Assembly: GCA_000724175.1 (NCBI GenBank)
Contig: JPGV01000025.1
Location: 1 to 64,000, forward strand
Direction of reading: 5' to 3'
DNA length: 64,000 bases
Origin: [Candidatus Thermochlorobacteriaceae] bacterium GBChlB
GTDB taxonomy: Bacteria; Bacteroidota; Chlorobiia; Chlorobiales; Thermochlorobacteraceae
The notes under the pieces are model-generated. The model saw nothing but the letters and a program-made list of their open reading frames with translations, was not told where the DNA came from and did no database searches. This document shows positions 1 through 64,000 of the stretch, piece by piece; the first letter of the stretch is position 1; every line of letters begins with the position of its first letter. Made by a program: the position numbers and the translations under genes.

Positions 1-92
1 CTATTGTTGTCAGCATTCCAGTTGTGTTGCTCTTTGTGGCACTCTCGCGCTATTTGGTGAGCGGGTTAACTTTGGGCAGCGTGAAAGAATAA
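1..92 (+). CDS. Carbohydrate ABC transporter permease, C-terminal end (partial)
   Basis: Only the last 29 codons are present; the gene enters from the left edge and stops with TAA at 90-92. The peptide has a final membrane segment (IPVVLLFVALSRYLVSG) followed by the short tail LTLGSVKE. This matches the usual end of MalG-type sugar ABC permeases, where a last helix is followed by 'F..GLT.GAVKG'. The family call rests on that tail alone. The rest of the transporter lies outside the window. Confidence 0.6.
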   Translation, partial: IVVSIPVVLLFVALSRYLVSGLTLGSVKE

Positions 93-174
93 AAATATAG
101 ATTGATTTGTATAATTCGTTCTGAATTAACAACTTAAATGTTAAGCATCGTTCATTTTTATCTGCCTATACCCT

Positions 175-558
175 GTGATAAACTTAAAGAAAATATTCCT
201 TTTCAGGTATCCGAGTTTAGCTAAAAAAGCTCATTTCAATGAAGAGCAGGGAATTTTGACAATTGAAATTTTATTTAAGAATCCGAGGTATTCTGTATGG
301 CTAAAACAAGAAAATAAAGGATGTATTGTTGGAATAAACTTTCTTCATAATCATTTTGATTTAGAAAGTGAAGAAGAAAATCTTGAAAATATGTTTTCTT
401 ATTTTGAAGAAATAGTAAATGACAAAATTGTTGCCATAGGAAACAAAAAAAATAATGAAAATTATATTATTGCAACTTTAGACAGAGATTTAGGAATATC
501 TAAGTATCTAAACATGCCAAACATTGAAATTTGCTCTTTTAATGAAAATATTAAGTAA
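175..558 (+). CDS. Hypothetical protein, AT-rich orphan
   Basis: A 127-residue soluble protein with no signal peptide or membrane segment. The start is a GTG at 175: the frame is open from 145 but has no ATG, and no Shine-Dalgarno site is visible, so the start is uncertain. I do not recognise the family with confidence. The central stretch (WLKQENKGCIVGINFLHNHF followed by an acidic helix and NDKIVAIG) resembles the general layout of small immunity-type proteins, with a WxxxN...HxHF strand and then an acidic helix; that is a weak inference. The gene is strikingly AT-rich beside the GC-balanced genes on both sides, which points to recent acquisition. It ends 4 bp before the likely start of the downstream ABC permease. 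Confidence 0.6.
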   Translation: MINLKKIFLFRYPSLAKKAHFNEEQGILTIEILFKNPRYSVWLKQENKGCIVGINFLHNHFDLESEEENLENMFSYFEEIVNDKIVAIGNKKNNENYIIATLDRDLGISKYLNMPNIEICSFNENIK

Positions 559-562
559 AAAA

Positions 563-1432
563 ATGAATCTCTTATCGCTTTTTCAAATCGAGCTGATTAA
601 AACGTCGCGCCGCGCTGCGTATTGGGTGGCAGCGGGCGTTTTTACGCTCTTTGCTGTTTTACTCCTAACGGTTATTCTTAGGGTGACGGACGGCGTCAAT
701 ATCAACAACCAGCGTGTTGGCTTGGAACTGCCGCAAAGCTGGTCGCAAATGCTCGGCATGTTCAAGCAGTTTAGCACGATTTACCTTCCCATCACCGTCA
801 TTATTCTCGCCGCCAGCGAATTTACCTTCAAGACCGCTCGGCAGAACGTCATTGATGGGCTGTCCAAAGAGGCCTTTTTTACCTCTAAGGTAATTCTCGT
901 GCTTTATTCTGCCCTAACGTATTTTTTTATCTTTTTTATCACCGTTTTGATTTTTGGATACATCGGCACAGAAAAAAAAGAAAATGCTGAAGCCCTGATT
1001 CGCGCCTCCGAGTGGCAACTCTTCGGAATGTATTTCATCGTCCTCGTCGGCTACGGCGCAATCGCGTTGTTCTTTGCATTTGTTACGCGGAGTTCTGGCT
1101 CTGGGCTTGCCTTTGCGCTGCTCTATACGCTCATCATTGAAAACTTACTTGGTCTTGCAATGGGCTTAAGTGATACACTAAAATCGTTTGTAAAGTATCT
1201 GCCAACAAAAGTGCTGGACGAACTGCTCAATCCGCTTCGTTACGATAACGACAAACTGACAACGCTGAAAGAAAACATTGAGAAAGCCAAAGAAGCAGGG
1301 CAGACGATTCCCGACCAAGTCATGCAGATGCTCCCCGCAAACGAGACGCCGCAGGCGCTGGTGCTTGCCTTGCTCTATATCGCAGCGTTGCTTGGCGCGA
1401 CCTATCTCATTTTCAAACGCCGCGATTTATGA
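563..1432 (+). CDS. ABC-2 type transporter permease
   Basis: A 289-residue integral membrane protein. It begins with the cytoplasmic stretch LLSLFQIELIKTSRRAAYW and has about six hydrophobic segments. It ends in a last helix followed by FKRRDL, the typical tail of ABC-2 permeases of the NatB/GldF/YhaP kind. I chose ATG 563 because upstream in-frame codons (from 524) fall inside the preceding AT-rich gene. A charged, proline-containing loop lies before the last helix (roughly residues 224-265). No ATPase gene lies beside it: the upstream neighbours are the orphan gene and a sugar permease. Its nucleotide-binding partner must therefore be elsewhere, or was separated by an insertion. The substrate cannot be inferred. 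Confidence 0.75.
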   Translation: MNLLSLFQIELIKTSRRAAYWVAAGVFTLFAVLLLTVILRVTDGVNINNQRVGLELPQSWSQMLGMFKQFSTIYLPITVIILAASEFTFKTARQNVIDGLSKEAFFTSKVILVLYSALTYFFIFFITVLIFGYIGTEKKENAEALIRASEWQLFGMYFIVLVGYGAIALFFAFVTRSSGSGLAFALLYTLIIENLLGLAMGLSDTLKSFVKYLPTKVLDELLNPLRYDNDKLTTLKENIEKAKEAGQTIPDQVMQMLPANETPQALVLALLYIAALLGATYLIFKRRDL

Positions 1433-1442
1433 CGATTCACCA

Positions 1443-2378
1443 ATGGAGAATACTTTTGGCGCATTTCTCATCGTGATGGGCTTTGGCGCGGCGTGGCAGT
1501 TTTTTCCGCAGTTGCCCGACCGCGTGGCAATTCGCGCTGCAATTGGCGCGATTGTTTTAAATGTGTTTCTTCCTGCGCTCTCGTTTCACGTGCTTTACAA
1601 TGCGCCGCTCAACGAAGAGCTGTGGATAGTGCCAACCGTGTCCGTCGTCGTCTGTCTCTCGACGCTTGCCGTTGCATGGGTGATATATGAAAGCTGGTTC
1701 AAGGCATCGCAAGGGAAATTCACGAAAGCGTCGTTCGGCGCAATGTTGCTTGGCGCAGCGTGGTGTAACGCGACATATTTGGGATTGCCGACGGTAACGC
1801 TGCTCTTGGGAGACGCCTATGCCCGCGTGCCGATTCTCTATGACTTGCTCGCTATTACGCCGTTGCTGCTGACGCTCGGCGCAAGCGTGGGCGCATACTA
1901 CGGCGAGACACATGAACAGAGTAATTTGGCGTCGGCAGCGCGGTCTATTTTAAAATTGCCGCCGCTTTGGGCTGCGGTCGCGGGGGTGTTGCTCAATGCG
2001 TTACATGTGCCACTGCCGCAAGTATTTTTAAATGCGTGTAAAATCGCAGGGAGCGCTGTGGCGCCCGTGATGATATTTTCCGTTGGATTAGCGCTACGCT
2101 TTTCAAGCCTAAATACGGTCGTTTGGATTGTTCCAGCAGTGGGGTTGAAATTACTCTTCGCGCCGACGGTCGCTTATTTTACCGCGCGACTATTGGGACT
2201 TTCAGGCGATGCCTTTGCGGCGACGCTTCTTGAAGCCGCTATGCCCACAATGGTCTTGACGATGGTCGTTGCCGATAAATACAAATTAGATTCAGAACTC
2301 TTGGCACAAACCATCGCGGTCTCGACCGTCTTGTCGTTCATCACGATCCCGTTTCTGTGGAACTTTTTGAAAAGTTGA
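1443..2378 (+). CDS. AEC family (auxin efflux carrier-like) transporter
   Basis: A 311-residue, highly hydrophobic protein with about ten membrane segments, the size and pattern of AEC/PIN-fold permeases (Mem_trans family). Typical family features are N-terminal 'NVFLPALSFHVL', the mid-protein segment with asparagine and glycine breaks ('WCNATYLGLPTV'), 'PVMIFSVGLALRF', and C-terminal 'EAAMPTMVLTMVVADKYKLD'. Bacterial members move small carboxylates such as malate or malonate; the substrate here is unknown. The frame is open upstream into the previous gene, but ATG 1443 begins the conserved protein and lies 10 bp after the preceding stop, suggesting co-transcription with the ABC permease. Confidence 0.8.
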   Translation: MENTFGAFLIVMGFGAAWQFFPQLPDRVAIRAAIGAIVLNVFLPALSFHVLYNAPLNEELWIVPTVSVVVCLSTLAVAWVIYESWFKASQGKFTKASFGAMLLGAAWCNATYLGLPTVTLLLGDAYARVPILYDLLAITPLLLTLGASVGAYYGETHEQSNLASAARSILKLPPLWAAVAGVLLNALHVPLPQVFLNACKIAGSAVAPVMIFSVGLALRFSSLNTVVWIVPAVGLKLLFAPTVAYFTARLLGLSGDAFAATLLEAAMPTMVLTMVVADKYKLDSELLAQTIAVSTVLSFITIPFLWNFLKS

Positions 2379-2415
2379 CAAAATGTATCTTTCAAAAAAA
2401 CATCACTGAAAAAGT

Positions 2416-2880
2416 ATGGCATTGTTGGAGGTCGGCGCAACAGCGCCCGGGTTTAAATCCATTGACCAGAACGGCGAGCCGATTTCGCTGACGGAGTTCA
2501 AGGGCAAAAAAGTCGTGCTGTATTTTTATCCGAAAGACGATACGCCGGGCTGCACCAAAGAAGCCTGCGCGTTCCGCGATAATTTTCCGAAGTTCAAAAA
2601 ACTGAATGTGGAAGTCTTAGGCGTGAGCGTCGATGACCAAAAAAAGCATCAAAAATTTGCAGAAAAGTTCGACCTGCCGTTTCGATTGGTTGTCGATGAC
2701 GAAAAGAAAATCGTGCAAGACTACGGCGTTTGGGGCGAAAAAAGCATGTATGGAAAAAAATACTTCGGCACGAACCGCGTAACGTATCTCATTGATGAAA
2801 CTGGGAAAATCGAGCATGTCTTTCCAAAGGTCAAGCCAGAGACACACGCGGAAGAAATTTTGGCATTGTTGAAAAAATAA
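2416..2880 (+). CDS. bcp: Thioredoxin-dependent peroxiredoxin (Bcp type)
   Basis: A 154-residue AhpC/TSA-fold protein of the normal length for bacterioferritin comigratory protein. The active-site block [20 protein letters not shown] places the peroxidatic cysteine at C46, with the threonine and proline of the PxxxTxxC signature before it. A resolving cysteine, C51, lies five residues later, the arrangement of atypical 2-Cys Bcp enzymes. It reduces hydrogen peroxide and organic hydroperoxides in the cytoplasm using thioredoxin. The C-terminal sequence [21 protein letters not shown] is also characteristic. It follows the AEC gene by 37 bp on the same strand, with no strong ribosome-binding site. 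Confidence 0.93.
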
Positions 2881-2883
2881 ATC

Positions 2884-2940
2884 AGGCGCAACGCTGCCAT
2901 TTCATCATTGAGACCCGCTCGACCGAATGCGCGTTGCGCC
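2884..2940. repeat. Inverted repeat after bcp
   Basis: GGCGCAACGC at 2884-2893 is matched by its exact reverse complement GCGTTGCGCC at 2931-2940, with a 37-nt spacer. It sits directly after the bcp stop codon. No T-run follows either arm, so it is not a textbook intrinsic terminator. It could stabilise the 3' end of the bcp transcript or be a protein-binding site. Confidence 0.45.
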
Positions 2941-3026
2941 GACGTTGGAACGCAGCTGGACGGTCGTAAGCAGAGACAAAACCTTCGATCGTTACGGCGT
3001 GAAACGTTTTTGGTAAGCATCAAAGA

Positions 3027-3776
3027 ATGATTTTAGGAAAAAAACTCGTCGTTGTTCTGCCCGCCTACAACGCTGCCAAAACGTTAGAACAAACTTACAA
3101 CGAAATTCCATTCGACGTCGTCGACGATGTCGTTCTGGTGGACGATGCCAGCAAAGACGATACGGCAACGCTTGCCCAACGCATCGGCATTGCGCATGTC
3201 ATTCGGCACGAGAAAAACAAGGGCTACGGTGGCAATCAAAAAACCTGTTACGACAAAGCTCTGTCGCTCGGCGCGGACATTGTGGTGATGCTGCACCCTG
3301 ACTATCAATACACGCCGAAGTTGATTGCGCCAATGGCGGGCATCATTGCAAACGAGGTGTATCCGTGCGTATTGGGGTCGCGTATTTTGGGCGGCGGCGC
3401 GCGCAAGGGCGGAATGCCGCTCTACAAATACATTTCAAATCGAGCGCTCACCTTCGTGCAAAACGTGTTGATGGGACAAAAACTCTCGGAGTATCATACA
3501 GGCTATCGAGCGTTTTCAAAAGATGTGCTGCAGACGGTGAATTATCATGCGAACTCCGACGATTTTGTGTTTGACAACGAAATGCTGGCGCAAATTTGTT
3601 TCGCTGGATTTCAAATCGCCGAAGTTACTTGCCCGACGAAATACTTTCCGGAGGCGTCGTCCATCAATTTTCAGCGCAGCGTCAAATACGGCTTTGGTGT
3701 CTTGCGCGTCTCGCTCTCGTTTTTTCTGCAAAAACTCGGCGCAGGGAAATTTAAGCTGTTTGACCCAAAAACCTAA
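3027..3776 (+). CDS. Family 2 glycosyltransferase (dolichol/polyprenyl-phosphate mannosyltransferase-like)
   Basis: A 249-residue cytoplasmic GT-A enzyme without the C-terminal membrane helices of longer polyprenyl-phosphate transferases. It starts with VVVLPAYNAAKTLEQTYNEI and carries the nucleotide-binding VDDASKDDT and then ADIVVMLHPDYQYTP, where HPDYQ replaces the usual DxD-type metal site (DADxQ) of this family. GSRILGGGARKGGMPLYKY and YHTGYRAF are the acceptor-side blocks typical of DPM1-like proteins. It probably transfers a hexose from a nucleotide sugar to a lipid carrier or glycan. It stands alone, convergent with the TonB receptor gene, 37 bp away. Confidence 0.85.
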   Translation: MILGKKLVVVLPAYNAAKTLEQTYNEIPFDVVDDVVLVDDASKDDTATLAQRIGIAHVIRHEKNKGYGGNQKTCYDKALSLGADIVVMLHPDYQYTPKLIAPMAGIIANEVYPCVLGSRILGGGARKGGMPLYKYISNRALTFVQNVLMGQKLSEYHTGYRAFSKDVLQTVNYHANSDDFVFDNEMLAQICFAGFQIAEVTCPTKYFPEASSINFQRSVKYGFGVLRVSLSFFLQKLGAGKFKLFDPKT

Positions 3777-3780
3777 CGGC

Positions 3781-3809
3781 GGTGCTTAGCCCTGAAAACG
3801 GCAAGCACC
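3781..3809. terminator. Hairpin between convergent genes
   Basis: GGTGCTT and AAGCACC pair, extended by an inner GCC/GGC, around the loop CTGAAAAC, giving an interrupted 10-bp stem. It lies in the 36-bp gap between the convergent glycosyltransferase and TonB receptor genes. No U-run follows, so termination strength is uncertain. The position fits a shared bidirectional terminator. Confidence 0.5.
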
Positions 3810-3812
3810 CGT

Positions 3813-5888
3813 TCAGAGAATTTCATATCCAAGAGTGATATAAAAATTTCTGCCACGACCGGGCAAGTTGTTGATGCTAAAATGTTCGTGATAACGAGCA
3901 TCAAAAAGATTTTCAATTCCAAAGCGCGCACTCAGATGCGCAAAGGGTTGAACACCGAACCGCACATCAAAGACAATCCACGCCGGCGTAACATCTTCAA
4001 CTAAAATGGCCTGCGCGACTCGAGTTTGTTGGAGCGCAAACCGCGTTGCAAGTTCAAGTTGCCAAGCGTTCTGGCGCATGGTCGCTCGCACATTTCCCGA
4101 AAGCGGGGGCATAAACGGCAACGGCTCGCCAAGCTGAAGCGATTCGCCGAATTGATAAGCCAGCGTTGCCGCTGCATCGACCGTCTCCGAGATGGCAAGT
4201 TGAGCGCTGGTTTCAACGCCGGCAATCACAGCGCTGCCCATATTCTGATAGCGTCTGAACGCCTGAGAAAACTGCCGATTGTTCGGATTCGCGTTGATGA
4301 ATGTTAGTCCGGCAATGTAGTTGTCGAACTGCGTATAAAACAGTTTAGCTTTAAGGCTGCTGGCGCCGCTCCGATGTTCAAAAGCAAGTTCGGTTTGCCA
4401 ACTTCGCTCTGGCTCTAAGTTCGGATTGCCGATGTAGATGGAATTATCGAGCGGGTTATAGAGGTAAAACCCGTAGTTTTCAATGTAGGTGGGCGCCCGC
4501 GAAGCGCGCGCAACAGAGACGGAAATTTTTTCCTGCTCGCTCAGTTGCCAGCCGCCTTCGACAATCAGACTGGCGAGAAGATAATTCAAACGAAATGATG
4601 CTGACGAGACATAGCCTTGAAACTGTCGTTTGGAAAGTTCGTCGGCGGCGTCGCGCTGAAGCAAATCAAGCCGACCGTTTGCGCGCAGCGTCAGGCGTGG
4701 CGAAATAAAGCGAGTGTAATCGACACTGATGCCTGCGTTCCATGTGGTTAGGTCGCCGAGATTGACAAGATACATCGGCGCAACATCGGGAAAGATGCTT
4801 CGCATTTCCATATCGGCGAAGGCGTTGACATGATGCGCATCGAGCGTGACTTTAAACAAGTCGGCAGCGCCGAGAATGGTCGCGTTCAGCAGCAACCCGC
4901 TGGTGCGGTTATCGCCATACATCGGCATAAACATATCTGGCATAATCACGCGCTCTCGAATTTCGCGAACCGTCCGCGAATAATCGTCCATCCAGTGCAA
5001 GACTTGATTGGTATAAACTTTCACGCTCAGGAGCGGCAGCCAGTCGGCAAGCGCACGCGCTTCATAATCAAGGCTGAAAATATGGGCGTCGGTGCGCGTG
5101 GCGTCCATAATCAGCGCGGGATACCCGATGTTGCGCGCAAAGTCGCCAATGTATGAGGCTGAAAACTTGTGCGTGCCAAACGCTTTGACAAGATTAAACT
5201 TGACATTCTCTTTCGAGTAGCCGGAATTTAAAATCCGCTCGCCGAGTCCAGCATAAAAATCGCCGGAGCGCTTGACCGAAAACGACCCGCGCATTGCCCA
5301 GCCGACAAGCGAGTGCGGCGCAAGATTGACGTCACCGCGCGCCCGAAATAAGCCCGAGACCGCCTCATAGCCTGTCTCGAGTTTTCCGAAGAACGCACGC
5401 TCTAAATCAGGCTTGGTGGTTACAAAGTTCAACGAACCGCCGATGGTTTGAGCAAACGATAAATCTTTTGCGCCCGCAGCCACATCGAGTTTTTCAATGT
5501 TCTCAATTTCAAGATACGCTGTTACCGGGTCCATTCTATCTACGCACGCCGAGTGCATCTTCATGCCGTCAATCGTTACGGCGATTTGTCCGCCGCTCAT
5601 ACCGCGAATCATTGGTTCTTGTGCAAAGTTTGCTCGGCGCATCAGTTGCACGCTTTGCGAGAGCGAGAGGGCGTCGTCCGTCGAGTTCAGTGTCCGCATT
5701 CGCTCTTGAAACGAGACATCGCCATAGACGACAATTTCTTCGCTCAAAACAAGCGGCGCTGAAAGCGAATCGCGTGTCGATGCCATCTTCGCGCGTCGTT
5801 GCAGCGAATCGACGACTGCGCCGGACTGCGCAGCGGCGTCAAACATTGCCGCAAAAAAACAAACGGTGAGAATTACTTTTTTAACCAT
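3813..5888 (-). CDS. TonB-dependent receptor, OprC-like copper importer
   Basis: A 691-residue outer-membrane receptor: signal peptide (to about AAAQ, residue 21), plug domain (about 50-160) and a 22-strand-type barrel ending in the aromatic terminus FYITLGYEIL. The plug contains MKMHSACVDRMDP, giving C115-x3-M119, and the barrel contains H298-W-M300. CxxxM and HxM are the copper-ligand motifs described for Pseudomonas OprC (C143/M147 and H323/M325); the spacing between the two motifs here (about 180 residues) matches OprC closely. There is no carboxypeptidase-like N-terminal domain. It is the last gene of an operon with MbnP, MbnH and YtkA-like proteins, starting 16 bp after the YtkA-like gene. 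Copper uptake is a well-supported inference. Confidence 0.88.
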   Translation of the reverse strand: MVKKVILTVCFFAAMFDAAAQSGAVVDSLQRRAKMASTRDSLSAPLVLSEEIVVYGDVSFQERMRTLNSTDDALSLSQSVQLMRRANFAQEPMIRGMSGGQIAVTIDGMKMHSACVDRMDPVTAYLEIENIEKLDVAAGAKDLSFAQTIGGSLNFVTTKPDLERAFFGKLETGYEAVSGLFRARGDVNLAPHSLVGWAMRGSFSVKRSGDFYAGLGERILNSGYSKENVKFNLVKAFGTHKFSASYIGDFARNIGYPALIMDATRTDAHIFSLDYEARALADWLPLLSVKVYTNQVLHWMDDYSRTVREIRERVIMPDMFMPMYGDNRTSGLLLNATILGAADLFKVTLDAHHVNAFADMEMRSIFPDVAPMYLVNLGDLTTWNAGISVDYTRFISPRLTLRANGRLDLLQRDAADELSKRQFQGYVSSASFRLNYLLASLIVEGGWQLSEQEKISVSVARASRAPTYIENYGFYLYNPLDNSIYIGNPNLEPERSWQTELAFEHRSGASSLKAKLFYTQFDNYIAGLTFINANPNNRQFSQAFRRYQNMGSAVIAGVETSAQLAISETVDAAATLAYQFGESLQLGEPLPFMPPLSGNVRATMRQNAWQLELATRFALQQTRVAQAILVEDVTPAWIVFDVRFGVQPFAHLSARFGIENLFDARYHEHFSINNLPGRGRNFYITLGYEIL

Positions 5889-5903
5889 TGTGCGCCTCCG
5901 GGT

Positions 5904-6740
5904 TCATAAGATGAAAAAGAAAAACGTGCGCCCAATCTCGGAGCCACCTCTGGTGCACCAAACATCAATTCGCCAATCGCCTTTCATATTGAATCCGATG
6001 CGTCCTCTGTATGCGCCGTTCTGGGTATGACGCGGGTTTTCGTTGCCTTCCGAGCCATGCCCCATTGACGGCATTAAGGTCTCGAAGACGACGGTAAAAT
6101 CCGAAACGGGGAAATACTGAGCGACGAGGTTATCGCCGTCGCGTGTGAGCCGCTCTTGGTAGATAAACCAAAGAAAATCTTGCACACCAACCTGCGGATA
6201 TTGCGGCTCTGAAAAAAACAAGAAATATCGTTTGGAATCTGTGCCGCTCATTTCTGCGCAACGCCACGAAGAACCAACAGACCGAACAAAGCCGACGCTG
6301 TCGATGCGGTCGTGTCGTTTAAACCGAATGGAGAAATTCCAAAGGGCAGCGCGCGGCAGGAAAACAAAACTCCGAAGTTTGCCCTCAACGGCAGTTGCCG
6401 CAGTGGTCGGCGCAATAAACAGCGTGTCTGACGCAAGCGAGGCGTTGACGGTGAGTTCATCGGGCGTAATGCGCTCGCCAGTCGCTGCATCGCGTAACTC
6501 GATGTCCAAAGCAACTGTGCCTGTGCGTAATGAATCGGCGGCGATAATGCTGACCGCGACGCCGTTCCGTTGAGCATCATAGACCGGAATAGAAACGGGC
6601 TGTGGCTCTGCGTCCGCGCGTAAGGGATTGTTTCGATAGGTTTGGCAGCCTATCATGCTCATAAACAGCAGCGTGACAAAAAACTGTGCTGACCAGCGGC
6701 ACGTGTTATCGGCGACGGTGCGTTTGCAAAAACGATTCAT
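5904..6740 (-). CDS. YtkA-like/FixH-type periplasmic lipoprotein of the copper operon
   Basis: A 278-residue exported protein with a hydrophobic leader and a plausible lipobox (MSMIGC, C32). The body carries beta-rich sequence and, near the C-terminus, ETLMPSMGHGSEGNENP followed by AYRGRIGFNMKGDWRIDVW. That is the signature of the YtkA-like domain, where a 'PxMGHG' loop precedes the final 'GxW' strands. Methionine and histidine in that loop could bind copper. Its start overlaps the end of the MbnH-like gene by 35 bp, and the TonB receptor follows 15 bp later, so it is part of one transcript. The family is common beside copper trafficking genes; its exact job is unknown. Confidence 0.75.
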   Translation of the reverse strand: MNRFCKRTVADNTCRWSAQFFVTLLFMSMIGCQTYRNNPLRADAEPQPVSIPVYDAQRNGVAVSIIAADSLRTGTVALDIELRDAATGERITPDELTVNASLASDTLFIAPTTAATAVEGKLRSFVFLPRAALWNFSIRFKRHDRIDSVGFVRSVGSSWRCAEMSGTDSKRYFLFFSEPQYPQVGVQDFLWFIYQERLTRDGDNLVAQYFPVSDFTVVFETLMPSMGHGSEGNENPRHTQNGAYRGRIGFNMKGDWRIDVWCTRGGSEIGRTFFFFIL

Positions 6741-7755
6741 CAGTCAAGGAGTTAAGAAAATTAACAAGGTCTTGTTTTTCCTGTTCTGTCAGCCCAAGTG
6801 GTTTGATGAGCGGATGTTGGTTGGGCGATTTCAGCCCGCCGCGATTGTAATGATCAATCACATCGTGCAGGGTCGGGAGCGAGCCATCATGAAAATACGG
6901 CGCGGTAAGCCCAACATTGCGCAGCGTCGGTGTTTTGAATTTGCCCTTGTCGCTGTCAAGAAACGTCATGGAATATCGACCAAGGTCGAGGTAGGTGCGT
7001 TGGCTGCCGTTGTCATGAAAGGCATTTGTCGTGAAATTGAATCCGCCGTGGCATTGAGAACAGTTGGTTCGCTCGCTGAAAAAAAGGCGCATGCCGCGTT
7101 GCTCGGAGTCGTTGAGCGTGGCGGCGCCCCGTTGAAATCGGTCGTAGCGTGAGTCGCCTGAAATCAAGGTGCGTTCAAACGACGCAATCGCATCAAGAAT
7201 GTGCAGAAGCGTCGGCGGGCTTTGAAAGGCATCGTAAAACAATCGCCGATACGACTCGTCCGCGTTGAGCCAAGCGATAATCTCGGCGATATGTCCGTTC
7301 ATTTCATCTTCATTCTCGATGGCGGAAATAGCTTGTGCTTCAAGCGTTTGCGCGCCGCCCGACCAAAAGTAAAGCCCGTTATAGGCGACGTTCGTCAGCG
7401 AGGGCGCGTTGCGCAGTCCGGCTGCGCCTGAAACGCCGACAGATGTCTGAAGCGTATCGCTGAACGCGCGCTCAGGCAAATGGCAGGAGCTACAGGAAAT
7501 TTGACCGTTGCTTGAAAGCCGTCCTTCAAAAAATAAACGTCGGCCCAGCTCTACTTTCTTCACGCTGAGCGGATTGCTTGTCGGAATCGGCGGAGCGGGA
7601 AACCCTGGTGGCAACGATAAGAATAACGGCGCGTCTCGCTCCGGCGAAGGTTCATTCGGCAACTTGCATGCCGCAAGCGACAGCAGCACAAACCAGCTCA
7701 CGACCGCCTGCAGATAAGGCAAGCGGTCGTGATGGCACAGACTCTTGAACATCAT
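6706..7755 (-). CDS. Di-haem cytochrome c peroxidase family protein, MbnH-like
   Basis: A 349-residue MauG/CcpA-family protein with a lipoprotein-type leader (LSLAAC, C30). Two haem c sites are visible: CSSCH at C88-C91-H92 and CSQCH at C232-C235-H236. Family blocks are LRNAPSLTNVAYN, FWSGGAQTLEAQA and LRNVGLTAPYFHDGSLPTL. The gene overlaps the MbnP gene by 4 bp (ATGA), a translational coupling seen for mbnP-mbnH pairs, where the di-haem enzyme oxidises a tryptophan of MbnP to kynurenine for copper binding. The MbnH assignment depends on this pairing; by sequence alone it is a generic MauG-type peroxidase. It should act in the periplasm. Confidence 0.87.
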   Translation of the reverse strand: MMFKSLCHHDRLPYLQAVVSWFVLLSLAACKLPNEPSPERDAPLFLSLPPGFPAPPIPTSNPLSVKKVELGRRLFFEGRLSSNGQISCSSCHLPERAFSDTLQTSVGVSGAAGLRNAPSLTNVAYNGLYFWSGGAQTLEAQAISAIENEDEMNGHIAEIIAWLNADESYRRLFYDAFQSPPTLLHILDAIASFERTLISGDSRYDRFQRGAATLNDSEQRGMRLFFSERTNCSQCHGGFNFTTNAFHDNGSQRTYLDLGRYSMTFLDSDKGKFKTPTLRNVGLTAPYFHDGSLPTLHDVIDHYNRGGLKSPNQHPLIKPLGLTEQEKQDLVNFLNSLTDESFLQTHRRR

Positions 7756-8612
7756 GGTCTGAATCTGAATGCGTTGGCGGTGCGTTGGTTATCGCGGAAC
7801 TGCTCTCCGAGTCGACGGTCGTTCGGGAACAGCGCGGGATTTCGAATCACCATGCAGTTCGGCGCAGTCGCCAAATCAATGCCAGCGAAAAACCGCGCGT
7901 AGTCGACTTGAACCGAAATGACATTGGTTTCCCCAGCGCGAATTTCAAACGGCTGCGAGAGCGTGATGCTCGACGCAAAGTCTGTCGGTCCGCCGATGTG
8001 GTAGAAAAATCGAGTATTCGGCGCGCCAGTGCCAGCCGGCGAGTTGTCGTAGAAACCCTCGACGCGCGTGAAAATGTAACCGCTGTTCCACGACCACCAG
8101 TTGCTTGGTTCAGGTGAGCTTGTCCGTGCCAAGGAATGTGTCGGACGCAGTCGCGCTGCTTCCAGTGCATCGATTCGGTTGAGTTGGTCGTTGAGTCCAA
8201 CCGTAAAGCGAATGGCTTTGTATCGTCCCGTCAAGGCGGTTCCTAACGCGGCGTCTCGATTGCCAGCGTCGTGACGGAACAAAATAATTTTATCCGTGAC
8301 GTTCAAAATTGCCGTATCGCCCGCGCCTCTAACAAAACGCACAGACAGCGGCTCGTCGGTAAAGCGAACCTCTTCGTTGTTTTCGCGGATGAGCGCAATG
8401 TCGCTGATGTAAATCCGTGCTTGGTTGAAGCGAGCGTTGCGCCCGTTGAGTTGAACGACCACATTTGTATCGAGAGCTTGCGAACCGATGACAGGCTCAA
8501 GGCGCAGCGACACCCGCTCGCTGGTTGGCGCCGGGTCGGTCGCGTTTCGAGAACAGGCAGAAATAAAAACAGATAGGCAGATAAAAACCGCCAAATAAAC
8601 AGTGGATTTCAT
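7752..8612 (-). CDS. MbnP family copper-binding lipoprotein
   Basis: A 286-residue exported protein with a lipobox (FISAC, C20). Family blocks are RYKAIRFTVGLN, the tryptophan cluster NWWSWNSGYIFTRVEG (W172, W173, W175) and FFYHIGG (H205), ending in VISVQVDYARFF and a region with C253/M254. In characterised MbnP proteins a tryptophan in such a protein is converted to kynurenine by MbnH and forms part of the copper site. Which residue is modified here cannot be told from sequence. It is translationally coupled to the MbnH-like gene. No methanobactin precursor gene was found nearby, so the pair probably handles copper without methanobactin. Confidence 0.85.
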   Translation of the reverse strand: MKSTVYLAVFICLSVFISACSRNATDPAPTSERVSLRLEPVIGSQALDTNVVVQLNGRNARFNQARIYISDIALIRENNEEVRFTDEPLSVRFVRGAGDTAILNVTDKIILFRHDAGNRDAALGTALTGRYKAIRFTVGLNDQLNRIDALEAARLRPTHSLARTSSPEPSNWWSWNSGYIFTRVEGFYDNSPAGTGAPNTRFFYHIGGPTDFASSITLSQPFEIRAGETNVISVQVDYARFFAGIDLATAPNCMVIRNPALFPNDRRLGEQFRDNQRTANAFRFRP

Positions 8613-8812
8613 ATTGATGATTGAAATTAGCGTTGAAAAAAAGACAATTCATAAACAAAGCGACTTGCCTTTGAAACGGCTGGGACGCGCAGAAGAACGT
8701 GAACTCTCTACAACAACGTCCAGAGACGTGCTAATACTCAAAACGCCACGCGATTGGCGAGCAAAGACGAAAGCGTTTCAAAAGGAGGCGCCGAAAAATT
8801 GAGTATGGAGAC

Positions 8813-9175
8813 TTATGCGGTTGTAGGTGGGCGAAAAACATCGCTGGAAAATCCTATCAGGAGAGAGGGCGAGTCAACCAAATTGAATGAGCGAGTAGCC
8901 TCGCAAAGAACAAAAAGAACAAAATGGTTTTGAATAAACTCATTGATTTCCGGGAACCGAAGTTCAGACTTGACGACATCGGATTTTTGTATCGGTGCGT
9001 CTTCATCAATCGAGTTGATATGACATTTGCCGTTACACTGGTCGTTCTCTGGATTGACGCAATACTGTTCGGCAATTACATCTTCAAAGGCGAAGTAAAC
9101 ACTCCAAAGAAGAGGGGAACTGTTTGCATAACAAACAAACAGTGCGAGCGTGAGTATGTGAACAAACTGTTTCAC
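8813..9175 (-). CDS. Small exported Cys-rich protein heading the copper operon
   Basis: A 120-residue protein with an N-terminal hydrophobic segment (about residues 4-30), then YFAFEDVIAEQYCVNPENDQ followed by CNGKCH, giving C-x8-C-x3-C-H. It ends in a second hydrophobic stretch and the tail FRPPTTA. From memory, Bacteroidota genomes hold many short proteins of the plan 'YxxxxxIaxxlCxNkxxpxxxCNGKCxL...FhPP', often beside copper or TonB-receptor genes; I know of no formal function. The invariant CNGKCH is a plausible metal site. It lies 200 bp upstream of MbnP on the same strand, so it may be first in the operon or have its own promoter. The intervening 200 bp show no other gene. Confidence 0.7.
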   Translation of the reverse strand: MKQFVHILTLALFVCYANSSPLLWSVYFAFEDVIAEQYCVNPENDQCNGKCHINSIDEDAPIQKSDVVKSELRFPEINEFIQNHFVLFVLCEATRSFNLVDSPSLLIGFSSDVFRPPTTA

Positions 9176-9279
9176 GGAATACTGCTTAGGACTTCGCGGT
9201 CAATCTTTTTGCGACTGGTTTCCATTCCACTAATATACAAAATAGAAACTGCTTCCATGCTGGCGTCAATTGATGAGCG

Positions 9280-9417
9280 ATGCGAATTGGAAATAGCGGA
9301 CCTATCAGCATTATTTCAAAATCAGTCGGCGTTGCGGTCGCGCTGTCGCTGATGGCGCTTTGGACGCTCGCGCCGCTCTTTTTTGGCGCAAAGGGATTTT
9401 TAAAGAGGGATTTCTGA
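9280..9417 (+). pseudogene. Possible remnant or small membrane protein resembling an ABC-2 permease tail
   Basis: A 45-codon open frame (ATG 9280, TGA 9415-9417) encodes one hydrophobic segment (VGVAVALSLMALWTLAPLFF) followed by GAKGFLKRDF. The 'membrane helix then F.(K/R)RD(F/L)' end is what ABC-2 permeases such as NosY or GldF look like, and the ABC permease at 563-1432 ends the same way. Two stop codons lie directly upstream in frame and there is no ribosome-binding site. I read it as a decayed gene end rather than a working gene. It lies in the 268-bp gap between two minus-strand genes that otherwise holds nothing clear. Confidence 0.3.
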
Positions 9418-9443
9418 CTCAAAATCCTAACGACGAAATTTAC

Positions 9444-11618
9444 TCACACATTGAACCAATAACTTACTTTCATCACAATGCCGCGATTGCGAATGCCGAA
9501 CACATTGGTATCGTAGTTGTCGGTATAAACCAAAAATACATCGCTCATTGGCGCAAACCGCCACTGCATACGCGCATTCAAATTCATGTTTTGAATCTGC
9601 GTGTTGTATTGAAGGAATGTCGTGATGAACAAATTTTGCGTCAGCGAAAGATCGAGCGTTGTACCAACGAGCGTCAGTGTCGCGCTCTCGTAAGGGGCAG
9701 GCAAGGTGATGAAGTTCTGTTGCAAGTTCACGCCAATCGAGCCAAACGGCTGAAAGCGATAGGCGGCGCGGGCGAGGTATTGCACGCGACTGCCGTTGAA
9801 ATAGCTGCCGTAGAACGCATCACCGCCGAACGTAAACCGCTCCCGAATGTCGCTGCTGAACCAGCCGCCAATGAGGCGATAGTTGTAATCGCCGATGGGC
9901 AGAGGCGTGCGGTTGCGTCCCGTCGCGTCGAAGGGCGCGGTCAATCGCGTGAAAATGTCGTTGTAAAAAACGCCGGTCTCGACCGTGTTCTGAAAATTGA
10001 AAAAGTAAGCCACTTCTATCGTGCGGTCGAGCGTTTGCAAAAAGTCCTGCGAGCGATACATATCGCCGCGCATAAACAAGCCGTGATTGTTCAAAACGTC
10101 GGACTGCGGGTAAAAACGATATTCGCCGATGGGTTCAAATCGCCACACGCCTTTGCGCGGCACGAACCCGACTTCGGGATTGTAGTTCTGCCCGATGAAC
10201 TCGTGATTCCACTCCAAACGAAATTCCGGCTGGTCGTAACGCAAAAAAAGCGCAGTCGCGTATTGAGAAGGTGTCGAGACGGGGGTGAAGTTGTGGTGGT
10301 AAAAAAGTTTGCCGAGCCAGCGGCTATCGTCAGAAATGAAATTGAAGTCCACGCCAGCGACGCGGTTGAAATTGTTGCCATCGACGCCGCCGAAATTGTT
10401 GCCTTGTCGATTGACGAAAATTGCCGAGATGTTCGAGCGCGCCAAAACCTGACGCTGCACGACCGCCACCGAGTAATTATTGCCCTTGTAGTTCAACGCG
10501 GCTTTATCGCCTGTTTGCATATTGAGCAGCCCGATGCGCCAGTCTTTATCGAGGTTGCCGCTCAGCCGCGCGCCTGCAATGATTGGAATTTGTTGTCCGT
10601 TGGAAAGCCCAATTTGGCGCGAGAAAAACGGGCGAATCCGCGAGAAGCCAAAGCTGGCAAACAGATCGGCGTTCTCTAAAAAAAACTGTCGCTGTTCGGG
10701 AAAAAAAATGCTGAACCGGTCGAGGTTGGTTACTTGGCGATCGACATTGACTTGCGAGAAGTCAGGGTTAAGCGTTACATCTAAATTAAGCGACGGCGTA
10801 ACGGCGAATTTAATGTCGCCGCCCGCATTGAAGGTTGCGTTTGGAAAATTTCGGTTCAAATAGTCGGCGCTGTTGCTGCCGATGGTGTAGGGAATGAGCG
10901 AGATATTCGCGCCGGCGCTTTTCGGCGGTTCGTCCCACACGAGCGTCCCCATATAGGCGAGGTTCAACACGAAAAAGTTTCGAGGAATCGGAATCCACGA
11001 CGAGCGCTCGTTTTGTTTGAGATTGTTCCGCGCGAAATTGATGCGCCACTCCGAGCCGTTGCTGTTGAAGCGAAGCGTGTTGAACGGAATTGCCATCTCT
11101 GCAATCCATTTGCCCGGCTCAATGCGCGTTTCGGAAATCCACTTGTTGTCCCAATTGAGCGAGACATTGTCTCCGTTGGCGATTAAGCCTTCGCCCTGTG
11201 CGCCGACTGGGCTGACGCGAAACGTGAAGCCCGATGTTTTGTTATTGAGCGCATCAATATAAACGCTGAAATTATCGCTCTCGTTGAAACTAAAATCGCG
11301 CCGAAGCGATTGGACGATGAACTCTTGTTCGTCGTCGTAACAAACGGCGGCGATGTAAAGATGGCTCTCGTCGTAGGTTACAAACGCTTCGGTTTTGGAG
11401 CGGGCGAGCGAGGTGTCGAACGGAAAATTTTGAAAAAAATCTTTGGCGGCGTCTGCCTCGCGCCACGACGTTTCATCGAGCTTGCCGTCGATGATGATTT
11501 TATCCGACGCGCGTTTCAGGCGCAAGCGGTAGGTCGCGCTCGAGTCGAGCGGTCTTGCCCAAAGCACCGACGACGTAACCCACATTAGAAAAAGAAAAAC
11601 GGTAACTGAGCGCATCAT
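9444..11618 (-). CDS. DUF5916 protein: CBM9-like domain plus outer-membrane-like region
   Basis: A 724-residue exported protein (signal peptide to about WARPLD). Residues about 35-230 match the family 9 carbohydrate-binding-like domain that opens DUF5916 proteins: IIIDGKLDETSWREADAAKDF, then FVTYDESHLYIAAVCYDD, SDNFSVYIDALNNKTSGFTF and MAIPFNTLRF. The following several hundred residues are rich in alternating aromatic strands (NLDVTLNPDFSQVNVD, FFPEQRQFFLENADLF) and end in GIVMKVSYWFNV, consistent with a beta-barrel. Members are widespread in Bacteroidota and related phyla; their function is not established. The gene stands alone, divergent from the J-domain gene with 252 bp between them. Confidence 0.85.
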   Translation of the reverse strand: MMRSVTVFLFLMWVTSSVLWARPLDSSATYRLRLKRASDKIIIDGKLDETSWREADAAKDFFQNFPFDTSLARSKTEAFVTYDESHLYIAAVCYDDEQEFIVQSLRRDFSFNESDNFSVYIDALNNKTSGFTFRVSPVGAQGEGLIANGDNVSLNWDNKWISETRIEPGKWIAEMAIPFNTLRFNSNGSEWRINFARNNLKQNERSSWIPIPRNFFVLNLAYMGTLVWDEPPKSAGANISLIPYTIGSNSADYLNRNFPNATFNAGGDIKFAVTPSLNLDVTLNPDFSQVNVDRQVTNLDRFSIFFPEQRQFFLENADLFASFGFSRIRPFFSRQIGLSNGQQIPIIAGARLSGNLDKDWRIGLLNMQTGDKAALNYKGNNYSVAVVQRQVLARSNISAIFVNRQGNNFGGVDGNNFNRVAGVDFNFISDDSRWLGKLFYHHNFTPVSTPSQYATALFLRYDQPEFRLEWNHEFIGQNYNPEVGFVPRKGVWRFEPIGEYRFYPQSDVLNNHGLFMRGDMYRSQDFLQTLDRTIEVAYFFNFQNTVETGVFYNDIFTRLTAPFDATGRNRTPLPIGDYNYRLIGGWFSSDIRERFTFGGDAFYGSYFNGSRVQYLARAAYRFQPFGSIGVNLQQNFITLPAPYESATLTLVGTTLDLSLTQNLFITTFLQYNTQIQNMNLNARMQWRFAPMSDVFLVYTDNYDTNVFGIRNRGIVMKVSYWFNV

Positions 11619-11870
11619 AAAAAGCGAGTTGAAGGCGAAATCGCCGTTGAAACCGTGTCGGTGTCTGAGCGGGCGTCAAATCGTGTTGGAACATGGAGAG
11701 CATGCAAAACAGTTGAAAGATGCACGTTTGCGCTTCCCACTATCACGATGAAAACAAGGATTATTTGACCGACGCTTTTAAAAAAGCGGAAAATGCGTAT
11801 TTTAACGAACCTCTTTGACAAAAGTTTTCGTAGTAACAAAAAACTTTCTCTGTAAAAGCCCTGTCAAGTT

Positions 11871-12347
11871 ATGAGCGTCTTGTCGAGACTCATTCGCGTG
11901 TTGAAAGCTTATACGACCGTGCGCGGCGGCGCAGTGGATTTATCGGATACGCGCTGGGAGGACTTGCTCAAAGAAGCGGAGCGGCAATATAACCGCGCCC
12001 GAAAAAAAGCGTCGGAAGAGTTCAACGCGAGAAGGTCGTCGCAGCACAGCTACCAAAAAAAATCCTACCAAAACAGCGGCTACTCGTCCTACTCGAATTC
12101 GTCGTCTTCAACCTCAAGTTATCAGACCAGCAAAGACGCTAAACTTGCGGGCTACTACGCCAATCTCGAGGCGCCCTATGGCTCAGATTTGGAGACTGTG
12201 CGGCAAGCTTGGCGCAAGATGGTCGCAAAGTATCATCCCGATAAATTTTCGAGCGACCCTGAAAAACAAAAAATCGCTACTGAACTGACCAAAGGCATTA
12301 ATCATGCTTACGAAGAATTATCCAAACATTTAAAGCAATCATTGTAA
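11871..12347 (+). CDS. J-domain protein
   Basis: A 158-residue protein. The C-terminal half (about 95-158) is a J-domain: LEAPYGSDLETVRQAWRKMVAKYHPDKFSSD, with the HPD tripeptide, and then INHAYEELSKHL. The middle is a low-complexity linker rich in serine, tyrosine and glutamine (about 55-85), and the N-terminus is short and basic. It lacks the G/F and zinc-finger regions of DnaJ, so it is a class C co-chaperone that recruits and stimulates a Hsp70. It is first of three co-oriented genes with YbjN-like and PspA-like proteins, 33 bp from the next. In this setting it may serve PspA turnover or disassembly; that is inference. Confidence 0.88.
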   Translation: MSVLSRLIRVLKAYTTVRGGAVDLSDTRWEDLLKEAERQYNRARKKASEEFNARRSSQHSYQKKSYQNSGYSSYSNSSSSTSSYQTSKDAKLAGYYANLEAPYGSDLETVRQAWRKMVAKYHPDKFSSDPEKQKIATELTKGINHAYEELSKHLKQSL

Positions 12348-12380
12348 CAACTACAACTTAAAACCATAGGAGAACATGCC

Positions 12381-12776
12381 ATGGCAGCACATTTTGACAA
12401 AGTTAAAAATTACCTCTTGGACATGGATTTGAAGATTGTCAAAGAGGACGAGGCAGCGGAACTTGTCGTTGTCGAAGATGAAGAATACGGTATTAAAAAT
12501 CTCGTTGTCGATTGCGAAAACCCAATCGTTATTTTGGAGCAACTGATTATGCCGGTTGCGAATGAAAGCATGGAGCTTTACAAACGGCTGCTGCAAATGA
12601 ACCGCACGCTGGTTCACGGCGCGTTTGTGTTGAGCGAAGACGGCAAAAATATCATTTTCCGAGATACACTGCAGCTCGAAAATCTCGATGCCAATGAACT
12701 GCAAGCGTCGGTCGAGGCGCTCTCGCTCGCAATGGCGGAGCATAGTGCGGAACTCTTGAAATTTGCAAAGAACTAA
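12381..12776 (+). CDS. YbjN-like / secretion-chaperone-fold protein
   Basis: A 131-residue acidic, soluble protein. The pattern (FDKVKNYLLDMDLKIVKEDEAAELVVVEDEE, then LVVDCENPIVILEQLIMPV, MELYKRLLQMNR, HGAFVLSEDGKNIIFRDTL and a C-terminal helix AEHSAELLKFAKN) is that of YbjN / Tir-chaperone-like alpha-beta proteins. A good ribosome-binding site (AGGAG) lies 8 nt before ATG 12381. It sits between a J-domain gene and a pspA-like gene, an arrangement I recall for YbjN-like proteins in other bacteria. No enzyme motif is visible; a chaperone or adaptor role for PspA is inferred. Confidence 0.72.
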   Translation: MAAHFDKVKNYLLDMDLKIVKEDEAAELVVVEDEEYGIKNLVVDCENPIVILEQLIMPVANESMELYKRLLQMNRTLVHGAFVLSEDGKNIIFRDTLQLENLDANELQASVEALSLAMAEHSAELLKFAKN

Positions 12777-12803
12777 CAACATAAATTTGGAGGGCAAAAA
12801 ATT

Positions 12804-13544
12804 ATGGCTGGTCTGTTTAGAAGAATTTTCAGGGTGGCGCAGTCGGAGGCGCATTCGGTGGTCGATAAGCTCGAAGACCCGATTAAAATGACCGAACAAG
12901 GCATTCGTGAATTGCGTGAAGACTTGGCGAAGTCAATTCAAGCGTTGGCGCAGGTCAAAGCCGTTACGGTGCGCTTGAAGAAAGACGGCGAAGCGCAGCA
13001 GTTGCAAGCGGCGGAATACGAGCGCAAGGCAATGGCACTGTTGCAACGCGCTCAAAAAGGCGATATCGATATGGCAGAAGCCGAGCGACTTGCAACCGAA
13101 GCCTTAAACAAAAAAGAAGAGTTTGCTCAACGCGGCGCTCAACTTCTGAGCGACTATCAGAAGCAGCAAAAGCTCACCGACGATTTGCAAGCCAAAGTGC
13201 AAAAGTTGCAATCGACCATTACGCGCTACGAGAACGAAATGGTGACGCTGAAAGGTCGCGCCCGTGCTGCCGAAGCGACAAAGAAAATCAATCAACAGCT
13301 CTCTGGCGTCGATTCCTCTGGCACGGTCGCAATGCTTGAAAAAATGAAAGACCGCGTCAATCAAACCGAAGCCGAAGCCGAAGCCTACGGACAAATCGCT
13401 GATGCAACGACGAGCGTCGACGATCAAATCAACAAAGCGCTTTCCGCACCGTCCGCCTCTTCGACGTCTGATTCGCTCTTGGAGTTGAAGCGCAAAATGG
13501 GAATGTTGCCGCCTGCCGACGCGCCAAAGCCCGCTGACGCATAA
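12804..13544 (+). CDS. PspA/IM30 (Vipp1) family envelope-stress protein
   Basis: A 246-residue, almost wholly alpha-helical protein. The start LFRRIFRVAQSEAHSVVDKLEDPIKMTEQGIREL is the conserved amphipathic N-terminus and helix 1 of PspA, where MxxxIxELxxDLxK follows. Long coiled-coil segments rich in Q/A/K/E cover about residues 30-190. A proline/alanine-rich tail (about 215-246) contains LKRKMGMLPPAD, similar to the ends of bacterial PspA homologues. The family is ESCRT-III-like and forms rings or rods on damaged inner membrane. A strong Shine-Dalgarno (GGAGGG) precedes ATG 12804. It ends the three-gene operon and faces metH across a terminator. Confidence 0.88.
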   Translation: MAGLFRRIFRVAQSEAHSVVDKLEDPIKMTEQGIRELREDLAKSIQALAQVKAVTVRLKKDGEAQQLQAAEYERKAMALLQRAQKGDIDMAEAERLATEALNKKEEFAQRGAQLLSDYQKQQKLTDDLQAKVQKLQSTITRYENEMVTLKGRARAAEATKKINQQLSGVDSSGTVAMLEKMKDRVNQTEAEAEAYGQIADATTSVDDQINKALSAPSASSTSDSLLELKRKMGMLPPADAPKPADA

Positions 13545-13570
13545 CCATAACTCAATGTGAATAGAAAACA

Positions 13571-13597
13571 AAACGGGCGGAGGTGTTCCGCCCGTTT
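13571..13597. terminator. Bidirectional intrinsic terminator between pspA-like gene and metH
   Basis: AAACGGGCGG (13571-13580) and CCGCCCGTTT (13588-13597) form a perfect 10-bp stem with loop AGGTGTT. Read on the minus strand, the stem is followed by a U-rich tract (complement of 13560-13570), which suits termination of metH. Read on the plus strand, the tract after the stem is weaker. It serves two convergent genes. Confidence 0.85.
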
Positions 13598-13625
13598 GAG
13601 TTGACCTTTTGGCGATGGAGGACAG

Positions 13626-17510
<3,885 letters not shown>

Positions 17511-17560
17511 ATCGTTAAGTTTGATGTTGGACTGCAAAATCAATCACGATGGCTCGAAAC

Positions 17561-17586
17561 AAAAAAGCCTCTCCGATGGAAAGGCT
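17561..17586 (-). terminator. Intrinsic terminator 50 nt upstream of the metH start
   Basis: On the minus strand, AGCCUUUCC and GGAGAGGCU form a nine-pair stem (one G-U) with loop AUC, followed by six U residues (complement of 17561-17566). It lies between the leader structure and the metH start codon, so it would stop transcription before the gene unless disrupted. No comparable U-run exists on the plus strand, so it is not aimed at the divergent fdhD-like gene. Confidence 0.8.
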
Positions 17587-17675
17587 GTCGTGCGGCGTTA
17601 CAAAATTTTGGACACGACTCCGTTTCGGAACTCTCTTCGGAAAGCGCCGTTCCCGAAGCCTCTGATGCCGTGTCC
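17561..17675 (-). ncRNA. Structured 5' leader of metH, candidate riboswitch with terminator
   Basis: On the minus strand, three helices form a closed three-way junction: P1 (17667-17675 with 17610-17618, nine pairs, GGACACGGC with GTCGTGTCC), P2 (17650-17658 with 17635-17643, nine pairs, loop CGGCGC) and P3 (17619-17629, UCCG-AAA-CGGA). About 25 nt later comes the terminator at 17561-17586. The heptamer AGAGGCU occurs both at the foot of P2 (17657-17663) and in the terminator's 3' arm (17566-17572), so the terminator's 5' arm can pair with either: the layout of an attenuator. It does not show the B12 box of cobalamin riboswitches or the SAM-I core. A ligand such as SAM, SAH or cobalamin is guesswork from the gene it controls. 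Confidence 0.6.
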
Positions 17676-17888
17676 ATACCTAATGGCGCATCAAAGTAAC
17701 AGCGAATATACGGCGCAAGCAGTAAAGCGCAAAATATCACGGCGAAAAGGTGTAACTGAGGACGAAAGCCCCAACATAACTGCACGCCGCCGTCAAACTG
17801 CCGGCACTTGCAAGCGCAGTTACGCGGAACGAACAATTTCGCAAAAGCGTATTATCTTCACGATTATCAACATCAAAGGAGGCGCAGT

Positions 17889-19250
17889 ATGGCAGACGTT
17901 GTTTCAAGCCGCGGCGTAATCTCAATTCCAATTCAGAAAGTTGTCGGGTCGGGCGTGGTGAACGCCACAGATGCGCTGGCTGTCGAGGAGCCATTGGAAA
18001 TTCGGCTCGGCGTGCAAGGGCAGCGCGACGCCAAACGAGTTTCCGTTACAATGCGCACACCGGGCAACGATGTTGAACTCGCTGTGGGATTTCTCTTCAC
18101 CGAAGGCATCATCAAATATCCAGACGATATTGCCGCTGTGGCGTATGCCGATAAACCCATCGAAGGAAAGCTACATCAAAATGTCATTCGCGTCGATGTC
18201 AACCCATCGGTGAACATCGACGTAAAAAATTTGGAGCGAAATTTTTATACGGCATCAAGTTGCGGTGTGTGCGGCAAGGCGTCGATTGAGGCGATTCACA
18301 CGGGCGCCTGTCCAGTGTTTTCCAAAAACAGCCCGCGCTTCGAGGCAACAACGATTCACGGCATGCCCGAGGCGCTGCGTCAAGCGCAACGTGCATTCGA
18401 CCAAACGGGCGGGCTACATGCTGCTGCACTGTTCGATGCGAGCGGACGATTGATTGCCCTGCGCGAAGATGTCGGTCGGCACAACGCGCTCGATAAGCTC
18501 ATTGGTGCGGCGTTTGTGAACGGCGCGCTGCCGCTTGATAAATTCATCGTGATGGTAAGTGGTCGGGCAAGTTTCGAGTTGGTTCAAAAAGCATTGATGG
18601 CGGGCGTCCCTGCGCTGGCAGCGGTCGGCGCTCCATCGAGCCTTGCGGCAGAACTCGCCGATGATTTCGATATGACGCTCTTGGGCTTTGTGCGTAACAA
18701 TCGGTTCAACATTTACGCGGGCGCATGGCGAATTAACGCGCAGCCGCTGAACGGCGATGCCTGCGACCTTGTGGTGTATCGTGAACTTACTGCCGACGAT
18801 GTGCAGGGCGTCTTTGAAACAGCGCACGACTCATGGAAAGAAACCTACAAGAACATCTTTACGCCAGCCATGATTGAAGCCATGGTGCGTCGAGACTATT
18901 CGCCCGACGTGCTTATGGGATTGCTGCCGAAAATTGCCTCAGGTGAGATGTTCTTTCGAGTCGCGCTCGTCAATGGCCGAGTTGTAGGGTTTTGCAATTT
19001 CGGCTACTGCGAAAAAGGCATGGAACTTCGGCGAATTTACCTGCGTCCGGCCTACATCGGCAAGGGCGTTGGGAAAAATCTCTTGGAGGCAGGCGAACGG
19101 TTTGCGCGCTCCAAAGGCAACCGAGCCTATTTCTGCTTTGTGCATAAAGACAACGAAGTCGGCAAGCGATTTTATCTGAAAAACGGCTTTACGCACTGCG
19201 ACAATGCCGACAACGGCGACGAGTGGTATATGGAAAAAAGGCTCAACTAA
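17889..19250 (+). CDS. FdhD sulfurtransferase fused to a GNAT acetyltransferase
   Basis: A 453-residue two-domain protein. Residues 1 to about 284 are FdhD, which passes sulfur from a cysteine desulfurase to the molybdenum cofactor of formate dehydrogenases: VEEPLEIRLG, RTPGNDVELAVGFLFTEGII, the redox motif SSCGVCGKAS (C125, C128), REDVGRHNALDKLIG and VSGRASFELVQKA. Residues about 295-453 form a GNAT domain: DVQGVFETAHDSWKETY, then LRRIYLRPAYIGKGVGKNLL with the acetyl-CoA loop, and ending FYLKNGFTHC. FdhD proteins normally end after the first part. ATG 17889 is supported by AAAGGAGG 8 nt upstream. A DUF7009-like gene and a molybdopterin oxidoreductase, the probable client, follow. Confidence 0.9.
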   Translation: MADVVSSRGVISIPIQKVVGSGVVNATDALAVEEPLEIRLGVQGQRDAKRVSVTMRTPGNDVELAVGFLFTEGIIKYPDDIAAVAYADKPIEGKLHQNVIRVDVNPSVNIDVKNLERNFYTASSCGVCGKASIEAIHTGACPVFSKNSPRFEATTIHGMPEALRQAQRAFDQTGGLHAAALFDASGRLIALREDVGRHNALDKLIGAAFVNGALPLDKFIVMVSGRASFELVQKALMAGVPALAAVGAPSSLAAELADDFDMTLLGFVRNNRFNIYAGAWRINAQPLNGDACDLVVYRELTADDVQGVFETAHDSWKETYKNIFTPAMIEAMVRRDYSPDVLMGLLPKIASGEMFFRVALVNGRVVGFCNFGYCEKGMELRRIYLRPAYIGKGVGKNLLEAGERFARSKGNRAYFCFVHKDNEVGKRFYLKNGFTHCDNADNGDEWYMEKRLN

Positions 19251-19344
19251 TCGCGCAGGGATAATTCAGAAATCGTTGAGCGATAGGAAAGCCTGCCAGC
19301 ACCTTTTTCAAAACAAACATTCTCAATTAACAACCTGAACGACA

Positions 19345-19725
19345 ATGAAATTGCGCATCAAAGGAAATTCTATCCGCCTGCGTTTGACGCAACGCGAAGT
19401 CCACGCGTTAGGAAACGGCGAAACGGTTGAAGAGTCAACGCGATTTTCCCAAACGACAACATTTACTTACGCCATTTGCCCAAGTCCGACCAATGCACCC
19501 ATCAGTGCGTCATTTGAACATAATCGGCTATCGGTCAGCATCGCAAGTCAAGCGCTCCGCGAGTGGGCGGAAAATGACGTGGTGGGCTTCGAACACGACC
19601 AGTTTGTCGGCAATGGCGAGACGCTTCGACTGCTTATCGAGAAAGATTTTGCCTGCCTCAAGCCGCGCGTTGGAGAAGACGATGCCGATGCTTATGCTAA
19701 CCCAATGCAGGGACAGAGCTGTTAA
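19345..19725 (+). CDS. DUF7009-like protein associated with a molybdenum enzyme
   Basis: A 126-residue soluble protein beginning MKLRIKGNSIRLRLTQREVHAL and containing FTYAICPSP, SASFEHNRLSVSIASQALREW and LRLLIEKDFACLKPRVGEDDAD. I recognise this pattern (short protein starting 'M(K/R)(I/L)RIKGNSIRLRLT', ending 'LLIEKDFxCLxPRxGEDExDxFPNP') as the family called DUF7009. It lies 94 bp after the FdhD fusion and 38 bp before the oxidoreductase, so all three are likely one operon. Its function is unknown; an accessory role in maturing or binding the oxidoreductase is inferred only from position. Confidence 0.75.
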   Translation: MKLRIKGNSIRLRLTQREVHALGNGETVEESTRFSQTTTFTYAICPSPTNAPISASFEHNRLSVSIASQALREWAENDVVGFEHDQFVGNGETLRLLIEKDFACLKPRVGEDDADAYANPMQGQSC

Positions 19726-19763
19726 CTGTCAATATTTTACCTAACTCAACAGAGCCACGAACC

Positions 19764-22175
19764 ATGAGTAAGCAAAATGATAACCAGCATGCCTTGAACG
19801 GCAACGCCCCTTTGACCGCAACGTCTTCCAAGCGAGATGTGAAAGCGGAGCCGCCCGTCGTTGAAGAAACGGATGTCAAACTCGGTGGAACGAAATCCTA
19901 CGCAGGCGGCGTGCCAGCTGTTACAAGTGCGATGAAGCACGCGCTTGGGCAAATGACGGTAACAAACACCGCGAAAACATTGCTTGCCGTCAATCAGAAA
20001 GATGGGTTTGATTGTCCAAGTTGCGCATGGGCTGACCCAGACGCCGACCGCTCTATCGGCGAGTTCTGCGAAAACGGCGTCAAAGCTGTCTCAGAAGAAG
20101 CGACGAAAAAGTGCATTGGCAGAGACTTTTTTGCAAAATGGTCGGTCGAGGATCTCTCGCGCAAATCCGATTACTGGCTGGGCAAACAAGGGCGACTTGC
20201 CGAGCCGATGATTCTGCGAAAAGGCAAAAGTCATTACGAACCGATTTCATGGGGCGACGCCTTCGAGGTGATTGCGAAAGAATTGAATGCACTTGGCTCT
20301 CCAAACGAAGCGGTGTTCTACACATCGGGACGGACGAGCAACGAGGCGGCGTTTTTGTATCAACTCTTTGTGCGGCAGTTCGGCACAAATAATCTGCCCG
20401 ATTGCTCGAATATGTGCCACGAGTCGAGCGGTGTAGCGCTGAAATCAACGGTTGGCGTTGGCAAAGGCACCGTCTCGCTGCACGATGTTGAGCATGCAGA
20501 TGTCATTTTCGTCGTCGGGCAAAATCCCGGAACGAACCACCCGCGAATGCTGACTGCGCTACAAGAAGCTAAGCGCAATGGGGCGAAAATTGTCAGCGTT
20601 AATCCGCTGCCCGAAGCAGGTCTGCAGCGTTTCAAGCATCCGCAGGAGGTCGTGGGCGTCGTCGGAAAAGGCACGAAGCTCTCGGATATGTTCTTGCAAG
20701 TGCGCATCAATGGTGATGTGGCGCTCTACAAAGGAATTTTGAAAGAAATTTTTGAGGAAGAGGAGCGCCGCCCCGGTCAGGTGTTGAATCACAAGTTCAT
20801 TTCGGAAAAGACCATCGGATTTGAGGAACTGCGCGAAAACATTACGCGCGAGAGTTGGAGCGACATCACAGAGCAGAGCGGCATTGCGCGAGAACGCATC
20901 AAAGAAGCGGCACACCTTGCCATGAGCGCCAAACGGTTAATTACATGTTGGGCAATGGGATTGACACAGCATAAAAATGCGGTCGATAACATTCAAGAGG
21001 TCGTCAATCTGCACCTGCTGTTGGGACAAGTCGGCAACGGCGGAGGGCTTTGCCCCGTGCGCGGACACAGCAATGTGCAAGGCGACCGCACGATGGGCAT
21101 TTACGAAAAACCTGCCGAAGCCTTTTTAGCGAAACTTGACCAAACGTTTAATTTTATGTCGCCGCGCGCACACGGCTACGACGTCGTTGAGTCTATTCTC
21201 GCTATGGCAGAGGGCAAAGTGAGCGTGTTCTTTTGTATGGGCGGCAATTTTCTTTCTGCCACGCCCGACAGCAACTACACGGGCAAAGCATTGCAAAATT
21301 GCAAACTCACCGTGCAAGTGTCCACAAAGTTGAACCGCTCGCACGTGGTTACAGGCGAAACGGCGTTGATACTGCCGTGCTTAGGGCGCACGGAAAAAGA
21401 CCGTCAGGCGTCGGGCGAGCAATTTGTTACAGTTGAAAACTCTATGAGCGTCGTCAGTATGTCGAAAGGCGTTCTCGAGCCTGTCTCACCGCATTTGAAG
21501 AGCGAAGTGGCGATTGTAGCTGGACTGGCCAAAGCCACCTTGGGTTCACGAAGTGCCGTCGATTGGGACACCCTTGCAAGCAACTACGACCATATTCGAG
21601 ACTTGATTGAGCGCGTCGTGCCGGGCTTCGAGAACTTCAACCAAAGAATCCGCGACCAAAAAACATTTGTGTTGCCGAACTGTGTTCGGGACGGCTGGTT
21701 CGACACGCCCGACAGAAAAGCGCGATTCACCACACATCGCCTGCCCAAATTGAACTTGGCGAAAGACCAATTTTTGATGATGACCATTCGCACACACGAC
21801 CAATTCAACACCACAATTTACGGGTTGGACGACCGCTATCGCGGTATTTACAACGGACGGCGCGTGGTGATGCTAAACCGTAGCGATATAGACGAGTTTG
21901 GATTCAAAGAAGGACAGTGGGTCGACCTGACCAGCCATTTTGAAGGACAGACGCGGCTCGGCAGGCGATTTATGGTCGTGCCGTTTGATATTCCGAAGCG
22001 CTGCGCCGCAACCTATTTTCCTGAATCCAATGTGCTTGTGCCTGTGCAGAGCGTCGCTGAAAAAAGCGGAACGCCAACCTCAAAGTCCATCGTCATTACC
22101 ATTGCGCCGACGAAATATGCCGACGCTGACCTTGCGGACGAAGTAAAAGCGCTTCAAGAAGAATTTTCTGAATAG
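19764..22175 (+). CDS. FdhF/YdeP-type molybdopterin oxidoreductase
   Basis: An 803-residue member of the DMSO reductase superfamily, in the branch often named 'oxidoreductase alpha (molybdopterin) subunit'. The N-terminus has GFDCPSCAWADPD with only two cysteines (C84, C87), not the four that hold the [4Fe-4S] cluster in formate dehydrogenase H. Further motifs are YTSGRTSNEAAFLYQLFVR, DCSNMCHESSG, FVVGQNPGTNHPR and the C-terminal pterin-contact region NTTIYGLDDRYRG. There is no twin-arginine leader, so it is likely cytoplasmic. The FdhD fusion upstream suggests a sulfurated molybdenum cofactor. Formate oxidation is possible but unproven for YdeP-type proteins. Confidence 0.88.
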   Translation: MSKQNDNQHALNGNAPLTATSSKRDVKAEPPVVEETDVKLGGTKSYAGGVPAVTSAMKHALGQMTVTNTAKTLLAVNQKDGFDCPSCAWADPDADRSIGEFCENGVKAVSEEATKKCIGRDFFAKWSVEDLSRKSDYWLGKQGRLAEPMILRKGKSHYEPISWGDAFEVIAKELNALGSPNEAVFYTSGRTSNEAAFLYQLFVRQFGTNNLPDCSNMCHESSGVALKSTVGVGKGTVSLHDVEHADVIFVVGQNPGTNHPRMLTALQEAKRNGAKIVSVNPLPEAGLQRFKHPQEVVGVVGKGTKLSDMFLQVRINGDVALYKGILKEIFEEEERRPGQVLNHKFISEKTIGFEELRENITRESWSDITEQSGIARERIKEAAHLAMSAKRLITCWAMGLTQHKNAVDNIQEVVNLHLLLGQVGNGGGLCPVRGHSNVQGDRTMGIYEKPAEAFLAKLDQTFNFMSPRAHGYDVVESILAMAEGKVSVFFCMGGNFLSATPDSNYTGKALQNCKLTVQVSTKLNRSHVVTGETALILPCLGRTEKDRQASGEQFVTVENSMSVVSMSKGVLEPVSPHLKSEVAIVAGLAKATLGSRSAVDWDTLASNYDHIRDLIERVVPGFENFNQRIRDQKTFVLPNCVRDGWFDTPDRKARFTTHRLPKLNLAKDQFLMMTIRTHDQFNTTIYGLDDRYRGIYNGRRVVMLNRSDIDEFGFKEGQWVDLTSHFEGQTRLGRRFMVVPFDIPKRCAATYFPESNVLVPVQSVAEKSGTPTSKSIVITIAPTKYADADLADEVKALQEEFSE

Positions 22176-22303
22176 CATTGCTGGCGGCAGAGGAATTGAA
22201 ATACGCGGAAGTGGCGCTGGACATACAGAGATGTCGCCTTAATATGCCTCAAACAGGTATGGGGCGCTCTGCGGTTCAGCGTCAATTCAGCGCAAGAAAA
22301 AAA

Positions 22304-22678
22304 CTACCGTTCTGCCTTGAACCATGTTATGGCATCGAGCGAGTGATGAAAGACGCGCAGTTGAATGCCCGCGATTTCCAAGAAACCACCTAAGAGCTTT
22401 CCAAAGCCGAAGTGAAAGAAATTGCTCACCACGATTGCCGTTTTGCCAGAGCATTTATCTTTGAGCGAGATAAGCACGTCGGCAAAGTCGCGCAATTCTG
22501 AGAGCGACGGATGATAGTTCAAGCGGCACAAATCGACGAGTATATTAAACCCGTCTTTGAAGCGGGCGTCGTTTGCGACCGCCAACACGTTCGCAATCCC
22601 TTTGTGAAAATCGCCCATACCCTCGACGCGAATCGAGACCAGAGACTCCGCTTCTGAAATATCAAATTCGAAGACCAT
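22304..22678 (-). CDS. Small STAS/SpoIIAA-like protein
   Basis: A 124-residue soluble alpha-beta protein: MVFEFDISEAESLVSIRVEG, then FKDGFNILVDLCRLNYHPSLSELRDF, SGKTAIVVSNFFHFGFGKLL and IQLRVFHHSLDAITWF. The alternation (strand, 'hiLVDxrxxxxxxsxxel' loop-helix, 'kxAIVvsxxxxfG', final 'V F xsxxxAxxWL') is that of the SpoIIAA-like/STAS family often found as single-domain proteins. The frame stays open far upstream, but ATG 22678 starts the conserved unit. It is divergent from the antiporter gene and shows no obvious partner kinase. No function can be assigned. Confidence 0.72.
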   Translation of the reverse strand: MVFEFDISEAESLVSIRVEGMGDFHKGIANVLAVANDARFKDGFNILVDLCRLNYHPSLSELRDFADVLISLKDKCSGKTAIVVSNFFHFGFGKLLGGFLEIAGIQLRVFHHSLDAITWFKAER

Positions 22679-22841
22679 TTGCGTTGTCAGATTTCTTGAC
22701 CAAGTTGGAACTGCAACCACTGACCGCGAAAGATAGCGGCTTTTCAGCGCGATACAAAATAGGATGAAGAGCCGCGAGCCTCGTTTGGCAGGCGGGAAGT
22801 TAGCTCGTAATTTCGTATCGTTGAAAAATAAAAAAGTAGCG

Positions 22842-24149
22842 ATGACGGTTAGCATTTTTCTTTTGGTGCTTGGCGGGCTGATTGTGTTGGGCTTCGTTGG
22901 AAGTTTCTTTTTTGAGAAAACGAAAATTCCCAACCCCGTGATTTTAATGGCGGTCGGAATCGTATTGGGACCAGCAACCGGGTGGATAAAAAGTGACGCG
23001 CTGCTGGTAGTGGCGCCGTATTTCGGCACCGTCGCGCTGATTCTCATTATGTTCGAGGGCGGACTGGAATTGGAATTCGAGCTGGCGCTCAAACAGTTCA
23101 AGACCGCGATGCTCTTGGGGCTGCTGTATTTTGTGTTGGCGGTCGGCGCCGTAACGCTGGTTGTCAACATGCTGCTCGATGCGCCGCTTCCTGTTGCGCT
23201 GCTCTACGGATTTATTTTGGGAGGCACAAGCCCTGCTGTCATTTTTCCAATGCTCTCTAAAATGCGTATTGGAAAAACGCTTAAAACGTTGCTGTCTTTG
23301 GAAACAGCGCTGACCGAAGTGTTGACCGTTGTATCTGTCGTGCTTGCCTTTGACGTGTTGAAAGAACCTAAATCTGCAAGTATGGGCGCGGTTGTCGGGC
23401 ATATTGTTACATCGGTGGTTGTGTCGTTTGCGATTGCCTTAGCTGCTGGCGTTGTCTGGAGTCGGTTTCTGGGCGTGTTCAGCAAGACGCCGCTGTCGTA
23501 TATGCTCACGCTGGGGTTCGTGATGATTCTGTATGCCATTGCGGAGATGCTCGGCGGCGACGCGGCGATTACGGTGCTGTTCTTCGGAATGATTCTCGGA
23601 AATGCCTCATGGCTTGCTTCAAAAACGATTCCGAAGCTGCAAGCAATAACGAATTTAGACGTCAAGGAAGCCCAATTCGAAATCGATGAGGTCATCAAGA
23701 ACATCAACGCAGAGTTGTCGTTTCTCATTCGCACGTATTTTTTCGCGTTTATGGGTCTGCTGATTGACTTTTCAACCATTAGCGAGCCGATTGCTCTGGC
23801 GGCAGCGGCACTGTTGGCAGCGATGGTATTCCTGCGATGGGCGTCCGTAAAAATCATCATGCCACTTTCTGAAGCGCTGCGGCAAACACATTCGTCGGCA
23901 AGTGTAGCGATGCTGCCTCGCGGATTGGCCTGCGCCGTGATGGCGTTGGTGGCGATGCAAACAGGCATTGCAGGATTAGAGCAACTCTTGCCGGTGGTGT
24001 TTTGCATCATCTTATTCACCAATCTTATCGCCGCCGCGCTGGTGTTTTACTACGAAAGCCGCCACGCAACACCAAACGACTCGACCAACGCCGCCGAGAA
24101 CATTGAACCGGTCAATGTTGAAGCAAGCGATGCAAGCCCACGTCGTTAA
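22842..24149 (+). CDS. Cation:proton antiporter (monovalent cation CPA family)
   Basis: A 435-residue integral membrane protein with about 12 membrane segments and no C-terminal TrkA-N domain. Recognisable blocks are KIPNPVILMAVGIVLGP, LILIMFEGGLELEFELAL, LYGFILGGTSPAVIFPML, LSLETALTEVLTVV, MLGGDAAITVLFFGMILGN and SVAMLPRGLACAVMALVAM. The 'GGTSPAVIFPML' segment corresponds to the ion-binding unwound helix of CPA antiporters, but the usual aspartate pair is not obvious: the sequence reads S-P here, and E/D in 'SLETALTEV' may fill the role. ATG 22842 was chosen over an upstream in-frame ATG at 22764 because the membrane domain starts there. It overlaps moeA convergently by 4 bp. Confidence 0.8.
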   Translation: MTVSIFLLVLGGLIVLGFVGSFFFEKTKIPNPVILMAVGIVLGPATGWIKSDALLVVAPYFGTVALILIMFEGGLELEFELALKQFKTAMLLGLLYFVLAVGAVTLVVNMLLDAPLPVALLYGFILGGTSPAVIFPMLSKMRIGKTLKTLLSLETALTEVLTVVSVVLAFDVLKEPKSASMGAVVGHIVTSVVVSFAIALAAGVVWSRFLGVFSKTPLSYMLTLGFVMILYAIAEMLGGDAAITVLFFGMILGNASWLASKTIPKLQAITNLDVKEAQFEIDEVIKNINAELSFLIRTYFFAFMGLLIDFSTISEPIALAAAALLAAMVFLRWASVKIIMPLSEALRQTHSSASVAMLPRGLACAVMALVAMQTGIAGLEQLLPVVFCIILFTNLIAAALVFYYESRHATPNDSTNAAENIEPVNVEASDASPRR

Positions 24150-25357
24150 CGCAAGGCGCGATACAGCAAGAGCGGGAATGACGCGCCTTTTGGGAAAGAG
24201 ACCTCTTGTTCGGGAAGTTCTAAAAAGCCGTCGCAGTCGACGAGGTTGGCGAAATCGCCCGACCCGTGTCCTTTGAGCGGCGTTGCAACAAGCATGCTTT
24301 GCACGACGGAAATTTTAACGGGCAAAAAATACGTGAGCGCGGGTTTGAACTCGACCGATTCTTGTAGTGCAGCCGAAAGTGGCGCTGGCGCGTGCAAGCC
24401 CGACGCGCGGTAGAGGAACGGCAAGACATAGCGTAAAAAACACACGATTACTGAAACAGGATTGCCCGGCAAGGCGAAGACGATTTTTCCATCGGCGCGT
24501 TTGCCGAACCATAGCGGTTTGCCCGGACGCTGCTTGACCTTGTGAAAAATTTTCTCGATGCCGAGCGCCGCCAATGCCAATGGCACGAAGTCCGCTTTGC
24601 CCGCCGACACGCCGCCGGTCAAGATAATTATGTCCGACTCTGCCAAACACTCCGAGAGCAACCCCGAAAACATCGCGTCGCTATCAGGCGAATGAAAGAG
24701 CGCGGCGCTGAACCCGTTAGCGGAAAGAAAGGCTTGCAGCGCATACGCGTTTGACATACGAATTTGATGCGGAAGCGGCTCGGCGTCAATAGGCACAAGT
24801 TCATCGCCAGTGGAAATGATAGAGAGGCGCGGTGCCATAGAAATCCGCAGCGACGATTTTCCAATCGTGGCGGCGACAGCGATGTCAGCAGCCGTCAGCA
24901 ACCGCCCTTTGGGAACAATCACCTCGCCGCGTTTTCGGTCACTTGCTTGCGCGTGAATGTGAGCGTTTGGTTCAGGCGGGACGAGCAAGGTAGCGTAGCG
25001 TTGGTCATCAATGGTTCTGAGCGCGATGTCCTCGATGCGAACAATAGTGTCGCAGCCTTTCGGAACAACGGCGCCGGTCATAATTTCAACGGCGGCGTCA
25101 GGCGATTGCAACTCGAGTTGTGGGGCGCCTGCAAATGCGGTCGCTTCAATAGGAATCGGTCGGTCGAGCGTGGTGAAGGCGGCGTAACGAAGCGCGATGC
25201 CGTCCATTGCCGCGCGGTTGAACGGGGGAAAGTCGCGGTCGGCGACAAGGTCTTCGCGCAACACTTTTCCGACCGCATGCTGAATCGGAAAGGCAATGTC
25301 GGCAAACGCTGGACAGTGTTGCGCCAAAAGCGCGTCGGCGTCGGTTACGGAAATCAT
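24146..25357 (-). CDS. moeA: Molybdopterin molybdotransferase
   Basis: A 403-residue protein of the usual MoeA length; it inserts molybdate into adenylylated molybdopterin. Motifs: HAVGKVLREDLVADRDFPPFNRAAMDGIA, the domain III block PRLSIISTGDELVPIDAEPLPHQIRMSNAYAL, DIIILTGGVSAGKADFVPLAL with the GGxSxG-type loop, and FHKVKQRPGKPLWFGKR followed by FALPGNPVSVIVCF. The C-terminal domain IV follows. Its ATG overlaps the end of the Uma2-family gene by 4 bp (ATGA), so the two are translationally coupled. It would supply the molybdenum enzymes encoded on both sides (19.8 and 25.9 kb). Confidence 0.94.
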   Translation of the reverse strand: MISVTDADALLAQHCPAFADIAFPIQHAVGKVLREDLVADRDFPPFNRAAMDGIALRYAAFTTLDRPIPIEATAFAGAPQLELQSPDAAVEIMTGAVVPKGCDTIVRIEDIALRTIDDQRYATLLVPPEPNAHIHAQASDRKRGEVIVPKGRLLTAADIAVAATIGKSSLRISMAPRLSIISTGDELVPIDAEPLPHQIRMSNAYALQAFLSANGFSAALFHSPDSDAMFSGLLSECLAESDIIILTGGVSAGKADFVPLALAALGIEKIFHKVKQRPGKPLWFGKRADGKIVFALPGNPVSVIVCFLRYVLPFLYRASGLHAPAPLSAALQESVEFKPALTYFLPVKISVVQSMLVATPLKGHGSGDFANLVDCDGFLELPEQEVSFPKGASFPLLLYRALR

Positions 25358-25848
25358 AGTTGCTCTGCGCTGAAAATTCGGTCAATCGGAAGCGCAATGC
25401 CCGTGAGCGCGTCGGAAATCTCGCCGTCTGTAAAGGTCTTTGGCTTTGCGCCGTCCACAAAAACCGTTACGGCTTGTATCGGCGGTTGCACGAGCCAACA
25501 GGCTTTGACGCCCACTCGAAGCATTGCGTAAATTTTGTCCACCACGTCTTGAGTGCTTTGTGTCGCGCTCAAAATCTCAATGGCCAACAGCGGTGGCGCG
25601 GTCATTTTAACAACGTCGCTCGACCAATCAATTGCCAGTTTTGGATACACACAAACATCGGGCGTAACGGACACGTCGCCGAGTTTAAGCGAGAGTTCGC
25701 TCAAAATCGAGTATGCGTTTCGGTAGCGGGTGTTCAGCGCGACCACAACATTGGCTTGAATGATGGAATGGTTTCTGCTGGGCATTGGTTTTCCGCGCTC
25801 AAGCTCGTAATCGGAAACAGGTTGACGCTCTGTTATCATCTCTGGCAT
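25354..25848 (-). CDS. Uma2 family endonuclease-fold protein
   Basis: A 164-residue protein of the Uma2/DUF820 family, a PD-(D/E)xK restriction-endonuclease fold common in cyanobacteria and Chlorobi. Family features: YELERGKPMPSRNHSIIQANV, SILSELSLKLGDVSVTPDVCVYPK (the PD of the active site), APPLLAIEILSATQSTQDVVDKI (E-x-L replacing E-x-K) and the hydrophobic block VGVKACWLVQPPIQAVTVF. These proteins are abundant and their role is largely unknown; some are linked to transposons. The coupling with moeA seems accidental. No mobile element is visible here. Confidence 0.85.
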   Translation of the reverse strand: MPEMITERQPVSDYELERGKPMPSRNHSIIQANVVVALNTRYRNAYSILSELSLKLGDVSVTPDVCVYPKLAIDWSSDVVKMTAPPLLAIEILSATQSTQDVVDKIYAMLRVGVKACWLVQPPIQAVTVFVDGAKPKTFTDGEISDALTGIALPIDRIFSAEQL

Positions 25849-25889
25849 CGTCGGCGCTTGTTTAAGTGCGTTTCAAAATTGGTCGTCGT

Positions 25890-26504
25890 TCAGTCGTCGG
25901 AATAGCGTTCTTCTTTCCACGGGTCGGCGGTCATGGAGTAGCCGTTTTGTTCCCAGAAGCCGGGCGAATCGTTTGCCATAAATTCCAATCGGTGAATCCA
26001 CTTGGCGCTTTTCCACGCATAGCGTTTCGGCACAAGCAGGCGGCACGGTCCGCCGTGCTCAACGGTGAGCGGCGCGCCTTCCCATGAGTGGCAGAGCAGC
26101 ACATCATCGTCGTTTAAAACATCAAGCGACATATTGGTGGTGTATCCGCCGTAGCAATGTGCCATGACGAACTTCGCTTCGGGTGTAAGGCGGACGAGCT
26201 TGAGAATCTCCGAGATGTGAACGCCCGTCCATGTTTTATCGAGCATTGACCAGCGCGTAACGCAATGAAAATCCGCCGTGAGCGTGGTTTGCGGCAGTGC
26301 CATAAAGGTTTGCCAATCAAGTGTTACGGGCTGCTCGACGAGACCATCAAGCCGAAGTTCCCATTCAGTGGTTTTAATCGTGGGCGTTGCGCCGTAGGTG
26401 AGAACGGGAAATTTCAGTGTTACATGTTGGCCTTGCGGCATTTTGTCTTTGCCGAAAGAATTTTTTAGTCCTTTGAATTGCGAATCGCGCTCGAAGAGGC
26501 TCAT
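25890..26504 (-). CDS. Sulfite oxidase-fold molybdopterin protein (YuiH/MsrP-like)
   Basis: A 204-residue cytoplasmic protein with the Mo-pterin domain of the sulfite oxidase family: LTYGATPTIKTTEWELRLDGLVEQPVTLDWQTFMALPQ, then ADFHCVTRWS with the molybdenum-ligand cysteine C81, WTGVHISEILKLV, AHCYGGYTTNMSLDVL, GGPCRLLVPKRYAWKSAKWI and a terminal EQNGYSMTADPWKEERY. It has no signal peptide from ATG 26504, which I prefer to the longer frame starting at 26660 because the extra residues show no conserved pattern and the short form begins like known homologues. It is divergent from the OFA transporter. The substrate is unknown for this subgroup. Confidence 0.85.
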   Translation of the reverse strand: MSLFERDSQFKGLKNSFGKDKMPQGQHVTLKFPVLTYGATPTIKTTEWELRLDGLVEQPVTLDWQTFMALPQTTLTADFHCVTRWSMLDKTWTGVHISEILKLVRLTPEAKFVMAHCYGGYTTNMSLDVLNDDDVLLCHSWEGAPLTVEHGGPCRLLVPKRYAWKSAKWIHRLEFMANDSPGFWEQNGYSMTADPWKEERYSDD

Positions 26505-26680
26505 ATACTTTTTCAGTGTGTTTTCCAAAAAAAATGTGTTGAGAGAACGAACTATGCCAAAAGGCGTTTGTAATATAATCCAAAAGTAAACGAATACTCG
26601 AGTTTTTGACAATCTATCGCGCCGCCAAAACGCGAGAAGATTAACTATGACAACCAACAAACAACAAGGAGGGACGCTTC

Positions 26681-28126
26681 ATGTCTTTGCTTTCATTTTT
26701 AGACCGTGAAAAATCGATTGCGGAGCCCGGCTACAGTCGTTGGCTTTTTCCGCCGTCCGCGCTTGCTGTGCATTTGTGCATTGGGCAGGTGTATGGACTG
26801 AGTGTGTTCAACATTCCCATGACGAAGCTCGTCGGCATCACTGAGCCGCAGAAGGGTGTCGATTGGACGATTCCAGAACTCGGCTGGATTTTCTCCATCG
26901 CCTTGGCGATGCTGGGGATCTCGGCGGCAGTGTTCGGCAAGTGGGTCGAGCGGTCGGGTCCGCGCAAAACGATGGCTGCCTCGGCGGTGTGTTGGGCGGT
27001 AGGCTTTTTAGTCGGTGCGCTCGGCATTGCCACGCATCAACTCTGGCTCGTCTATTTCGGCTACGGGGTGATTGGCGGCATCGGACTTGGACTTGGCTAC
27101 ATCTCGCCCGTCTCAACGCTGATGAAATGGTTTCCCGACCGACCGGGAATGGCGACAGGCATTGCGATTATGGGCTTCGGCGGCGGCGCAATGATTGGCT
27201 CTCCGCTTGCCGTTGAGCTGATGAACTTCTTTAAGACACCAACCTCAATGGGCGTATGGGAAACCTTCGTGGCAATGGGGCTTATTTATCTCGTCTTCAT
27301 GCTCTACGGCGCATTTACGGCACGCGTGCCTGCACCTGATTGGAAGCCCGAAGGTTGGACACCCAGCGCACAACCCAAGAAAATGGTAACAACCGCAAAT
27401 GTAACCGCCGATATGGCAATTAAAACGCCGCAGTTCTGGCTCTTGTGGGGCGTTCTGTGTCTGAATGTTACCGCAGGGATTGGCGTTCTCGGTCAAGCCT
27501 CGCCGATGATTCAAGAAATGTTCTTGCTCAAAAAATTCCGCGACATGGGCATGGACGAACAGCAAGTCATTAAAATGGCGGCGGCGGCAGGTGGTGGCTT
27601 TGCGGCGTTGCTCTCGCTCTTCAACCTTGTCGGTCGCTTCTTCTGGTCGTCGCTCTCCGACATTCTCGGACGCAAAACCAACTATATGATTTATCTCGGT
27701 CTCGGCACCGTGCTTTACGCGCTCATTCCAACCACAGGACAAATCGGTAGTGTTGTGCTGTTTGTCGTGCTGTTTGCAATCATTATGAGCATGTATGGCG
27801 GCGGCTTTGCTACGATTCCTGCTTACTTGCGCGATATGTTCGGCACGATGCAAGTCGGCGCAATTCACGGACGCTTGCTGACGGCATGGTCAACTGCCGC
27901 CGTTCTCGGTCCCGTGCTTGTCAACTACATTCGCGAATACCAAATCAACAACGGCGTGCCAAAAGCCGAAGCATACAACATCACAATGTATATCATGGCA
28001 GGATTGCTCGTGGTTGGGTTTATTGCCAACTATATGGTCAAAGAGGTGGCGACAAAATATCATCATGTGGAAGAGTCGCAGTCGCAACCGCAACCAACGG
28101 GAACGATGCAAATGCAGCGTGCTTAA
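26681..28126 (+). CDS. OFA-family MFS transporter (oxalate/formate antiporter-like)
   Basis: A 481-residue, 12-helix major facilitator. The start PGYSRWLFPPSALAVHLCIGQVYGLSVFNIPMTKLVG is typical of the OFA group. The loop 2-3 motif reads KWVERSGPRKTMAAS. GLGLGYISPVSTLMKWFPDRPGMATGIAIMGFGGGAMIG is the strongest family signature, and FWSSLSDILGRKTNYMIYL marks the second half. OxlT-like carriers exchange oxalate and formate, but many relatives carry other monocarboxylates. A strong ribosome-binding site (AAGGAGGG) precedes ATG 26681. The gene is followed 30 bp later by its 46-residue partner. Nearby FdhD and YdeP-type genes fit a formate/oxalate theme, which is inference. Confidence 0.9.
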   Translation: MSLLSFLDREKSIAEPGYSRWLFPPSALAVHLCIGQVYGLSVFNIPMTKLVGITEPQKGVDWTIPELGWIFSIALAMLGISAAVFGKWVERSGPRKTMAASAVCWAVGFLVGALGIATHQLWLVYFGYGVIGGIGLGLGYISPVSTLMKWFPDRPGMATGIAIMGFGGGAMIGSPLAVELMNFFKTPTSMGVWETFVAMGLIYLVFMLYGAFTARVPAPDWKPEGWTPSAQPKKMVTTANVTADMAIKTPQFWLLWGVLCLNVTAGIGVLGQASPMIQEMFLLKKFRDMGMDEQQVIKMAAAAGGGFAALLSLFNLVGRFFWSSLSDILGRKTNYMIYLGLGTVLYALIPTTGQIGSVVLFVVLFAIIMSMYGGGFATIPAYLRDMFGTMQVGAIHGRLLTAWSTAAVLGPVLVNYIREYQINNGVPKAEAYNITMYIMAGLLVVGFIANYMVKEVATKYHHVEESQSQPQPTGTMQMQRA

Positions 28127-28156
28127 CCAAAAAGAAATAATCGGAGGAACATAGAG

Positions 28157-28297
28157 ATGAATGAATCCATGAACGGCGCATCACTGCGGGGAAACAGCAA
28201 TGTAATTAAACTCGTGATTAGCTGGTTGATTGTTGGAGTGCCATCGCTCTGGGCGGTTTGGCAGGTCATCGTCAAAACCGTTGTGCTGTTTCAATAA
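28157..28297 (+). CDS. MFS transporter small subunit
   Basis: A 46-codon gene (ATG 28157, TAA 28295-28297) with GGAGG about 9 nt before the start. It encodes a short polar N-terminus followed by one membrane helix: KLVISWLIVGVPSLWAVWQ, then VIVKTVVLFQ. The pattern 'SWLxVGxPLxWGVWQTxxKxxxLF' is that of the small single-helix proteins encoded directly after OFA-type MFS carriers. It sits 30 bp after the transporter and just before an intrinsic terminator. It probably associates with the carrier in the inner membrane; the biochemical role is unknown. Confidence 0.85.
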   Translation: MNESMNGASLRGNSNVIKLVISWLIVGVPSLWAVWQVIVKTVVLFQ

Positions 28298-28321
28298 ACG
28301 CGCAATCAACAATGGAAAGTC

Positions 28322-28349
28322 AAGGCGTCTCATTTGAGGCGCCTTTTTT
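28322..28349 (+). terminator. Intrinsic terminator of the OFA transporter operon
   Basis: AAGGCGTCTC (28322-28331) pairs with GAGGCGCCTT (28336-28345) in a ten-pair stem with one G-T pair and loop ATTT, followed by a run of Ts to 28349. It lies 24 nt after the small-subunit stop codon and closes the two-gene transcript. Confidence 0.92.
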
Positions 28350-28486
28350 ATTTATGCACCCAACTTGCCGCCACTCACTCCACGAGCGCCCGCTTTGTCT
28401 ATCGGTCTTTCTCTTTGGACAAGGGCGATGTATTTTACTGAAACAGTGCAAGCAACAGTTATCCAGCGTAAAAAGCCGAAAAAGAT

Positions 28487-30166
28487 ATGCTCAAAAACAT
28501 CGTCGCCCGTCTCTTATTGATTTTATTGGCAATTTCGGGCGTGTCCTGCGCGCGAAAGAAGCCGACATCGTCGCCCGCCGACGCGGTCGTCATCGCCGTT
28601 GCCAACGACTTCGACCATCTCAATCCGCTTCTCATTCAACTTTCCATTTCGCGCGAAGCCTGTATTCTTATTTATCCGAAACTCATCGTCTCAAAATTCG
28701 ATGATGCGAAAGGCGAGTCCGTTTATGCGCCGTGTTTGGCGACGCGCTGGGAGTTTTCGCCCGATGGCAAGCGCGCCACATTTTTTCTGAGGAACGATGC
28801 CGTTTGGGACGACGGCAAAAAAATTACGTCCGCCGATTTGAAATTTTCCTATCAACTTTACGCGAACCCACTCGTTGCCAGCACGCGCCAGAGTTACGCA
28901 GAAGATTTTGTGCGCGACAAACAAGGTAGACTCGATTTTGAGAACGGTGTTCAAACGCCAAACGACACCACGCTCATTTTGAACTTTCAAAAGCCGCTTG
29001 CGCCGAACATCGTGCTTGACCATTTCTACGATTTAATGCCCGTTGCTAAACATATCTTTGAAGGCATCGACCCGAAAGACATTCGTGCCAAAGCGGCAGC
29101 GTTGCCGATTGTCGGCGGCGGCGCCTTCAAGGTTGAGCGGTGGGAGAAGCAACGCGAACTTGTGTTGGTCTCAAATCCAACATCAGTCTTGCCGCACCCC
29201 GCTAAATTAAATCGTTTGGTGTTTCGCGTCATTCCCGAATACGCCACGCGCCTGACTGCGCTGAAAGCGGGCGAAGTCGATGTCGTGATGGCAACAGGCG
29301 GCATTATGCCGAGAGACGCGGATGAGATTGCTGCGACGAATCCAAACATCGATATTAAGCCTGTGAAACATCGAAATTTCGACAGCGTCGTCTGGCTCAA
29401 CATCGACGGCGACGCGTATCGAGAAAACGGCACAGTGAAACCAAATGTGTTTTTCGGCGACGTGCGCGTGCGGCAGGCGATGAGCTATGGCATCAACCGT
29501 CAAGCGATTATCGATGGGTTTATGGGCAGAGACCGCGCAACGCTTGTCAATACCTCGCTCTCGCCCGCCTTTAAATCCATTCTCGTTGAGCCATCGCCTG
29601 CCTTTGAATACAATCCCGACAAAGCCAAAGCGTTGCTTGCCGAAGCAGGCTGGAAAATGGGACAGAGCGGCGTGCTTGAAAAAGACGGTCGCAAATTTTC
29701 ATTTGTGCTTGCGTCGCCCAACGGCAATCAGCGCCGAAGCCACGCGGCGGCGATTGTCCAACAAGACTTAAAGAAGCTCGGCATCGAATGCAACTTGCGC
29801 TACGACGAACAGGTGATTTTTAATCAAAGTCAAAACGATCTCAAATACGACGCGGCGATTGCAGGACTTTCAGCAGAGACGCTGCCATTTCAGCTTATCA
29901 TTTGGGACGATTTTCGAAAAATGCCGTTCAACTCGGCGTGCTTTCAGCATCCGAAGCTGGCAGATGTAATTTCAAAACTTGCGGTGCCGCAGCCGAAAGA
30001 GATTGAACGCGTACTTTGGCGCGAGTTTCAGACGATTTTGAACGAAGAGCAGCCGCGCACGTTTTTGTATTACTTCGATGAATTGGAGGGCTTCAACAAG
30101 CGTGTGAAAAATGTCGAGGTAAGCATGGTCGCCATTCTCATCAATGCGCATGAGTGGACATTGTAG
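28487..30166 (+). CDS. ABC transporter substrate-binding lipoprotein (peptide/nickel, OppA family)
   Basis: A 559-residue exported lipoprotein: hydrophobic leader, lipobox ISGVSC (C21), then the SBP_bac_5 fold. Motifs: DFDHLNPLLIQLSISREAC, YAPCLATRWEFSPDGKRATFFLRNDAVWDDGKKITSADLKFSYQL, and later DVRVRQAMSYGINRQAIIDGFMGRDRATLVNTSLSP followed by YNPDKAKALLAEAGWK. These are the standard blocks of peptide-binding proteins of the DppA/OppA group. No permease or ATPase gene lies next to it, so it may be an orphan subunit or used by a system elsewhere. It is convergent with the GGDEF gene, 35 bp away. Confidence 0.9.
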   Translation: MLKNIVARLLLILLAISGVSCARKKPTSSPADAVVIAVANDFDHLNPLLIQLSISREACILIYPKLIVSKFDDAKGESVYAPCLATRWEFSPDGKRATFFLRNDAVWDDGKKITSADLKFSYQLYANPLVASTRQSYAEDFVRDKQGRLDFENGVQTPNDTTLILNFQKPLAPNIVLDHFYDLMPVAKHIFEGIDPKDIRAKAAALPIVGGGAFKVERWEKQRELVLVSNPTSVLPHPAKLNRLVFRVIPEYATRLTALKAGEVDVVMATGGIMPRDADEIAATNPNIDIKPVKHRNFDSVVWLNIDGDAYRENGTVKPNVFFGDVRVRQAMSYGINRQAIIDGFMGRDRATLVNTSLSPAFKSILVEPSPAFEYNPDKAKALLAEAGWKMGQSGVLEKDGRKFSFVLASPNGNQRRSHAAAIVQQDLKKLGIECNLRYDEQVIFNQSQNDLKYDAAIAGLSAETLPFQLIIWDDFRKMPFNSACFQHPKLADVISKLAVPQPKEIERVLWREFQTILNEEQPRTFLYYFDELEGFNKRVKNVEVSMVAILINAHEWTL

Positions 30167-30201
30167 GCGGCGAAAAAACGAGGCTGCTTGACCAGCGCGG
30201 T

Positions 30202-31905
30202 TCAATACCGCACTTGGTTTCTGCCGTTGCTTTTGGCGACGTAAAGTTTGGCATCAGCGTCGGCGAGAATTTTTTCCACGCTGTCCAGATGCGTCATGTC
30301 TGAGATGCCCATGCTAATCGTGACTTTCAACTGTGGGTGAACCGTCTCCCATTCGTAATGCTCGACGGCTTGTCTGATTTTTTCGCACGCGGCAATGGCT
30401 TGCGAGAGGTTGGTTTCAGGCATCAACAGTAAAAATTCTTCGCCGCCGTAACGCCCGATAACGTCGTTGCTGCGCGAGGACATCCGAAAAATGTTGGCGA
30501 GTCGACGCAAGACTTCATCGCCGACCTGATGCGAAAAGCGGTCGTTGACCATTTTGAAAAAGTCGATGTCTGAAATCGCTAATGAAAACGGGCGTTTATA
30601 GCGGTCGGCGCGTTCAAATTCACGGGCGAGTTGCGCGTCAAGATAGCGTCGATTGAAAAGTCCCGTCAGGCTGTCTTCGCGGGCTTGGCGCTCCAGCTCT
30701 TTGGCTTGGTGTTGAACTTGGGCAAGCAAATCGCTCTTGTGCTTGTTCGCCTCTTGAAGCGACAAGGTCAGGTCTTGAAGTTCTTTATTGACGCGCACCA
30801 GCTCGACATTTTTAAGCCGATAAATTTCTGCTTCACGCTGCGATTTTTCCACCTCGTATTGAATCGTCAAGCCCTTCATTTTTTGCGAGACCTCACGGCT
30901 GAAGACCTCCTCTTTGAGGCGATGGTACGCCTTGAAGTGAATCAATGCGTTTTGCAAATCACCTTGCTGTTCGTAAGCCTCCGAAAGCGCAGCATGTGCT
31001 TTGTAAATCCACTCCTTAGATTTGATTTCTTCAGCGATGGACAGCGCGGGCATCAAATACTCAAACGCCTTGGCGTGGTCGCTGTTGTGCAAGAGCAGCG
31101 TGCCGAGCCGCACGAGCGTTGAGGCTTCGCCGTATTTGTGTCCAACGTCGCGCGAAATATCTAAACTGCGAAGGTAGTGTTTCTCGGCTTGTTCGAAGTT
31201 ATTTGAGCGCTGATACAAGCTGCCGATGTTGCTGAGCGAGACGCCTTGTCCGCGCTTATCTTGAATTTGCTCGCGCAGTTCGAGTGCCTTGTTGTAGTAG
31301 TAGAGCGCGCGTTTGTCGTCGCCGATGCGCTCGTAAGCGCCGCCCAGTTCATTGAGCGAATACGCCTGTCCCTGAATGTGTCCGAGTTCCTCTTTGAGCG
31401 CAAGGCTTTTGGTATAATACGCAATCGCTTTGCCTGTATCACCCAAGCGTTCATAAACGCTGCCGATGTCGTTGTGCGAAAACGCCTGCCCGATCTTATC
31501 GTCAATCTCTTCCTTGATTTTTAAACTCTTGAGGTAGTAGTTAAGCGCAGCGGGATAATCGCCCAAACGATAATGAATGTTGCCAATCCAATTAAGGATT
31601 CTGCCCTCGACGGCGCGGTCGCCAATTTTTTCAAAGAGCGTAAGCACATGCAGCAGTTCTGCAAGCGCGTCTTCGTAGTCGGACATGAGGTACTTACACA
31701 CGCCGCGGTGGTAGAGGCTTTGTGCCATGCCGCGTTGATAAAAATTTTTTTCTGCAATCGCCAAGGCGCGCTGGCTGACCTCAATGCTTTGTTGCGGATG
31801 ATTGTCTTTGAGTTCCCAAGCAAAATCGTTTAGGAGGTCGACTTTTTCGCGGTCGTCTTTGGCTTGGTTTAAAAGCGCGTCTATACTTGAAATCGATTCG
31901 TTCAT
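30202..31905 (-). CDS. TPR-repeat diguanylate cyclase (GGDEF domain)
   Basis: A 567-residue cytoplasmic protein with no signal peptide or membrane helix. Residues about 10-330 are at least seven tetratricopeptide repeats (A...YYxKxLxLKEELxxxxGQAxxLNxxGxxYERxGD). A coiled coil covers about 340-400 (RVNKELQDLTLSLQEANKHKSDLLAQ). The C-terminal GGDEF domain (about 405-567) has DSLTGLFNRRYLD, SLAISDIDFFKMVNDRFSHQVGDEVL and the active-site RYGGEEFLLL, so it should be catalytically active and make cyclic di-GMP. No RxxD inhibitory site was identified with confidence. The TPRs presumably sense a protein partner. The neighbouring BatA-like gene is on the same strand, 32 bp upstream. Confidence 0.93.
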   Translation of the reverse strand: MNESISSIDALLNQAKDDREKVDLLNDFAWELKDNHPQQSIEVSQRALAIAEKNFYQRGMAQSLYHRGVCKYLMSDYEDALAELLHVLTLFEKIGDRAVEGRILNWIGNIHYRLGDYPAALNYYLKSLKIKEEIDDKIGQAFSHNDIGSVYERLGDTGKAIAYYTKSLALKEELGHIQGQAYSLNELGGAYERIGDDKRALYYYNKALELREQIQDKRGQGVSLSNIGSLYQRSNNFEQAEKHYLRSLDISRDVGHKYGEASTLVRLGTLLLHNSDHAKAFEYLMPALSIAEEIKSKEWIYKAHAALSEAYEQQGDLQNALIHFKAYHRLKEEVFSREVSQKMKGLTIQYEVEKSQREAEIYRLKNVELVRVNKELQDLTLSLQEANKHKSDLLAQVQHQAKELERQAREDSLTGLFNRRYLDAQLAREFERADRYKRPFSLAISDIDFFKMVNDRFSHQVGDEVLRRLANIFRMSSRSNDVIGRYGGEEFLLLMPETNLSQAIAACEKIRQAVEHYEWETVHPQLKVTISMGISDMTHLDSVEKILADADAKLYVAKSNGRNQVRY

Positions 31906-31936
31906 TTCGGCTTTTAAAATTCGAGGTCTGGCGTAA

Positions 31937-34084
31937 TTATACAGATTCTCGCTTTCCCAACAAACTTTCTACAACCAGCCCAATGAGTGCGAGCGCGACC
32001 AAGTATTTCCAAATGCCGAACCCGAACCGCGAGCCGGAAATCATTTCCGCGATAGGCTCAACCGATTCGGAGGCCGAGGTATAAAAAAATTGTTTATCCG
32101 CCGCCATGCCGAACTTGGTGAAAAAGCGTTGCAATAGCGCTTGGTCGAGCGACGCGGTTTCCGATTCGGACGCATCAAGGTTGACGACGATTTTCGAGAC
32201 CACATTGGCGGGCGCGCCGCGCTCTTGCACATCATAGACGCCATGCTCATCGAACTCGACAGGCGAAACGATAATGTAGCTCTCACTATTTTTTTCGCGG
32301 ACGCTGGGAACAAATGTCTTCCCACTCGGCTTTTGAACGATCAACCCCCCTTGCGCCGAAACAGACGGCGGCAGTTTGACTTCGCCCGTTGTGCCAGCGA
32401 CAAATGACGGTGAAGCAGCTTGCGTTTTCAAACTGGCATAAAGCAGCGCGCGAAACATAAGCGGCGCAAAAATCGGTTGAAGCGCCAAACTGGTTTGTTC
32501 GGGCTTCGGCAGTGTGCTGAACACAATCACGGTGCCGCCGACATGCTTGCCAATGCTCATAAAGGCTTTTTGCCCGAAATACGTCATCACGCCGAGCGCA
32601 CTTTGCGACTTGACAAGCTCCGCGCCGCTGTAAATCGTAGTCATGTCTTCCGCTGAACTCGCCTGTGTTGACAAGGCTTTTCGGCGAGAGGCTTCCCCTG
32701 AAAAGATGCCGTCGAAAATCGGGTGTCGGTAATCGACATACTCGACGGTTGCAGGTGCGCTGGGCTTGACGCCCTCCGCGCGAAGGTCGCCCGCGCCAAG
32801 CGATTGCAAAAGTTGAGCGTGCGACGAGACATCAAACAAATCGGGACGGGCAAAGTAGAGCAGTCCGCCACCTTTGGAGACAAACGATTCGCTTTTCTGT
32901 ATGGCGGTCGGTGACAAACGAGTTAGCCCGCAGAGAACAACGACGTCGAACTTTGAAAAATCGCGCGCATCGAGCGTTTGTTCTGGCGCAAACGTGAGGT
33001 CAAAAAAACGTCCGTTCTGAAAACTCTCTAACGCCAATTTCAAAAACGCAACGTCGGAAAGGTCGCTATAAGCCAAAAGGACATTGAGCTTTTCGGGAAT
33101 GTAGAATGAAAAAAAACGTTTGTTATCTGCATCGAGATTGTCGGAATCAGTTGAGACTTCGCCTGAAATGAATCCGGTTTCAGTTGGTGTAGCAAGTGCG
33201 ATTGTCGAGTTGGTCGGCGAGGGCGCAAGGTCAATTGCGGTTTCCGACGCTAATTTTCCATTGAGCCTGAGCGAGACGGTTGATGGGCGGTTTTGCGTTT
33301 CGCCGTAAAGACTGATGCGCGTTTCGGTGCGAACTGGCTTCGAGGGTTCGAAGAGTTTTGTGAGAACATCAATGTCGGAGATGCCCGCGTTTTTCTTGTC
33401 CTTCGGCGCAATGCTGACGAGATAGAGTTTGACATCGAATCGAGGCTTCACAGTAAACATTGAATCAGCAAGCACAAAATCTTTCGGCTGAAAGTCGGAG
33501 ATGATGTAAATCTCGCGATTGAGGTGCTGGGCAGAGACAAGTGCGCCAATCGCCTTGTAAATGTTCGGCTCAGCGCGAAAGGGCAGCGAGGAAAGCTCCG
33601 ACTGCGCAATGCGCTTTTTGGCTTCTGACGCAGTAAGAGATGGCGGCGCTTCCCTCATACTTGACAGCATAAGAAAAATCTCGTCGTTCTCCGAAAGGTT
33701 GTCTATGATTTTAAGCGCGGCGGCTTTGGCTTGTTTCCATTGGTCGTTTCGTAAGCGGTCGTTGTAGCCCATAGAGGGCGAATTATCGAGCAAAATAAAC
33801 GCTGACGTTTTTGTGCGGCTTGAAAAATCCGACCCCGCCAAGTAGCCTGAAAAAATCGGCTTCGAAAACGACGAGACGAGAAAAAAAATAATCAGGCTGC
33901 GAATGAGCAAAAGAATCCATTGCCGAATTTTGAACGTGCGCAGTGAACTCGATTCAATGTGTTTGAGCAAGGCAAGCGTGCTGAACTCCATTTGGCGTTT
34001 GCGCCGCAAATTCAAGAGGTGAATGAGAATTGGCACGCCCGCCGCCAAAAGTCCTAACAAAATCGCCGGATTGAGAAAAATCAT
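31937..34084 (-). CDS. BatA-like membrane protein with VWA domain
   Basis: A 715-residue protein. The start FLNPAILLGLLAAGVPILIHLLNLRRKRQMEFSTLALL is the BatA N-terminal segment (TIGR02226 type), with a second helix WILLLIRSLIIFFLVSSFSKP. A von Willebrand factor A domain follows: FILLDNSPSMGYNDR (D-x-S-x-S with N replacing the first small residue), then a RDFSKFDVVVLCGL block, a glutamine-amidotransferase-like middle region around 'GGGLLYFARPD', and a C-terminal membrane helix near FGIWKYLVALALIGLVVESLL. Such proteins are widespread in Bacteroidota and relatives, sometimes beside MoxR ATPases; none is seen here. Function unknown. Confidence 0.87.
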   Translation of the reverse strand: MIFLNPAILLGLLAAGVPILIHLLNLRRKRQMEFSTLALLKHIESSSLRTFKIRQWILLLIRSLIIFFLVSSFSKPIFSGYLAGSDFSSRTKTSAFILLDNSPSMGYNDRLRNDQWKQAKAAALKIIDNLSENDEIFLMLSSMREAPPSLTASEAKKRIAQSELSSLPFRAEPNIYKAIGALVSAQHLNREIYIISDFQPKDFVLADSMFTVKPRFDVKLYLVSIAPKDKKNAGISDIDVLTKLFEPSKPVRTETRISLYGETQNRPSTVSLRLNGKLASETAIDLAPSPTNSTIALATPTETGFISGEVSTDSDNLDADNKRFFSFYIPEKLNVLLAYSDLSDVAFLKLALESFQNGRFFDLTFAPEQTLDARDFSKFDVVVLCGLTRLSPTAIQKSESFVSKGGGLLYFARPDLFDVSSHAQLLQSLGAGDLRAEGVKPSAPATVEYVDYRHPIFDGIFSGEASRRKALSTQASSAEDMTTIYSGAELVKSQSALGVMTYFGQKAFMSIGKHVGGTVIVFSTLPKPEQTSLALQPIFAPLMFRALLYASLKTQAASPSFVAGTTGEVKLPPSVSAQGGLIVQKPSGKTFVPSVREKNSESYIIVSPVEFDEHGVYDVQERGAPANVVSKIVVNLDASESETASLDQALLQRFFTKFGMAADKQFFYTSASESVEPIAEMISGSRFGFGIWKYLVALALIGLVVESLLGKRESV

Positions 34085-34320
34085 ATCGGTGAAAAAGAAA
34101 ACGCGGTTGACAAGCTGTTCGCAGCGATAAGGCTACTGGCGCTATCAAAACAACATGCAAATAATTCAAAGATATGCGAAAACTCTAACTCTACCTTACG
34201 CCAAGGCCGGACGGACACATCATCTCCATTCGTCTGATGTCGTTTGGGACACAGCATTCCGCGTTTTGAAAAGAATTGGGGTTAGCAGTTGCGCCTAAAA
34301 AATGCAGTTAGTGTAACGAG

Positions 34321-34361
34321 CGTGGTTCAACTTTGGTATGGGCTTAAAAAGTTGAACCACG
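34321..34361. repeat. Perfect 14-bp inverted repeat after fumarase
   Basis: CGTGGTTCAACTTT (34321-34334) and its exact reverse complement AAAGTTGAACCACG (34348-34361) flank a 13-nt spacer. It is the only clear structure in the roughly 300-bp gap at 34085-34390 between the BatA-like gene and the fumarase gene. It lies 29 bp downstream of the fumarase stop codon. Neither side has a U-run, so it could be a Rho-blocking or mRNA-stabilising hairpin, a terminator without a tract, or a leftover of a small mobile element. Confidence 0.6.
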
Positions 34362-34390
34362 ATGCTGCGTCATACGAAAAAAGAGCAAGG

Positions 34391-35926
34391 TCAGAAAACC
34401 GGCTCGGCAAATTCTTTCAAGCGCGCCAGCGATTCCTCTTCGACTTCTTTGTGCAGGCTATTGCCGTGCGAATCCATTGTGCAAATCGCGGCAAAGCCTT
34501 CGACTTGCAAATGCCACATCGCTTCGGGAACGCCCATTTCGTCAAGGTAATCCACGCCGGTGACTTCCTTAATGCACTGTGCGTAGTATTGCGCCGCGCC
34601 GCCGATGGCATTGAGATAAATTGCGCCGTGTTCCTGCAATCCTTTCAAGGTTTTTGCGCCCATACCGCCTTTGCCAATCACCGCACGAAATCCCAAACGC
34701 CCAATCACATCGGCTTGATACGGCTCTTCACGAATAGAAGTCGTGGGACCAGCCGCCATGATTTTATACTTACCGTTTTCTTTCAAGACCACAGGACCGC
34801 AGTGATACAGCACGCCGCCGCGTGTTTCAACAGGCATATCTTTGGCTTCAAGGTTGTGATGAATAATGTAATGATGAAACGCATCGCGCCCGGTGTGCAT
34901 CGCGCCGTTGATGATAACCACATCGCCCACTTTTACTTTGCGAATTTGCTCTTCACTAATTGGGGCTTGAAGCACCACTTCTTTACCTGTGAGCGCAATG
35001 CCTGCGCCTTTCGCCAGTCGTTTGATTTCATCGGATTCTCGATAGAGCCACTTGATAATGTTTCCGTTTGAATCGAGATGAATGCCGAGACGGCGATACG
35101 CCCAACAGTTGTAAGCAACGCTCACAAAGAAACTGGCGGGCAAGCGTTCTGCCAGTCCGATTTTACAGCCAAGCAAGGTAACTTTGCCGCCGAAGCCCAT
35201 GGTGCCGATGTTGAGTTTATCGGCGTTTTCCATCACATAATCTTCTAACGCACGCAAGGTTTCATCAGGATTGACATCATCGACGGGGCGCAAGAGTTGA
35301 TGCTTGGCGAGTTCGTAGCCCGAAGTTCTATCGCCGCCAATGCCGACGCCGATAAAGCCTGCTGAACAGCCTTGCCCTTGCGCTTGCCAAACCGCATGCA
35401 TGATGCACTTTCGGATTCCGTCCAAATCGCGCCCGGCTTTGCCCAAGCCTTCAAGTTCAGTGGGAAGCGAGTATTGAATGTTTTTGTTTTCGCAGCCGCC
35501 GCCTTTCAAGATGAGTTTGATTTCGGTGTAATCTTTTTCCCATTGCTCGAAGTGCATCACAGGCACACCTGCGCCAACATTCGTGCCACTGTTTTTGCCT
35601 GTAATCGGGTGAACGGAGTTGGGGCGGAGTTTGCCCGTCTTTGTCGCTTCTATGGTGGCTTCTTTGATAGCGGCTTTGAGTTCAAGTTGATTGACACCAA
35701 TCGGCGTGTGAATGAAGAAAGTCGGCATGCCGGTGTCTTGACAAATCGGCGAGACATGCTCGCACGCCATATCAACGTTGAGCGTAATGGTCGACATCGC
35801 CAGACCAGAGCGCGATGCGGCTTCTTCACGTTCGGCGGCGCGTGCAACCGCGCGGCGCACATCGCTCGGCAAATTGGTCGATGTTTCGGTGATGAGTTGG
35901 AGAATGGACTCTTTCAGGGCTGACAT
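34391..35926 (-). CDS. Class I fumarate hydratase (4Fe-4S)
   Basis: A 511-residue iron-sulfur fumarase of the single-polypeptide type (FumA/FumB-like). The N-terminal alpha part has ACEHVSPICQDTGMPTFFIHTPIG, RPNSVHPITGKNSGTNVG and GGCENKNIQYSLP; cysteines in 'CQDTG', 'GGGCENKN' and later 'QGCSAGFIGVGIGGDRTSG' are the expected cluster ligands. The C-terminal beta part begins after ALTGKEVVLQAPIS and has GDVVIINGAMHTGRDAFHH, YHCGPVV and GKGGMGAKTL. It hydrates fumarate to malate in the TCA or reductive TCA cycle. It is a single-gene unit by position. Confidence 0.93.
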   Translation of the reverse strand: MSALKESILQLITETSTNLPSDVRRAVARAAEREEAASRSGLAMSTITLNVDMACEHVSPICQDTGMPTFFIHTPIGVNQLELKAAIKEATIEATKTGKLRPNSVHPITGKNSGTNVGAGVPVMHFEQWEKDYTEIKLILKGGGCENKNIQYSLPTELEGLGKAGRDLDGIRKCIMHAVWQAQGQGCSAGFIGVGIGGDRTSGYELAKHQLLRPVDDVNPDETLRALEDYVMENADKLNIGTMGFGGKVTLLGCKIGLAERLPASFFVSVAYNCWAYRRLGIHLDSNGNIIKWLYRESDEIKRLAKGAGIALTGKEVVLQAPISEEQIRKVKVGDVVIINGAMHTGRDAFHHYIIHHNLEAKDMPVETRGGVLYHCGPVVLKENGKYKIMAAGPTTSIREEPYQADVIGRLGFRAVIGKGGMGAKTLKGLQEHGAIYLNAIGGAAQYYAQCIKEVTGVDYLDEMGVPEAMWHLQVEGFAAICTMDSHGNSLHKEVEEESLARLKEFAEPVF

Positions 35927-36026
35927 ACTACATAAAGATTGAGTTAGGAAAGTTCATTCTTGGTCAAGAGCAATTTACGCCAAATTGCCGAAGCTCAAAA
36001 GCCTTTCTTGCCGTGCAATGCGGCAT

Positions 36027-36843
36027 TTACTCGAAGCTCAATTCAGAAATGCAAGTTTCGTTATACTTTTTGCCCAGATAAACCGACAAAATTTCCATTT
36101 TAACAAAGTCAGTGGGCAGTGTTCGGCGCAGTGGAATGACTTGAACCGAGGGCGAGTCGCTTAGGGAAATCATTTCTTCGCTGCCGTCGGAATAAATAAG
36201 TTTGGCTGAACGCACGCGGTTGTTGTTGGCAAAGGTTTTTGGGGTTTTGGCATAGCCATTTTGAATGACCAGCTTCTTGGGCACAAACGCCGTTTTGAAA
36301 AGCGCAAGTGATATAGGCTTTTTCCTTACCGTCAACAACCCAAGCCGTTTTGGGGTTTGAATCTGCGGCTTGCTCGGCGCGATAATGCGTGAATTCATAT
36401 TCAGGTCTAACTTCGCCCGGCGGAGGCTTCAACTCTTTGCGCTCATAATGCTCGCTGGAAGCAAGCAGAGTATTGGTAAAAGGTTCCGCTTCGTATTCAA
36501 CCAGTTCGTAGGAGCTCTGTTTAGCAGGTCTTAGTTTGGAATCGTTGTCAAGAAGAAAATAGTTTGCTTTGGTGTCAGAAGTATCCCGTGAAATCATCAG
36601 ATTGTAGTACTCATTTAAGGAGCGCGAGTAGTCGCCAATTTCCGATATATCGGCAATGTATTCAACAAATGCGCAAAGACTGTCTCCTGACCGAGTGATC
36701 CAAATGGTTTCATGACAGCGGGATTGACAAATGACATTTCGTCGGAAAACGCCTTTAAAGTCTGGGCTGACAATTCCTTTTGGCGATTGCGCATACGCCG
36801 AGGCGGCGCAAAGCAGTAAAACAAAACAGCAAATTGATTTCAT
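36027..36843 (-). pseudogene. Exported protein with discoidin-like NADase-type glycan-binding domain, frameshifted
   Basis: The 5' part (from ATG 36843) encodes a signal peptide (LLLCAASAYAQ) and about 170 residues up to ADSNPKTAWVVDGKEK. The reading frame then loses homology and would end at 36109. The other frame (ending at 36027) continues sensibly as PISLALFKTAFVPKKLVIQN, then GYAKTP and DTCISELSFE-like sequence. Joined, they make a roughly 270-residue protein whose last 130 residues look like a F5/8-type fold ('TAWV...NGYxK...VRxAKLxYSDG...YxGKKYNxTCISELSF'). The break falls at a run of five A residues (plus-strand T-run 36319-36323); removing one base restores the frame. It is a pseudogene or a sequencing error. 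Confidence 0.75.
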
Positions 36844-36893
36844 ACAATCGGGTTTTGGAGTTTTGAAAACTTACTCAAAGCAGAGAGCAAAAC

Positions 36894-36923
36894 AGAAAGG
36901 TGTCCCGAAAATCGAGACACCTT
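36894..36923 (-). terminator. Hairpin terminator after the T9SS protein gene
   Basis: AAGGTGTC (36897-36904) and GACACCTT (36915-36922) pair, with an inner CGA/TCG extension, directly downstream of the minus-strand secreted-protein gene. On the minus strand the stem is followed by UUCUGUUUUGC, a weak U-rich tract. It probably terminates that gene. Confidence 0.65.
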
Positions 36924-36946
36924 GAGACGTGATGCGATGTGAGCCT

Positions 36947-39841
36947 TTATTTGACAAGCATCATCTTCTTGATGCTCGCAAACGCTCCGCTACGCAACCG
37001 ATAAAAATACAGCCCTGACGACAGGCGTGCGCCGTTGAACTGAATTTGATAAGCCCCCGCTTTGAGCTCACCATTGACCAGCGTCGCTACCACCTGCCCT
37101 AAGATGTTGAACACTTCCAACACCGTCCGCCCATCTTGACGCAGCGAAAACTCAATAGTCGTCGTCGGATTGAATGGGTTCGGATAGTTCTGCGACAAAC
37201 TATACTCATTTGGCAGCGTGATTTCCTTGACTGGATGTTCCGTGATATTGCCGCTGAAATCTACATCCAAGAGTTTGTAGAAGTAGGTGCGTCCTGCTTG
37301 CAGTCGGTCGTTATCAAAGTAGGTGTATGCTTTGCCGGTAGGCGAAGTGCCAAGACCTCTGAGCGAGTCGTGGGTTTGATAAGAAGCGATTTCAGTGTAC
37401 GCACCATCTCTGACAAGACTGCGTTGGAGAATGAAGCCTGCATTGTTGGTTTCGGAAGCAGTTTCCCACTGAACCAGCACGCCGTTGTCTTTGGGCGTGA
37501 GTGTAAAACTCATAAGCTCAACGGGCAGAGGGCTATCCACAGGGTTGGTGGTGGCAATGGTATAGTATCCATCGATAAGGTTGGCGTCGTTGACGTCAAA
37601 GGCAACTTGGTCGGTATTTTGGATGAAGGGGGTGCCAACGATGGTAACTTCTGAAAACGGACCGCTTGTGCCGGCGCGGTAGAGCAATCGGTAGTTGGTC
37701 GGATTTGCGGGAATAGCGCTCACGTCGGCGTCGCTGAAATCAAAGGCGATGCGCGCGTCAATGGTGCCGGTTTTGTCAAGATACCAGATACGTGACCAGC
37801 GCTGCTGCACGCCGCTGGGCAGGTCTGCGATGGAAATAGGTGTCGCATCGACCCCATTGTGACCAGCGAGCAGGAATTCGTTAGTGCCGTTTAGAGAATT
37901 GTTGCGTTCTTCAAGCACAAGTCCGCCGCTGCTTTGCGCGCGGGTGTGTTTGGCACTGCCGTCGGTAGTGCCGATGCCATGCACTTGTTCAAGGTAGGGG
38001 CTGGTTCCTGCGTAGAAATCATCGGTAATCGATATGTTGTATTTTGCGCTGAGATAATTTTCAACGATAAGTCGTTGCGCCGTGTTCAAAGCCGCTCCGT
38101 AGGCGGCAACTTCGGCGATGTCTCCGTCTAATCCCCCACCTGGATTCGTGGAGTGTCTGCCGATTCGAATTGGGTCAGGCGTTGTGTTGCCGTCAGTGTC
38201 TGCAAGGTCGCCGCCTTCTTGCACGCTGTTCACAAACAAACGATAGGCAACGTTGCGATAACGGGCGTAATCAACAATCTGAAAGGTCGTTGTTGAAATC
38301 GGTGTGGTTCCGAGAACCCAAGTAAGTCCGGTGGCAGCGTCGGTGCGTTTTTGAAACGCGTAAACGCCGCCTGTGCCAGCTTTCAAACTGGCAAGTGGAT
38401 TGCCAGCGGTACTGCGGTCAAGTATGTATGTTCCGAAACCGTCGCCTGCGCCTCCTACGGTAACAGAGGCATTTGCTTTCAAGACGATGAAGTAGTGATG
38501 TCCGCCCGCTGCAGGCAAGCCCATTGGGGCGGAAGGTCCGATGAATTGGTTGCCGTTGAAACGCAAGACAGGTCTGCCGTTAACGACCGCGCCTTGATAA
38601 ACGGGACGATTTGTGCCGATTGAGACAGCCGTGCGTCCATTGCCTGATTGGTCGTTCCAACTATCAACCGGCGCGCCGTCAGTTGTTGTGCTGGTTCCCG
38701 CGTCGGCTCTGAACCAAACACTGTTCGAGGCCGCCGCGCCGACACCTCCTGGTCCCGTCGAGCCAACTGCCGCAAAAGTAAAGGGAAAATCTTTCGTGCC
38801 TGTGTTCGGAGCAATTCCAACGGCGCGAATAACGCCGCTCGTCGACCCTTCGGCGGAAAGCGTTCCCGTAACCGAGCCGTCTGTATTGAGCGTCAAGCCG
38901 CCCAGAGACCCTGAAAATAAACTGTATGTAAACCCCGCTGGAAAATTGCTGGTGGCAGGTGCAATCGCCGTTCCAAATGTTGTCGTTTGCTGCAAGTTTT
39001 GATAAACAATTTGGCTTGCATCGGCGGGATTAATCGTTACCGTGTAAACATTCGTGAAGGTCGTTGTGCCGATGCCGTTGGTTACATCGACCGTTAAATT
39101 GTAAGCGCCTAACGCCGTTGCAGGCCCAACCGTAATGACGCCAGTCGTTGGATTGATGGTGATGCCCGATGGCGGCGAGACAAGTGCATAGCTTGTAATC
39201 GGCGAATCACCGTCATCGACGATGGGCGTAGGTGAAACGCCGCTCGTGCCAAATGTTAAGGTCAGAGTGCTTGGCGTGTAAGCCAGTGAGATGGGGGCGG
39301 ACGGTCCTGCGAAAGTTCTCCCCAGCGTGATGTAACTGCCGTCGGGAATGCTTGCGGTTGTAACCGTGAAAGTGCTCCCTGACAGCGTTCCCGTCAATTC
39401 TGTTGCGCCGCTCGAAAAATCGCCGTCTGCATCGACGAACACGCGAAACGTCTCGCCTGTCGGTAACACGATGCCCGTTACATCAAAACTAATCGTTACG
39501 GTGCCGACCCCGCCCCCGGTTGCGTTTGCACGCCAAACGCGGTTGAGTCGACGGCGATTACTGGGCGCGTTCGTGTTGTTGAGCGTCAAATCCCCGTTGT
39601 CATGTCCGTAGAGAAGAAATCCGTTGTCCGTTAGCGTCGAGGGCGTATTGAGGTTCAAGCGGCTCGAGCTTGCGTTTGTATGCGTATTCGAAGCATCAAC
39701 TCTGCCGATGCCGGCGACATCGTTGCCGTGAGTTGCATCAAAAGAATACCGGTCGCCGGAGATGGTGACTGCGTATTTCGAGCTAAGGTAGTTGTCTACG
39801 ATAATCCGTTGCGCCGCGTTGAGCGAGGTGCCGTAAATCAA
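36947..39841 (-). CDS. T9SS-exported LamG-repeat adhesin-like protein, C-terminal part after a frameshift
   Basis: An open frame of 964 residues that continues the gene begun at 40608. It opens with the end of a first LamG/concanavalin-like unit (GTSLNAAQRIIVDNYLSSKYAV). Then come a putative Ig/cadherin-type region (TSYALVSPPSGITINPTTGV), a second complete LamG-like unit (VDSWNDQSGNGRTAVSIGTNRPVYQ to LDGDIAEVAAYGAALNTAQRL), an FN3-like segment (VQWETASETNNAGFILQRS) and a type A sorting domain (YSLSQNYPNPFNPTTTIEFSL ending in ASIKKMMLVK). The sorting domain predicts export by the type IX system and anchoring at the cell surface. The ATG at 39841 is not the true start: the homologous frame runs further upstream. 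Confidence 0.82.
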   Translation of the reverse strand: MIYGTSLNAAQRIIVDNYLSSKYAVTISGDRYSFDATHGNDVAGIGRVDASNTHTNASSSRLNLNTPSTLTDNGFLLYGHDNGDLTLNNTNAPSNRRRLNRVWRANATGGGVGTVTISFDVTGIVLPTGETFRVFVDADGDFSSGATELTGTLSGSTFTVTTASIPDGSYITLGRTFAGPSAPISLAYTPSTLTLTFGTSGVSPTPIVDDGDSPITSYALVSPPSGITINPTTGVITVGPATALGAYNLTVDVTNGIGTTTFTNVYTVTINPADASQIVYQNLQQTTTFGTAIAPATSNFPAGFTYSLFSGSLGGLTLNTDGSVTGTLSAEGSTSGVIRAVGIAPNTGTKDFPFTFAAVGSTGPGGVGAAASNSVWFRADAGTSTTTDGAPVDSWNDQSGNGRTAVSIGTNRPVYQGAVVNGRPVLRFNGNQFIGPSAPMGLPAAGGHHYFIVLKANASVTVGGAGDGFGTYILDRSTAGNPLASLKAGTGGVYAFQKRTDAATGLTWVLGTTPISTTTFQIVDYARYRNVAYRLFVNSVQEGGDLADTDGNTTPDPIRIGRHSTNPGGGLDGDIAEVAAYGAALNTAQRLIVENYLSAKYNISITDDFYAGTSPYLEQVHGIGTTDGSAKHTRAQSSGGLVLEERNNSLNGTNEFLLAGHNGVDATPISIADLPSGVQQRWSRIWYLDKTGTIDARIAFDFSDADVSAIPANPTNYRLLYRAGTSGPFSEVTIVGTPFIQNTDQVAFDVNDANLIDGYYTIATTNPVDSPLPVELMSFTLTPKDNGVLVQWETASETNNAGFILQRSLVRDGAYTEIASYQTHDSLRGLGTSPTGKAYTYFDNDRLQAGRTYFYKLLDVDFSGNITEHPVKEITLPNEYSLSQNYPNPFNPTTTIEFSLRQDGRTVLEVFNILGQVVATLVNGELKAGAYQIQFNGARLSSGLYFYRLRSGAFASIKKMMLVK

Positions 39842-40608
39842 TACTTCGGCGATGTCGCCATCGAACGAACCGCCCGGATTGGCGTCCTGGTGGCTGCCGA
39901 TGCTGGTAAAGGTGGCAGGAGGTCGCCGTCGGCATCGGTTAAATCGCCGCCTTCCTGTGTGCCGTTGAGAAACAAGCGATAAGCGACGCCGCGCTGGCGC
40001 TGGTAATTGACGATTTGAAAATTTGTGCCGTCGATTTGCGTAGTCGAGCTAACGCCGCCAATGCTACTAGCGTTGTCGCGTTTTTGAAAGCCGTATAAAT
40101 TTCCCGGAAGGGCTTTTAAACTTGCAAGCGGTGTGGTAGCGGTAGTGCGGTCTAAAAGATAAACGCCGCCCGTTGGGCCGCCGCCCGTTCCTAAGCTGCC
40201 AAAACTGTTGAGCGTGCCGTTTCGTTTGGTGACGATGAAATAGTGAAAGCCGCCCGTTTGCGCCACGCCCAACGCCGAATTGACGCGAATGCTTTGGCTT
40301 GCCGTGCCGCCGCTTGTGTTGAAACGCAAAACTGGTTTGCCGTTCACGACGCCGCTTTGATAAGTCGGACGCGCCGCACCGGTCTGCGACGCTACATTGC
40401 CGTTGCCCGATTGATCGCTCCAAGAACTAACCGGGGCGTTATTGACTGACGTCGATGTTCCTGCGTCGGCGCGAAGCCAGAGGCGGTTTTGTGGCTGTCC
40501 GCTCGAACCCGTGGCATTACCCACGCCGCCCGGACCAGTTTGCGCAACCGCCGATGCAGCACATATCAAGAGAAATGACAAGTAAAAAAAGCGTAGAGAT
40601 GTAATCAT
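39838..40608 (-). CDS. N-terminal part of the same T9SS LamG-repeat protein (frameshifted)
   Basis: It encodes a signal peptide (LICAASAVAQ) and the first LamG-like unit: QNRLWLRADAGTSTSVNNAPVSSWSDQSGN, then RPTYQSGVVNGKPVLRFN and FQIVNYQRQRGVAYRLFLNG. After GGDLTDADGDLLP the frame goes off homology and stops. The other frame reads ATFTSIGSHQDANPGGSFDGD, then IAEVLIYG, exactly what the second unit of the protein has at this point. One missing base near 39911-39922 (one more C in the minus-strand run before CTGCC) would fuse the two parts into one protein of about 1220 residues. It is either a sequencing indel or a real inactivating mutation. Confidence 0.8.
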   Translation of the reverse strand: MITSLRFFYLSFLLICAASAVAQTGPGGVGNATGSSGQPQNRLWLRADAGTSTSVNNAPVSSWSDQSGNGNVASQTGAARPTYQSGVVNGKPVLRFNTSGGTASQSIRVNSALGVAQTGGFHYFIVTKRNGTLNSFGSLGTGGGPTGGVYLLDRTTATTPLASLKALPGNLYGFQKRDNASSIGGVSSTTQIDGTNFQIVNYQRQRGVAYRLFLNGTQEGGDLTDADGDLLPPLPASAATRTPIRAVRSMATSPKY

Positions 40609-40886
40609 AAATCAGTGAGAAAAATTGTCATAAGCCTAACAGCACTTGCACAGAGAGTTAGGAATTGATGGCAATGAGAAACATAGGAACTTAAAAACTG
40701 ATGAGAATGCGCAAAAATAAGCGCGGCAGCGTGGAAAAGCAAAGAAGACGCTTGTTAAAAAATCGTTGTCTCCGACGGCAAGCAAAGAATCGAGTGCTCC
40801 GATGGAGCAAGTGAAGGCAGCATTCGCAACAGAGGATTGAAACTGTAAGCGTCCGCGTTGTATCTTTTTGAAAAGGAGTCCGAAGT

Positions 40887-42851
40887 ATGTGGTTCAAAAG
40901 AGTAGTCGTCGGATTGTCGCTTGTGCTGGCGTGCTGTCCCGTAGGCGCGCAATGGGTTGATAAGCACATCGCGCGTGATGAAAACGCTTATCGGTGCGGC
41001 TCGCACCTGCTCGGCTCTGTTGAACGTGCAACGCGCGCCAAATCACACGAGTATGATGTGCTACGGTATAAACTTGCACTCTCACTGTCCATGACCGATA
41101 GCCGCTTGCAAGGCGACAACCGCATTCGATTTCGGAGCAATACGTCCGCGCTCTCGCGGATAGCATTGACGGCAAAAAGCATGACGGTTGATTCGGTCAA
41201 AGACGCCCTCTCCAACGCCGCGCTGCCGTTCTCGCTCGATGCTGATTCGCTTTACATCACGTTAGGTAAATCCTACGCGATGAACGATACGGGCGAAGTT
41301 GCAGTGTTCTATCGGACTACAACCAACCGAAGAGGGTATTATTTCTACACTGCGCAAGAGAGCGGCACAGAACCGGTCGGCTACACGATGTCCGAACCCT
41401 ACGATGCGCGCTATTGGATGCCATGCTACGACGAGCCGTTCGACAAGGCGACGGCTGAGATGTCAATTACTGTCCCACAAGGCTTTACAGCTGCGTCTAT
41501 CGGACGACTTGAAAGCAGAGTCGATAATCTTGACGGAACAACGACGTTTCATTGGGCGACGCCGTTCCTGACAACAACTTATCTAATGTGCGTAACTGTC
41601 TCGCGTTACGCGGTTCTTCAAGACCAATACATTCGCCCGTCGCACGACACGATTCCGATTGTCAATTATGTGTGGCGACGCGACTCGGCAGCGGCGCGCG
41701 AGTATTTCAGAAACATTGCGGCAGGCATTCGGCATTTCGAGACCGTCTTCGGCGTTCCGTATCCCTTCGAGAAATATGGTCAAGCGGCGGTGCGCCCGTT
41801 TTCCTTCGGCGGAATGGAGCATCAAACGATGACGACACTCAATCAAAATTTGCTGTCCAACGAGTCGCTTGTAATGCACGAACTTGCGCATCATTGGTGG
41901 GGAAATATGACCACATGCGAATCGTTTGCCGACCTCTGGCTCAACGAAGGGTTCGCCACATACAGCGAAGCACTTTGGCAGGAGTATCTGGGCGGCCGCG
42001 CGGCACTCAAGCGCTATATGCTTGGGCGAAAAAGAATTTCAAGTTGGCGCAATCCGATTTACAATCCGCCCGCGCCGCTGTTTATCGACGAGGTCTATGG
42101 CAAAGCCGCATGGGTTTTACAGATGCTTCGCAAAATCTTCGGCGAAGAAAAATTCAGGGAACTCCTGCGTGTCTATGGCAATCGATACAAATACAGCGTT
42201 GTCAATACAGCGCAGTTTCAGCAAACAGCGGAGGAGGTCTACGGCGGCACGCTGTCGTGGTTTTTTAATCAATGGATTTTCGGAACGGGCGTGCCGCGCT
42301 ACGACTATAGCTGGACCAAATCGCAGAGCGGAACAGTATGGACCGTTGCACTGCGCGTCCGTCAAACGCAGCCCGACCCGATTTTCGCCATGCCGATAGA
42401 ATTCGCTGTGCAAACCGCCTTGGGAAAACAACTCTTCATAAGGCGCATCGAGAGCCGCGATACGACCGTGCAACTGACGCTCAACGCCGAACCGCAAAGC
42501 GTTGCCTTCGACGAAGACGAATGGGTGTTGAAAGAAAGTGCAAACCTTGTTAGCGTTGCGCGGGACGAACCAACAAAACCCACACAGTTTCGCTTAGAAC
42601 AAAATTACCCTAACCCGTTCAACCCGAATACCGTCATCAGTTACCAGTTACCAGTAACCAGTCATGTCAAGTTGGTGGTCTATGATGTGCTGGGACGGGA
42701 ACTGCAAACGCTTGTAAATACAAGGCAATCGGCAGGACGCTATCGTATCACATTTACGGTAACCGCCAATTCATTCGGCAGTGGGATTTATTTTTACAGG
42801 CTGCAAGCAGGAACATTTTCAGAGACTAAGAAAATGATATTGAGGAAATAA
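40887..42851 (+). CDS. M1 family metallopeptidase with T9SS sorting domain
   Basis: A 654-residue secreted zinc aminopeptidase-like enzyme. Signal peptide to about VGAQ; an M1 N-terminal beta domain (about 45-220). The catalytic region holds FSFGGMEHQTMTT (GxMEN-like exopeptidase motif, here GGMEH) and HELAHHWWGN with HExxH at H331-H335, followed by E in NEGFATYSEALW. The C-terminal type A sorting domain (about 565-654) starts FRLEQNYPNPFNPNTVISY and ends TFSETKKMILRK. Loss of the canonical Asn in GxMEN (His here) may alter specificity. A strong Shine-Dalgarno (AAAGGAG) precedes ATG 40887. The histidine kinase gene follows 6 bp later. The upstream 278-bp gap (40609-40886) shows no other gene. 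Confidence 0.93.
   Translation: MWFKRVVVGLSLVLACCPVGAQWVDKHIARDENAYRCGSHLLGSVERATRAKSHEYDVLRYKLALSLSMTDSRLQGDNRIRFRSNTSALSRIALTAKSMTVDSVKDALSNAALPFSLDADSLYITLGKSYAMNDTGEVAVFYRTTTNRRGYYFYTAQESGTEPVGYTMSEPYDARYWMPCYDEPFDKATAEMSITVPQGFTAASIGRLESRVDNLDGTTTFHWATPFLTTTYLMCVTVSRYAVLQDQYIRPSHDTIPIVNYVWRRDSAAAREYFRNIAAGIRHFETVFGVPYPFEKYGQAAVRPFSFGGMEHQTMTTLNQNLLSNESLVMHELAHHWWGNMTTCESFADLWLNEGFATYSEALWQEYLGGRAALKRYMLGRKRISSWRNPIYNPPAPLFIDEVYGKAAWVLQMLRKIFGEEKFRELLRVYGNRYKYSVVNTAQFQQTAEEVYGGTLSWFFNQWIFGTGVPRYDYSWTKSQSGTVWTVALRVRQTQPDPIFAMPIEFAVQTALGKQLFIRRIESRDTTVQLTLNAEPQSVAFDEDEWVLKESANLVSVARDEPTKPTQFRLEQNYPNPFNPNTVISYQLPVTSHVKLVVYDVLGRELQTLVNTRQSAGRYRITFTVTANSFGSGIYFYRLQAGTFSETKKMILRK
42638..42662 (+). 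repeat. Tandem 7-bp microrepeat inside the sorting-domain coding region
   Basis: Three near-identical units GTTACCA, GTTACCA, GTAACCA lie in tandem at 42640-42660, with flanking CA and GT. They encode the S-Y-Q-L-P-V-T part of the type A sorting domain. I recall the same 'QLPVTS' wording in other T9SS tails from related bacteria. Confidence 0.6.
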
Positions 42852-42857
42852 ATCGGT

Positions 42858-45413
42858 ATGCGCATTGAAGCTCGATCGAGTTTGATTTTAGCATTAGACG
42901 CAGCGGTAGCCCTGCTGTGTGTGTATCATGCGTGGCAATTGTTGAAATGCGCAACACTGCCTGTTACGCTCGGCTCGCGAAACTATCTGCCGGTCGTCAT
43001 CGCAGTTGACACAATGGCAGGCGGCGAGTTGAAAATCGGCGATAAAATTTCAACCATTGACGGCTTGCCTGTCGCTACGGTCTCTCAAATAGAAATCGCG
43101 CTGGACGGAAAAAAAATCGGCGAAACCGCTACACTTGAAATTCGGCGCGATACCGTGTTGCGAACCCTCATCACGCCCTTGGGCGGCGGACACGGTGAGG
43201 TCAGCCAAATATCGGCGGACTCAAAAAAGAACGTGTCGGTGAAACTAACGCCGAAGTATAATGCCAAAGATGCTATCGTGATGGCGTTAGCGTCGATGTT
43301 GTTTTTAGCCTTAGGCGTCTTCGTATGGATTAAGCGCCCAAATGATCAGGCAGCGCTGATGTTTCATTGGACAACGGCGGCAGCAGCAGTGTCGGTGGCC
43401 GCATCGAGTCAGTATCAGGTGTTCTCCTTACCCGTTGAGGGAATAGCGCATCTGGTCTCGAGTCTGGCGTTTATGCTCGCGCCTGTCTTGTTGGTTCATT
43501 TTACCTACCTCTTCCCGAGCCGAAAACTCTTTGGTGAGACACTGGCGGATGAGCGACGAAATTGGCAATGGCTCTATGGCATCAGTATGACACTATCAGT
43601 CTGCTCGTCAGCTGCATTTTGTCTGATGCGCGCATCACTGACAGAACAAACATTTCAGCAATATGCCCTCATCTGGTCGGTCAATCGGTGGGGCTTTGCA
43701 ATTGGCATGCTGGCGGGCATTGGAAACTTTGTGCGCTCCTATATTGAAGCCGACGATGAAACTGAACGTCGAAAATTGAGGTGGATTTTGCTGGGACTTC
43801 TAACTGGCCCACTCTCATTTGTGCTGCTCTGGGCGTTGCCGAAACTCTTGACGGGAGAGCCCGCCGTCAGCCGAGAAATAATGCTGCTGCTCTCTGTGCT
43901 CACGCCGCTGACATTTGCAATTGCAATTGTGCGCTATCGAGCGATGAACATTGATTTGCTGTTCAGTCGAAGCGCAGTCTATGGCATGGCATTGGCGTTT
44001 TCAGTGGGCGTCTATGCGCTATTTGTCAGCTTTGCGGCTGTGCTGGTCGGAAACATCGCGGAAGAGCAAAAATTCCTAACACCGGTGATTGCAGCAGTGC
44101 TGGTTGCCTTGCTCTTTGAGCCAGCGCGCAAGCGTTTGCAACAAATCGTCGATAAACAATTTTTCAGAGTTCAGTATAATTATCGTGAAGCGCAGCGACA
44201 GTTTTTGGATGATGTCAAAAGCTGCTACGATGTTCAAGCGCTGGCAAGTCTGGTCGTCAAGCGTATGAACGAATTTTTGATGTCGAAGCGTGTCGCGGTC
44301 TTTACGCTCAATGCGGAGAAACAACGTCTGCACGCAGTCGCACAGCGTGGGTTCAAACTCGCGCCGCATCACGGCATCGCCTTCAAAGTAACTCGGCTTG
44401 ACTTGACAGAGAAAACTTGTTTGAAAAAGCCAACCGCATTGGAACGCTATATCGAGCAGGGCGTGCCGATTGAACCTGCACAGACGCGCACCTTCGAGCG
44501 CTGGCAGCTTGTCTTAGCCTGTCCAATGCTTTCAGAGGAAAAACAGTTGCTTGGACTGCTTGCAGTTGGCGAAAAACAATCCGAAGCGATTTACACCGAA
44601 GAAGATGTGGATTTACTATTGTTCATTGCCGCACAAACCGGGCTGGCACTCGAGCGCATTGAGTTGCAAAAAGAACTGCTGCTCAAATCAGAAGAAGCCA
44701 AACGCTTGAAAGAACTAAGCGAAATGAAGTCCTATTTTATTTCAGGCGTCTCGCACGACCTGCGCACGCCGCTGACCTCCATCCGTCTGTTTGCCGAATT
44801 GCTCGAGTCGGACGGGTTGGAAAAAGAACAGGCAAAAGATTACCTGAGCATCATTCAAGGTGAAACGGAGCGCTTAGAACGGCTGATTGAAAATGTCTTG
44901 ACCTTCGCCAAACAAGAGCGCGGCATGAAGTCGTATCAAATGGCAGAGTTGGATGTGGCTCGGCTGGCCGAACAAGTCTTAGAGCGATTTGCATACTATT
45001 TCGAGACTCAAAAAGTAACGCTCTACAAACAAATCTCGACGTCGCCGCTCCTGATTAACGGCGACGCCGACCGCCTGACTGAAGCACTTGAAAACTTGCT
45101 CGTCAACGCCGTCAAGTATTCGCCCGAGCATAAAGAAATTTCATTTGAACTTTGCCAAAAGCAGAACGCAGCCGTCGTGAAAATTTCAGATAAAGGCATT
45201 GGCATCGCCTCTGATGAACTCGATAAAATTTTTGAGCCGTTCTATCGCTCGACCGATGAAAAAGCAAAACAGGTCGGCGGCACAGGGTTAGGACTCTCGC
45301 TGGTAAAACATACCATTGAAGCGCATCGAGGAACAATAGCGGTCGAGAGCAGCCTTGGCAACGGAAGTTGTTTTACACTCACGCTCCCGCTGGCCGGGAC
45401 ACACACCAAATAA
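42858..45413 (+). CDS. Membrane sensor histidine kinase with PDZ-like and GAF domains
   Basis: An 851-residue inner-membrane kinase. After a first helix (LILALDAAVALLCVYHAWQLL) comes a periplasmic PDZ-like domain (about 45-100: VIAVDTMAGGELKIGDKISTIDGLPV). A set of about seven membrane helices follows (about 135-415), then a GAF-like domain (about 450-610). The catalytic core is HisKA (FISGVSHDLRTPLTSIRLFAELLES, phosphoacceptor H in SHDLRTP) and HATPase_c (ALENLLVNAVKYSPEHKEI for the N box, ISDKGIGIASDELDKIFEPFYR, GGTGLGLSLVKHTIEAHRG). It is followed 6 bp later by an OmpR-type regulator. The signal is unknown; PDZ plus many helices suggests an envelope or membrane cue. Confidence 0.93.
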   Translation: MRIEARSSLILALDAAVALLCVYHAWQLLKCATLPVTLGSRNYLPVVIAVDTMAGGELKIGDKISTIDGLPVATVSQIEIALDGKKIGETATLEIRRDTVLRTLITPLGGGHGEVSQISADSKKNVSVKLTPKYNAKDAIVMALASMLFLALGVFVWIKRPNDQAALMFHWTTAAAAVSVAASSQYQVFSLPVEGIAHLVSSLAFMLAPVLLVHFTYLFPSRKLFGETLADERRNWQWLYGISMTLSVCSSAAFCLMRASLTEQTFQQYALIWSVNRWGFAIGMLAGIGNFVRSYIEADDETERRKLRWILLGLLTGPLSFVLLWALPKLLTGEPAVSREIMLLLSVLTPLTFAIAIVRYRAMNIDLLFSRSAVYGMALAFSVGVYALFVSFAAVLVGNIAEEQKFLTPVIAAVLVALLFEPARKRLQQIVDKQFFRVQYNYREAQRQFLDDVKSCYDVQALASLVVKRMNEFLMSKRVAVFTLNAEKQRLHAVAQRGFKLAPHHGIAFKVTRLDLTEKTCLKKPTALERYIEQGVPIEPAQTRTFERWQLVLACPMLSEEKQLLGLLAVGEKQSEAIYTEEDVDLLLFIAAQTGLALERIELQKELLLKSEEAKRLKELSEMKSYFISGVSHDLRTPLTSIRLFAELLESDGLEKEQAKDYLSIIQGETERLERLIENVLTFAKQERGMKSYQMAELDVARLAEQVLERFAYYFETQKVTLYKQISTSPLLINGDADRLTEALENLLVNAVKYSPEHKEISFELCQKQNAAVVKISDKGIGIASDELDKIFEPFYRSTDEKAKQVGGTGLGLSLVKHTIEAHRGTIAVESSLGNGSCFTLTLPLAGTHTK

Positions 45414-45419
45414 CAACCA

Positions 45420-46103
45420 ATGAAACATATTTTAATCGTCGAAGACGACCCATCAATTCAAAAAGGACTGAAAGCAAGTTTTGAAGCCGAAGGCTACAGC
45501 GTACGCTGCGCCTCTGACGGCGAAACAGGCTTTTCATTAGCAACCACGGCGTCGCCCGATATTGTGATTCTCGACATCATGCTGCCGAAAAAAAACGGGC
45601 AAGACATCTGCCGCGACCTGCGACAATTGGGAATCCAAACGCCAATTTTAATGCTCACTAGCAAGGCTGACGAACTCGACAAGGTTTTGGGATTGGAACT
45701 TGGCGCGGACGATTACCTAACAAAACCATTTAGCCTGCGTGAACTCCAAGCGCGCGTCAAAGCGCTCTTGCGTCGCAATGTGGCAGTATCGAAAAAAGAA
45801 CTCGAGGAATATCGCTTCTCCGACGTCATCGTTGATTTTAGAAAACGCGATGTCCAAAAAGGCAATGTCGCTGTCCGGCTTACCCCAAAAGAGTTCGATG
45901 TGCTCAAATACCTCATCGAGCATGAGGGCGAACCAATTTCGCGCGACACATTGCTCACCGAAATTTGGGGATACAAAAAATCCGCCGATATTGAGTCGCG
46001 CACCGTCGATTCCCACATCGATTCGCTGCGCAAAAAAGTCGACGCCAAACCCTCGAAGCATTTCATCTCCGTTCACGGCATCGGCTACAAATTTGTCAAG
46101 TAG
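45420..46103 (+). CDS. OmpR/PhoB-family response regulator
   Basis: A 227-residue regulator. The receiver domain (1-118) has the acidic pair E8-D9-D10, the phosphorylation site D52 in VILDIMLPKKNG, T80 in LMLTSKA and K102 in YLTKPFSL. The winged-helix DNA-binding domain (about 130-227) contains VRLTPKEFDVLKYLIEHEGEPISRDTLLTEIWGY and ends SIHGIGYKFVK-like (SVHGIGYKFVK). It is the partner of the histidine kinase gene 6 bp upstream. Candidate binding sites are the repeated 20-bp motif copies found at 46184 and 47478, which is inference. Confidence 0.95.
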   Translation: MKHILIVEDDPSIQKGLKASFEAEGYSVRCASDGETGFSLATTASPDIVILDIMLPKKNGQDICRDLRQLGIQTPILMLTSKADELDKVLGLELGADDYLTKPFSLRELQARVKALLRRNVAVSKKELEEYRFSDVIVDFRKRDVQKGNVAVRLTPKEFDVLKYLIEHEGEPISRDTLLTEIWGYKKSADIESRTVDSHIDSLRKKVDAKPSKHFISVHGIGYKFVK

Positions 46104-46183
46104 CGCCCCGTGCCTCGCCGAAACCTCCTCTAAACCCCTGTAAAATCAAGCTCTGTCAGGCTTGGCCTAATCTTTGCAAACTC

Positions 46184-46203
46184 TTGACATCTCCCTGACA
46201 ACT
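46184..46203. promoter_or_regulatory. 20-bp motif, copy 1 (upstream of the TonB-like gene)
   Basis: The sequence begins TTGACATCTCCCTGA and ends CAACT. A second copy (18 of 20 identical) lies at 47478-47497, just after the TonB-like gene. It also sits within an inverted pair TGTCAGG (46154-46160) / CCTGACA (46194-46200). It lies 90 bp upstream of the start codon at 46292, where a regulator site would be expected. TTGACA at 46184-46189 could double as a -35 element, but no convincing -10 box is at the right spacing. Confidence 0.4.
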
Positions 46204-46291
46204 TAAGCCCAATAGTTTCGCATCATTGCCCTGTAATCGTGAATCAAGCAATCAAACAAACGCAACCTTAAAACAAAAAGAGGGCAGAAAC

Positions 46292-47284
46292 ATGAAAACT
46301 TCAGCAACCGTTTTGAGCGCCGAACAACCAACCTTGTGGTATGCGGCAAAACCCGTCGCCTACCAAGTGCGCGAAGGATATCAAAAGCGTATGACACTGG
46401 GATTGGCGGTAGCAACTGCTATTTACGCGCTAAGCATCGGCTCGTATTTCATCAGCGACATGATTCAGCCGAAGGCGGACATCAAGCCAGAGCGCAGCAT
46501 CGTGATTGGGTCTGAAATCATTCCAGCGCCACCGATGACGGAAGTCAAAAAACTTGATACGCCGACCGAAGAAAGCGGCGATGGCGCAACGGACGCCAAC
46601 ATCAAAACAAGCGCAGGTCGCCAGCAACTCTCGCAAAGCGTGGAGAACAGTGTCGGCAGTGCAATTAATGCGGCGCTGAACTCTGGCGTGTTTGCGGAAA
46701 TGAACGGCGGTTTGCCGATGCCGACCGAAGGTGCAACCGAATCAAGCATCTTGAACGGCACAACCAACATTGGTCTGCGAAACTTAGGCACAGGCGAACA
46801 ATTGGGAACGAGTTTGGGCAATGCAGGCGAAAACCTTTCGTTTGGAATGTCAAACTCAGGAAACGCAATCAACGCGAGCTTAAGCCGCAATGGCTTAACC
46901 GGAAATACGACAAGCGGATTGAACGTCGCCAGAACTGGCAAACTGATGCTGAACGAAAATATGATTGCGCGAGGTGTTACAGCAGGCGGACGAAGTGCAG
47001 AGGAAATTCTCGCTGTTGTCAAGTCTAACCAGAAAGCCGTGATGGACGCCTACAACGCAGCGCGCATGGCATCAGGCGGAAGTCTGAAAGGCTCAATGAC
47101 CGTCAAACTCGTCATCAGACCAGACGGCGCGGTTGGCGATGTGCAAGTGGTGAAAACAACATTCACAAGCGACAATTTCAAGCGCGACATTCTTGCCAAA
47201 GTTCGCCGAATGAAGTTCAGCGCAATCGCCGCTCAAGCCGACCAAGCCGTTATCGTGCCGTTTGACTTCACCGACGAAAACTAA
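46292..47284 (+). CDS. TonB-like / AgmX-PglI C-terminal domain protein
   Basis: A 330-residue protein with one membrane helix near the N-terminus (about 30-50: LGLAVATAIYALSIGSYFI), then a proline-containing linker (IIPAPPMTEVKKLDTPTEES). A long, low-complexity Asn/Gly/Ser-rich middle covers about 95-225. The C-terminal domain (about 235-330) reads GRSAEEILAVVKSNQKAVMDAYNAARM, then GSMTVKLVIRPDGAVGDVQVVKTTF and FKRDILAKVRRMKFSAI, the AgmX/PglI-like relative of TonB. It probably spans the periplasm as a force-transducing or scaffold protein. No ExbB/ExbD genes are adjacent. ATG 46292 is preceded by GAGGG. It follows the two-component genes by 188 bp. Confidence 0.85.
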   Translation: MKTSATVLSAEQPTLWYAAKPVAYQVREGYQKRMTLGLAVATAIYALSIGSYFISDMIQPKADIKPERSIVIGSEIIPAPPMTEVKKLDTPTEESGDGATDANIKTSAGRQQLSQSVENSVGSAINAALNSGVFAEMNGGLPMPTEGATESSILNGTTNIGLRNLGTGEQLGTSLGNAGENLSFGMSNSGNAINASLSRNGLTGNTTSGLNVARTGKLMLNENMIARGVTAGGRSAEEILAVVKSNQKAVMDAYNAARMASGGSLKGSMTVKLVIRPDGAVGDVQVVKTTFTSDNFKRDILAKVRRMKFSAIAAQADQAVIVPFDFTDEN

Positions 47285-47423
47285 CAGAGCCGACAAACAA
47301 GCACTGTCGCCTAAGTCTCGAGAAACTCCACATCTCCGGACTTGGGCGAAATGCGCTTTAAAGAACAGGCATAGTGGGCAAAGACTAAGAGTGTGTTCGG
47401 GTTTCAGATTGTATGAACGCAAT

Positions 47424-47449
47424 TGTCATTGTGAGCGCAGCGAGGAATC
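47424..47449 (+). repeat. Dispersed 26-bp repeat, copy A
   Basis: A 26-bp element starting TGTCATTGTGAGCGCAG and ending GGAATC. A second copy in opposite orientation lies at 53783-53808; the two agree at 21 of 26 positions. The wording 'TGTCATTnTGAGCGnAGCGAnGAATC' is a familiar dispersed intergenic repeat in many bacterial genomes. It lies in the 420-bp gap 47285-47704, which otherwise holds only motif copy 2 at 47478 and no gene that I can support. Confidence 0.65.
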
Positions 47450-47477
47450 CAGCAGGAGCGAACTGTTTCAAAAAACT

Positions 47478-47497
47478 TTGACGTCTCCCTGATAACT
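47478..47497. promoter_or_regulatory. 20-bp motif, copy 2 (downstream of the TonB-like gene)
   Basis: The sequence begins TTGACGTCTCCCTGA and ends TAACT, differing at two positions from the copy at 46184-46203. The flanks are unrelated, so the shared part is probably a discrete site. It lies between the TonB-like gene and the MarR gene, 28 bp after the dispersed repeat. It could be a binding site of the neighbouring OmpR-type regulator. Confidence 0.35.
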
Positions 47498-47704
47498 CCC
47501 GACTGCCGTTTGCACCTTGTGCATAGCGTGTTGGGTTTGTGACGGCTGCGGTTTAAGTTATTCAAAATTTTTCGCAAAACTAAACAAGGAACTGCCTGTT
47601 GCGAAGAAAAAAAATTAAACTTTCGTAAAACTCTTCCTTATGTCTATAACCGACGATTTTGTTCAACCGCTCACCATTGAGCATCCAAAGCTGTTATACC
47701 GACG

Positions 47705-48451
47705 TTAGGTCATAACTTCGCGTTTATAGACTTCCTGTTTCAAAGCAGAGAGAATATCCTTCAAATCGCCCTCTTTAATCACATCAAGCACGGCGGTATG
47801 CCGCTCGTCTATCGTCATCATCAGTTTCGCCAACTGTTCTTTTTCCGTGCGGCGCATTCCCGTAAAGAGCGTTACCAAAATATCCTTCAGCGATGACATG
47901 CTCCTATACATCACCTCGCGCCCTTTCTGTGTAATTCGCACACGCTTTGAGCGCCGGTCTTCTATGTCGTCAAATTCCTCGACCAAGCCCATTTTCATCA
48001 ACCGTTTGATGATTTCAATTCCGCTCGAAAATTCAGACAAGTGTGCCTCGATGAGTTCGCTCTTTCGCGGTTCGCGCACATCGTAAAACAGCGTGAGCAA
48101 ATACACGTAGTCTTCATTGCTGCCCAACTCGAATTCCGCCAACGCTTTCTTGGCATAAATTGAACTGAATCGATACAGCCGGCGAATGAGCGCAAAAATC
48201 ACCGCCTCAATGGGAATGTGCAATGGGTCGGATTGGTCGTAGACGTCGCTAATCTGCGGCAATTGCGAAAGCGGAAGGGTGTCTGTCGTGGGCGGTTGCG
48301 TGGATGATGGCTCCGCTGGTTCGCCACTTTTCGACAGATGCGACGCGGCCAACCAGCGTCCAAAGTCGCCAATATCGGGCGACGAGGTCTCTGATTCGTA
48401 TTTGCCCCAAAGGCGAACAATGTCCGCCAACTGTTGATACTTCTCCTGCAT
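47705..48451 (-). CDS. MarR family transcriptional regulator
   Basis: A 248-residue protein, longer than usual for MarR (about 140-150), because of an N-terminal region (about 1-90) with low-complexity PAEPSSTQPPTTDTLPL. The winged helix-turn-helix region (about 100-215) has FSSIYAKKALAEFELGSNEDYVYLLTLF, REPRKSELIEAHLSEFSSGIEIIKRLMKMGLVEEFDDIEDRRSKRVRITQKGREVM: the 'DxRSKRVxLTxxG' wing is the MarR hallmark. It is divergent from the five-gene efflux operon. The 250-bp region between them is full of repeats that could be its operators. It probably represses the pump in response to a small ligand. Confidence 0.88.
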   Translation of the reverse strand: MQEKYQQLADIVRLWGKYESETSSPDIGDFGRWLAASHLSKSGEPAEPSSTQPPTTDTLPLSQLPQISDVYDQSDPLHIPIEAVIFALIRRLYRFSSIYAKKALAEFELGSNEDYVYLLTLFYDVREPRKSELIEAHLSEFSSGIEIIKRLMKMGLVEEFDDIEDRRSKRVRITQKGREVMYRSMSSLKDILVTLFTGMRRTEKEQLAKLMMTIDERHTAVLDVIKEGDLKDILSALKQEVYKREVMT

Positions 48452-48494
48452 TTACTTAAAAGGTTATTGCGCTTATTGCACTTTTGTAGAATAA

Positions 48495-48527
48495 AATGGT
48501 TCAAAAATGGTTCAAAAACGGTTCAAA
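48495..48527. promoter_or_regulatory. Three tandem 11-bp repeats in the MarR/efflux intergenic region
   Basis: AATGGTTCAAA, AATGGTTCAAA and AACGGTTCAAA follow each other without gaps, a period of 11 bp, close to one helical turn. They sit 44 bp upstream of the marR-type start codon (48451) and 175 bp upstream of the pump ATPase start. Phased repeats like this suit cooperative binding of a regulator along one face of the DNA, most simply the MarR protein itself. Confidence 0.55.
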
Positions 48528-48551
48528 TTATACAAAAAAATTACAAAAAAG

Positions 48552-48600
48552 TTGTAACAAAGTTGCTTTTGTTGCGAAAAAACAGTAAATTTGTAACAAA
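48552..48600. promoter_or_regulatory. Paired TTGTAACAAA sites upstream of the efflux operon
   Basis: TTGTAACAAA occurs at 48552-48561 and 48591-48600. Each is followed by A-rich sequence and GTTG. TTGT-A-ACAA is a near-perfect palindrome, the kind of short dyad used by winged-helix regulators. Both lie in the very AT-rich stretch between the divergent marR-type gene and the pump operon. They may be operators separate from the 11-bp repeats. Confidence 0.4.
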
Positions 48601-48701
48601 AAAGTTGTTTAAGCGGAACTGGCACGGTTGCGTGGTTTTGCGCAAAAATCTTTTGTCGTTTCCAAAATGCTACACTTTTCATAACGATAACTTCTCGATA
48701 G

Positions 48702-49370
48702 ATGACAGTCATCGCAAAAGTTGAAAACGCTTCAAAGGTCTATAAAAGCGGCGAGACCGAAATCGTCGCGCTCCAGCCGACGACCCTCGAAATTCGGTCA
48801 GGCGAATTGCTCTTAATCGTTGGACCGTCCGGTTCGGGTAAAACTACGTTGCTCTCACTCTTAGGCTGCGTGATTTATCCAACGAGCGGCAAGGTGCTCA
48901 TCGACGGCATCAACACCAGCGACCTCAATGATGACGAACTCGCATTCCTTCGGCTCAATAAACTTGGGTTCGTGTTTCAAAATTTTAATCTCATTCAGCC
49001 GCTCACCGCGCTTCAAAACGTGATGATGCCATTGGAACTGCAAGGCAAATCAGCGCGCGAGGTCAAAGAGAAAGCCGAGAATGCGCTCGCGTTTGTCGGG
49101 CTTTCGCACCGAAAAAAATCGCTGCCGAAGCAACTCTCGGGCGGCGAGCAACAGCGCGTTGCCATCGCGCGCGCGCTCGTGAGCGAACCGATGTTGATGC
49201 TCTGCGACGAGCCGACCGCCGCGCTCGATTCCAAATCCGTCGGCACGGTGATGAAAGAGTTGCGAGACCTTTCCGACAAAGGTCGCTCGCTTGCCGTCGT
49301 TACGCACGATGCGCGGCTGCGAGACTACGCGCACCGCGTGGTTGAAGTCGAGAACGGAATCGTCAGGTAA
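48702..49370 (+). CDS. ABC transporter ATP-binding protein (MacB/LolD-like)
   Basis: A 222-residue ATPase of the MacB/LolD/DevA group. Walker A GPSGSGKTTLL, Q-loop FVFQNFNLIQPLTALQNVMMPLEL, signature LSGGEQQRVAIARALV, Walker B MLMLCDEPTAALD and the switch histidine in VVTHDARLRDYAHRVV are all intact. It starts a five-gene operon with an adaptor, an FtsX-type permease, a thioredoxin-fold protein and TolC. It powers a tripartite efflux or export machine. The intergenic region upstream contains repeats that are likely control elements. Confidence 0.95.
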   Translation: MTVIAKVENASKVYKSGETEIVALQPTTLEIRSGELLLIVGPSGSGKTTLLSLLGCVIYPTSGKVLIDGINTSDLNDDELAFLRLNKLGFVFQNFNLIQPLTALQNVMMPLELQGKSAREVKEKAENALAFVGLSHRKKSLPKQLSGGEQQRVAIARALVSEPMLMLCDEPTAALDSKSVGTVMKELRDLSDKGRSLAVVTHDARLRDYAHRVVEVENGIVR

Positions 49371-49463
49371 GCAAGCCGCGTCGGCGAAACGCTCTCGTCG
49401 GCGGCACAGTGAATCAAAACCATCAAACGCAGTTTTTTCAAACACATCAAACATCATCTACAA

Positions 49464-50420
49464 ATGAAAAATCTCTTGTGGTTGTTTCTCGCAATCGGCT
49501 CTTTCGCCGTGATAAATGAGGGCTGCGGCGGAAGCGCGTCGCCAGAATCGGTCAAAGCTGAGACGGTTGAGCCGTCAGCACTTAAAATTTCAAAAATCGT
49601 CGCGGTCGGTCGAGTCGAGCCTGAACGGCGAATCGCAGCACTTTCGGTCGATGTAGCAGGCATTGTTCAGCGAATCGAGAAACAAGCGGGCGACGCGGTC
49701 AAAAAGGGCGAACCGATTTTGGAACTTCAAAACGACTTGGAACGCGCTCGGGTGAGACTCTCGCAAACCAAAGTCGCCACGCAGGTCGAGGAAATCCGAA
49801 TGATTCAAGCCTCGCTCAAAAGCGCGATGCTCAAAGCGGAAAACCTCAAACAAAAATATGAGCGTGTGAAAAACTTGGCGGCTTCCGGCGCCGAGACGCA
49901 GCAAAAATTGGACGACGCCAAAACCGATTACGACGCCGCTGCGGTCGATGTGAAGCGCTTGGAAGCAAGTCTGGCATCGGCACAAAAACGGTTGAACGAA
50001 TTTTCGGCGGACGCGAAAATTTCAAGCGTTGAAGCCGAGCGCCGCATCGTCAAAGCCCCTTTGGACGGCAAAGTGTTGAGCATGGATTTATCGCTCGGCG
50101 AGTCGGTGCAGAGCGGCGATAAGGTCGCGGACTTTGCACCGACGGGCGATGTTACCGCACTCGCCGAAGTCGATGAACTCTTCGCAAGCCGTGTCAAGTT
50201 GGGACAAAAAGCGTTTGTCAGAACGCAAGGCGGCAGCGACACGCTCGCCGTTGGTGAGGTGATGTTCGTCGCGCCGTATCTCAAAAAGAAATCGCTGTTT
50301 TCCGACGACAGTGCAAACCTCGAAGACCGGCGCGTGCGCGAGGTGCGCATCAGGCTTTTGAATGCGGAAAAACTTTTGCTCAATTCGCGCGTTGAGTGCG
50401 TGATTTTAATCAATGACTAA
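49464..50420 (+). CDS. HlyD/RND-type periplasmic adaptor of an ABC efflux pump
   Basis: A 318-residue exported protein with an N-terminal hydrophobic leader; a cysteine (C21) follows, but NEGC is a poor lipobox. A split lipoyl/barrel-sandwich domain is formed by VDVAGIVQRIEKQAGDAVKKGEPILEL and VKAPLDGKVLSMDLSLGESVQSGDKV. Between them lies a long coiled coil (about 95-185: EEIRMIQASLKSAMLKAENLKQKYERVK). The C-terminal beta-barrel part ends RVECVILIND. It bridges the inner-membrane permease and TolC. It follows the ATPase gene by 93 bp and precedes the permease by 21 bp. It resembles DevB/HlyD-type adaptors of cyanobacterial ABC exporters. Confidence 0.9.
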   Translation: MKNLLWLFLAIGSFAVINEGCGGSASPESVKAETVEPSALKISKIVAVGRVEPERRIAALSVDVAGIVQRIEKQAGDAVKKGEPILELQNDLERARVRLSQTKVATQVEEIRMIQASLKSAMLKAENLKQKYERVKNLAASGAETQQKLDDAKTDYDAAAVDVKRLEASLASAQKRLNEFSADAKISSVEAERRIVKAPLDGKVLSMDLSLGESVQSGDKVADFAPTGDVTALAEVDELFASRVKLGQKAFVRTQGGSDTLAVGEVMFVAPYLKKKSLFSDDSANLEDRRVREVRIRLLNAEKLLLNSRVECVILIND

Positions 50421-50441
50421 AAACACCTAACGAAAAAATTT

Positions 50442-51563
50442 ATGCTTAGAACAGCGTTTGATTTCATCAAATTCGATAAGCCGAAGTCCATCGGCGCGCT
50501 GGTCGGAATCATCATTTCGGTCTTTCTCATCGGGCAGCAAGTCGGCATCCTTTCATTCCTGACGGGACTGATGGCGGGCTATGTAAAAAACGCGGGTGCA
50601 GATATTTGGGTGGTCGATAATCGCACGACCGACGCCAACGTGCTTGGGCTGCTCGATGTGCGCATCGGTCGAGAACTCGAGGCCATTTCAGGCGTCAGGC
50701 GTGTTTCGCCCGTTGTCGTCTCCGTCGGCACAGCAAAGTTTCAAAACGGCAAATCAAGTCCCGTAACGCTCGTCGGCGCAAGCGCGCCCGATTTCAAAGG
50801 CGGCGCATGGAACATTGCAAGCGGAACAAAATTCGATGTATTGCCCGACGGTGCGGTAACGGTCGATGTGTTCGACAGCGAGCTTTTGGGCGGCGCAAAA
50901 CTCGGCGATGCGTTTGAAATCGCAGGGCAGCGCGTCTATGTCGCGGCGGAAACCCGCAACGCCAGAGGCTTTGCCGGCGCCTACGTTTTTACCACCATCG
51001 AGCGCGCCAGAGCGTTGGGGAAAATTTCGCCAACGAAAGCCAGCGCGTTTTTGGTCGAAGTCGAGTCGGGCGCCGACATCGAGCGGGTGCGCGATCAAAT
51101 CAACCACGTCATCTTCGGCGTGCGCGCATGGACACAAGACGACCTTGCTCAATCAACTATCGAGACGATTCTTGGCACATCGGGCATCGCGGCGTCAACG
51201 GGAACGCTCATCATCTTCGCCGTCATCGCCGGACTCTTCATCATCGGGCTCACGCTCTACTCAGCGGCGATTGACCGCATCAGAGATTACGCCACGCTCA
51301 AAGCCATCGGCGCAACGAATCGCTACGTGACCAACCTCATCGCCGCGCAAGCCGTAATGTTCGCCGTGATCGGATTCCACGTCAGCGCCTTTTTCTTGGA
51401 AGGCTTCCGAAGCGGCGTCGCCAATGCCGGTTTGGTGTTCGATTACAGTGTGTCGTTTCGAGCAACGCTGCTCGGCGGCACGATGTTGCTTGCGCTCATC
51501 GGCGCAATCTTCGCCATTCGCCGCATCACGAAACTCGAGCCCGCCAGCGTATTCAGAGGATAG
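50442..51563 (+). CDS. FtsX-type ABC permease (DevC/MacB-like)
   Basis: A 373-residue membrane protein with the FtsX layout. One N-terminal helix (SIGALVGIIISVFLIGQQVGILSFLTGL) is followed by a large periplasmic domain (about 45-255: GADIWVVDNRTTDANVLGLLDVRIGRELE). Three C-terminal helices (about 260-372) contain IIFAVIAGLFIIGLTLYSAAIDRIRDYATLKAIGATNRYV, the conserved coupling segment 'R.ryAtLKAiGA'. It ends ITKLEPASVFRG. The wording IWVVD and the single-subunit gene layout resemble DevC, the permease of a heterocyst glycolipid exporter, more than MacB, in which the ATPase is fused. The exported substrate is unknown. Confidence 0.9.
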   Translation: MLRTAFDFIKFDKPKSIGALVGIIISVFLIGQQVGILSFLTGLMAGYVKNAGADIWVVDNRTTDANVLGLLDVRIGRELEAISGVRRVSPVVVSVGTAKFQNGKSSPVTLVGASAPDFKGGAWNIASGTKFDVLPDGAVTVDVFDSELLGGAKLGDAFEIAGQRVYVAAETRNARGFAGAYVFTTIERARALGKISPTKASAFLVEVESGADIERVRDQINHVIFGVRAWTQDDLAQSTIETILGTSGIAASTGTLIIFAVIAGLFIIGLTLYSAAIDRIRDYATLKAIGATNRYVTNLIAAQAVMFAVIGFHVSAFFLEGFRSGVANAGLVFDYSVSFRATLLGGTMLLALIGAIFAIRRITKLEPASVFRG

Positions 51564-51591
51564 TCGCTTAATTTTTTCAAAACGAACAACA

Positions 51592-52155
51592 ATGAAAACT
51601 CTAATCACTGTTATGTTTATTTCAACACTGCTCACGCCCGATGCGTCTCGCGCACAAACATCGCCGTTAGGCCAACCATCGCTTGGGCAATTTCCGACCA
51701 TCATTGCAAGCAATCTTGCCGACGAGCAATTCACGCTCCCGAAAGATTTTCAGGGCGACCTCAACATTGTTCTGATTGCGTTTAGAATGGAGCAGCAATA
51801 CGATGTCGATACTTGGCTACCGAAAGTAAAAGAAATTGTTAGGGAAAATTCGACGATTCGATACTATGAACTGCCAACCATCGGCGGGCTCTGGACGCTG
51901 ATGCGCGGGCAAATCGACAATTGGATGAAAGCCGGCATTCCCGATATGAACGCGCGCAAGGCGACCATCACGCTCTACACCAACACGCAGAATTTCCGAG
52001 AGCCGCTTCTCCTGCCAAGCGAAGACCGTATCTACGTGCTGCTCGTCGACAAATCTGGGAAAGTGTGGTGGAAAAGCGACGGTCGATACGCCGACGAAAA
52101 GCTGGCGTCGCTCAAAGCCGCCATTCAATCCGCAGAGACAACTAAAATCAAATAA
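51592..52155 (+). CDS. Periplasmic thioredoxin-fold (ATP10-like) protein in the efflux operon
   Basis: A 187-residue exported protein: signal peptide MKTLITVMFISTLLTPDASRAQ, then ASNLADEQFTLPKDFQGDLNIVLIAF, WLPKVKEIVRENSTIRYYELPTIGG, a stretch DNWMKAGIPDMNARKATITLYTN, and RIYVLLVDKSGKVWWKSDGRYADEKLASLKAAI. The order (peroxiredoxin-like N-term, 'IVLIAF' strand, 'YELP' strand, 'I.LLVDKxGxVxWxxxGxxxxxxxxxLxxAL') matches ATP10/AhpC-like folds. There is no CxxC, so it is not a redox enzyme. It lies between the permease and tolC genes (28 and 142 bp gaps), an unusual place for such a protein. Confidence 0.7.
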   Translation: MKTLITVMFISTLLTPDASRAQTSPLGQPSLGQFPTIIASNLADEQFTLPKDFQGDLNIVLIAFRMEQQYDVDTWLPKVKEIVRENSTIRYYELPTIGGLWTLMRGQIDNWMKAGIPDMNARKATITLYTNTQNFREPLLLPSEDRIYVLLVDKSGKVWWKSDGRYADEKLASLKAAIQSAETTKIK

Positions 52156-52297
52156 GAGACATCAAAAGTTGGAAAGGCTGAAACTTTGGGCGACGGTTGT
52201 GCGTTACACTGACCGCGAGTCATTTTCTAACTCGCAGTCATTTTTAGTCGTTTTTGAAAAATAAAAATCAGGAAAATTTAAACTTAAATTTAAAGAG

Positions 52298-53677
52298 ATG
52301 AACAATTTGGGCGTTTTTTCGGCGATAGTGGTTGCCGCGCTCTTTGCAAGCGCAGCGCAGGCGCAGACGCGGCGGCTGAACCTGAACGATGCACTGGCGC
52401 TCTCGATGGAATACAACCGCGACTTGAAGGTGGCAAAATTAGAACAGGAAAAGTCCAGTCAATCCGTCCGCGAAGCATGGGGGAACGTCTATCCGTCGCT
52501 GAACCTAACAGGACAATTTGCGCATAGCTTTCGCAATACCAACTTCTTCATTTTTCCGGCAGGCTTTGGCGGTCCTCCGGGCAGCGCGCCAACGGGAGGA
52601 AGCAGCACGCCAACACAAATCGTCGCTACTGACATCAACAGCGTCAATGCAACACTTCAATTTGTGCAACCAATTTATCGCGGCGCGATTTTCGCTGGCA
52701 TCCGTGCTTCGAGCGTCGTCGATGAAATTGCCCGTCAATCCTACGATGCCTCTGTTGCAGCGACCGTTACCGATGTCAAGAAAGCCTACTACGACGTGCT
52801 GATTGCACAAGAAAATGTGAAACTCTTGGAGCAGAGCATTGCGCGAAATATGCAAGCACTTCAAGATGTGCGCCTGCTCTACAAGCAAGGGCTTGCATCG
52901 GACATCGACACACTGCGTGCCTTCGTCGCCGTCGAGAATCAACGTCCAACGCTCATCAAGGCGCAGAGCAGCGTCGAGACGGCGAAAACCGTTCTCAAAA
53001 CTCGCATCGGCTTGCCCGCCAACGAAGAGTTGATTCTGTCCGATTCGCTCAGCTACGATGAGACATCAACTGACCTATCGTTTGACAAGGCATATCAAGA
53101 AGCGCTATCAACCCGACCGGAAATTCGACAGCTCGAGCTCAACGTGCAGGCAAGCGATGAGCAAATTGCAGCAGAGTTCTCTAACTTTTTGCCAACGCTC
53201 GATTTCGTCGCGCAAGCACAGGTCTTGACACTGCAAACAAACTTCAACATCGGCTCATACCAATGGGGAACGAACGTCTCCGCAGCGCTACAGCTTTCGG
53301 TGCCTCTTTTTACAGGCTTCAAAAACGAAGCAAAGTATTCTAAAGCCAGATTGGACAAACTGAAAGCTGAAACACAGCTCGAAAACGTCCGTGAGAACAT
53401 TCGCGCCGAAATAAACGTCGCGCTCACCAACGTTGCCGAAGCCCAGCAGCGCGTTGCAGTTCAAACCAAAACGGTGCAGGCCGCCGAGCGCAGCTATGCC
53501 ATCACGCGCAGTCGACGTGTGCAAGGCGTCGGCTCGGCGTTAGAACTAACCGATGCAGAACTTGCGCTCAATCAAGCCAAAGTAAATTACTTGCAAGCCG
53601 TGTATGACTACTTGGTCGCCAAAGCCAACTTGGAAAAGTCGCTGGGCAGAGCAGGGCGCGGCATGATGAAAAACTGA
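52298..53677 (+). CDS. TolC family outer-membrane efflux protein
   Basis: A 459-residue exported protein (signal peptide to about AAQAQ). It has the two-fold repeated TolC architecture: LNLNDALALSMEYNRDLKVAKLEQEKSSQSVREAWGNVYPSLNLTGQF opens the first half, and a second set (TRPEIRQLELNVQASDEQIAAEFSNFLPTLDFVAQ) opens the second. Each half has long amphipathic helices (VAVENQRPTLIKAQSSVETAKTVL; VALTNVAEAQQRVAVQTKTVQAAERSYAI) and barrel strands. It forms the outer-membrane channel for the ABC pump encoded upstream. A clear intrinsic terminator follows, so the operon ends here. Confidence 0.94.
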   Translation: MNNLGVFSAIVVAALFASAAQAQTRRLNLNDALALSMEYNRDLKVAKLEQEKSSQSVREAWGNVYPSLNLTGQFAHSFRNTNFFIFPAGFGGPPGSAPTGGSSTPTQIVATDINSVNATLQFVQPIYRGAIFAGIRASSVVDEIARQSYDASVAATVTDVKKAYYDVLIAQENVKLLEQSIARNMQALQDVRLLYKQGLASDIDTLRAFVAVENQRPTLIKAQSSVETAKTVLKTRIGLPANEELILSDSLSYDETSTDLSFDKAYQEALSTRPEIRQLELNVQASDEQIAAEFSNFLPTLDFVAQAQVLTLQTNFNIGSYQWGTNVSAALQLSVPLFTGFKNEAKYSKARLDKLKAETQLENVRENIRAEINVALTNVAEAQQRVAVQTKTVQAAERSYAITRSRRVQGVGSALELTDAELALNQAKVNYLQAVYDYLVAKANLEKSLGRAGRGMMKN

Positions 53678-53693
53678 CCGCATACCCGATAAA

Positions 53694-53718
53694 AAAGGCG
53701 TTCTAACTGAACGCCTTT
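53694..53718 (+). terminator. Intrinsic terminator of the efflux operon
   Basis: AAAGGCGTTC (53694-53703) pairs with GAACGCCTTT (53709-53718) in a perfect ten-pair stem with loop TAACT. TCTCCTTTC follows, a weak pyrimidine tract. It begins 17 nt after the tolC stop codon. Confidence 0.88.
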
Positions 53719-53782
53719 CTCCTTTCAGTCAAAAAGGCTGCCGACGCAAGCAACAAAAGCGCCGCGCTAAGTTGAACGCGTT

Positions 53783-53808
53783 GATTCTTCACGGCGTTCA
53801 GAATGACA
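53783..53808 (-). repeat. Dispersed 26-bp repeat, copy B
   Basis: On the minus strand it reads TGTCATTCTGAACGCCG and ends AGAATC; it matches copy A (47424-47449) at 21 of 26 positions in opposite orientation. It lies in the 260-bp gap between the efflux operon and the surface-glycan locus; apart from this repeat, the terminator at 53694 and the dyad at 53901, the gap holds nothing I can name. Confidence 0.6.
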
Positions 53809-53900
53809 CAACCACAACTTTGAACTGGAAACCAAAGTGATTGAACATCCTCTCACGGCAACATTCATTTACTAAATGCATCTTACGTTTTTTTTGTTTT

Positions 53901-53919
53901 TGAGTATTTTTTTTACTCA
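53901..53919. promoter_or_regulatory. Inverted repeat just upstream of the winged-helix regulator gene
   Basis: TGAGTA (53901-53906) and TACTCA (53914-53919) flank a run of T residues, 19 bp before ATG 53939. A TATATT hexamer lies between the dyad and the start codon (53931-53936). The short distance fits an operator for autoregulation by the encoded helix-turn-helix protein; it could also be a small 5'-UTR hairpin. Confidence 0.4.
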
Positions 53920-53938
53920 TAAAGATGTGCTATATTTG

Positions 53939-54514
53939 ATGCGAAAACAAATAGACAAAAATGTGCTGGATTCGCTGATTACATCGAAGACACGAGTCAA
54001 ACTTCTGTTGAAATTCTTTTTGAATCACGGAACGGAAGCCTATCTGCGTGAAATGGCGGAAGAGTTTGGCGAATCGACCAACGCGGTGCGCGTCGAGCTG
54101 AACCGATTGACGAAAGCAGGGCTGTTGGAATCGCGCAGCGACGGCAGAACAGTGTTGTATCGCGCCAATGTCAAGCACGCGCTTTTTCCCGAACTCAATA
54201 GCGTTGTTAAAAAATATCTCGGTATTGACCAACTGATTGAATCGGTGTTGGCGCGTTTAGGTAAAGTGGAAATGGCGTTCATCACAGGAGATTATGCAGA
54301 GGGAAACGACTCGGGCATCATTGACCTTGTCATTGTAGGAGAAATCAATCGAGACTACTTGAACCAGTTGGTGGTGAAAACAGAGCAAATGATTCATCGA
54401 AAAATCCGCGCCTTGACACTCAACGCTGACGAATATCAACGGCTTAAAGAAAAACTAAAAGCCGATGGTGCGCTGCTCATCTGGAATGAAAACGGAGCAT
54501 TGGTGGAAAAATGA
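53939..54514 (+). CDS. Winged-helix regulator with nucleotidyltransferase-like C-terminal domain
   Basis: A 191-residue protein. Residues about 1-85 are an ArsR-like winged helix: DSLITSKTRVKLLLKFFLNHGTEAYLREMAEEFGESTNAVRVELNRLTKAGLLESRSDGRTVLYRAN. Residues about 100-191 (GKVEMAFITGDYAEGNDSGIIDLVIVGEINRDYLNQLVVKTEQMIHRKIRAL) look like a small nucleotidyltransferase (MNT) fold: 'G-D/S-x-A..G.DS..IDLxVvG', with key acidic residues partly kept. I know this two-domain type as a common first gene of polysaccharide loci in Chlorobi and Bacteroidota. ATG 53939 is preferred over a longer frame from 53876. Its stop overlaps the Wzm start by 4 bp, so it is translationally coupled. Confidence 0.82.
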   Translation: MRKQIDKNVLDSLITSKTRVKLLLKFFLNHGTEAYLREMAEEFGESTNAVRVELNRLTKAGLLESRSDGRTVLYRANVKHALFPELNSVVKKYLGIDQLIESVLARLGKVEMAFITGDYAEGNDSGIIDLVIVGEINRDYLNQLVVKTEQMIHRKIRALTLNADEYQRLKEKLKADGALLIWNENGALVEK

Positions 54515-55323
54515 GCCAAATCGTCATTGACGCAAATAGGAGTGCTTTTGCGCTTAACATCAAAGAACTCTTCGAGTATCGCGAACTGCTCTGGATGTTA
54601 GCATACCGAGACATCAGAGTTCGCTATGCGCAAACAGTTTTAGGCGTAGTTTGGGCGTTTTTACAGCCAGCGCTGACACTGTTAATCTTCACGCTCGTTT
54701 TTGGAAAAGTTGTAAAAGTCGACACGGGAAGCGTGCCTTACCCGCTCTATGCGCTGGCCGGCATGAGTGTATGGTCGTATTTTTCCAATGTGATGTCGCA
54801 AGCAGGAAATTCAGTCATTGGCGCGCAGGGCATGATCAAGAAAATCTATTTTCCTCGTCTCATTATTCCGCTCTCAAAAGCAATCGCCGCGTTTGTCGAT
54901 TTTCTAGTTGCATTGGCGTTTCTTATCGGAATGATGTTATTTTATGGATTTATTCCGTCGCTCAATGTCGCTGCATCAATTGGATTTATTGCCTTAACGA
55001 TTGTGGCAGGTCTCGGTGTGGGGATTTGGCTCAGCGCGCTGACGATACGATTTCGTGATTTACAATATGTATTGCCATTTATTGTGCAGTTAGGTCTGTA
55101 TGCAACACCAGTTGCATACCCATCATCGCTCGTGCCAGAACAGTATCTGACATTCTATTATCTAAATCCAATGGCAGGAATTATTGATGGATTTAGGTGG
55201 TCATTGTTTGCATCACCATTGAATAATTATGGCATAATCTCCTTCGTTACTTCTGTCTTTTTGTTTATTTCAAGTGTTTATTACTTCAAAAAGAGCGAAG
55301 GCGAAATTGCAGATATTGTCTAA
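54511..55323 (+). CDS. Polysaccharide ABC transporter permease (Wzm/TagG-like)
   Basis: A 270-residue ABC-2 permease with six membrane helices. LFEYRELLWMLAYRDIRVRYAQTVLGVVWAFLQPALTLLIFTLVFGKVV is the conserved first half of O-antigen and teichoic-acid permeases. Other blocks are YPLYALAGMSVWSYFSNVMSQAGNSVIG, KIYFPRLIIPLSKAIAAFVDF and RFRDLQYVLPFIVQLGLYATPVAYP. The end FYLNPMAGIIDGFRW is typical. With the Wzt protein encoded 91 bp downstream it exports a lipid-linked glycan across the inner membrane. Its reading frame starts inside the stop codon of the regulator (ATGA). Its base composition is mildly AT-shifted compared with upstream genes. Confidence 0.95.
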   Translation: MSQIVIDANRSAFALNIKELFEYRELLWMLAYRDIRVRYAQTVLGVVWAFLQPALTLLIFTLVFGKVVKVDTGSVPYPLYALAGMSVWSYFSNVMSQAGNSVIGAQGMIKKIYFPRLIIPLSKAIAAFVDFLVALAFLIGMMLFYGFIPSLNVAASIGFIALTIVAGLGVGIWLSALTIRFRDLQYVLPFIVQLGLYATPVAYPSSLVPEQYLTFYYLNPMAGIIDGFRWSLFASPLNNYGIISFVTSVFLFISSVYYFKKSEGEIADIV

Positions 55324-55414
55324 AAGACAGAGATAAAAAATGATAAGTGGAATTAGAATGTATTTCTCGGATTAGAAAAAAAATATTTCCGAAGTTAAAA
55401 ATGAGATAACTGTA

Positions 55415-56692
55415 ATGTCAAACATTGCAATTAAAGTAGAAAATCTGTCCAAGCTCTATCATATTGGCGCGAAAAAAAGCGGCAGTTTGAGAGAGACGTT
55501 AGAACACTCGTTCAACAAATTGATTGGCAAAAAAGACGCGATTGATAAAGCCGAAGAGTTTTGGGCGTTGAAAGACATCAGTTTTGAAATTAAAAAAGGC
55601 GAAGCGGTTGGCATTATCGGCAGAAATGGTGCAGGAAAGTCCACCTTACTAAAAATTCTCTCTCGTATTACCGAACCGACAACGGGGAAAATTACGATTA
55701 ACGGCAGAGTTGCCAGCCTCTTGGAAGTTGGCACGGGATTTCACCCTGAACTCACGGGACGCGAGAATATCTTTATGAACGGCGCAATTCTGGGAATGAA
55801 GCAAGTTGAAATCAAACGAAAGTTCGATGAAATCGTTGATTTTTCTGGAATTGAAAAATTTATTGACACGCCGGTTAAGCATTACTCATCGGGAATGTAT
55901 GTTCGCTTGGCGTTTGCCGTTGCCGCGCACTTGGAGCCTGAAATTCTGATTATTGACGAAGTTTTGGCAGTTGGAGATGCAGAATTTCAGAAAAAATGTT
56001 TGGGGAAAATGAACGATGTAGCATCAAAAGAAGGAAGAACAGTTTTATTCGTCAGCCACAGCATGACAGCTATATCAAGCTTATGCGCGAGTACTATTTT
56101 GTTGGATAAAGGAAAAATCGAGTTCTTTGGCGAGGCTAAAAGCGGTGTAAATAAATACTTGCAACGTCAGAATTTTACGTCCTCATTTATTGAACTTAAT
56201 CCGAACAATTCACGACAAAGTCACTGGGGGGGACGAAATATTGCTGAGCTAACAAGCATAGAGATATTAAATGAATATAACGAACCAACCAGCGAAGTGA
56301 GAATTGGTGATATTCTAAAGGTAAAGATAGGTATCCAAGTAAAAAAAGACTCAAAAAGTTTAGAAATCGGGTTTGTAATCGTTAACAATCTAGGAAGCCC
56401 TTTAACTGGTTTTGTGTCAAGTTGGGAAGGTATGGAAGCAAGTTTTAATAAAAGTCTACATTACATTGTCTGCGAAATTCCATCTTTGAGTTTATTACCA
56501 AACACTTATAGTATTACCCCATGGGTAAAAGAGCAAGGTCAAGGTGTTGATCATGAGGTTGATATGCCTATTGATTTTCAGGTAATAGGCCAGGATATTA
56601 CAGGGTTTAACCCGTATTTTGAAGCTTATAAACACTTGGGCGTTTTTCAGCGAAGTAAATGGGCAGTATTAAGTCAAGAATTTACGCACTAA
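55415..56692 (+). CDS. Polysaccharide ABC transporter ATPase with glycan-recognition domain (Wzt-like)
   Basis: A 425-residue protein. The ATPase (about 1-250) has Walker A GRNGAGKSTLLKIL, the Wzt/TagH-type segment LEVGTGFHPELTGRENIFMNGAILGM, signature YSSGMYVRLAFAVAAH, Walker B ILIIDEVLAVGD and switch SHSMTAI. The C-terminal domain (about 275-425; starting around RNIAELTSIEILNEYNEP) is a beta-sandwich like the O-antigen-specific domain of Wzt proteins. It would read the non-reducing end of the glycan. The first half has near-average base composition. The second half is much more AT-rich, so the cassette boundary appears to fall inside this gene. Confidence 0.94.
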   Translation: MSNIAIKVENLSKLYHIGAKKSGSLRETLEHSFNKLIGKKDAIDKAEEFWALKDISFEIKKGEAVGIIGRNGAGKSTLLKILSRITEPTTGKITINGRVASLLEVGTGFHPELTGRENIFMNGAILGMKQVEIKRKFDEIVDFSGIEKFIDTPVKHYSSGMYVRLAFAVAAHLEPEILIIDEVLAVGDAEFQKKCLGKMNDVASKEGRTVLFVSHSMTAISSLCASTILLDKGKIEFFGEAKSGVNKYLQRQNFTSSFIELNPNNSRQSHWGGRNIAELTSIEILNEYNEPTSEVRIGDILKVKIGIQVKKDSKSLEIGFVIVNNLGSPLTGFVSSWEGMEASFNKSLHYIVCEIPSLSLLPNTYSITPWVKEQGQGVDHEVDMPIDFQVIGQDITGFNPYFEAYKHLGVFQRSKWAVLSQEFTH

Positions 56693-56702
56693 ATTAATAA
56701 TA

Positions 56703-57740
56703 ATGCTTACTGGCAAATCAGTTTTGGTAACGGGAGCTACAGGCTCTTTTGGAAAAAAGTTTGTTGAAGTATTACTCAAACGGTATCCTGATATTTCGAG
56801 GCTTGTAGTTTTTTCTCGCGACGAGCTAAAGCAATTTGAAATGGCTCAGCTATTCCCACAATGTAAATATCCACCTATCCGTTACTTTTTAGGCGATATC
56901 CGTGATAAAGAACGGCTCTACCGTGCATTTGAGGGAGTAGATTATATTGTCCATGCGGCTGCACTGAAGCAAGTTCCAGCTGCCGAATACAATCCGATAG
57001 AATTTATTAAGACGAACATATTAGGCGCCGAAAATATAATAAATGCCGCAATAGATTGCGGCGTAAAAAAAATAGTTGCCTTGTCAACTGATAAGGCTGC
57101 AGCCCCAATTAACTTGTACGGAGCAACAAAGTTATGCTCAGATAAACTGTTCATATCTGCAAATAATATGAAGGGTCATCATGACATTTGTTTCTCTATA
57201 GTGAGGTACGGCAATGTAATTGGCTCTCGTGGCTCGGTAATGCCTTTTTTCTTGCAAAAGCGTAAAGAAGGTGTAATTCCTATTACTCATCCAGAGATGA
57301 CAAGGTTCAATATCTCGCTTATTGAGGGCGTAGAAATGGTGTTGTATGCTCTTGAAAACTCGCAGGGCGGAGAATTATTTGTCCCCAAGATTCCCTCTTA
57401 TCGTATTATTGATGTAGCACAAGCTATCGCTCCAAACTGCAAACATGAAATTGTAGGAATTCGTCCTGGCGAAAAACTTCATGAGGAAATGATTACGGAA
57501 CATGACTCTGTCAACACATTTGATTTTGGAAAGTATTATGTTATTTTTCCGCATACATCGATCTCGAATGTACAGGAAATAGTAAGAAAATTTAATGCAA
57601 AACAAATGCCTCTTGGATTCAAGTATAACTCTGGAACAAATACAGAGTGGTTGACTGTGTCAGAAATTCGGGAGCAAGTTCGTAAGCATATTGACCCTAA
57701 CTTTATTGTAGAAGAGCATGAAACCAATTCCATACGGTAG
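56703..57740 (+). CDS. pseB: UDP-N-acetylglucosamine 4,6-dehydratase (inverting)
   Basis: A 345-residue short-chain dehydrogenase/reductase without membrane helices, which separates it from long FlaA1/CapD relatives. NAD-binding GATGSFGKKFV, RDELKQFEMAQLFP, the typical HAAALKQVPAAEYNPIEFIKTNILGAENI, and the catalytic STDKAAAPINLYGATK (Tyr and Lys of YxxxK) are present. Late motifs are PGEKLHEEMITEHD and YNSGTNTEWL. It catalyses the first step of pseudaminic acid synthesis, making UDP-4-keto-6-deoxy-L-AltNAc from UDP-GlcNAc. Its 3' end overlaps pseC by 23 bp. Confidence 0.95.
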   Translation: MLTGKSVLVTGATGSFGKKFVEVLLKRYPDISRLVVFSRDELKQFEMAQLFPQCKYPPIRYFLGDIRDKERLYRAFEGVDYIVHAAALKQVPAAEYNPIEFIKTNILGAENIINAAIDCGVKKIVALSTDKAAAPINLYGATKLCSDKLFISANNMKGHHDICFSIVRYGNVIGSRGSVMPFFLQKRKEGVIPITHPEMTRFNISLIEGVEMVLYALENSQGGELFVPKIPSYRIIDVAQAIAPNCKHEIVGIRPGEKLHEEMITEHDSVNTFDFGKYYVIFPHTSISNVQEIVRKFNAKQMPLGFKYNSGTNTEWLTVSEIREQVRKHIDPNFIVEEHETNSIR

Positions 57741-58872
57741 GCAGCACATCACAGAAAAGGATATTGAAGCTGTTATCGAGGTTCTTCGTTCGGACTTTTT
57801 AACACAGGGTCCGAAAATTTCTGAGTTTGAGGAGATGTTTGCGAAATACATCGGCTCAAAATATGCTATTGCAGTATCCAACGGCACCGCAGCATTGCAT
57901 CTTTCAGCGCTGGCATTAGGGGTTAAGGCAGGCCAGAAAGTCATTACATCACCCATCACATTTGCCGCGTCTGCCAATTGTGTTCGTTACTGCGGAGGTG
58001 ATGTGATATTTTGTGATGTTGACGCTGAAACTGTTTTAATTGACTTGCAACAATTAAAATCAATTTTAGAAAAAAAATCAAAAATTTCAGGCATAATTCC
58101 GGTAAACTTTGCAGGATATCCGGTTGATTTAAGTAAATTGCGGAAAATAGCGGACGAATATAATCTATGGATACTTGAAGATGCATGTCATTCACCTGGC
58201 GGATATTTTATTGATGATAATAATGTGAAACGCCGATGCGGGGACGGAACGCTTGCTGACTTGGCGATTTTCTCATTCCATCCAGTGAAGCATATTGCAA
58301 CTGGTGAAGGCGGTATGATAACTACTAATCGAAAAGATTTATACGAGAAGATACTTTTGCTAAGAACCCATGGAATTACGCGAAATTCTGATTTACTCAC
58401 AGAAAATCATGGAGGTTGGTACTATGAAATGCATGACCTTGGTTTCAATTATCGCTTAACGGATTTCCAAGCAGCGCTTGGTATTTCTCAATTAACTCAT
58501 GCTGAAGACGGGCTAAAACGACGCAGAAAAATTGCTCAGCGATATGATGACGCCTTCTTAAACGCACCAATTAAAATAATACGCCCAAAGGAAAATTTTT
58601 GCCATGCATACCATTTATACATTATTCAAGTTAAAAACAGGTTACAACTTTACAATTACTTGCGGTCAAACAATATTTTTCCTCAAGTCCACTATATTCC
58701 GGTTCATTTGATGCCTTATTACAAGAATCTTGGTTGGAAAAAGGGGGACTTTCCCAATGCAGAAGAATATTACGAAAATTGTTTAAGCCTGCCAATATAT
58801 CCAACTCTTACAGACGAAGAACAAGAATTCATCATTCAAACAGTTCTTAAATTTCAAGATAATGACTACTGA
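57718..58872 (+). CDS. pseC: UDP-4-amino-4,6-dideoxy-N-acetyl-L-altrosamine transaminase
   Basis: A 384-residue PLP-dependent sugar aminotransferase (DegT/DnrJ/EryC1 family). The start KPIPYGRQHITEKDIEAVIEVLRSDFLTQGP is the classic PseC opening. NGTAALHLSALALG binds phosphate; ITSPITFAASANCVRYCGG and LEDACHSPGG follow; the PLP lysine is K191 in FSFHPVKHIATGEGG. The end HYIPVHLMPYYKNLGWKKGDFPNAEEYYENCLSLPIYPTLTDEEQ is conserved. It uses glutamate to aminate the PseB product. It overlaps pseB (23 bp) and the methyltransferase gene (11 bp), evidence for one tightly packed operon. Confidence 0.95.
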   Translation: MKPIPYGRQHITEKDIEAVIEVLRSDFLTQGPKISEFEEMFAKYIGSKYAIAVSNGTAALHLSALALGVKAGQKVITSPITFAASANCVRYCGGDVIFCDVDAETVLIDLQQLKSILEKKSKISGIIPVNFAGYPVDLSKLRKIADEYNLWILEDACHSPGGYFIDDNNVKRRCGDGTLADLAIFSFHPVKHIATGEGGMITTNRKDLYEKILLLRTHGITRNSDLLTENHGGWYYEMHDLGFNYRLTDFQAALGISQLTHAEDGLKRRRKIAQRYDDAFLNAPIKIIRPKENFCHAYHLYIIQVKNRLQLYNYLRSNNIFPQVHYIPVHLMPYYKNLGWKKGDFPNAEEYYENCLSLPIYPTLTDEEQEFIIQTVLKFQDNDY

Positions 58873-59509
58873 GCAAGAAAAATTTTGGAACGGGCAATTC
58901 GGAAAAGACTACACAGATAGAAATCCGCAAAACTCTCTCGAAATGAACGAGTATTACTTGAAAAATTTTGGAATATCGCGGATTGATATGAACAAAAAGT
59001 TCTTATCTGATATGCCATACGACCTCAATATCTTAGAAGTAGGATGCAATATTGGCTCTCAGCTTCAAATTCTGCAAGAAATGGGATTCAAAAACTTATA
59101 TGGAATTGAACTGCAAGATTATGCAGTTGAACAAGCAAAAAGGCATACAAGAAATATTAATATTATTCAAGGGTCAGGGTTCGATATACCTTTTCGGGAT
59201 CAGTATTTTGATATAGTCTATACCAGCGGGGTCTTGATTCACATTGCGCCGATAAATCACCAAAGAATTATGAGCGAAATATCCAGATGTACAAAAAAAT
59301 ATATTTGGGGATATGAATATTATGCTGAGTCGGTTCAAGAAATTTCCTATAGAGGAAATAACGGTTTTCTATGGAAAGCTGATTATGCCAATATTTTTGT
59401 ACAATCCATTCCGAATTTGCGTATCACAAAAAAAGAGTTTTTTCCTTATTTATCTGATACAGAAAAGGGAAACATAGATTGTATGTATCTTATCGAGAAA
59501 CAATTGTGA
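58862..59509 (+). CDS. Pseudaminic acid locus-associated methyltransferase
   Basis: A 215-residue class I SAM-dependent methyltransferase. It opens TEQEKFWNGQFGKDYTDRNPQN, the start typical of methylases linked to pseudaminic acid loci. Motif I is ILEVGCNIGSQLQIL, then LYGIELQDYAVEQAK, and FDIVYTSGVLIHIAP for motif IV with its hydrophobic context. It lies between pseC and pseF and overlaps both borders closely. It may methylate the nonulosonic acid or an attached acyl group; the acceptor is not known from sequence. Confidence 0.85.
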   Translation: MTTEQEKFWNGQFGKDYTDRNPQNSLEMNEYYLKNFGISRIDMNKKFLSDMPYDLNILEVGCNIGSQLQILQEMGFKNLYGIELQDYAVEQAKRHTRNINIIQGSGFDIPFRDQYFDIVYTSGVLIHIAPINHQRIMSEISRCTKKYIWGYEYYAESVQEISYRGNNGFLWKADYANIFVQSIPNLRITKKEFFPYLSDTEKGNIDCMYLIEKQL

Positions 59510-59517
59510 GACTTTAT

Positions 59518-60207
59518 ATGAGACTTTGTATAATTACAGCGCGCGGTGGAAGCAAAAGAATTCCACGTAAAAACATTAAGCTGTTCCTAGGCAAGCCAAT
59601 TATTGCTTACTCTATAAGCGTTGCGATAGAGTCAAATATCTTTGATGAGGTTATGGTGTCTACTGATGACAGCGAAATATCTCAAATAGCAACCCGTTAT
59701 GGCGCAGTTGTTCCCTTCATGAGAAGCACAAAAACCTCTGATGACTTTGCTACAACTTATGATGTGATTGAAGAAGTAGTTTTAGAGTATCACAATCTTG
59801 GTTTTAGAGTAGAACAGGCTTGTTGCATATATCCAACTGCGCCGTTTGTAAGTGTTAAAATACTGCACGACAGTTTTACATTATTGCAAGAAAGAAAATT
59901 TGATATTGTTTTCCCTGTCGTCCGTTTCAATTCTCCGATCCAAAGGGCATTGAAAATAGAAAGTGGAAAAGTTAGCATGATATATGATGAAAATATCAAT
60001 AAACGTACGCAAGATTTAATTCCAGCTTATCACGATGCTGGTCAGTTTTATTCATTTAACGTGCCTCCTGTTATTAAAGAAAAATCTTTAATGACTAAAA
60101 ATACAGGGGCAATAGAAATATCTGAAATGGAAGCTCAGGACATAGATAATCCAACTGATTGGGAGTTAGCGGAATTTAAATTTCAGTGGCTACATAAAAA
60201 CAAATGA
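59518..60207 (+). CDS. pseF: CMP-pseudaminic acid synthetase (cytidylyltransferase)
   Basis: A 229-residue nucleotidyltransferase of the CMP-sialic acid synthetase family. RLCIITARGGSKRIPRKNIKLFLGKPIIAYSI is the nucleotide-binding P-loop region; VMVSTDDSEISQIATRYGA and VEQACCIYPTAPFVSVKIL follow. The C-terminal YHDAGQFYSFNVPP and IDNPTDWELAEFKF are typical of PseF. ATG 59518 was chosen because it starts the conserved sequence. It activates pseudaminic acid with CTP. It ends 4 bp inside the next gene's start (ATGA). Confidence 0.93.
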   Translation: MRLCIITARGGSKRIPRKNIKLFLGKPIIAYSISVAIESNIFDEVMVSTDDSEISQIATRYGAVVPFMRSTKTSDDFATTYDVIEEVVLEYHNLGFRVEQACCIYPTAPFVSVKILHDSFTLLQERKFDIVFPVVRFNSPIQRALKIESGKVSMIYDENINKRTQDLIPAYHDAGQFYSFNVPPVIKEKSLMTKNTGAIEISEMEAQDIDNPTDWELAEFKFQWLHKNK

Positions 60208-61670
60208 AAGTCGTTCTTATTACAGAAGGAAGCCGAACAATTGGCTTTGGTCACATTACTCGCCTTACGGGGATATACCAGGCTTTCGAGGAAAAAGGAA
60301 TTATGCCGAAGTTCTATGTCAACGGCGATGATACGACTAATTCCTTGCTTTCTGGAAAAAGTGTTGAAATTATTAATTGGATTGAAAATGAATCATCGTT
60401 ATTTGAAAAGATTAAGGATGCAGACATTGCAGTTGTAGATTCATATCTGGCAAATCTAGAATTTTATAAAAAACTCTCGGAAATGGTTGGCTTGCTGGTG
60501 TCTATGGACGACAATATTAGGTTACCCTATCCTAATGGGGTTGTTGTCAATGGAACTTTTGAATCTGAGAACTGGCAGTTTAATAAAATTGAAGGCGTTG
60601 CTTACTTATTTGGTAGTCAGTATATGCCTCTTCGTAAAGCATTTTGGAATATTCCTGAAAAAAAGATTTGCGATACCGTTCAAGTTTTGATGATAACTTT
60701 TGGCGGGGAAGATTTTAGAAATATGACACCCAAAGTGTTGAAAGGTCTCAATGAAGCATATCCAAACATAAGAAAAAAAGTTATCATCGGAAGTGCGTTT
60801 AATCATGTTAAAGAAATTGAAGAATACACAAATGAAAATGTAGAACTTATCTTTTCTCCTGACGCGGATGACATGAAAAAGATTATGCTCGAATCGGATA
60901 TTGCAATCACGGCGGGTGGCCAAACACTTTATGAACTTGCTTGTTGCGGAGTTCCGGCAATTGCAGTCCAAGTAGCTGACAATCAAAAAAATAATATCGT
61001 TGGGGCTTTGAAATTAGGAGTCATTGAGTTTGCAGGAGAGTGGGACGATGAAGGGTTAATATTTAAGATAATTTCTAATGTTAATGTTTTAATGTCTAAG
61101 GAAGAGCGAGAGAAAAAGTATAAAATTGGAAAATCTTTGGTAGTCAATAATTCATCAAAGAAAGATGTCGAAGTGTTTATTGAAATATTTGGAGAAAAAT
61201 CCATTTTAGTCAGGACTGCTTCCGCCAATGATGTAATGTCAGTACTGGAGTTGTCAAATGAAAATGAAGTGCGTAGTAATTCATTCAACAGCGAACCTAT
61301 TTCTGTTGAAAATCATAAAATATGGTTCGCTAAAAAAATCCAAGATTATCATACTGTGTTCTTGATTGCGGAGATTAATAATGATTTTTTAGGGCAGATA
61401 CGGTTTGAAATCGAAAACAATAAAGCAGTTGTTGGAGTGAGCGTCAGGAAAAATTACAGAAGATATGGATTTGGTAAAATTATAATGAAAAAATCTTTAG
61501 ATTTTCTAAAAAAAAGCAGGCCGAATATTATCTCAGTTTTTGCATACATAAAAGAAGATAATATACCATCAATTAAATACTTTCAATCCTGTAAATTTCT
61601 GCCCGTGCAAGAGATTCTATTTAACGGATTTAAATCTTGGGAATACATTTACAAATATGATGAGCAATAA
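60204..61670 (+). CDS. PseG hydrolase fused to PseH-like GNAT acetyltransferase
   Basis: A 488-residue fusion. Residues about 1-335 are PseG, the UDP-sugar hydrolase that frees 6-deoxy-AltdiNAc: VVLITEGSRTIGFGHITRLTG (catalytic His in GxGHxxR), VVDSYLANLEFYKKL, VSMDDNIRLPYPNGVVVNG, LMITFGGEDFRNMTPKVL and AGGQTLYELACCGVPAIAVQVADNQKNN. Residues about 340-488 are a GNAT domain resembling PseH, the N-acetyltransferase that acts on the aminated sugar: LVRTASANDVMSVLELSNENEVRSNSF, then VGVSVRKNYRRYGFGKIIMKKSLDFL. Two consecutive pathway steps thus sit in one chain. It overlaps pseF by 4 bp and pseI by 14 bp. Confidence 0.92.
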   Translation: MKVVLITEGSRTIGFGHITRLTGIYQAFEEKGIMPKFYVNGDDTTNSLLSGKSVEIINWIENESSLFEKIKDADIAVVDSYLANLEFYKKLSEMVGLLVSMDDNIRLPYPNGVVVNGTFESENWQFNKIEGVAYLFGSQYMPLRKAFWNIPEKKICDTVQVLMITFGGEDFRNMTPKVLKGLNEAYPNIRKKVIIGSAFNHVKEIEEYTNENVELIFSPDADDMKKIMLESDIAITAGGQTLYELACCGVPAIAVQVADNQKNNIVGALKLGVIEFAGEWDDEGLIFKIISNVNVLMSKEEREKKYKIGKSLVVNNSSKKDVEVFIEIFGEKSILVRTASANDVMSVLELSNENEVRSNSFNSEPISVENHKIWFAKKIQDYHTVFLIAEINNDFLGQIRFEIENNKAVVGVSVRKNYRRYGFGKIIMKKSLDFLKKSRPNIISVFAYIKEDNIPSIKYFQSCKFLPVQEILFNGFKSWEYIYKYDEQ

Positions 61671-62709
61671 AATAAAAATAGCGGATCATTTAATAGAACC
61701 CAATTCTGCAACTTTTATAATAGCTGAATTATCTGCTAATCACAACCAAAACTTTGATATTGCCGTAAAAACTATTCAGGCAGCAAAAGAATCGGGCGCA
61801 GACGCAATCAAACTGCAAACCTATACTGCTGATACGCTTACAATTGATTCAGATAAATCTTTTTTCAAGATTGAAGGAACACTTTGGAATGGAAAAAGCT
61901 TATACCAACTTTATCAAGAAGCATATACGCCTTGGGAATGGCAACCTAAACTAAAGGAGGTTGCGGAGTCGCTTGGCCTTGTGTGTTTTTCATCGCCTTT
62001 TGATAGGTCGGCAGTCGACTTTTTGGAAAAAATCAATGTTCCAGCCTATAAAATTGCCTCTTTTGAGATTGTTGATATACCGTTGATTGAATATGTTGCT
62101 TCAAAAGGCAAGCCTGTAATAATTTCTACGGGAATTGCAACACTCGCAGATATAGAAAATGCAGTTCAATCTTGTAAAAAAATGGGTAATCATCAAATAG
62201 CGTTGCTAAAATGCACTTCGCAATACCCCGCGCCAGTTGAAGAAGCAAATTTAAATACGATTCCAAATTTGGCTCAGACTTTCAATACAGTTGTCGGGCT
62301 TTCGGATCATACAATGGAGATTGCTGTTCCTGTTGCTTCTGTAGCACTTGGAGCTAGGATTATTGAGAAGCATTTCATCCTCGATAGAAGCATTGGCGGT
62401 CCTGATGCGGACTTCTCGCTCAACGCTTCCGAATTTAAGGCAATGGTGAACGCTGTTCGTCAAACTGAAAAAGCATTAGGAAGCGTCAGTTATGAATTAA
62501 CTGAAAAAACTAAGAAAAGTCGGGTGTTTTCACGTTCATTATTTGCTGTTAAAGATATATCGCCCGGAGAAATTTTAACAGAGGAAAATATTCGCTCTAT
62601 TCGTCCAGGTCATGGACTATCTCCATTACATTACAAAGATGTAATTGGTAAAAAAGCAACGATGCCAATAGAAAAGGGAACGCCTCTTAAATGGGAGAAT
62701 TTTATTTGA
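61657..62709 (+). CDS. pseI: Pseudaminic acid synthase
   Basis: A 350-residue NeuB-family enzyme that condenses 6-deoxy-AltdiNAc with phosphoenolpyruvate. The N-terminal TIM barrel has FIIAELSANHNQNFDIAVKTIQAAKESGADAIKLQTYTADTLTID, then CFSSPFDRSAVDFLEKINVPAYKIASFEI and VIISTGIATLADIENAV. ALLKCTSQYPAPVEEANLNTI and VGLSDHTMEIAVPVASVALGARIIEKHF are the PEP and metal sites. The C-terminal antifreeze-like (SAF) domain covers about 290-350 (SRSLFAVKDISPGEILTEENIRSIRPGHGLSP). The WNGKSLYQLYQEAYTPWEW block favours PseI over NeuB or LegI. Confidence 0.95.
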   Translation: MMSNKIKIADHLIEPNSATFIIAELSANHNQNFDIAVKTIQAAKESGADAIKLQTYTADTLTIDSDKSFFKIEGTLWNGKSLYQLYQEAYTPWEWQPKLKEVAESLGLVCFSSPFDRSAVDFLEKINVPAYKIASFEIVDIPLIEYVASKGKPVIISTGIATLADIENAVQSCKKMGNHQIALLKCTSQYPAPVEEANLNTIPNLAQTFNTVVGLSDHTMEIAVPVASVALGARIIEKHFILDRSIGGPDADFSLNASEFKAMVNAVRQTEKALGSVSYELTEKTKKSRVFSRSLFAVKDISPGEILTEENIRSIRPGHGLSPLHYKDVIGKKATMPIEKGTPLKWENFI

Positions 62710-62710
62710 T

Positions 62711-63325
62711 ATGATTGGAGTTATTGATTATGGAATGAGTAATTTGGCGTCATTATCAAATGCGCTCCTGTTTATTAATGTGCCTTTTGAGGTCACGGAC
62801 TCTCCGCCATCACTCAAAAAATATGATAAACTAATTTTACCGGGTGTTGGAGCTTTCGGTTTAGCAATGAAACGGCTAAATGAGTCTGGGTTTTCAGATG
62901 CAGTTCTTGAAGAAGTTTGCGTTAAAGGAAAGAAGATTTTAGGTATTTGCTTGGGTATGCAGCTTTTGTATGAAAAAAGTTCAGAACATGGTCAACATAA
63001 AGGACTTGGATTGATAAAAGGTTCGGTTGAGTATTTAGGAGAAAAAGTCTCTTTACCTGTTCCTCATGTTGGTTGGAACTCTGTTTTCTCTCCTAGAGAA
63101 ACAAATTTATTGAGAGCAAGCGAAGCGGAAGACTATTGCTTCTATTTTGTTCATAGTTTTTATTGTCAAGCGAAAAAGAGCGGGATTGTATCGGGAGTGG
63201 TTGAATACGGCGGGTTCAAGTTTGATGCGGTCGTTGAAGATGTAAATGTGATGGCTACTCAATTTCATCCTGAAAAAAGTCAGAAAAATGGATTGGAGTT
63301 ATTGAAAAAATTTGCGTTATGTTGA
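62711..63325 (+). CDS. hisH: Imidazole glycerol phosphate synthase-type glutamine amidotransferase subunit (HisH paralogue)
   Basis: A 204-residue class I glutaminase of HisH length. IGVIDYGMSNLASLSNAL opens the protein; the nucleophile cysteine lies in ILGICLGMQLLYEKSSEHG, and the His-Glu pair in VMATQFHPEKSQKNG. PHVGWNSV is the family block before the oxyanion region. It starts 2 bp after pseI and overlaps the hisF-like gene. No other histidine genes are present, so this copy most likely supplies ammonia for amination in glycan synthesis rather than for histidine. Confidence 0.92.
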   Translation: MIGVIDYGMSNLASLSNALLFINVPFEVTDSPPSLKKYDKLILPGVGAFGLAMKRLNESGFSDAVLEEVCVKGKKILGICLGMQLLYEKSSEHGQHKGLGLIKGSVEYLGEKVSLPVPHVGWNSVFSPRETNLLRASEAEDYCFYFVHSFYCQAKKSGIVSGVVEYGGFKFDAVVEDVNVMATQFHPEKSQKNGLELLKKFALC

Positions 63326-64000
63326 AAATAAGGTTAATTCCAGTTCTTTATATCAAAAATGGACTAATTGTTCGTAGTGAGAGTTTTTCATATCACCAGA
63401 ACATTGGAAATGTAATTAACGAAGCGAAGCGATATAATGAGTGGGATGTCGATGAACTCATTTATATTGATATTAGTCGTGATAAGCAATACGACGCGCG
63501 TCGTGACGATCACAAAATAAAATCTTTTCAGTCTATAGAACAAATCATTTCTGCTATTTCATCGGTCTGTTTTATGCCATTAACATTCGGCGGTGGCATT
63601 CGGACAATTGAGCAAGTTGATTTTATAATTAGAAGCGGGTCGGACAAAATTACTCTGAATACAGGAGCATTTAATAATCCTGAATTGGTTAAAGAAACAT
63701 CCCTTCGGTATGGCTCGCAATGTATCGTTTTATCAATTGATTATAGAACAGTAGAAGGGAAACCAATCGTATTTACAGAGTTTGGAGAAAAAAATACCGG
63801 CGTCAAAGTAGTTGATTGGGTAAATGAATGCGAGAAATTGGGTGCAGGAGAGATTTTTCTAAACTCTATTGAGCGCGACGGAACAGCAATGGGCTATGAT
63901 ATAGAGACTATTGGTCAAATTGTAGAATCAACCCGCTTGCCTGTTATTGCATGCGGGGGTGTAGGGGATGCATCTGATTTTGTTGAACTCGCAAAAAAGA
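63319..64000 (+). CDS. hisF: HisF-type cyclase subunit paralogue (partial, runs off the window)
   Basis: The frame opens at ATG 63319, overlapping the hisH stop by 7 bp, and is still open at base 64000 (about 227 codons). It begins MLKIRLIPVLYIKNGLIVRS, where canonical HisF has 'IPCLDVKDGRVVKG'; here the catalytic Asp of 'CLD' is replaced by Tyr (VLYIKN). FGGGIRTIEQVDFIIRSGSDKITLNTGA, IVLSIDYRTVEG, LGAGEIFLNSIERDGTAMGYDI and PVIACGGVGDASDFVEL follow. The altered active site and the locus fit a WbpI/LegF-type partner pair (WbpG-HisH-HisF) used for acetamidino sugar formation. Confidence 0.9.
   Translation, partial: MLKIRLIPVLYIKNGLIVRSESFSYHQNIGNVINEAKRYNEWDVDELIYIDISRDKQYDARRDDHKIKSFQSIEQIISAISSVCFMPLTFGGGIRTIEQVDFIIRSGSDKITLNTGAFNNPELVKETSLRYGSQCIVLSIDYRTVEGKPIVFTEFGEKNTGVKVVDWVNECEKLGAGEIFLNSIERDGTAMGYDIETIGQIVESTRLPVIACGGVGDASDFVELAKK

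Follow-up and report, generated by a model that had tools for sequence, protein, structure and literature searches.

A candidate copper-sensing leader peptide heading an OprC-type receptor, MbnP and MbnH operon in Thermochlorobacteraceae, with relatives across Bacteroidota

To our knowledge, very few copper-acquisition switches have been described in Gram-negative bacteria, and the copper leader peptides that we know to have been demonstrated at work are those of Proteobacteria. CruR and CutF both operate via two elements, a Cys site and a near-terminal PP motif, and neither has been detected as a stable protein (PMC9426467, PMC9973294). CruR is a DUF2946 protein in which a CXXC site is followed by RAPP at a distance of 45 residues; its stalling at RAPP has been demonstrated in vitro (PMC12992588), and most RAPP-like sequences tested outside genuine arrest peptides fail to stall (PMC10987492). 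Copper represses CruR-controlled genes as well as oprC, which in P. aeruginosa is preceded by a cruR homolog, and the CruR rut region has an excess of C over G (PMC9426467). According to Roy et al. 2022 (PMC9426467), CruR-headed operons include OprC-type TonB-dependent receptors (TBDTs) and MbnPH genes, so the gene combination of the present locus, which an earlier note on this DNA had pointed out, was already on record. As holders of CruR homologs, the text of that paper names mainly Proteobacteria and a few other phyla, Bacteroidota not being named, and a 2025 survey found Bacteroidota to be without copper-related RAPP/RGPP leader peptides (PMC12992588). In CutF (cutFOG, Rhodobacter capsulatus), copper turns the target on via a stem-loop over the ribosome-binding site; CutF-like proteins collected by rule include many from Bacteroidota, with efflux genes as the commonest neighbours, and these Bacteroidota members are not analysed as one family in the accessible main text (PMC9973294).

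The window, by which we mean the whole 64,000-nucleotide stretch of DNA that was analysed, comes from a member of Thermochlorobacteraceae (Chlorobiales, Bacteroidota), a hot-spring relative of green bacteria. At positions 3813-9175, five co-directional genes lie on the minus strand in the 5' to 3' order small CNGKCH gene, MbnP lipoprotein, MbnH-like dihaem enzyme, YtkA-domain protein and OprC-type receptor. The features discussed below are as follows.

8813-9175, minus strand: small first gene, 120 aa, GTG start; candidate copper-sensing leader peptide (uORF), from motifs and conservation
9023-9061, minus strand: codons of its three-Cys site, C39...C47-N-G-K-C51, conserved in homologs
8825-8836, minus strand: codons of F114-R115-P116-P117, putative arrest motif from conservation and spacing, with three further residues ahead of the stop
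8613-8812, minus strand: leader-mbnP intergenic region, 200 nt; proposed conditional termination site (fold and hairpin scan)
7752-8612, minus strand: MbnP-family lipoprotein, 286 aa, with lipobox C20, W173-S-W175, H205 and N171 (PF20243, 7L6G)
8088-8096, minus strand: WxW motif of MbnP, W173-S174-W175, matching WNW of 7L6G
6706-7755, minus strand: MbnH-like dihaem enzyme, 349 aa, two CxxCH sites (6E1C, TIGR04039)
5904-6740, minus strand: YtkA-domain protein, 278 aa (PF13115, 35.5 bits, residues 211-260)
3813-5888, minus strand: OprC-type TonB-dependent copper receptor, 691 aa (profile, alignment and fold matches)
5532-5546, minus strand: predicted plug ligands C115-x3-M119
4989-4997, minus strand: predicted barrel ligands H298-W-M300

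The MbnP and MbnH genes overlap by 4 bp and the MbnH and YtkA genes by 35 bp, and 15 bp separate the end of the YtkA gene from the start of the receptor gene. In Ca. Thermochlorobacter aerophilum, the identical 35-bp overlap recurs, with the YtkA gene in the equivalent position. The coordinates, overlaps and motifs of the earlier note were all verified on re-examination of the window, and the Pfam families across the operon are TonB plug and barrel, YtkA, CCP_MauG and MbnP. Copper demand is indicated by a CuA-type COX2 gene beside a SCO1/SenC gene elsewhere in the same genome. A profile search of the genome for the methanobactin MbnB gene (PF05114) found none, in agreement with the earlier claim that no methanobactin system is present.

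By its sequence, the receptor is of the OprC type, with a full predicted C-x3-M/H-x-M copper site. Its motifs align column for column with C143/M147 and H323/M325 of OprC, and none of the four ligands varies in an alignment of 33 receptors, in which identity to the window receptor is 19-63% for the remaining 32. A PDB profile search returned OprC with an E-value of 3.8e-101 and the next receptor with 6e-52, and the best Foldseek matches of the predicted model (pLDDT 88) were all OprC, with TM values of 0.76-0.86. Against TIGR01778 (OprC/NosA), the receptor scores 143.9 bits, below the equivalog cut-off of 472, but this is still its top NCBIfam receptor model. The alignment to OprC, a check proposed in the earlier note, and the agreement of the profile and fold matches thus sustain the identity given there. 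The likeness to OprC/NosA extends to the complete set of predicted ligands, the fold and the nearest solved relative; on the other hand, identity to OprC is only approximately 19% in the structural alignment, and OprC/NosA is reported as conserved in Proteobacteria (PMC8610252), whereas the window version occurs in Chlorobiales and Bacteroidota.

MbnP scores 108 bits against PF20243 (cut-off 27), and its nearest structure in a profile search, as well as its best fold match, is MtMbnP of Methylosinus trichosporium OB3b (7L6G); a phmmer search with the single window sequence matched no solved structure. W173, W175 and H205 are invariant in 33 aligned relatives and align with the WxW motif and His of 7L6G. 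In the family prototype, the first Trp of this motif is the one that becomes oxidised to kynurenine. A Met stands two residues upstream of WxW in 29 of the 33 relatives, and because the window has Asn (N171) instead, the kynurenine copper site of this MbnP is uncertain. The closest solved protein to the dihaem enzyme is MtMbnH (6E1C, E 3e-66; next 7e-47). Both proteins fall below the curated cut-offs of their NCBIfam models, MbnP with 53.8 bits against 140 for the equivalog TIGR04052 (MbnP_like_WxW) and the dihaem enzyme with 301.5 against 362.85 for TIGR04039, which is nonetheless its best model. Compared with the OB3b pair, the window shares the adjacency of the two genes, the conserved WxW and His and the nearest structures, but its MbnP is a lipoprotein with two Cys only and N171 in place of the common Met, and its genome has no detected MbnB gene. 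The MbnP and MbnH-like identities of the earlier note are therefore confirmed, while its kynurenine site is weaker than claimed: the invariant WxW and His speak for it, and N171 and the two unreached cut-offs speak against it. The YtkA-domain protein is likely a lipoprotein, judging from its LLFMSMIGC box.

The ligands and fold of the receptor, the invariant WxW and His of MbnP and the MbnP-MbnH gene overlap are all in line with the model that the earlier note placed at the core of the operon, namely a dedicated line in which the OprC-like receptor passes ionic copper to an MbnP that MbnH has furnished with kynurenine. We regard this hand-off as possible but, on balance, doubtful, since the kynurenine is only predicted, with N171 beside WxW, and the synteny of homologous operons, which the earlier note had offered as a check, does not bear it out. 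MbnP and MbnH are adjacent in nearly every locus having either, but most of the pairs in the family defined below have no adjoining receptor, and many receptors occur without MbnPH; because of this, the hand-off is not the general role of MbnP-MbnH. The constant part of these operons is instead the small first gene; a regulatory leader at the head of the operon would not conflict with the hand-off model.

This gene had been taken for an accessory, and its C-terminal end and phylum-wide conservation were overlooked. It encodes an export-type hydrophobic N-terminal segment, the site C39-x7-C47-N-G-K-C51 and a C-terminus reading FRPPTTA before the stop. Neither Pfam nor NCBIfam holds a model that matched the protein. 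Membership of DUF2946 was considered and rejected, as the DUF2946 profile matched neither the window leader (E<=10), nor any of 52 homologs (E<=0.1), nor any leader position in a scan of 20 genomes. In the alignment of these 52 homologs, C39, G49, P116 and P117 are invariant and C47 and C51 nearly so, despite identities to the window leader of mostly approximately 20%. The distance from the Cys site to PP is 64 residues in the window and 61-73 across the family (sd 2.7, typically approximately 66), and in two apparent exceptions a hand count places PP 63 and 69 residues on, the tail beyond it being longer; between the two elements, the sequence is barely conserved and the length is constant. 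The terminal motif is mostly F[RH]PP, with variants F[RHKQ]PP, C-x(5-12)-C-x3-C is found in 95 of 97 leader loci, and all 95 leaders tested have the N-terminal hydrophobic stretch.

A profile built from the five nearest copies of the leader has matches in 150 of 394 Bacteroidota genomes (65 of 170 genera). With a profile of the N-terminal half, from which PP was excluded, 98 of 100 matches carry PP in their last 10 residues, compared with 6 of 508 background ORFs; because of this enrichment and the invariance of the ligands in the 33 receptors, chance is ruled out. When a second sample was drawn around MbnP, a leader lay within 1.3 kb upstream in 54 of 78 loci, and PP followed the Cys site by 58-76 residues in all 57 leaders found. 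The gene after the leader is MbnP/MbnH, a TonB receptor or YtkA in approximately 84 of 96 loci (MbnP 31, MbnH 2, OprC-type TBDT 24, other TBDT approximately 18, YtkA 9). A second receptor class among these targets bears an NHN plug motif.

The resemblance to CruR operons (cruR-bfrG/crtA-bp2921, cruR-oprC) lies in a small exported first gene with a Cys site and a near-terminal PP, followed by a long intergenic gap and a TonB-dependent copper receptor, the OprC type and MbnPH being reported there as well (PMC9426467). The long gap before copper-uptake genes is present in the window, with 200 nt before mbnP, whereas the CXXC-RAPP arrangement at approximately 45 residues is replaced by C-x3-C and FRPP 64 residues apart. 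CutF is likewise small and exported, with CxxxC, PP near the C-terminus and a same-strand copper gene downstream, but it has a spacing of 45 and the copper-on stem-loop. With 120 aa (<150), PP at 116-117 (last 15 residues), a hydrophobic N-terminus and a same-strand gene at 200 nt (<1000), the window leader falls within the CutF-like rules of PMC9973294, and the Bacteroidota collection of that paper very likely contains this family. Judged by its sequence, the CxGKC...F[RH]PP leader belongs neither to DUF2946 nor to the RAPP type and forms a version of its own in Bacteroidota; the literature searched yielded no description of the switch as a family and no experimental study of Bacteroidota members.

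Because the hydrophobic segment, Cys site and fixed-distance PP make up the anatomy of CruR and CutF, the leader is read as a nascent-chain copper sensor, and we consider it fairly probable that the window operon serves copper acquisition under a leader that silences uptake genes at high copper. The receptor would import ionic copper across the outer membrane via its C-x3-M/H-x-M ligands, and MbnH-matured MbnP and the YtkA-domain protein would bind periplasmic copper, to be used for example by the CuA-containing cytochrome oxidase. The 120-residue leader would be translated and exported through its N-terminal hydrophobic segment; at low copper, the ribosome would stall at the terminal FRPP and the downstream genes would be expressed. 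At the stall point, the three-Cys site would lie just outside the ribosome and translocon, where its binding of copper may release the stall, so that transcription would stop, most probably through Rho, within the 200 nt that precede mbnP. In favour of this reading, an excess of C over G, as in the CruR rut region, is found family-wide in the leader 3' ends and intergenic regions. Against this reading stand the motif F[RHKQ]PP rather than RAPP, the spacing of approximately 66 rather than 45, the deviating MbnP site at N171 and a window gap without a notable fold or strong terminator. The fold of 8613-8812 is not significant relative to shuffles (z 0.69), and no Rfam match was found in 3000-12000; a structured RNA switch was rejected. 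An intrinsic terminator before mbnP was also rejected, the scan of this region giving only weak, chance-level matches, with one hairpin at 8759-8744. The family-wide intergenic fold (median z -2.0) is based on mononucleotide shuffles and is not relied on.

A leader of the CutF type would act with the opposite sign, copper prolonging the stall and turning on genes for detoxification rather than uptake. The shared C-x3-C and the Bacteroidota-rich, efflux-associated CutF-like list point that way, but the genes downstream are receptors and MbnPH, for which copper repression is sensible and, in the cases of CruR and oprC, known (PMC9426467), and the gaps (family median 110 nt before MbnP, TBDT or YtkA) are long where stem-loop opening would be expected to need short ones; we think this sign unlikely. 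It is also improbable that the small protein simply binds or chaperones copper in the periplasm after secretion, taking part in uptake without any regulatory role. Its export segment, conserved three-Cys site and almost invariably copper-type neighbours would suit such a protein, but outside the Cys site only the PP at a fixed distance near the stop is conserved, the linker being constant only in length, and CruR and CutF, built on the same plan, are not seen as stable proteins, as noted above. A role of the dihaem enzyme as a conventional cytochrome c peroxidase guarding the periplasm, with MbnP not its substrate, is very unlikely, for although it belongs to CCP_MauG and misses the TIGR04039 cut-off, MtMbnH is closer than the peroxidases by approximately 20 orders of magnitude in E-value and the MbnP/MbnH adjacency is kept.

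Returning to the copper-repressed leader, we judge as evenly poised the proposal that the CxGKC...F[RH]PP proteins represent an unnamed, phylum-wide group of Bacteroidota copper arrest peptides with a non-RAPP stall motif, sensing copper in the periplasm instead of the cytoplasm. The genes under their control would be MbnP/MbnH and two classes of receptor, one of them OprC-type. The longer Cys-PP spacing would put the Cys site outside the membrane at the stall, and periplasmic copper would therefore be sensed. If true, this leader family would fill the Bacteroidota gap in RAPP/RGPP peptides with another stall sequence. It would also supply a list of candidate targets, comprising MbnP/MbnH pairs, OprC-type receptors and the NHN-plug receptor class, and connect copper status, as a signal, with MbnP/MbnH pairs encoded outside methanobactin operons, a connection relevant to what such pairs do.

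The earlier note had described a layout of five genes, which was confirmed exactly at 3813-9175 on the minus strand. In transcription order, the genes are as follows:

8813-9175, minus strand: first, the proposed copper-sensing leader, a 120-aa protein, followed by a 200-nt gap
7752-8612, minus strand: second, MbnP, after the 200-nt gap
6706-7755, minus strand: third, MbnH-like dihaem enzyme, overlapping MbnP by 4 bp
5904-6740, minus strand: fourth, YtkA-domain protein, overlapping the MbnH-like gene by 35 bp
3813-5888, minus strand: fifth, TonB-dependent receptor, after a 15-nt gap from the YtkA-domain gene

The same five genes occur in identical order in Candidatus Thermochlorobacter aerophilum (L008 = L040; order Chlorobiales). 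A DUF5916/CBM9 outer-membrane type protein (9444-11618, minus strand) is encoded 268 nt upstream on the same strand, and an AhpC/TSA-type peroxiredoxin gene (2416-2880, plus strand) is the neighbor on the opposite strand; neither has a clear copper link. In this genome (3.05 Mb, 51 contigs), the gene of a CuA-type oxidase subunit (motif CAEYCGKSHSGM), a plausible copper consumer, adjoins an SCO1/SenC-like gene.

What stays constant in these operons is the first gene. The five nearest small proteins each carry [FL][RH]PP at the C-terminus with 2-3 residues after it, and their profile matches 150 of 394 Bacteroidota genomes (65 of 170 genera); the family has no Pfam or NCBIfam model. From the profile-matched loci, 92 were fetched and combined with five from the same order, including the window. 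To avoid circularity, the profile was rebuilt without the C-terminal half; it gave 100 matches in the fetched loci, 98 of which carry PP within the last ten residues, compared to 6 of 508 other ORFs. The two apparent exceptions have PP at 63 and 69 residues past the Cys site and longer tails, and thus the distance between the Cys site and PP is the fixed quantity (61-73, median 67, sd 2.7). Across an alignment of 52 members, C39, G49 and the two prolines never vary, C47 and C51 hardly do, and little else is kept. Immediately before PP, His occurs 48 times, Arg 20 times, Pro 13, Lys 8 and Gln 5; Phe stands two residues ahead of PP 67 times, and a hydrophobic stretch precedes the Cys site in all 95 proteins tested. 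A further set of 78 loci was drawn from named genomes with MbnP as the anchor and contains many closely related species; in 54 of them, among others in Pedobacter, Hymenobacter and Hufsiella, a leader lies within 1.3 kb upstream of MbnP, and all 57 leaders found carry PP 58-76 residues past the Cys site. In Hymenobacter negativus, a pair of leaders separated by about 2.7 kb precedes a single MbnP locus (L072:5656-6177 and 8440-8841), which suggests tandem leader-controlled units. Weak, sub-threshold DUF2946 matches lie elsewhere in leader-bearing Bacteroidota genomes (G087:C14:69419-69733, E 9.5e-4; G131:C7:6025-6252, E 0.006), where true CruR relatives may coexist with the new leader.

Directly downstream of the leader (median gap, 110 nt), the first gene encodes MbnP at 31 of 96 loci, MbnH at 2 and an OprC-type receptor at 24; among the remaining 39, a Pfam TonB plug is present in 18 and YtkA in 9, so that one or other of these kinds follows the leader at about 84 of the 96 loci. 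Behind the MbnP-MbnH pair there is usually a C-x2-C-x-C protein of about 320 aa in place of the receptor, and the receptor is therefore an exchangeable partner. The earlier note had named homologous operons without the receptor as a refuting observation, and these count against a dedicated line from receptor to kynurenine-containing MbnP. The C-x2-C-x-C protein, found at 25 loci (L006:7258-8211, L007:8339-9319, L009:3021-3995 and 22 others), is exported, spans about 300-335 aa in the receptor-less operons, has an N-terminal CDFCNC/CDACGC, weakly matches an outer-membrane barrel, and is possibly an alternative copper partner of MbnP.

By aligning the receptor with OprC, both proposed ligand motifs, C115-x3-M119 and H298-W-M300, were matched column for column to C143/M147 and H323/M325 (numbering of PMC8610252). 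OprC is also its first phmmer match, and a profile of 33 receptors (19-63% identical to that of the window) finds OprC at E 3.8e-101 and PhuR, the next receptor, at 6e-52. TIGR01778, the copper model, scores highest of all receptor models in NCBIfam (143.9 bits), under its 472-bit cut-off. The AlphaFold2 model (pLDDT 88) has OprC chains as its top 28 Foldseek matches (TM 0.76-0.86), and from the alignment to OprC the four ligands would be co-located in the fold. They belong to just 12 invariant columns among the 33 receptors, in part because these were picked for having them; in a fairer, unselected set of 61 long proteins downstream of leader-family genes, the four come or go almost as one unit. 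Receptor-less operons do not count against copper uptake as such, because the quartet is kept in nearly every leader-headed OprC-type receptor. A second type of TonB receptor headed by a leader (L122, L123, L138, L169, L180, L182, L192-L194, L198, L199, L202, L210, L211) lacks CxxxM/HxM and keeps YLEDGxPIRPxGxFNHNAL in the plug; it brings to mind CrtA, in which His is conserved but Cys and Met are not. In family f4 of the same order, probably Chlorobiaceae (L130, L131, L134, L142-L144, L152, L168, L185), a leader ending in IDHPPxx accompanies an OprC-type receptor, and MbnP and MbnH are absent beside them in the fetched stretch.

The window MbnP passes PF20243 (108 bits; cut-off 27) and does not reach the TIGR04052 cut-off. 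Its model is closest to 7L6G, the structure of MbnP from M. trichosporium (E 1.3e-8 to 2.4e-7, TM 0.45-0.50), with the next unrelated structure at 0.027, and 7L6G is the sole convincing match of the family profile (E 4.8e-8). All 33 homologs retain W173, W175 and H205; the Met two residues ahead of the first Trp, present in 29 of these and in 7L6G, is replaced by Asn in the window and T. aerophilum. The protein is a predicted lipoprotein (lipobox C20; Cys in 32 of 33 homologs). Flavobacterial MbnP (e.g. L126, L167, L188) often continues with C-S-x-D-D-D or similar from the lipobox Cys, which resembles the Bacteroidota signal for surface-exposed lipoproteins; this start is missing from the window MbnP. 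For the dihaem enzyme, the best match is MtMbnH 6E1C (E 3e-66; next match 7e-47), and it falls under the TIGR04039 cut-off. The system was called methanobactin-free, and as far as tested this holds, because no MbnB-family gene was found in the genome.

Proteobacterial operons headed by a copper leader were already noted to contain OprC-type receptors and MbnPH genes (PMC9426467). PMC12992588 reports that Bacteroidota lack copper leaders with RAPP/RGPP, and PMC9973294 includes a bulk collection of Bacteroidota proteins meeting CutF-like rules. The literature, as far as consulted, contains no description as such of a C-x7-CxGKC plus F[RH]PP family that differs from DUF2946 and stands, throughout the phylum, at the head of MbnPH and OprC-type operons.

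The leader shares its anatomy with both CruR and CutF. In CutF, which has CxxxC and a Pro-rich end, copper turns the target on via a stem-loop (PMC9973294). CruR of Bordetella opens a receptor operon that copper represses, and it has CXXC and, at its end, RAPP. In the proposed model, the ribosome stalls at RAPP when copper is lacking and so protects the message; copper at CXXC relieves the stall, and Rho then terminates transcription within the 162-nt gap (PMC9426467). Stalling at RAPP has been demonstrated in vitro (PMC12992588). Since the anatomy is the same and the targets are receptors and MbnPH, we favor the view that the leader would act in the CruR direction. Across the family, C exceeds G in the leader's 3' part (skew 0.21, versus -0.03 in the body of the next gene), as it does in the CruR rut region, and amino-acid composition could contribute to this excess. 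In the mechanism that we infer, with a ribosome tunnel of about 30 residues and a membrane of 17 (figures used in PMC9973294), the 66-residue spacing would leave the Cys site some 20 residues beyond the membrane when the ribosome stalls, suggesting that the leader senses periplasmic copper.
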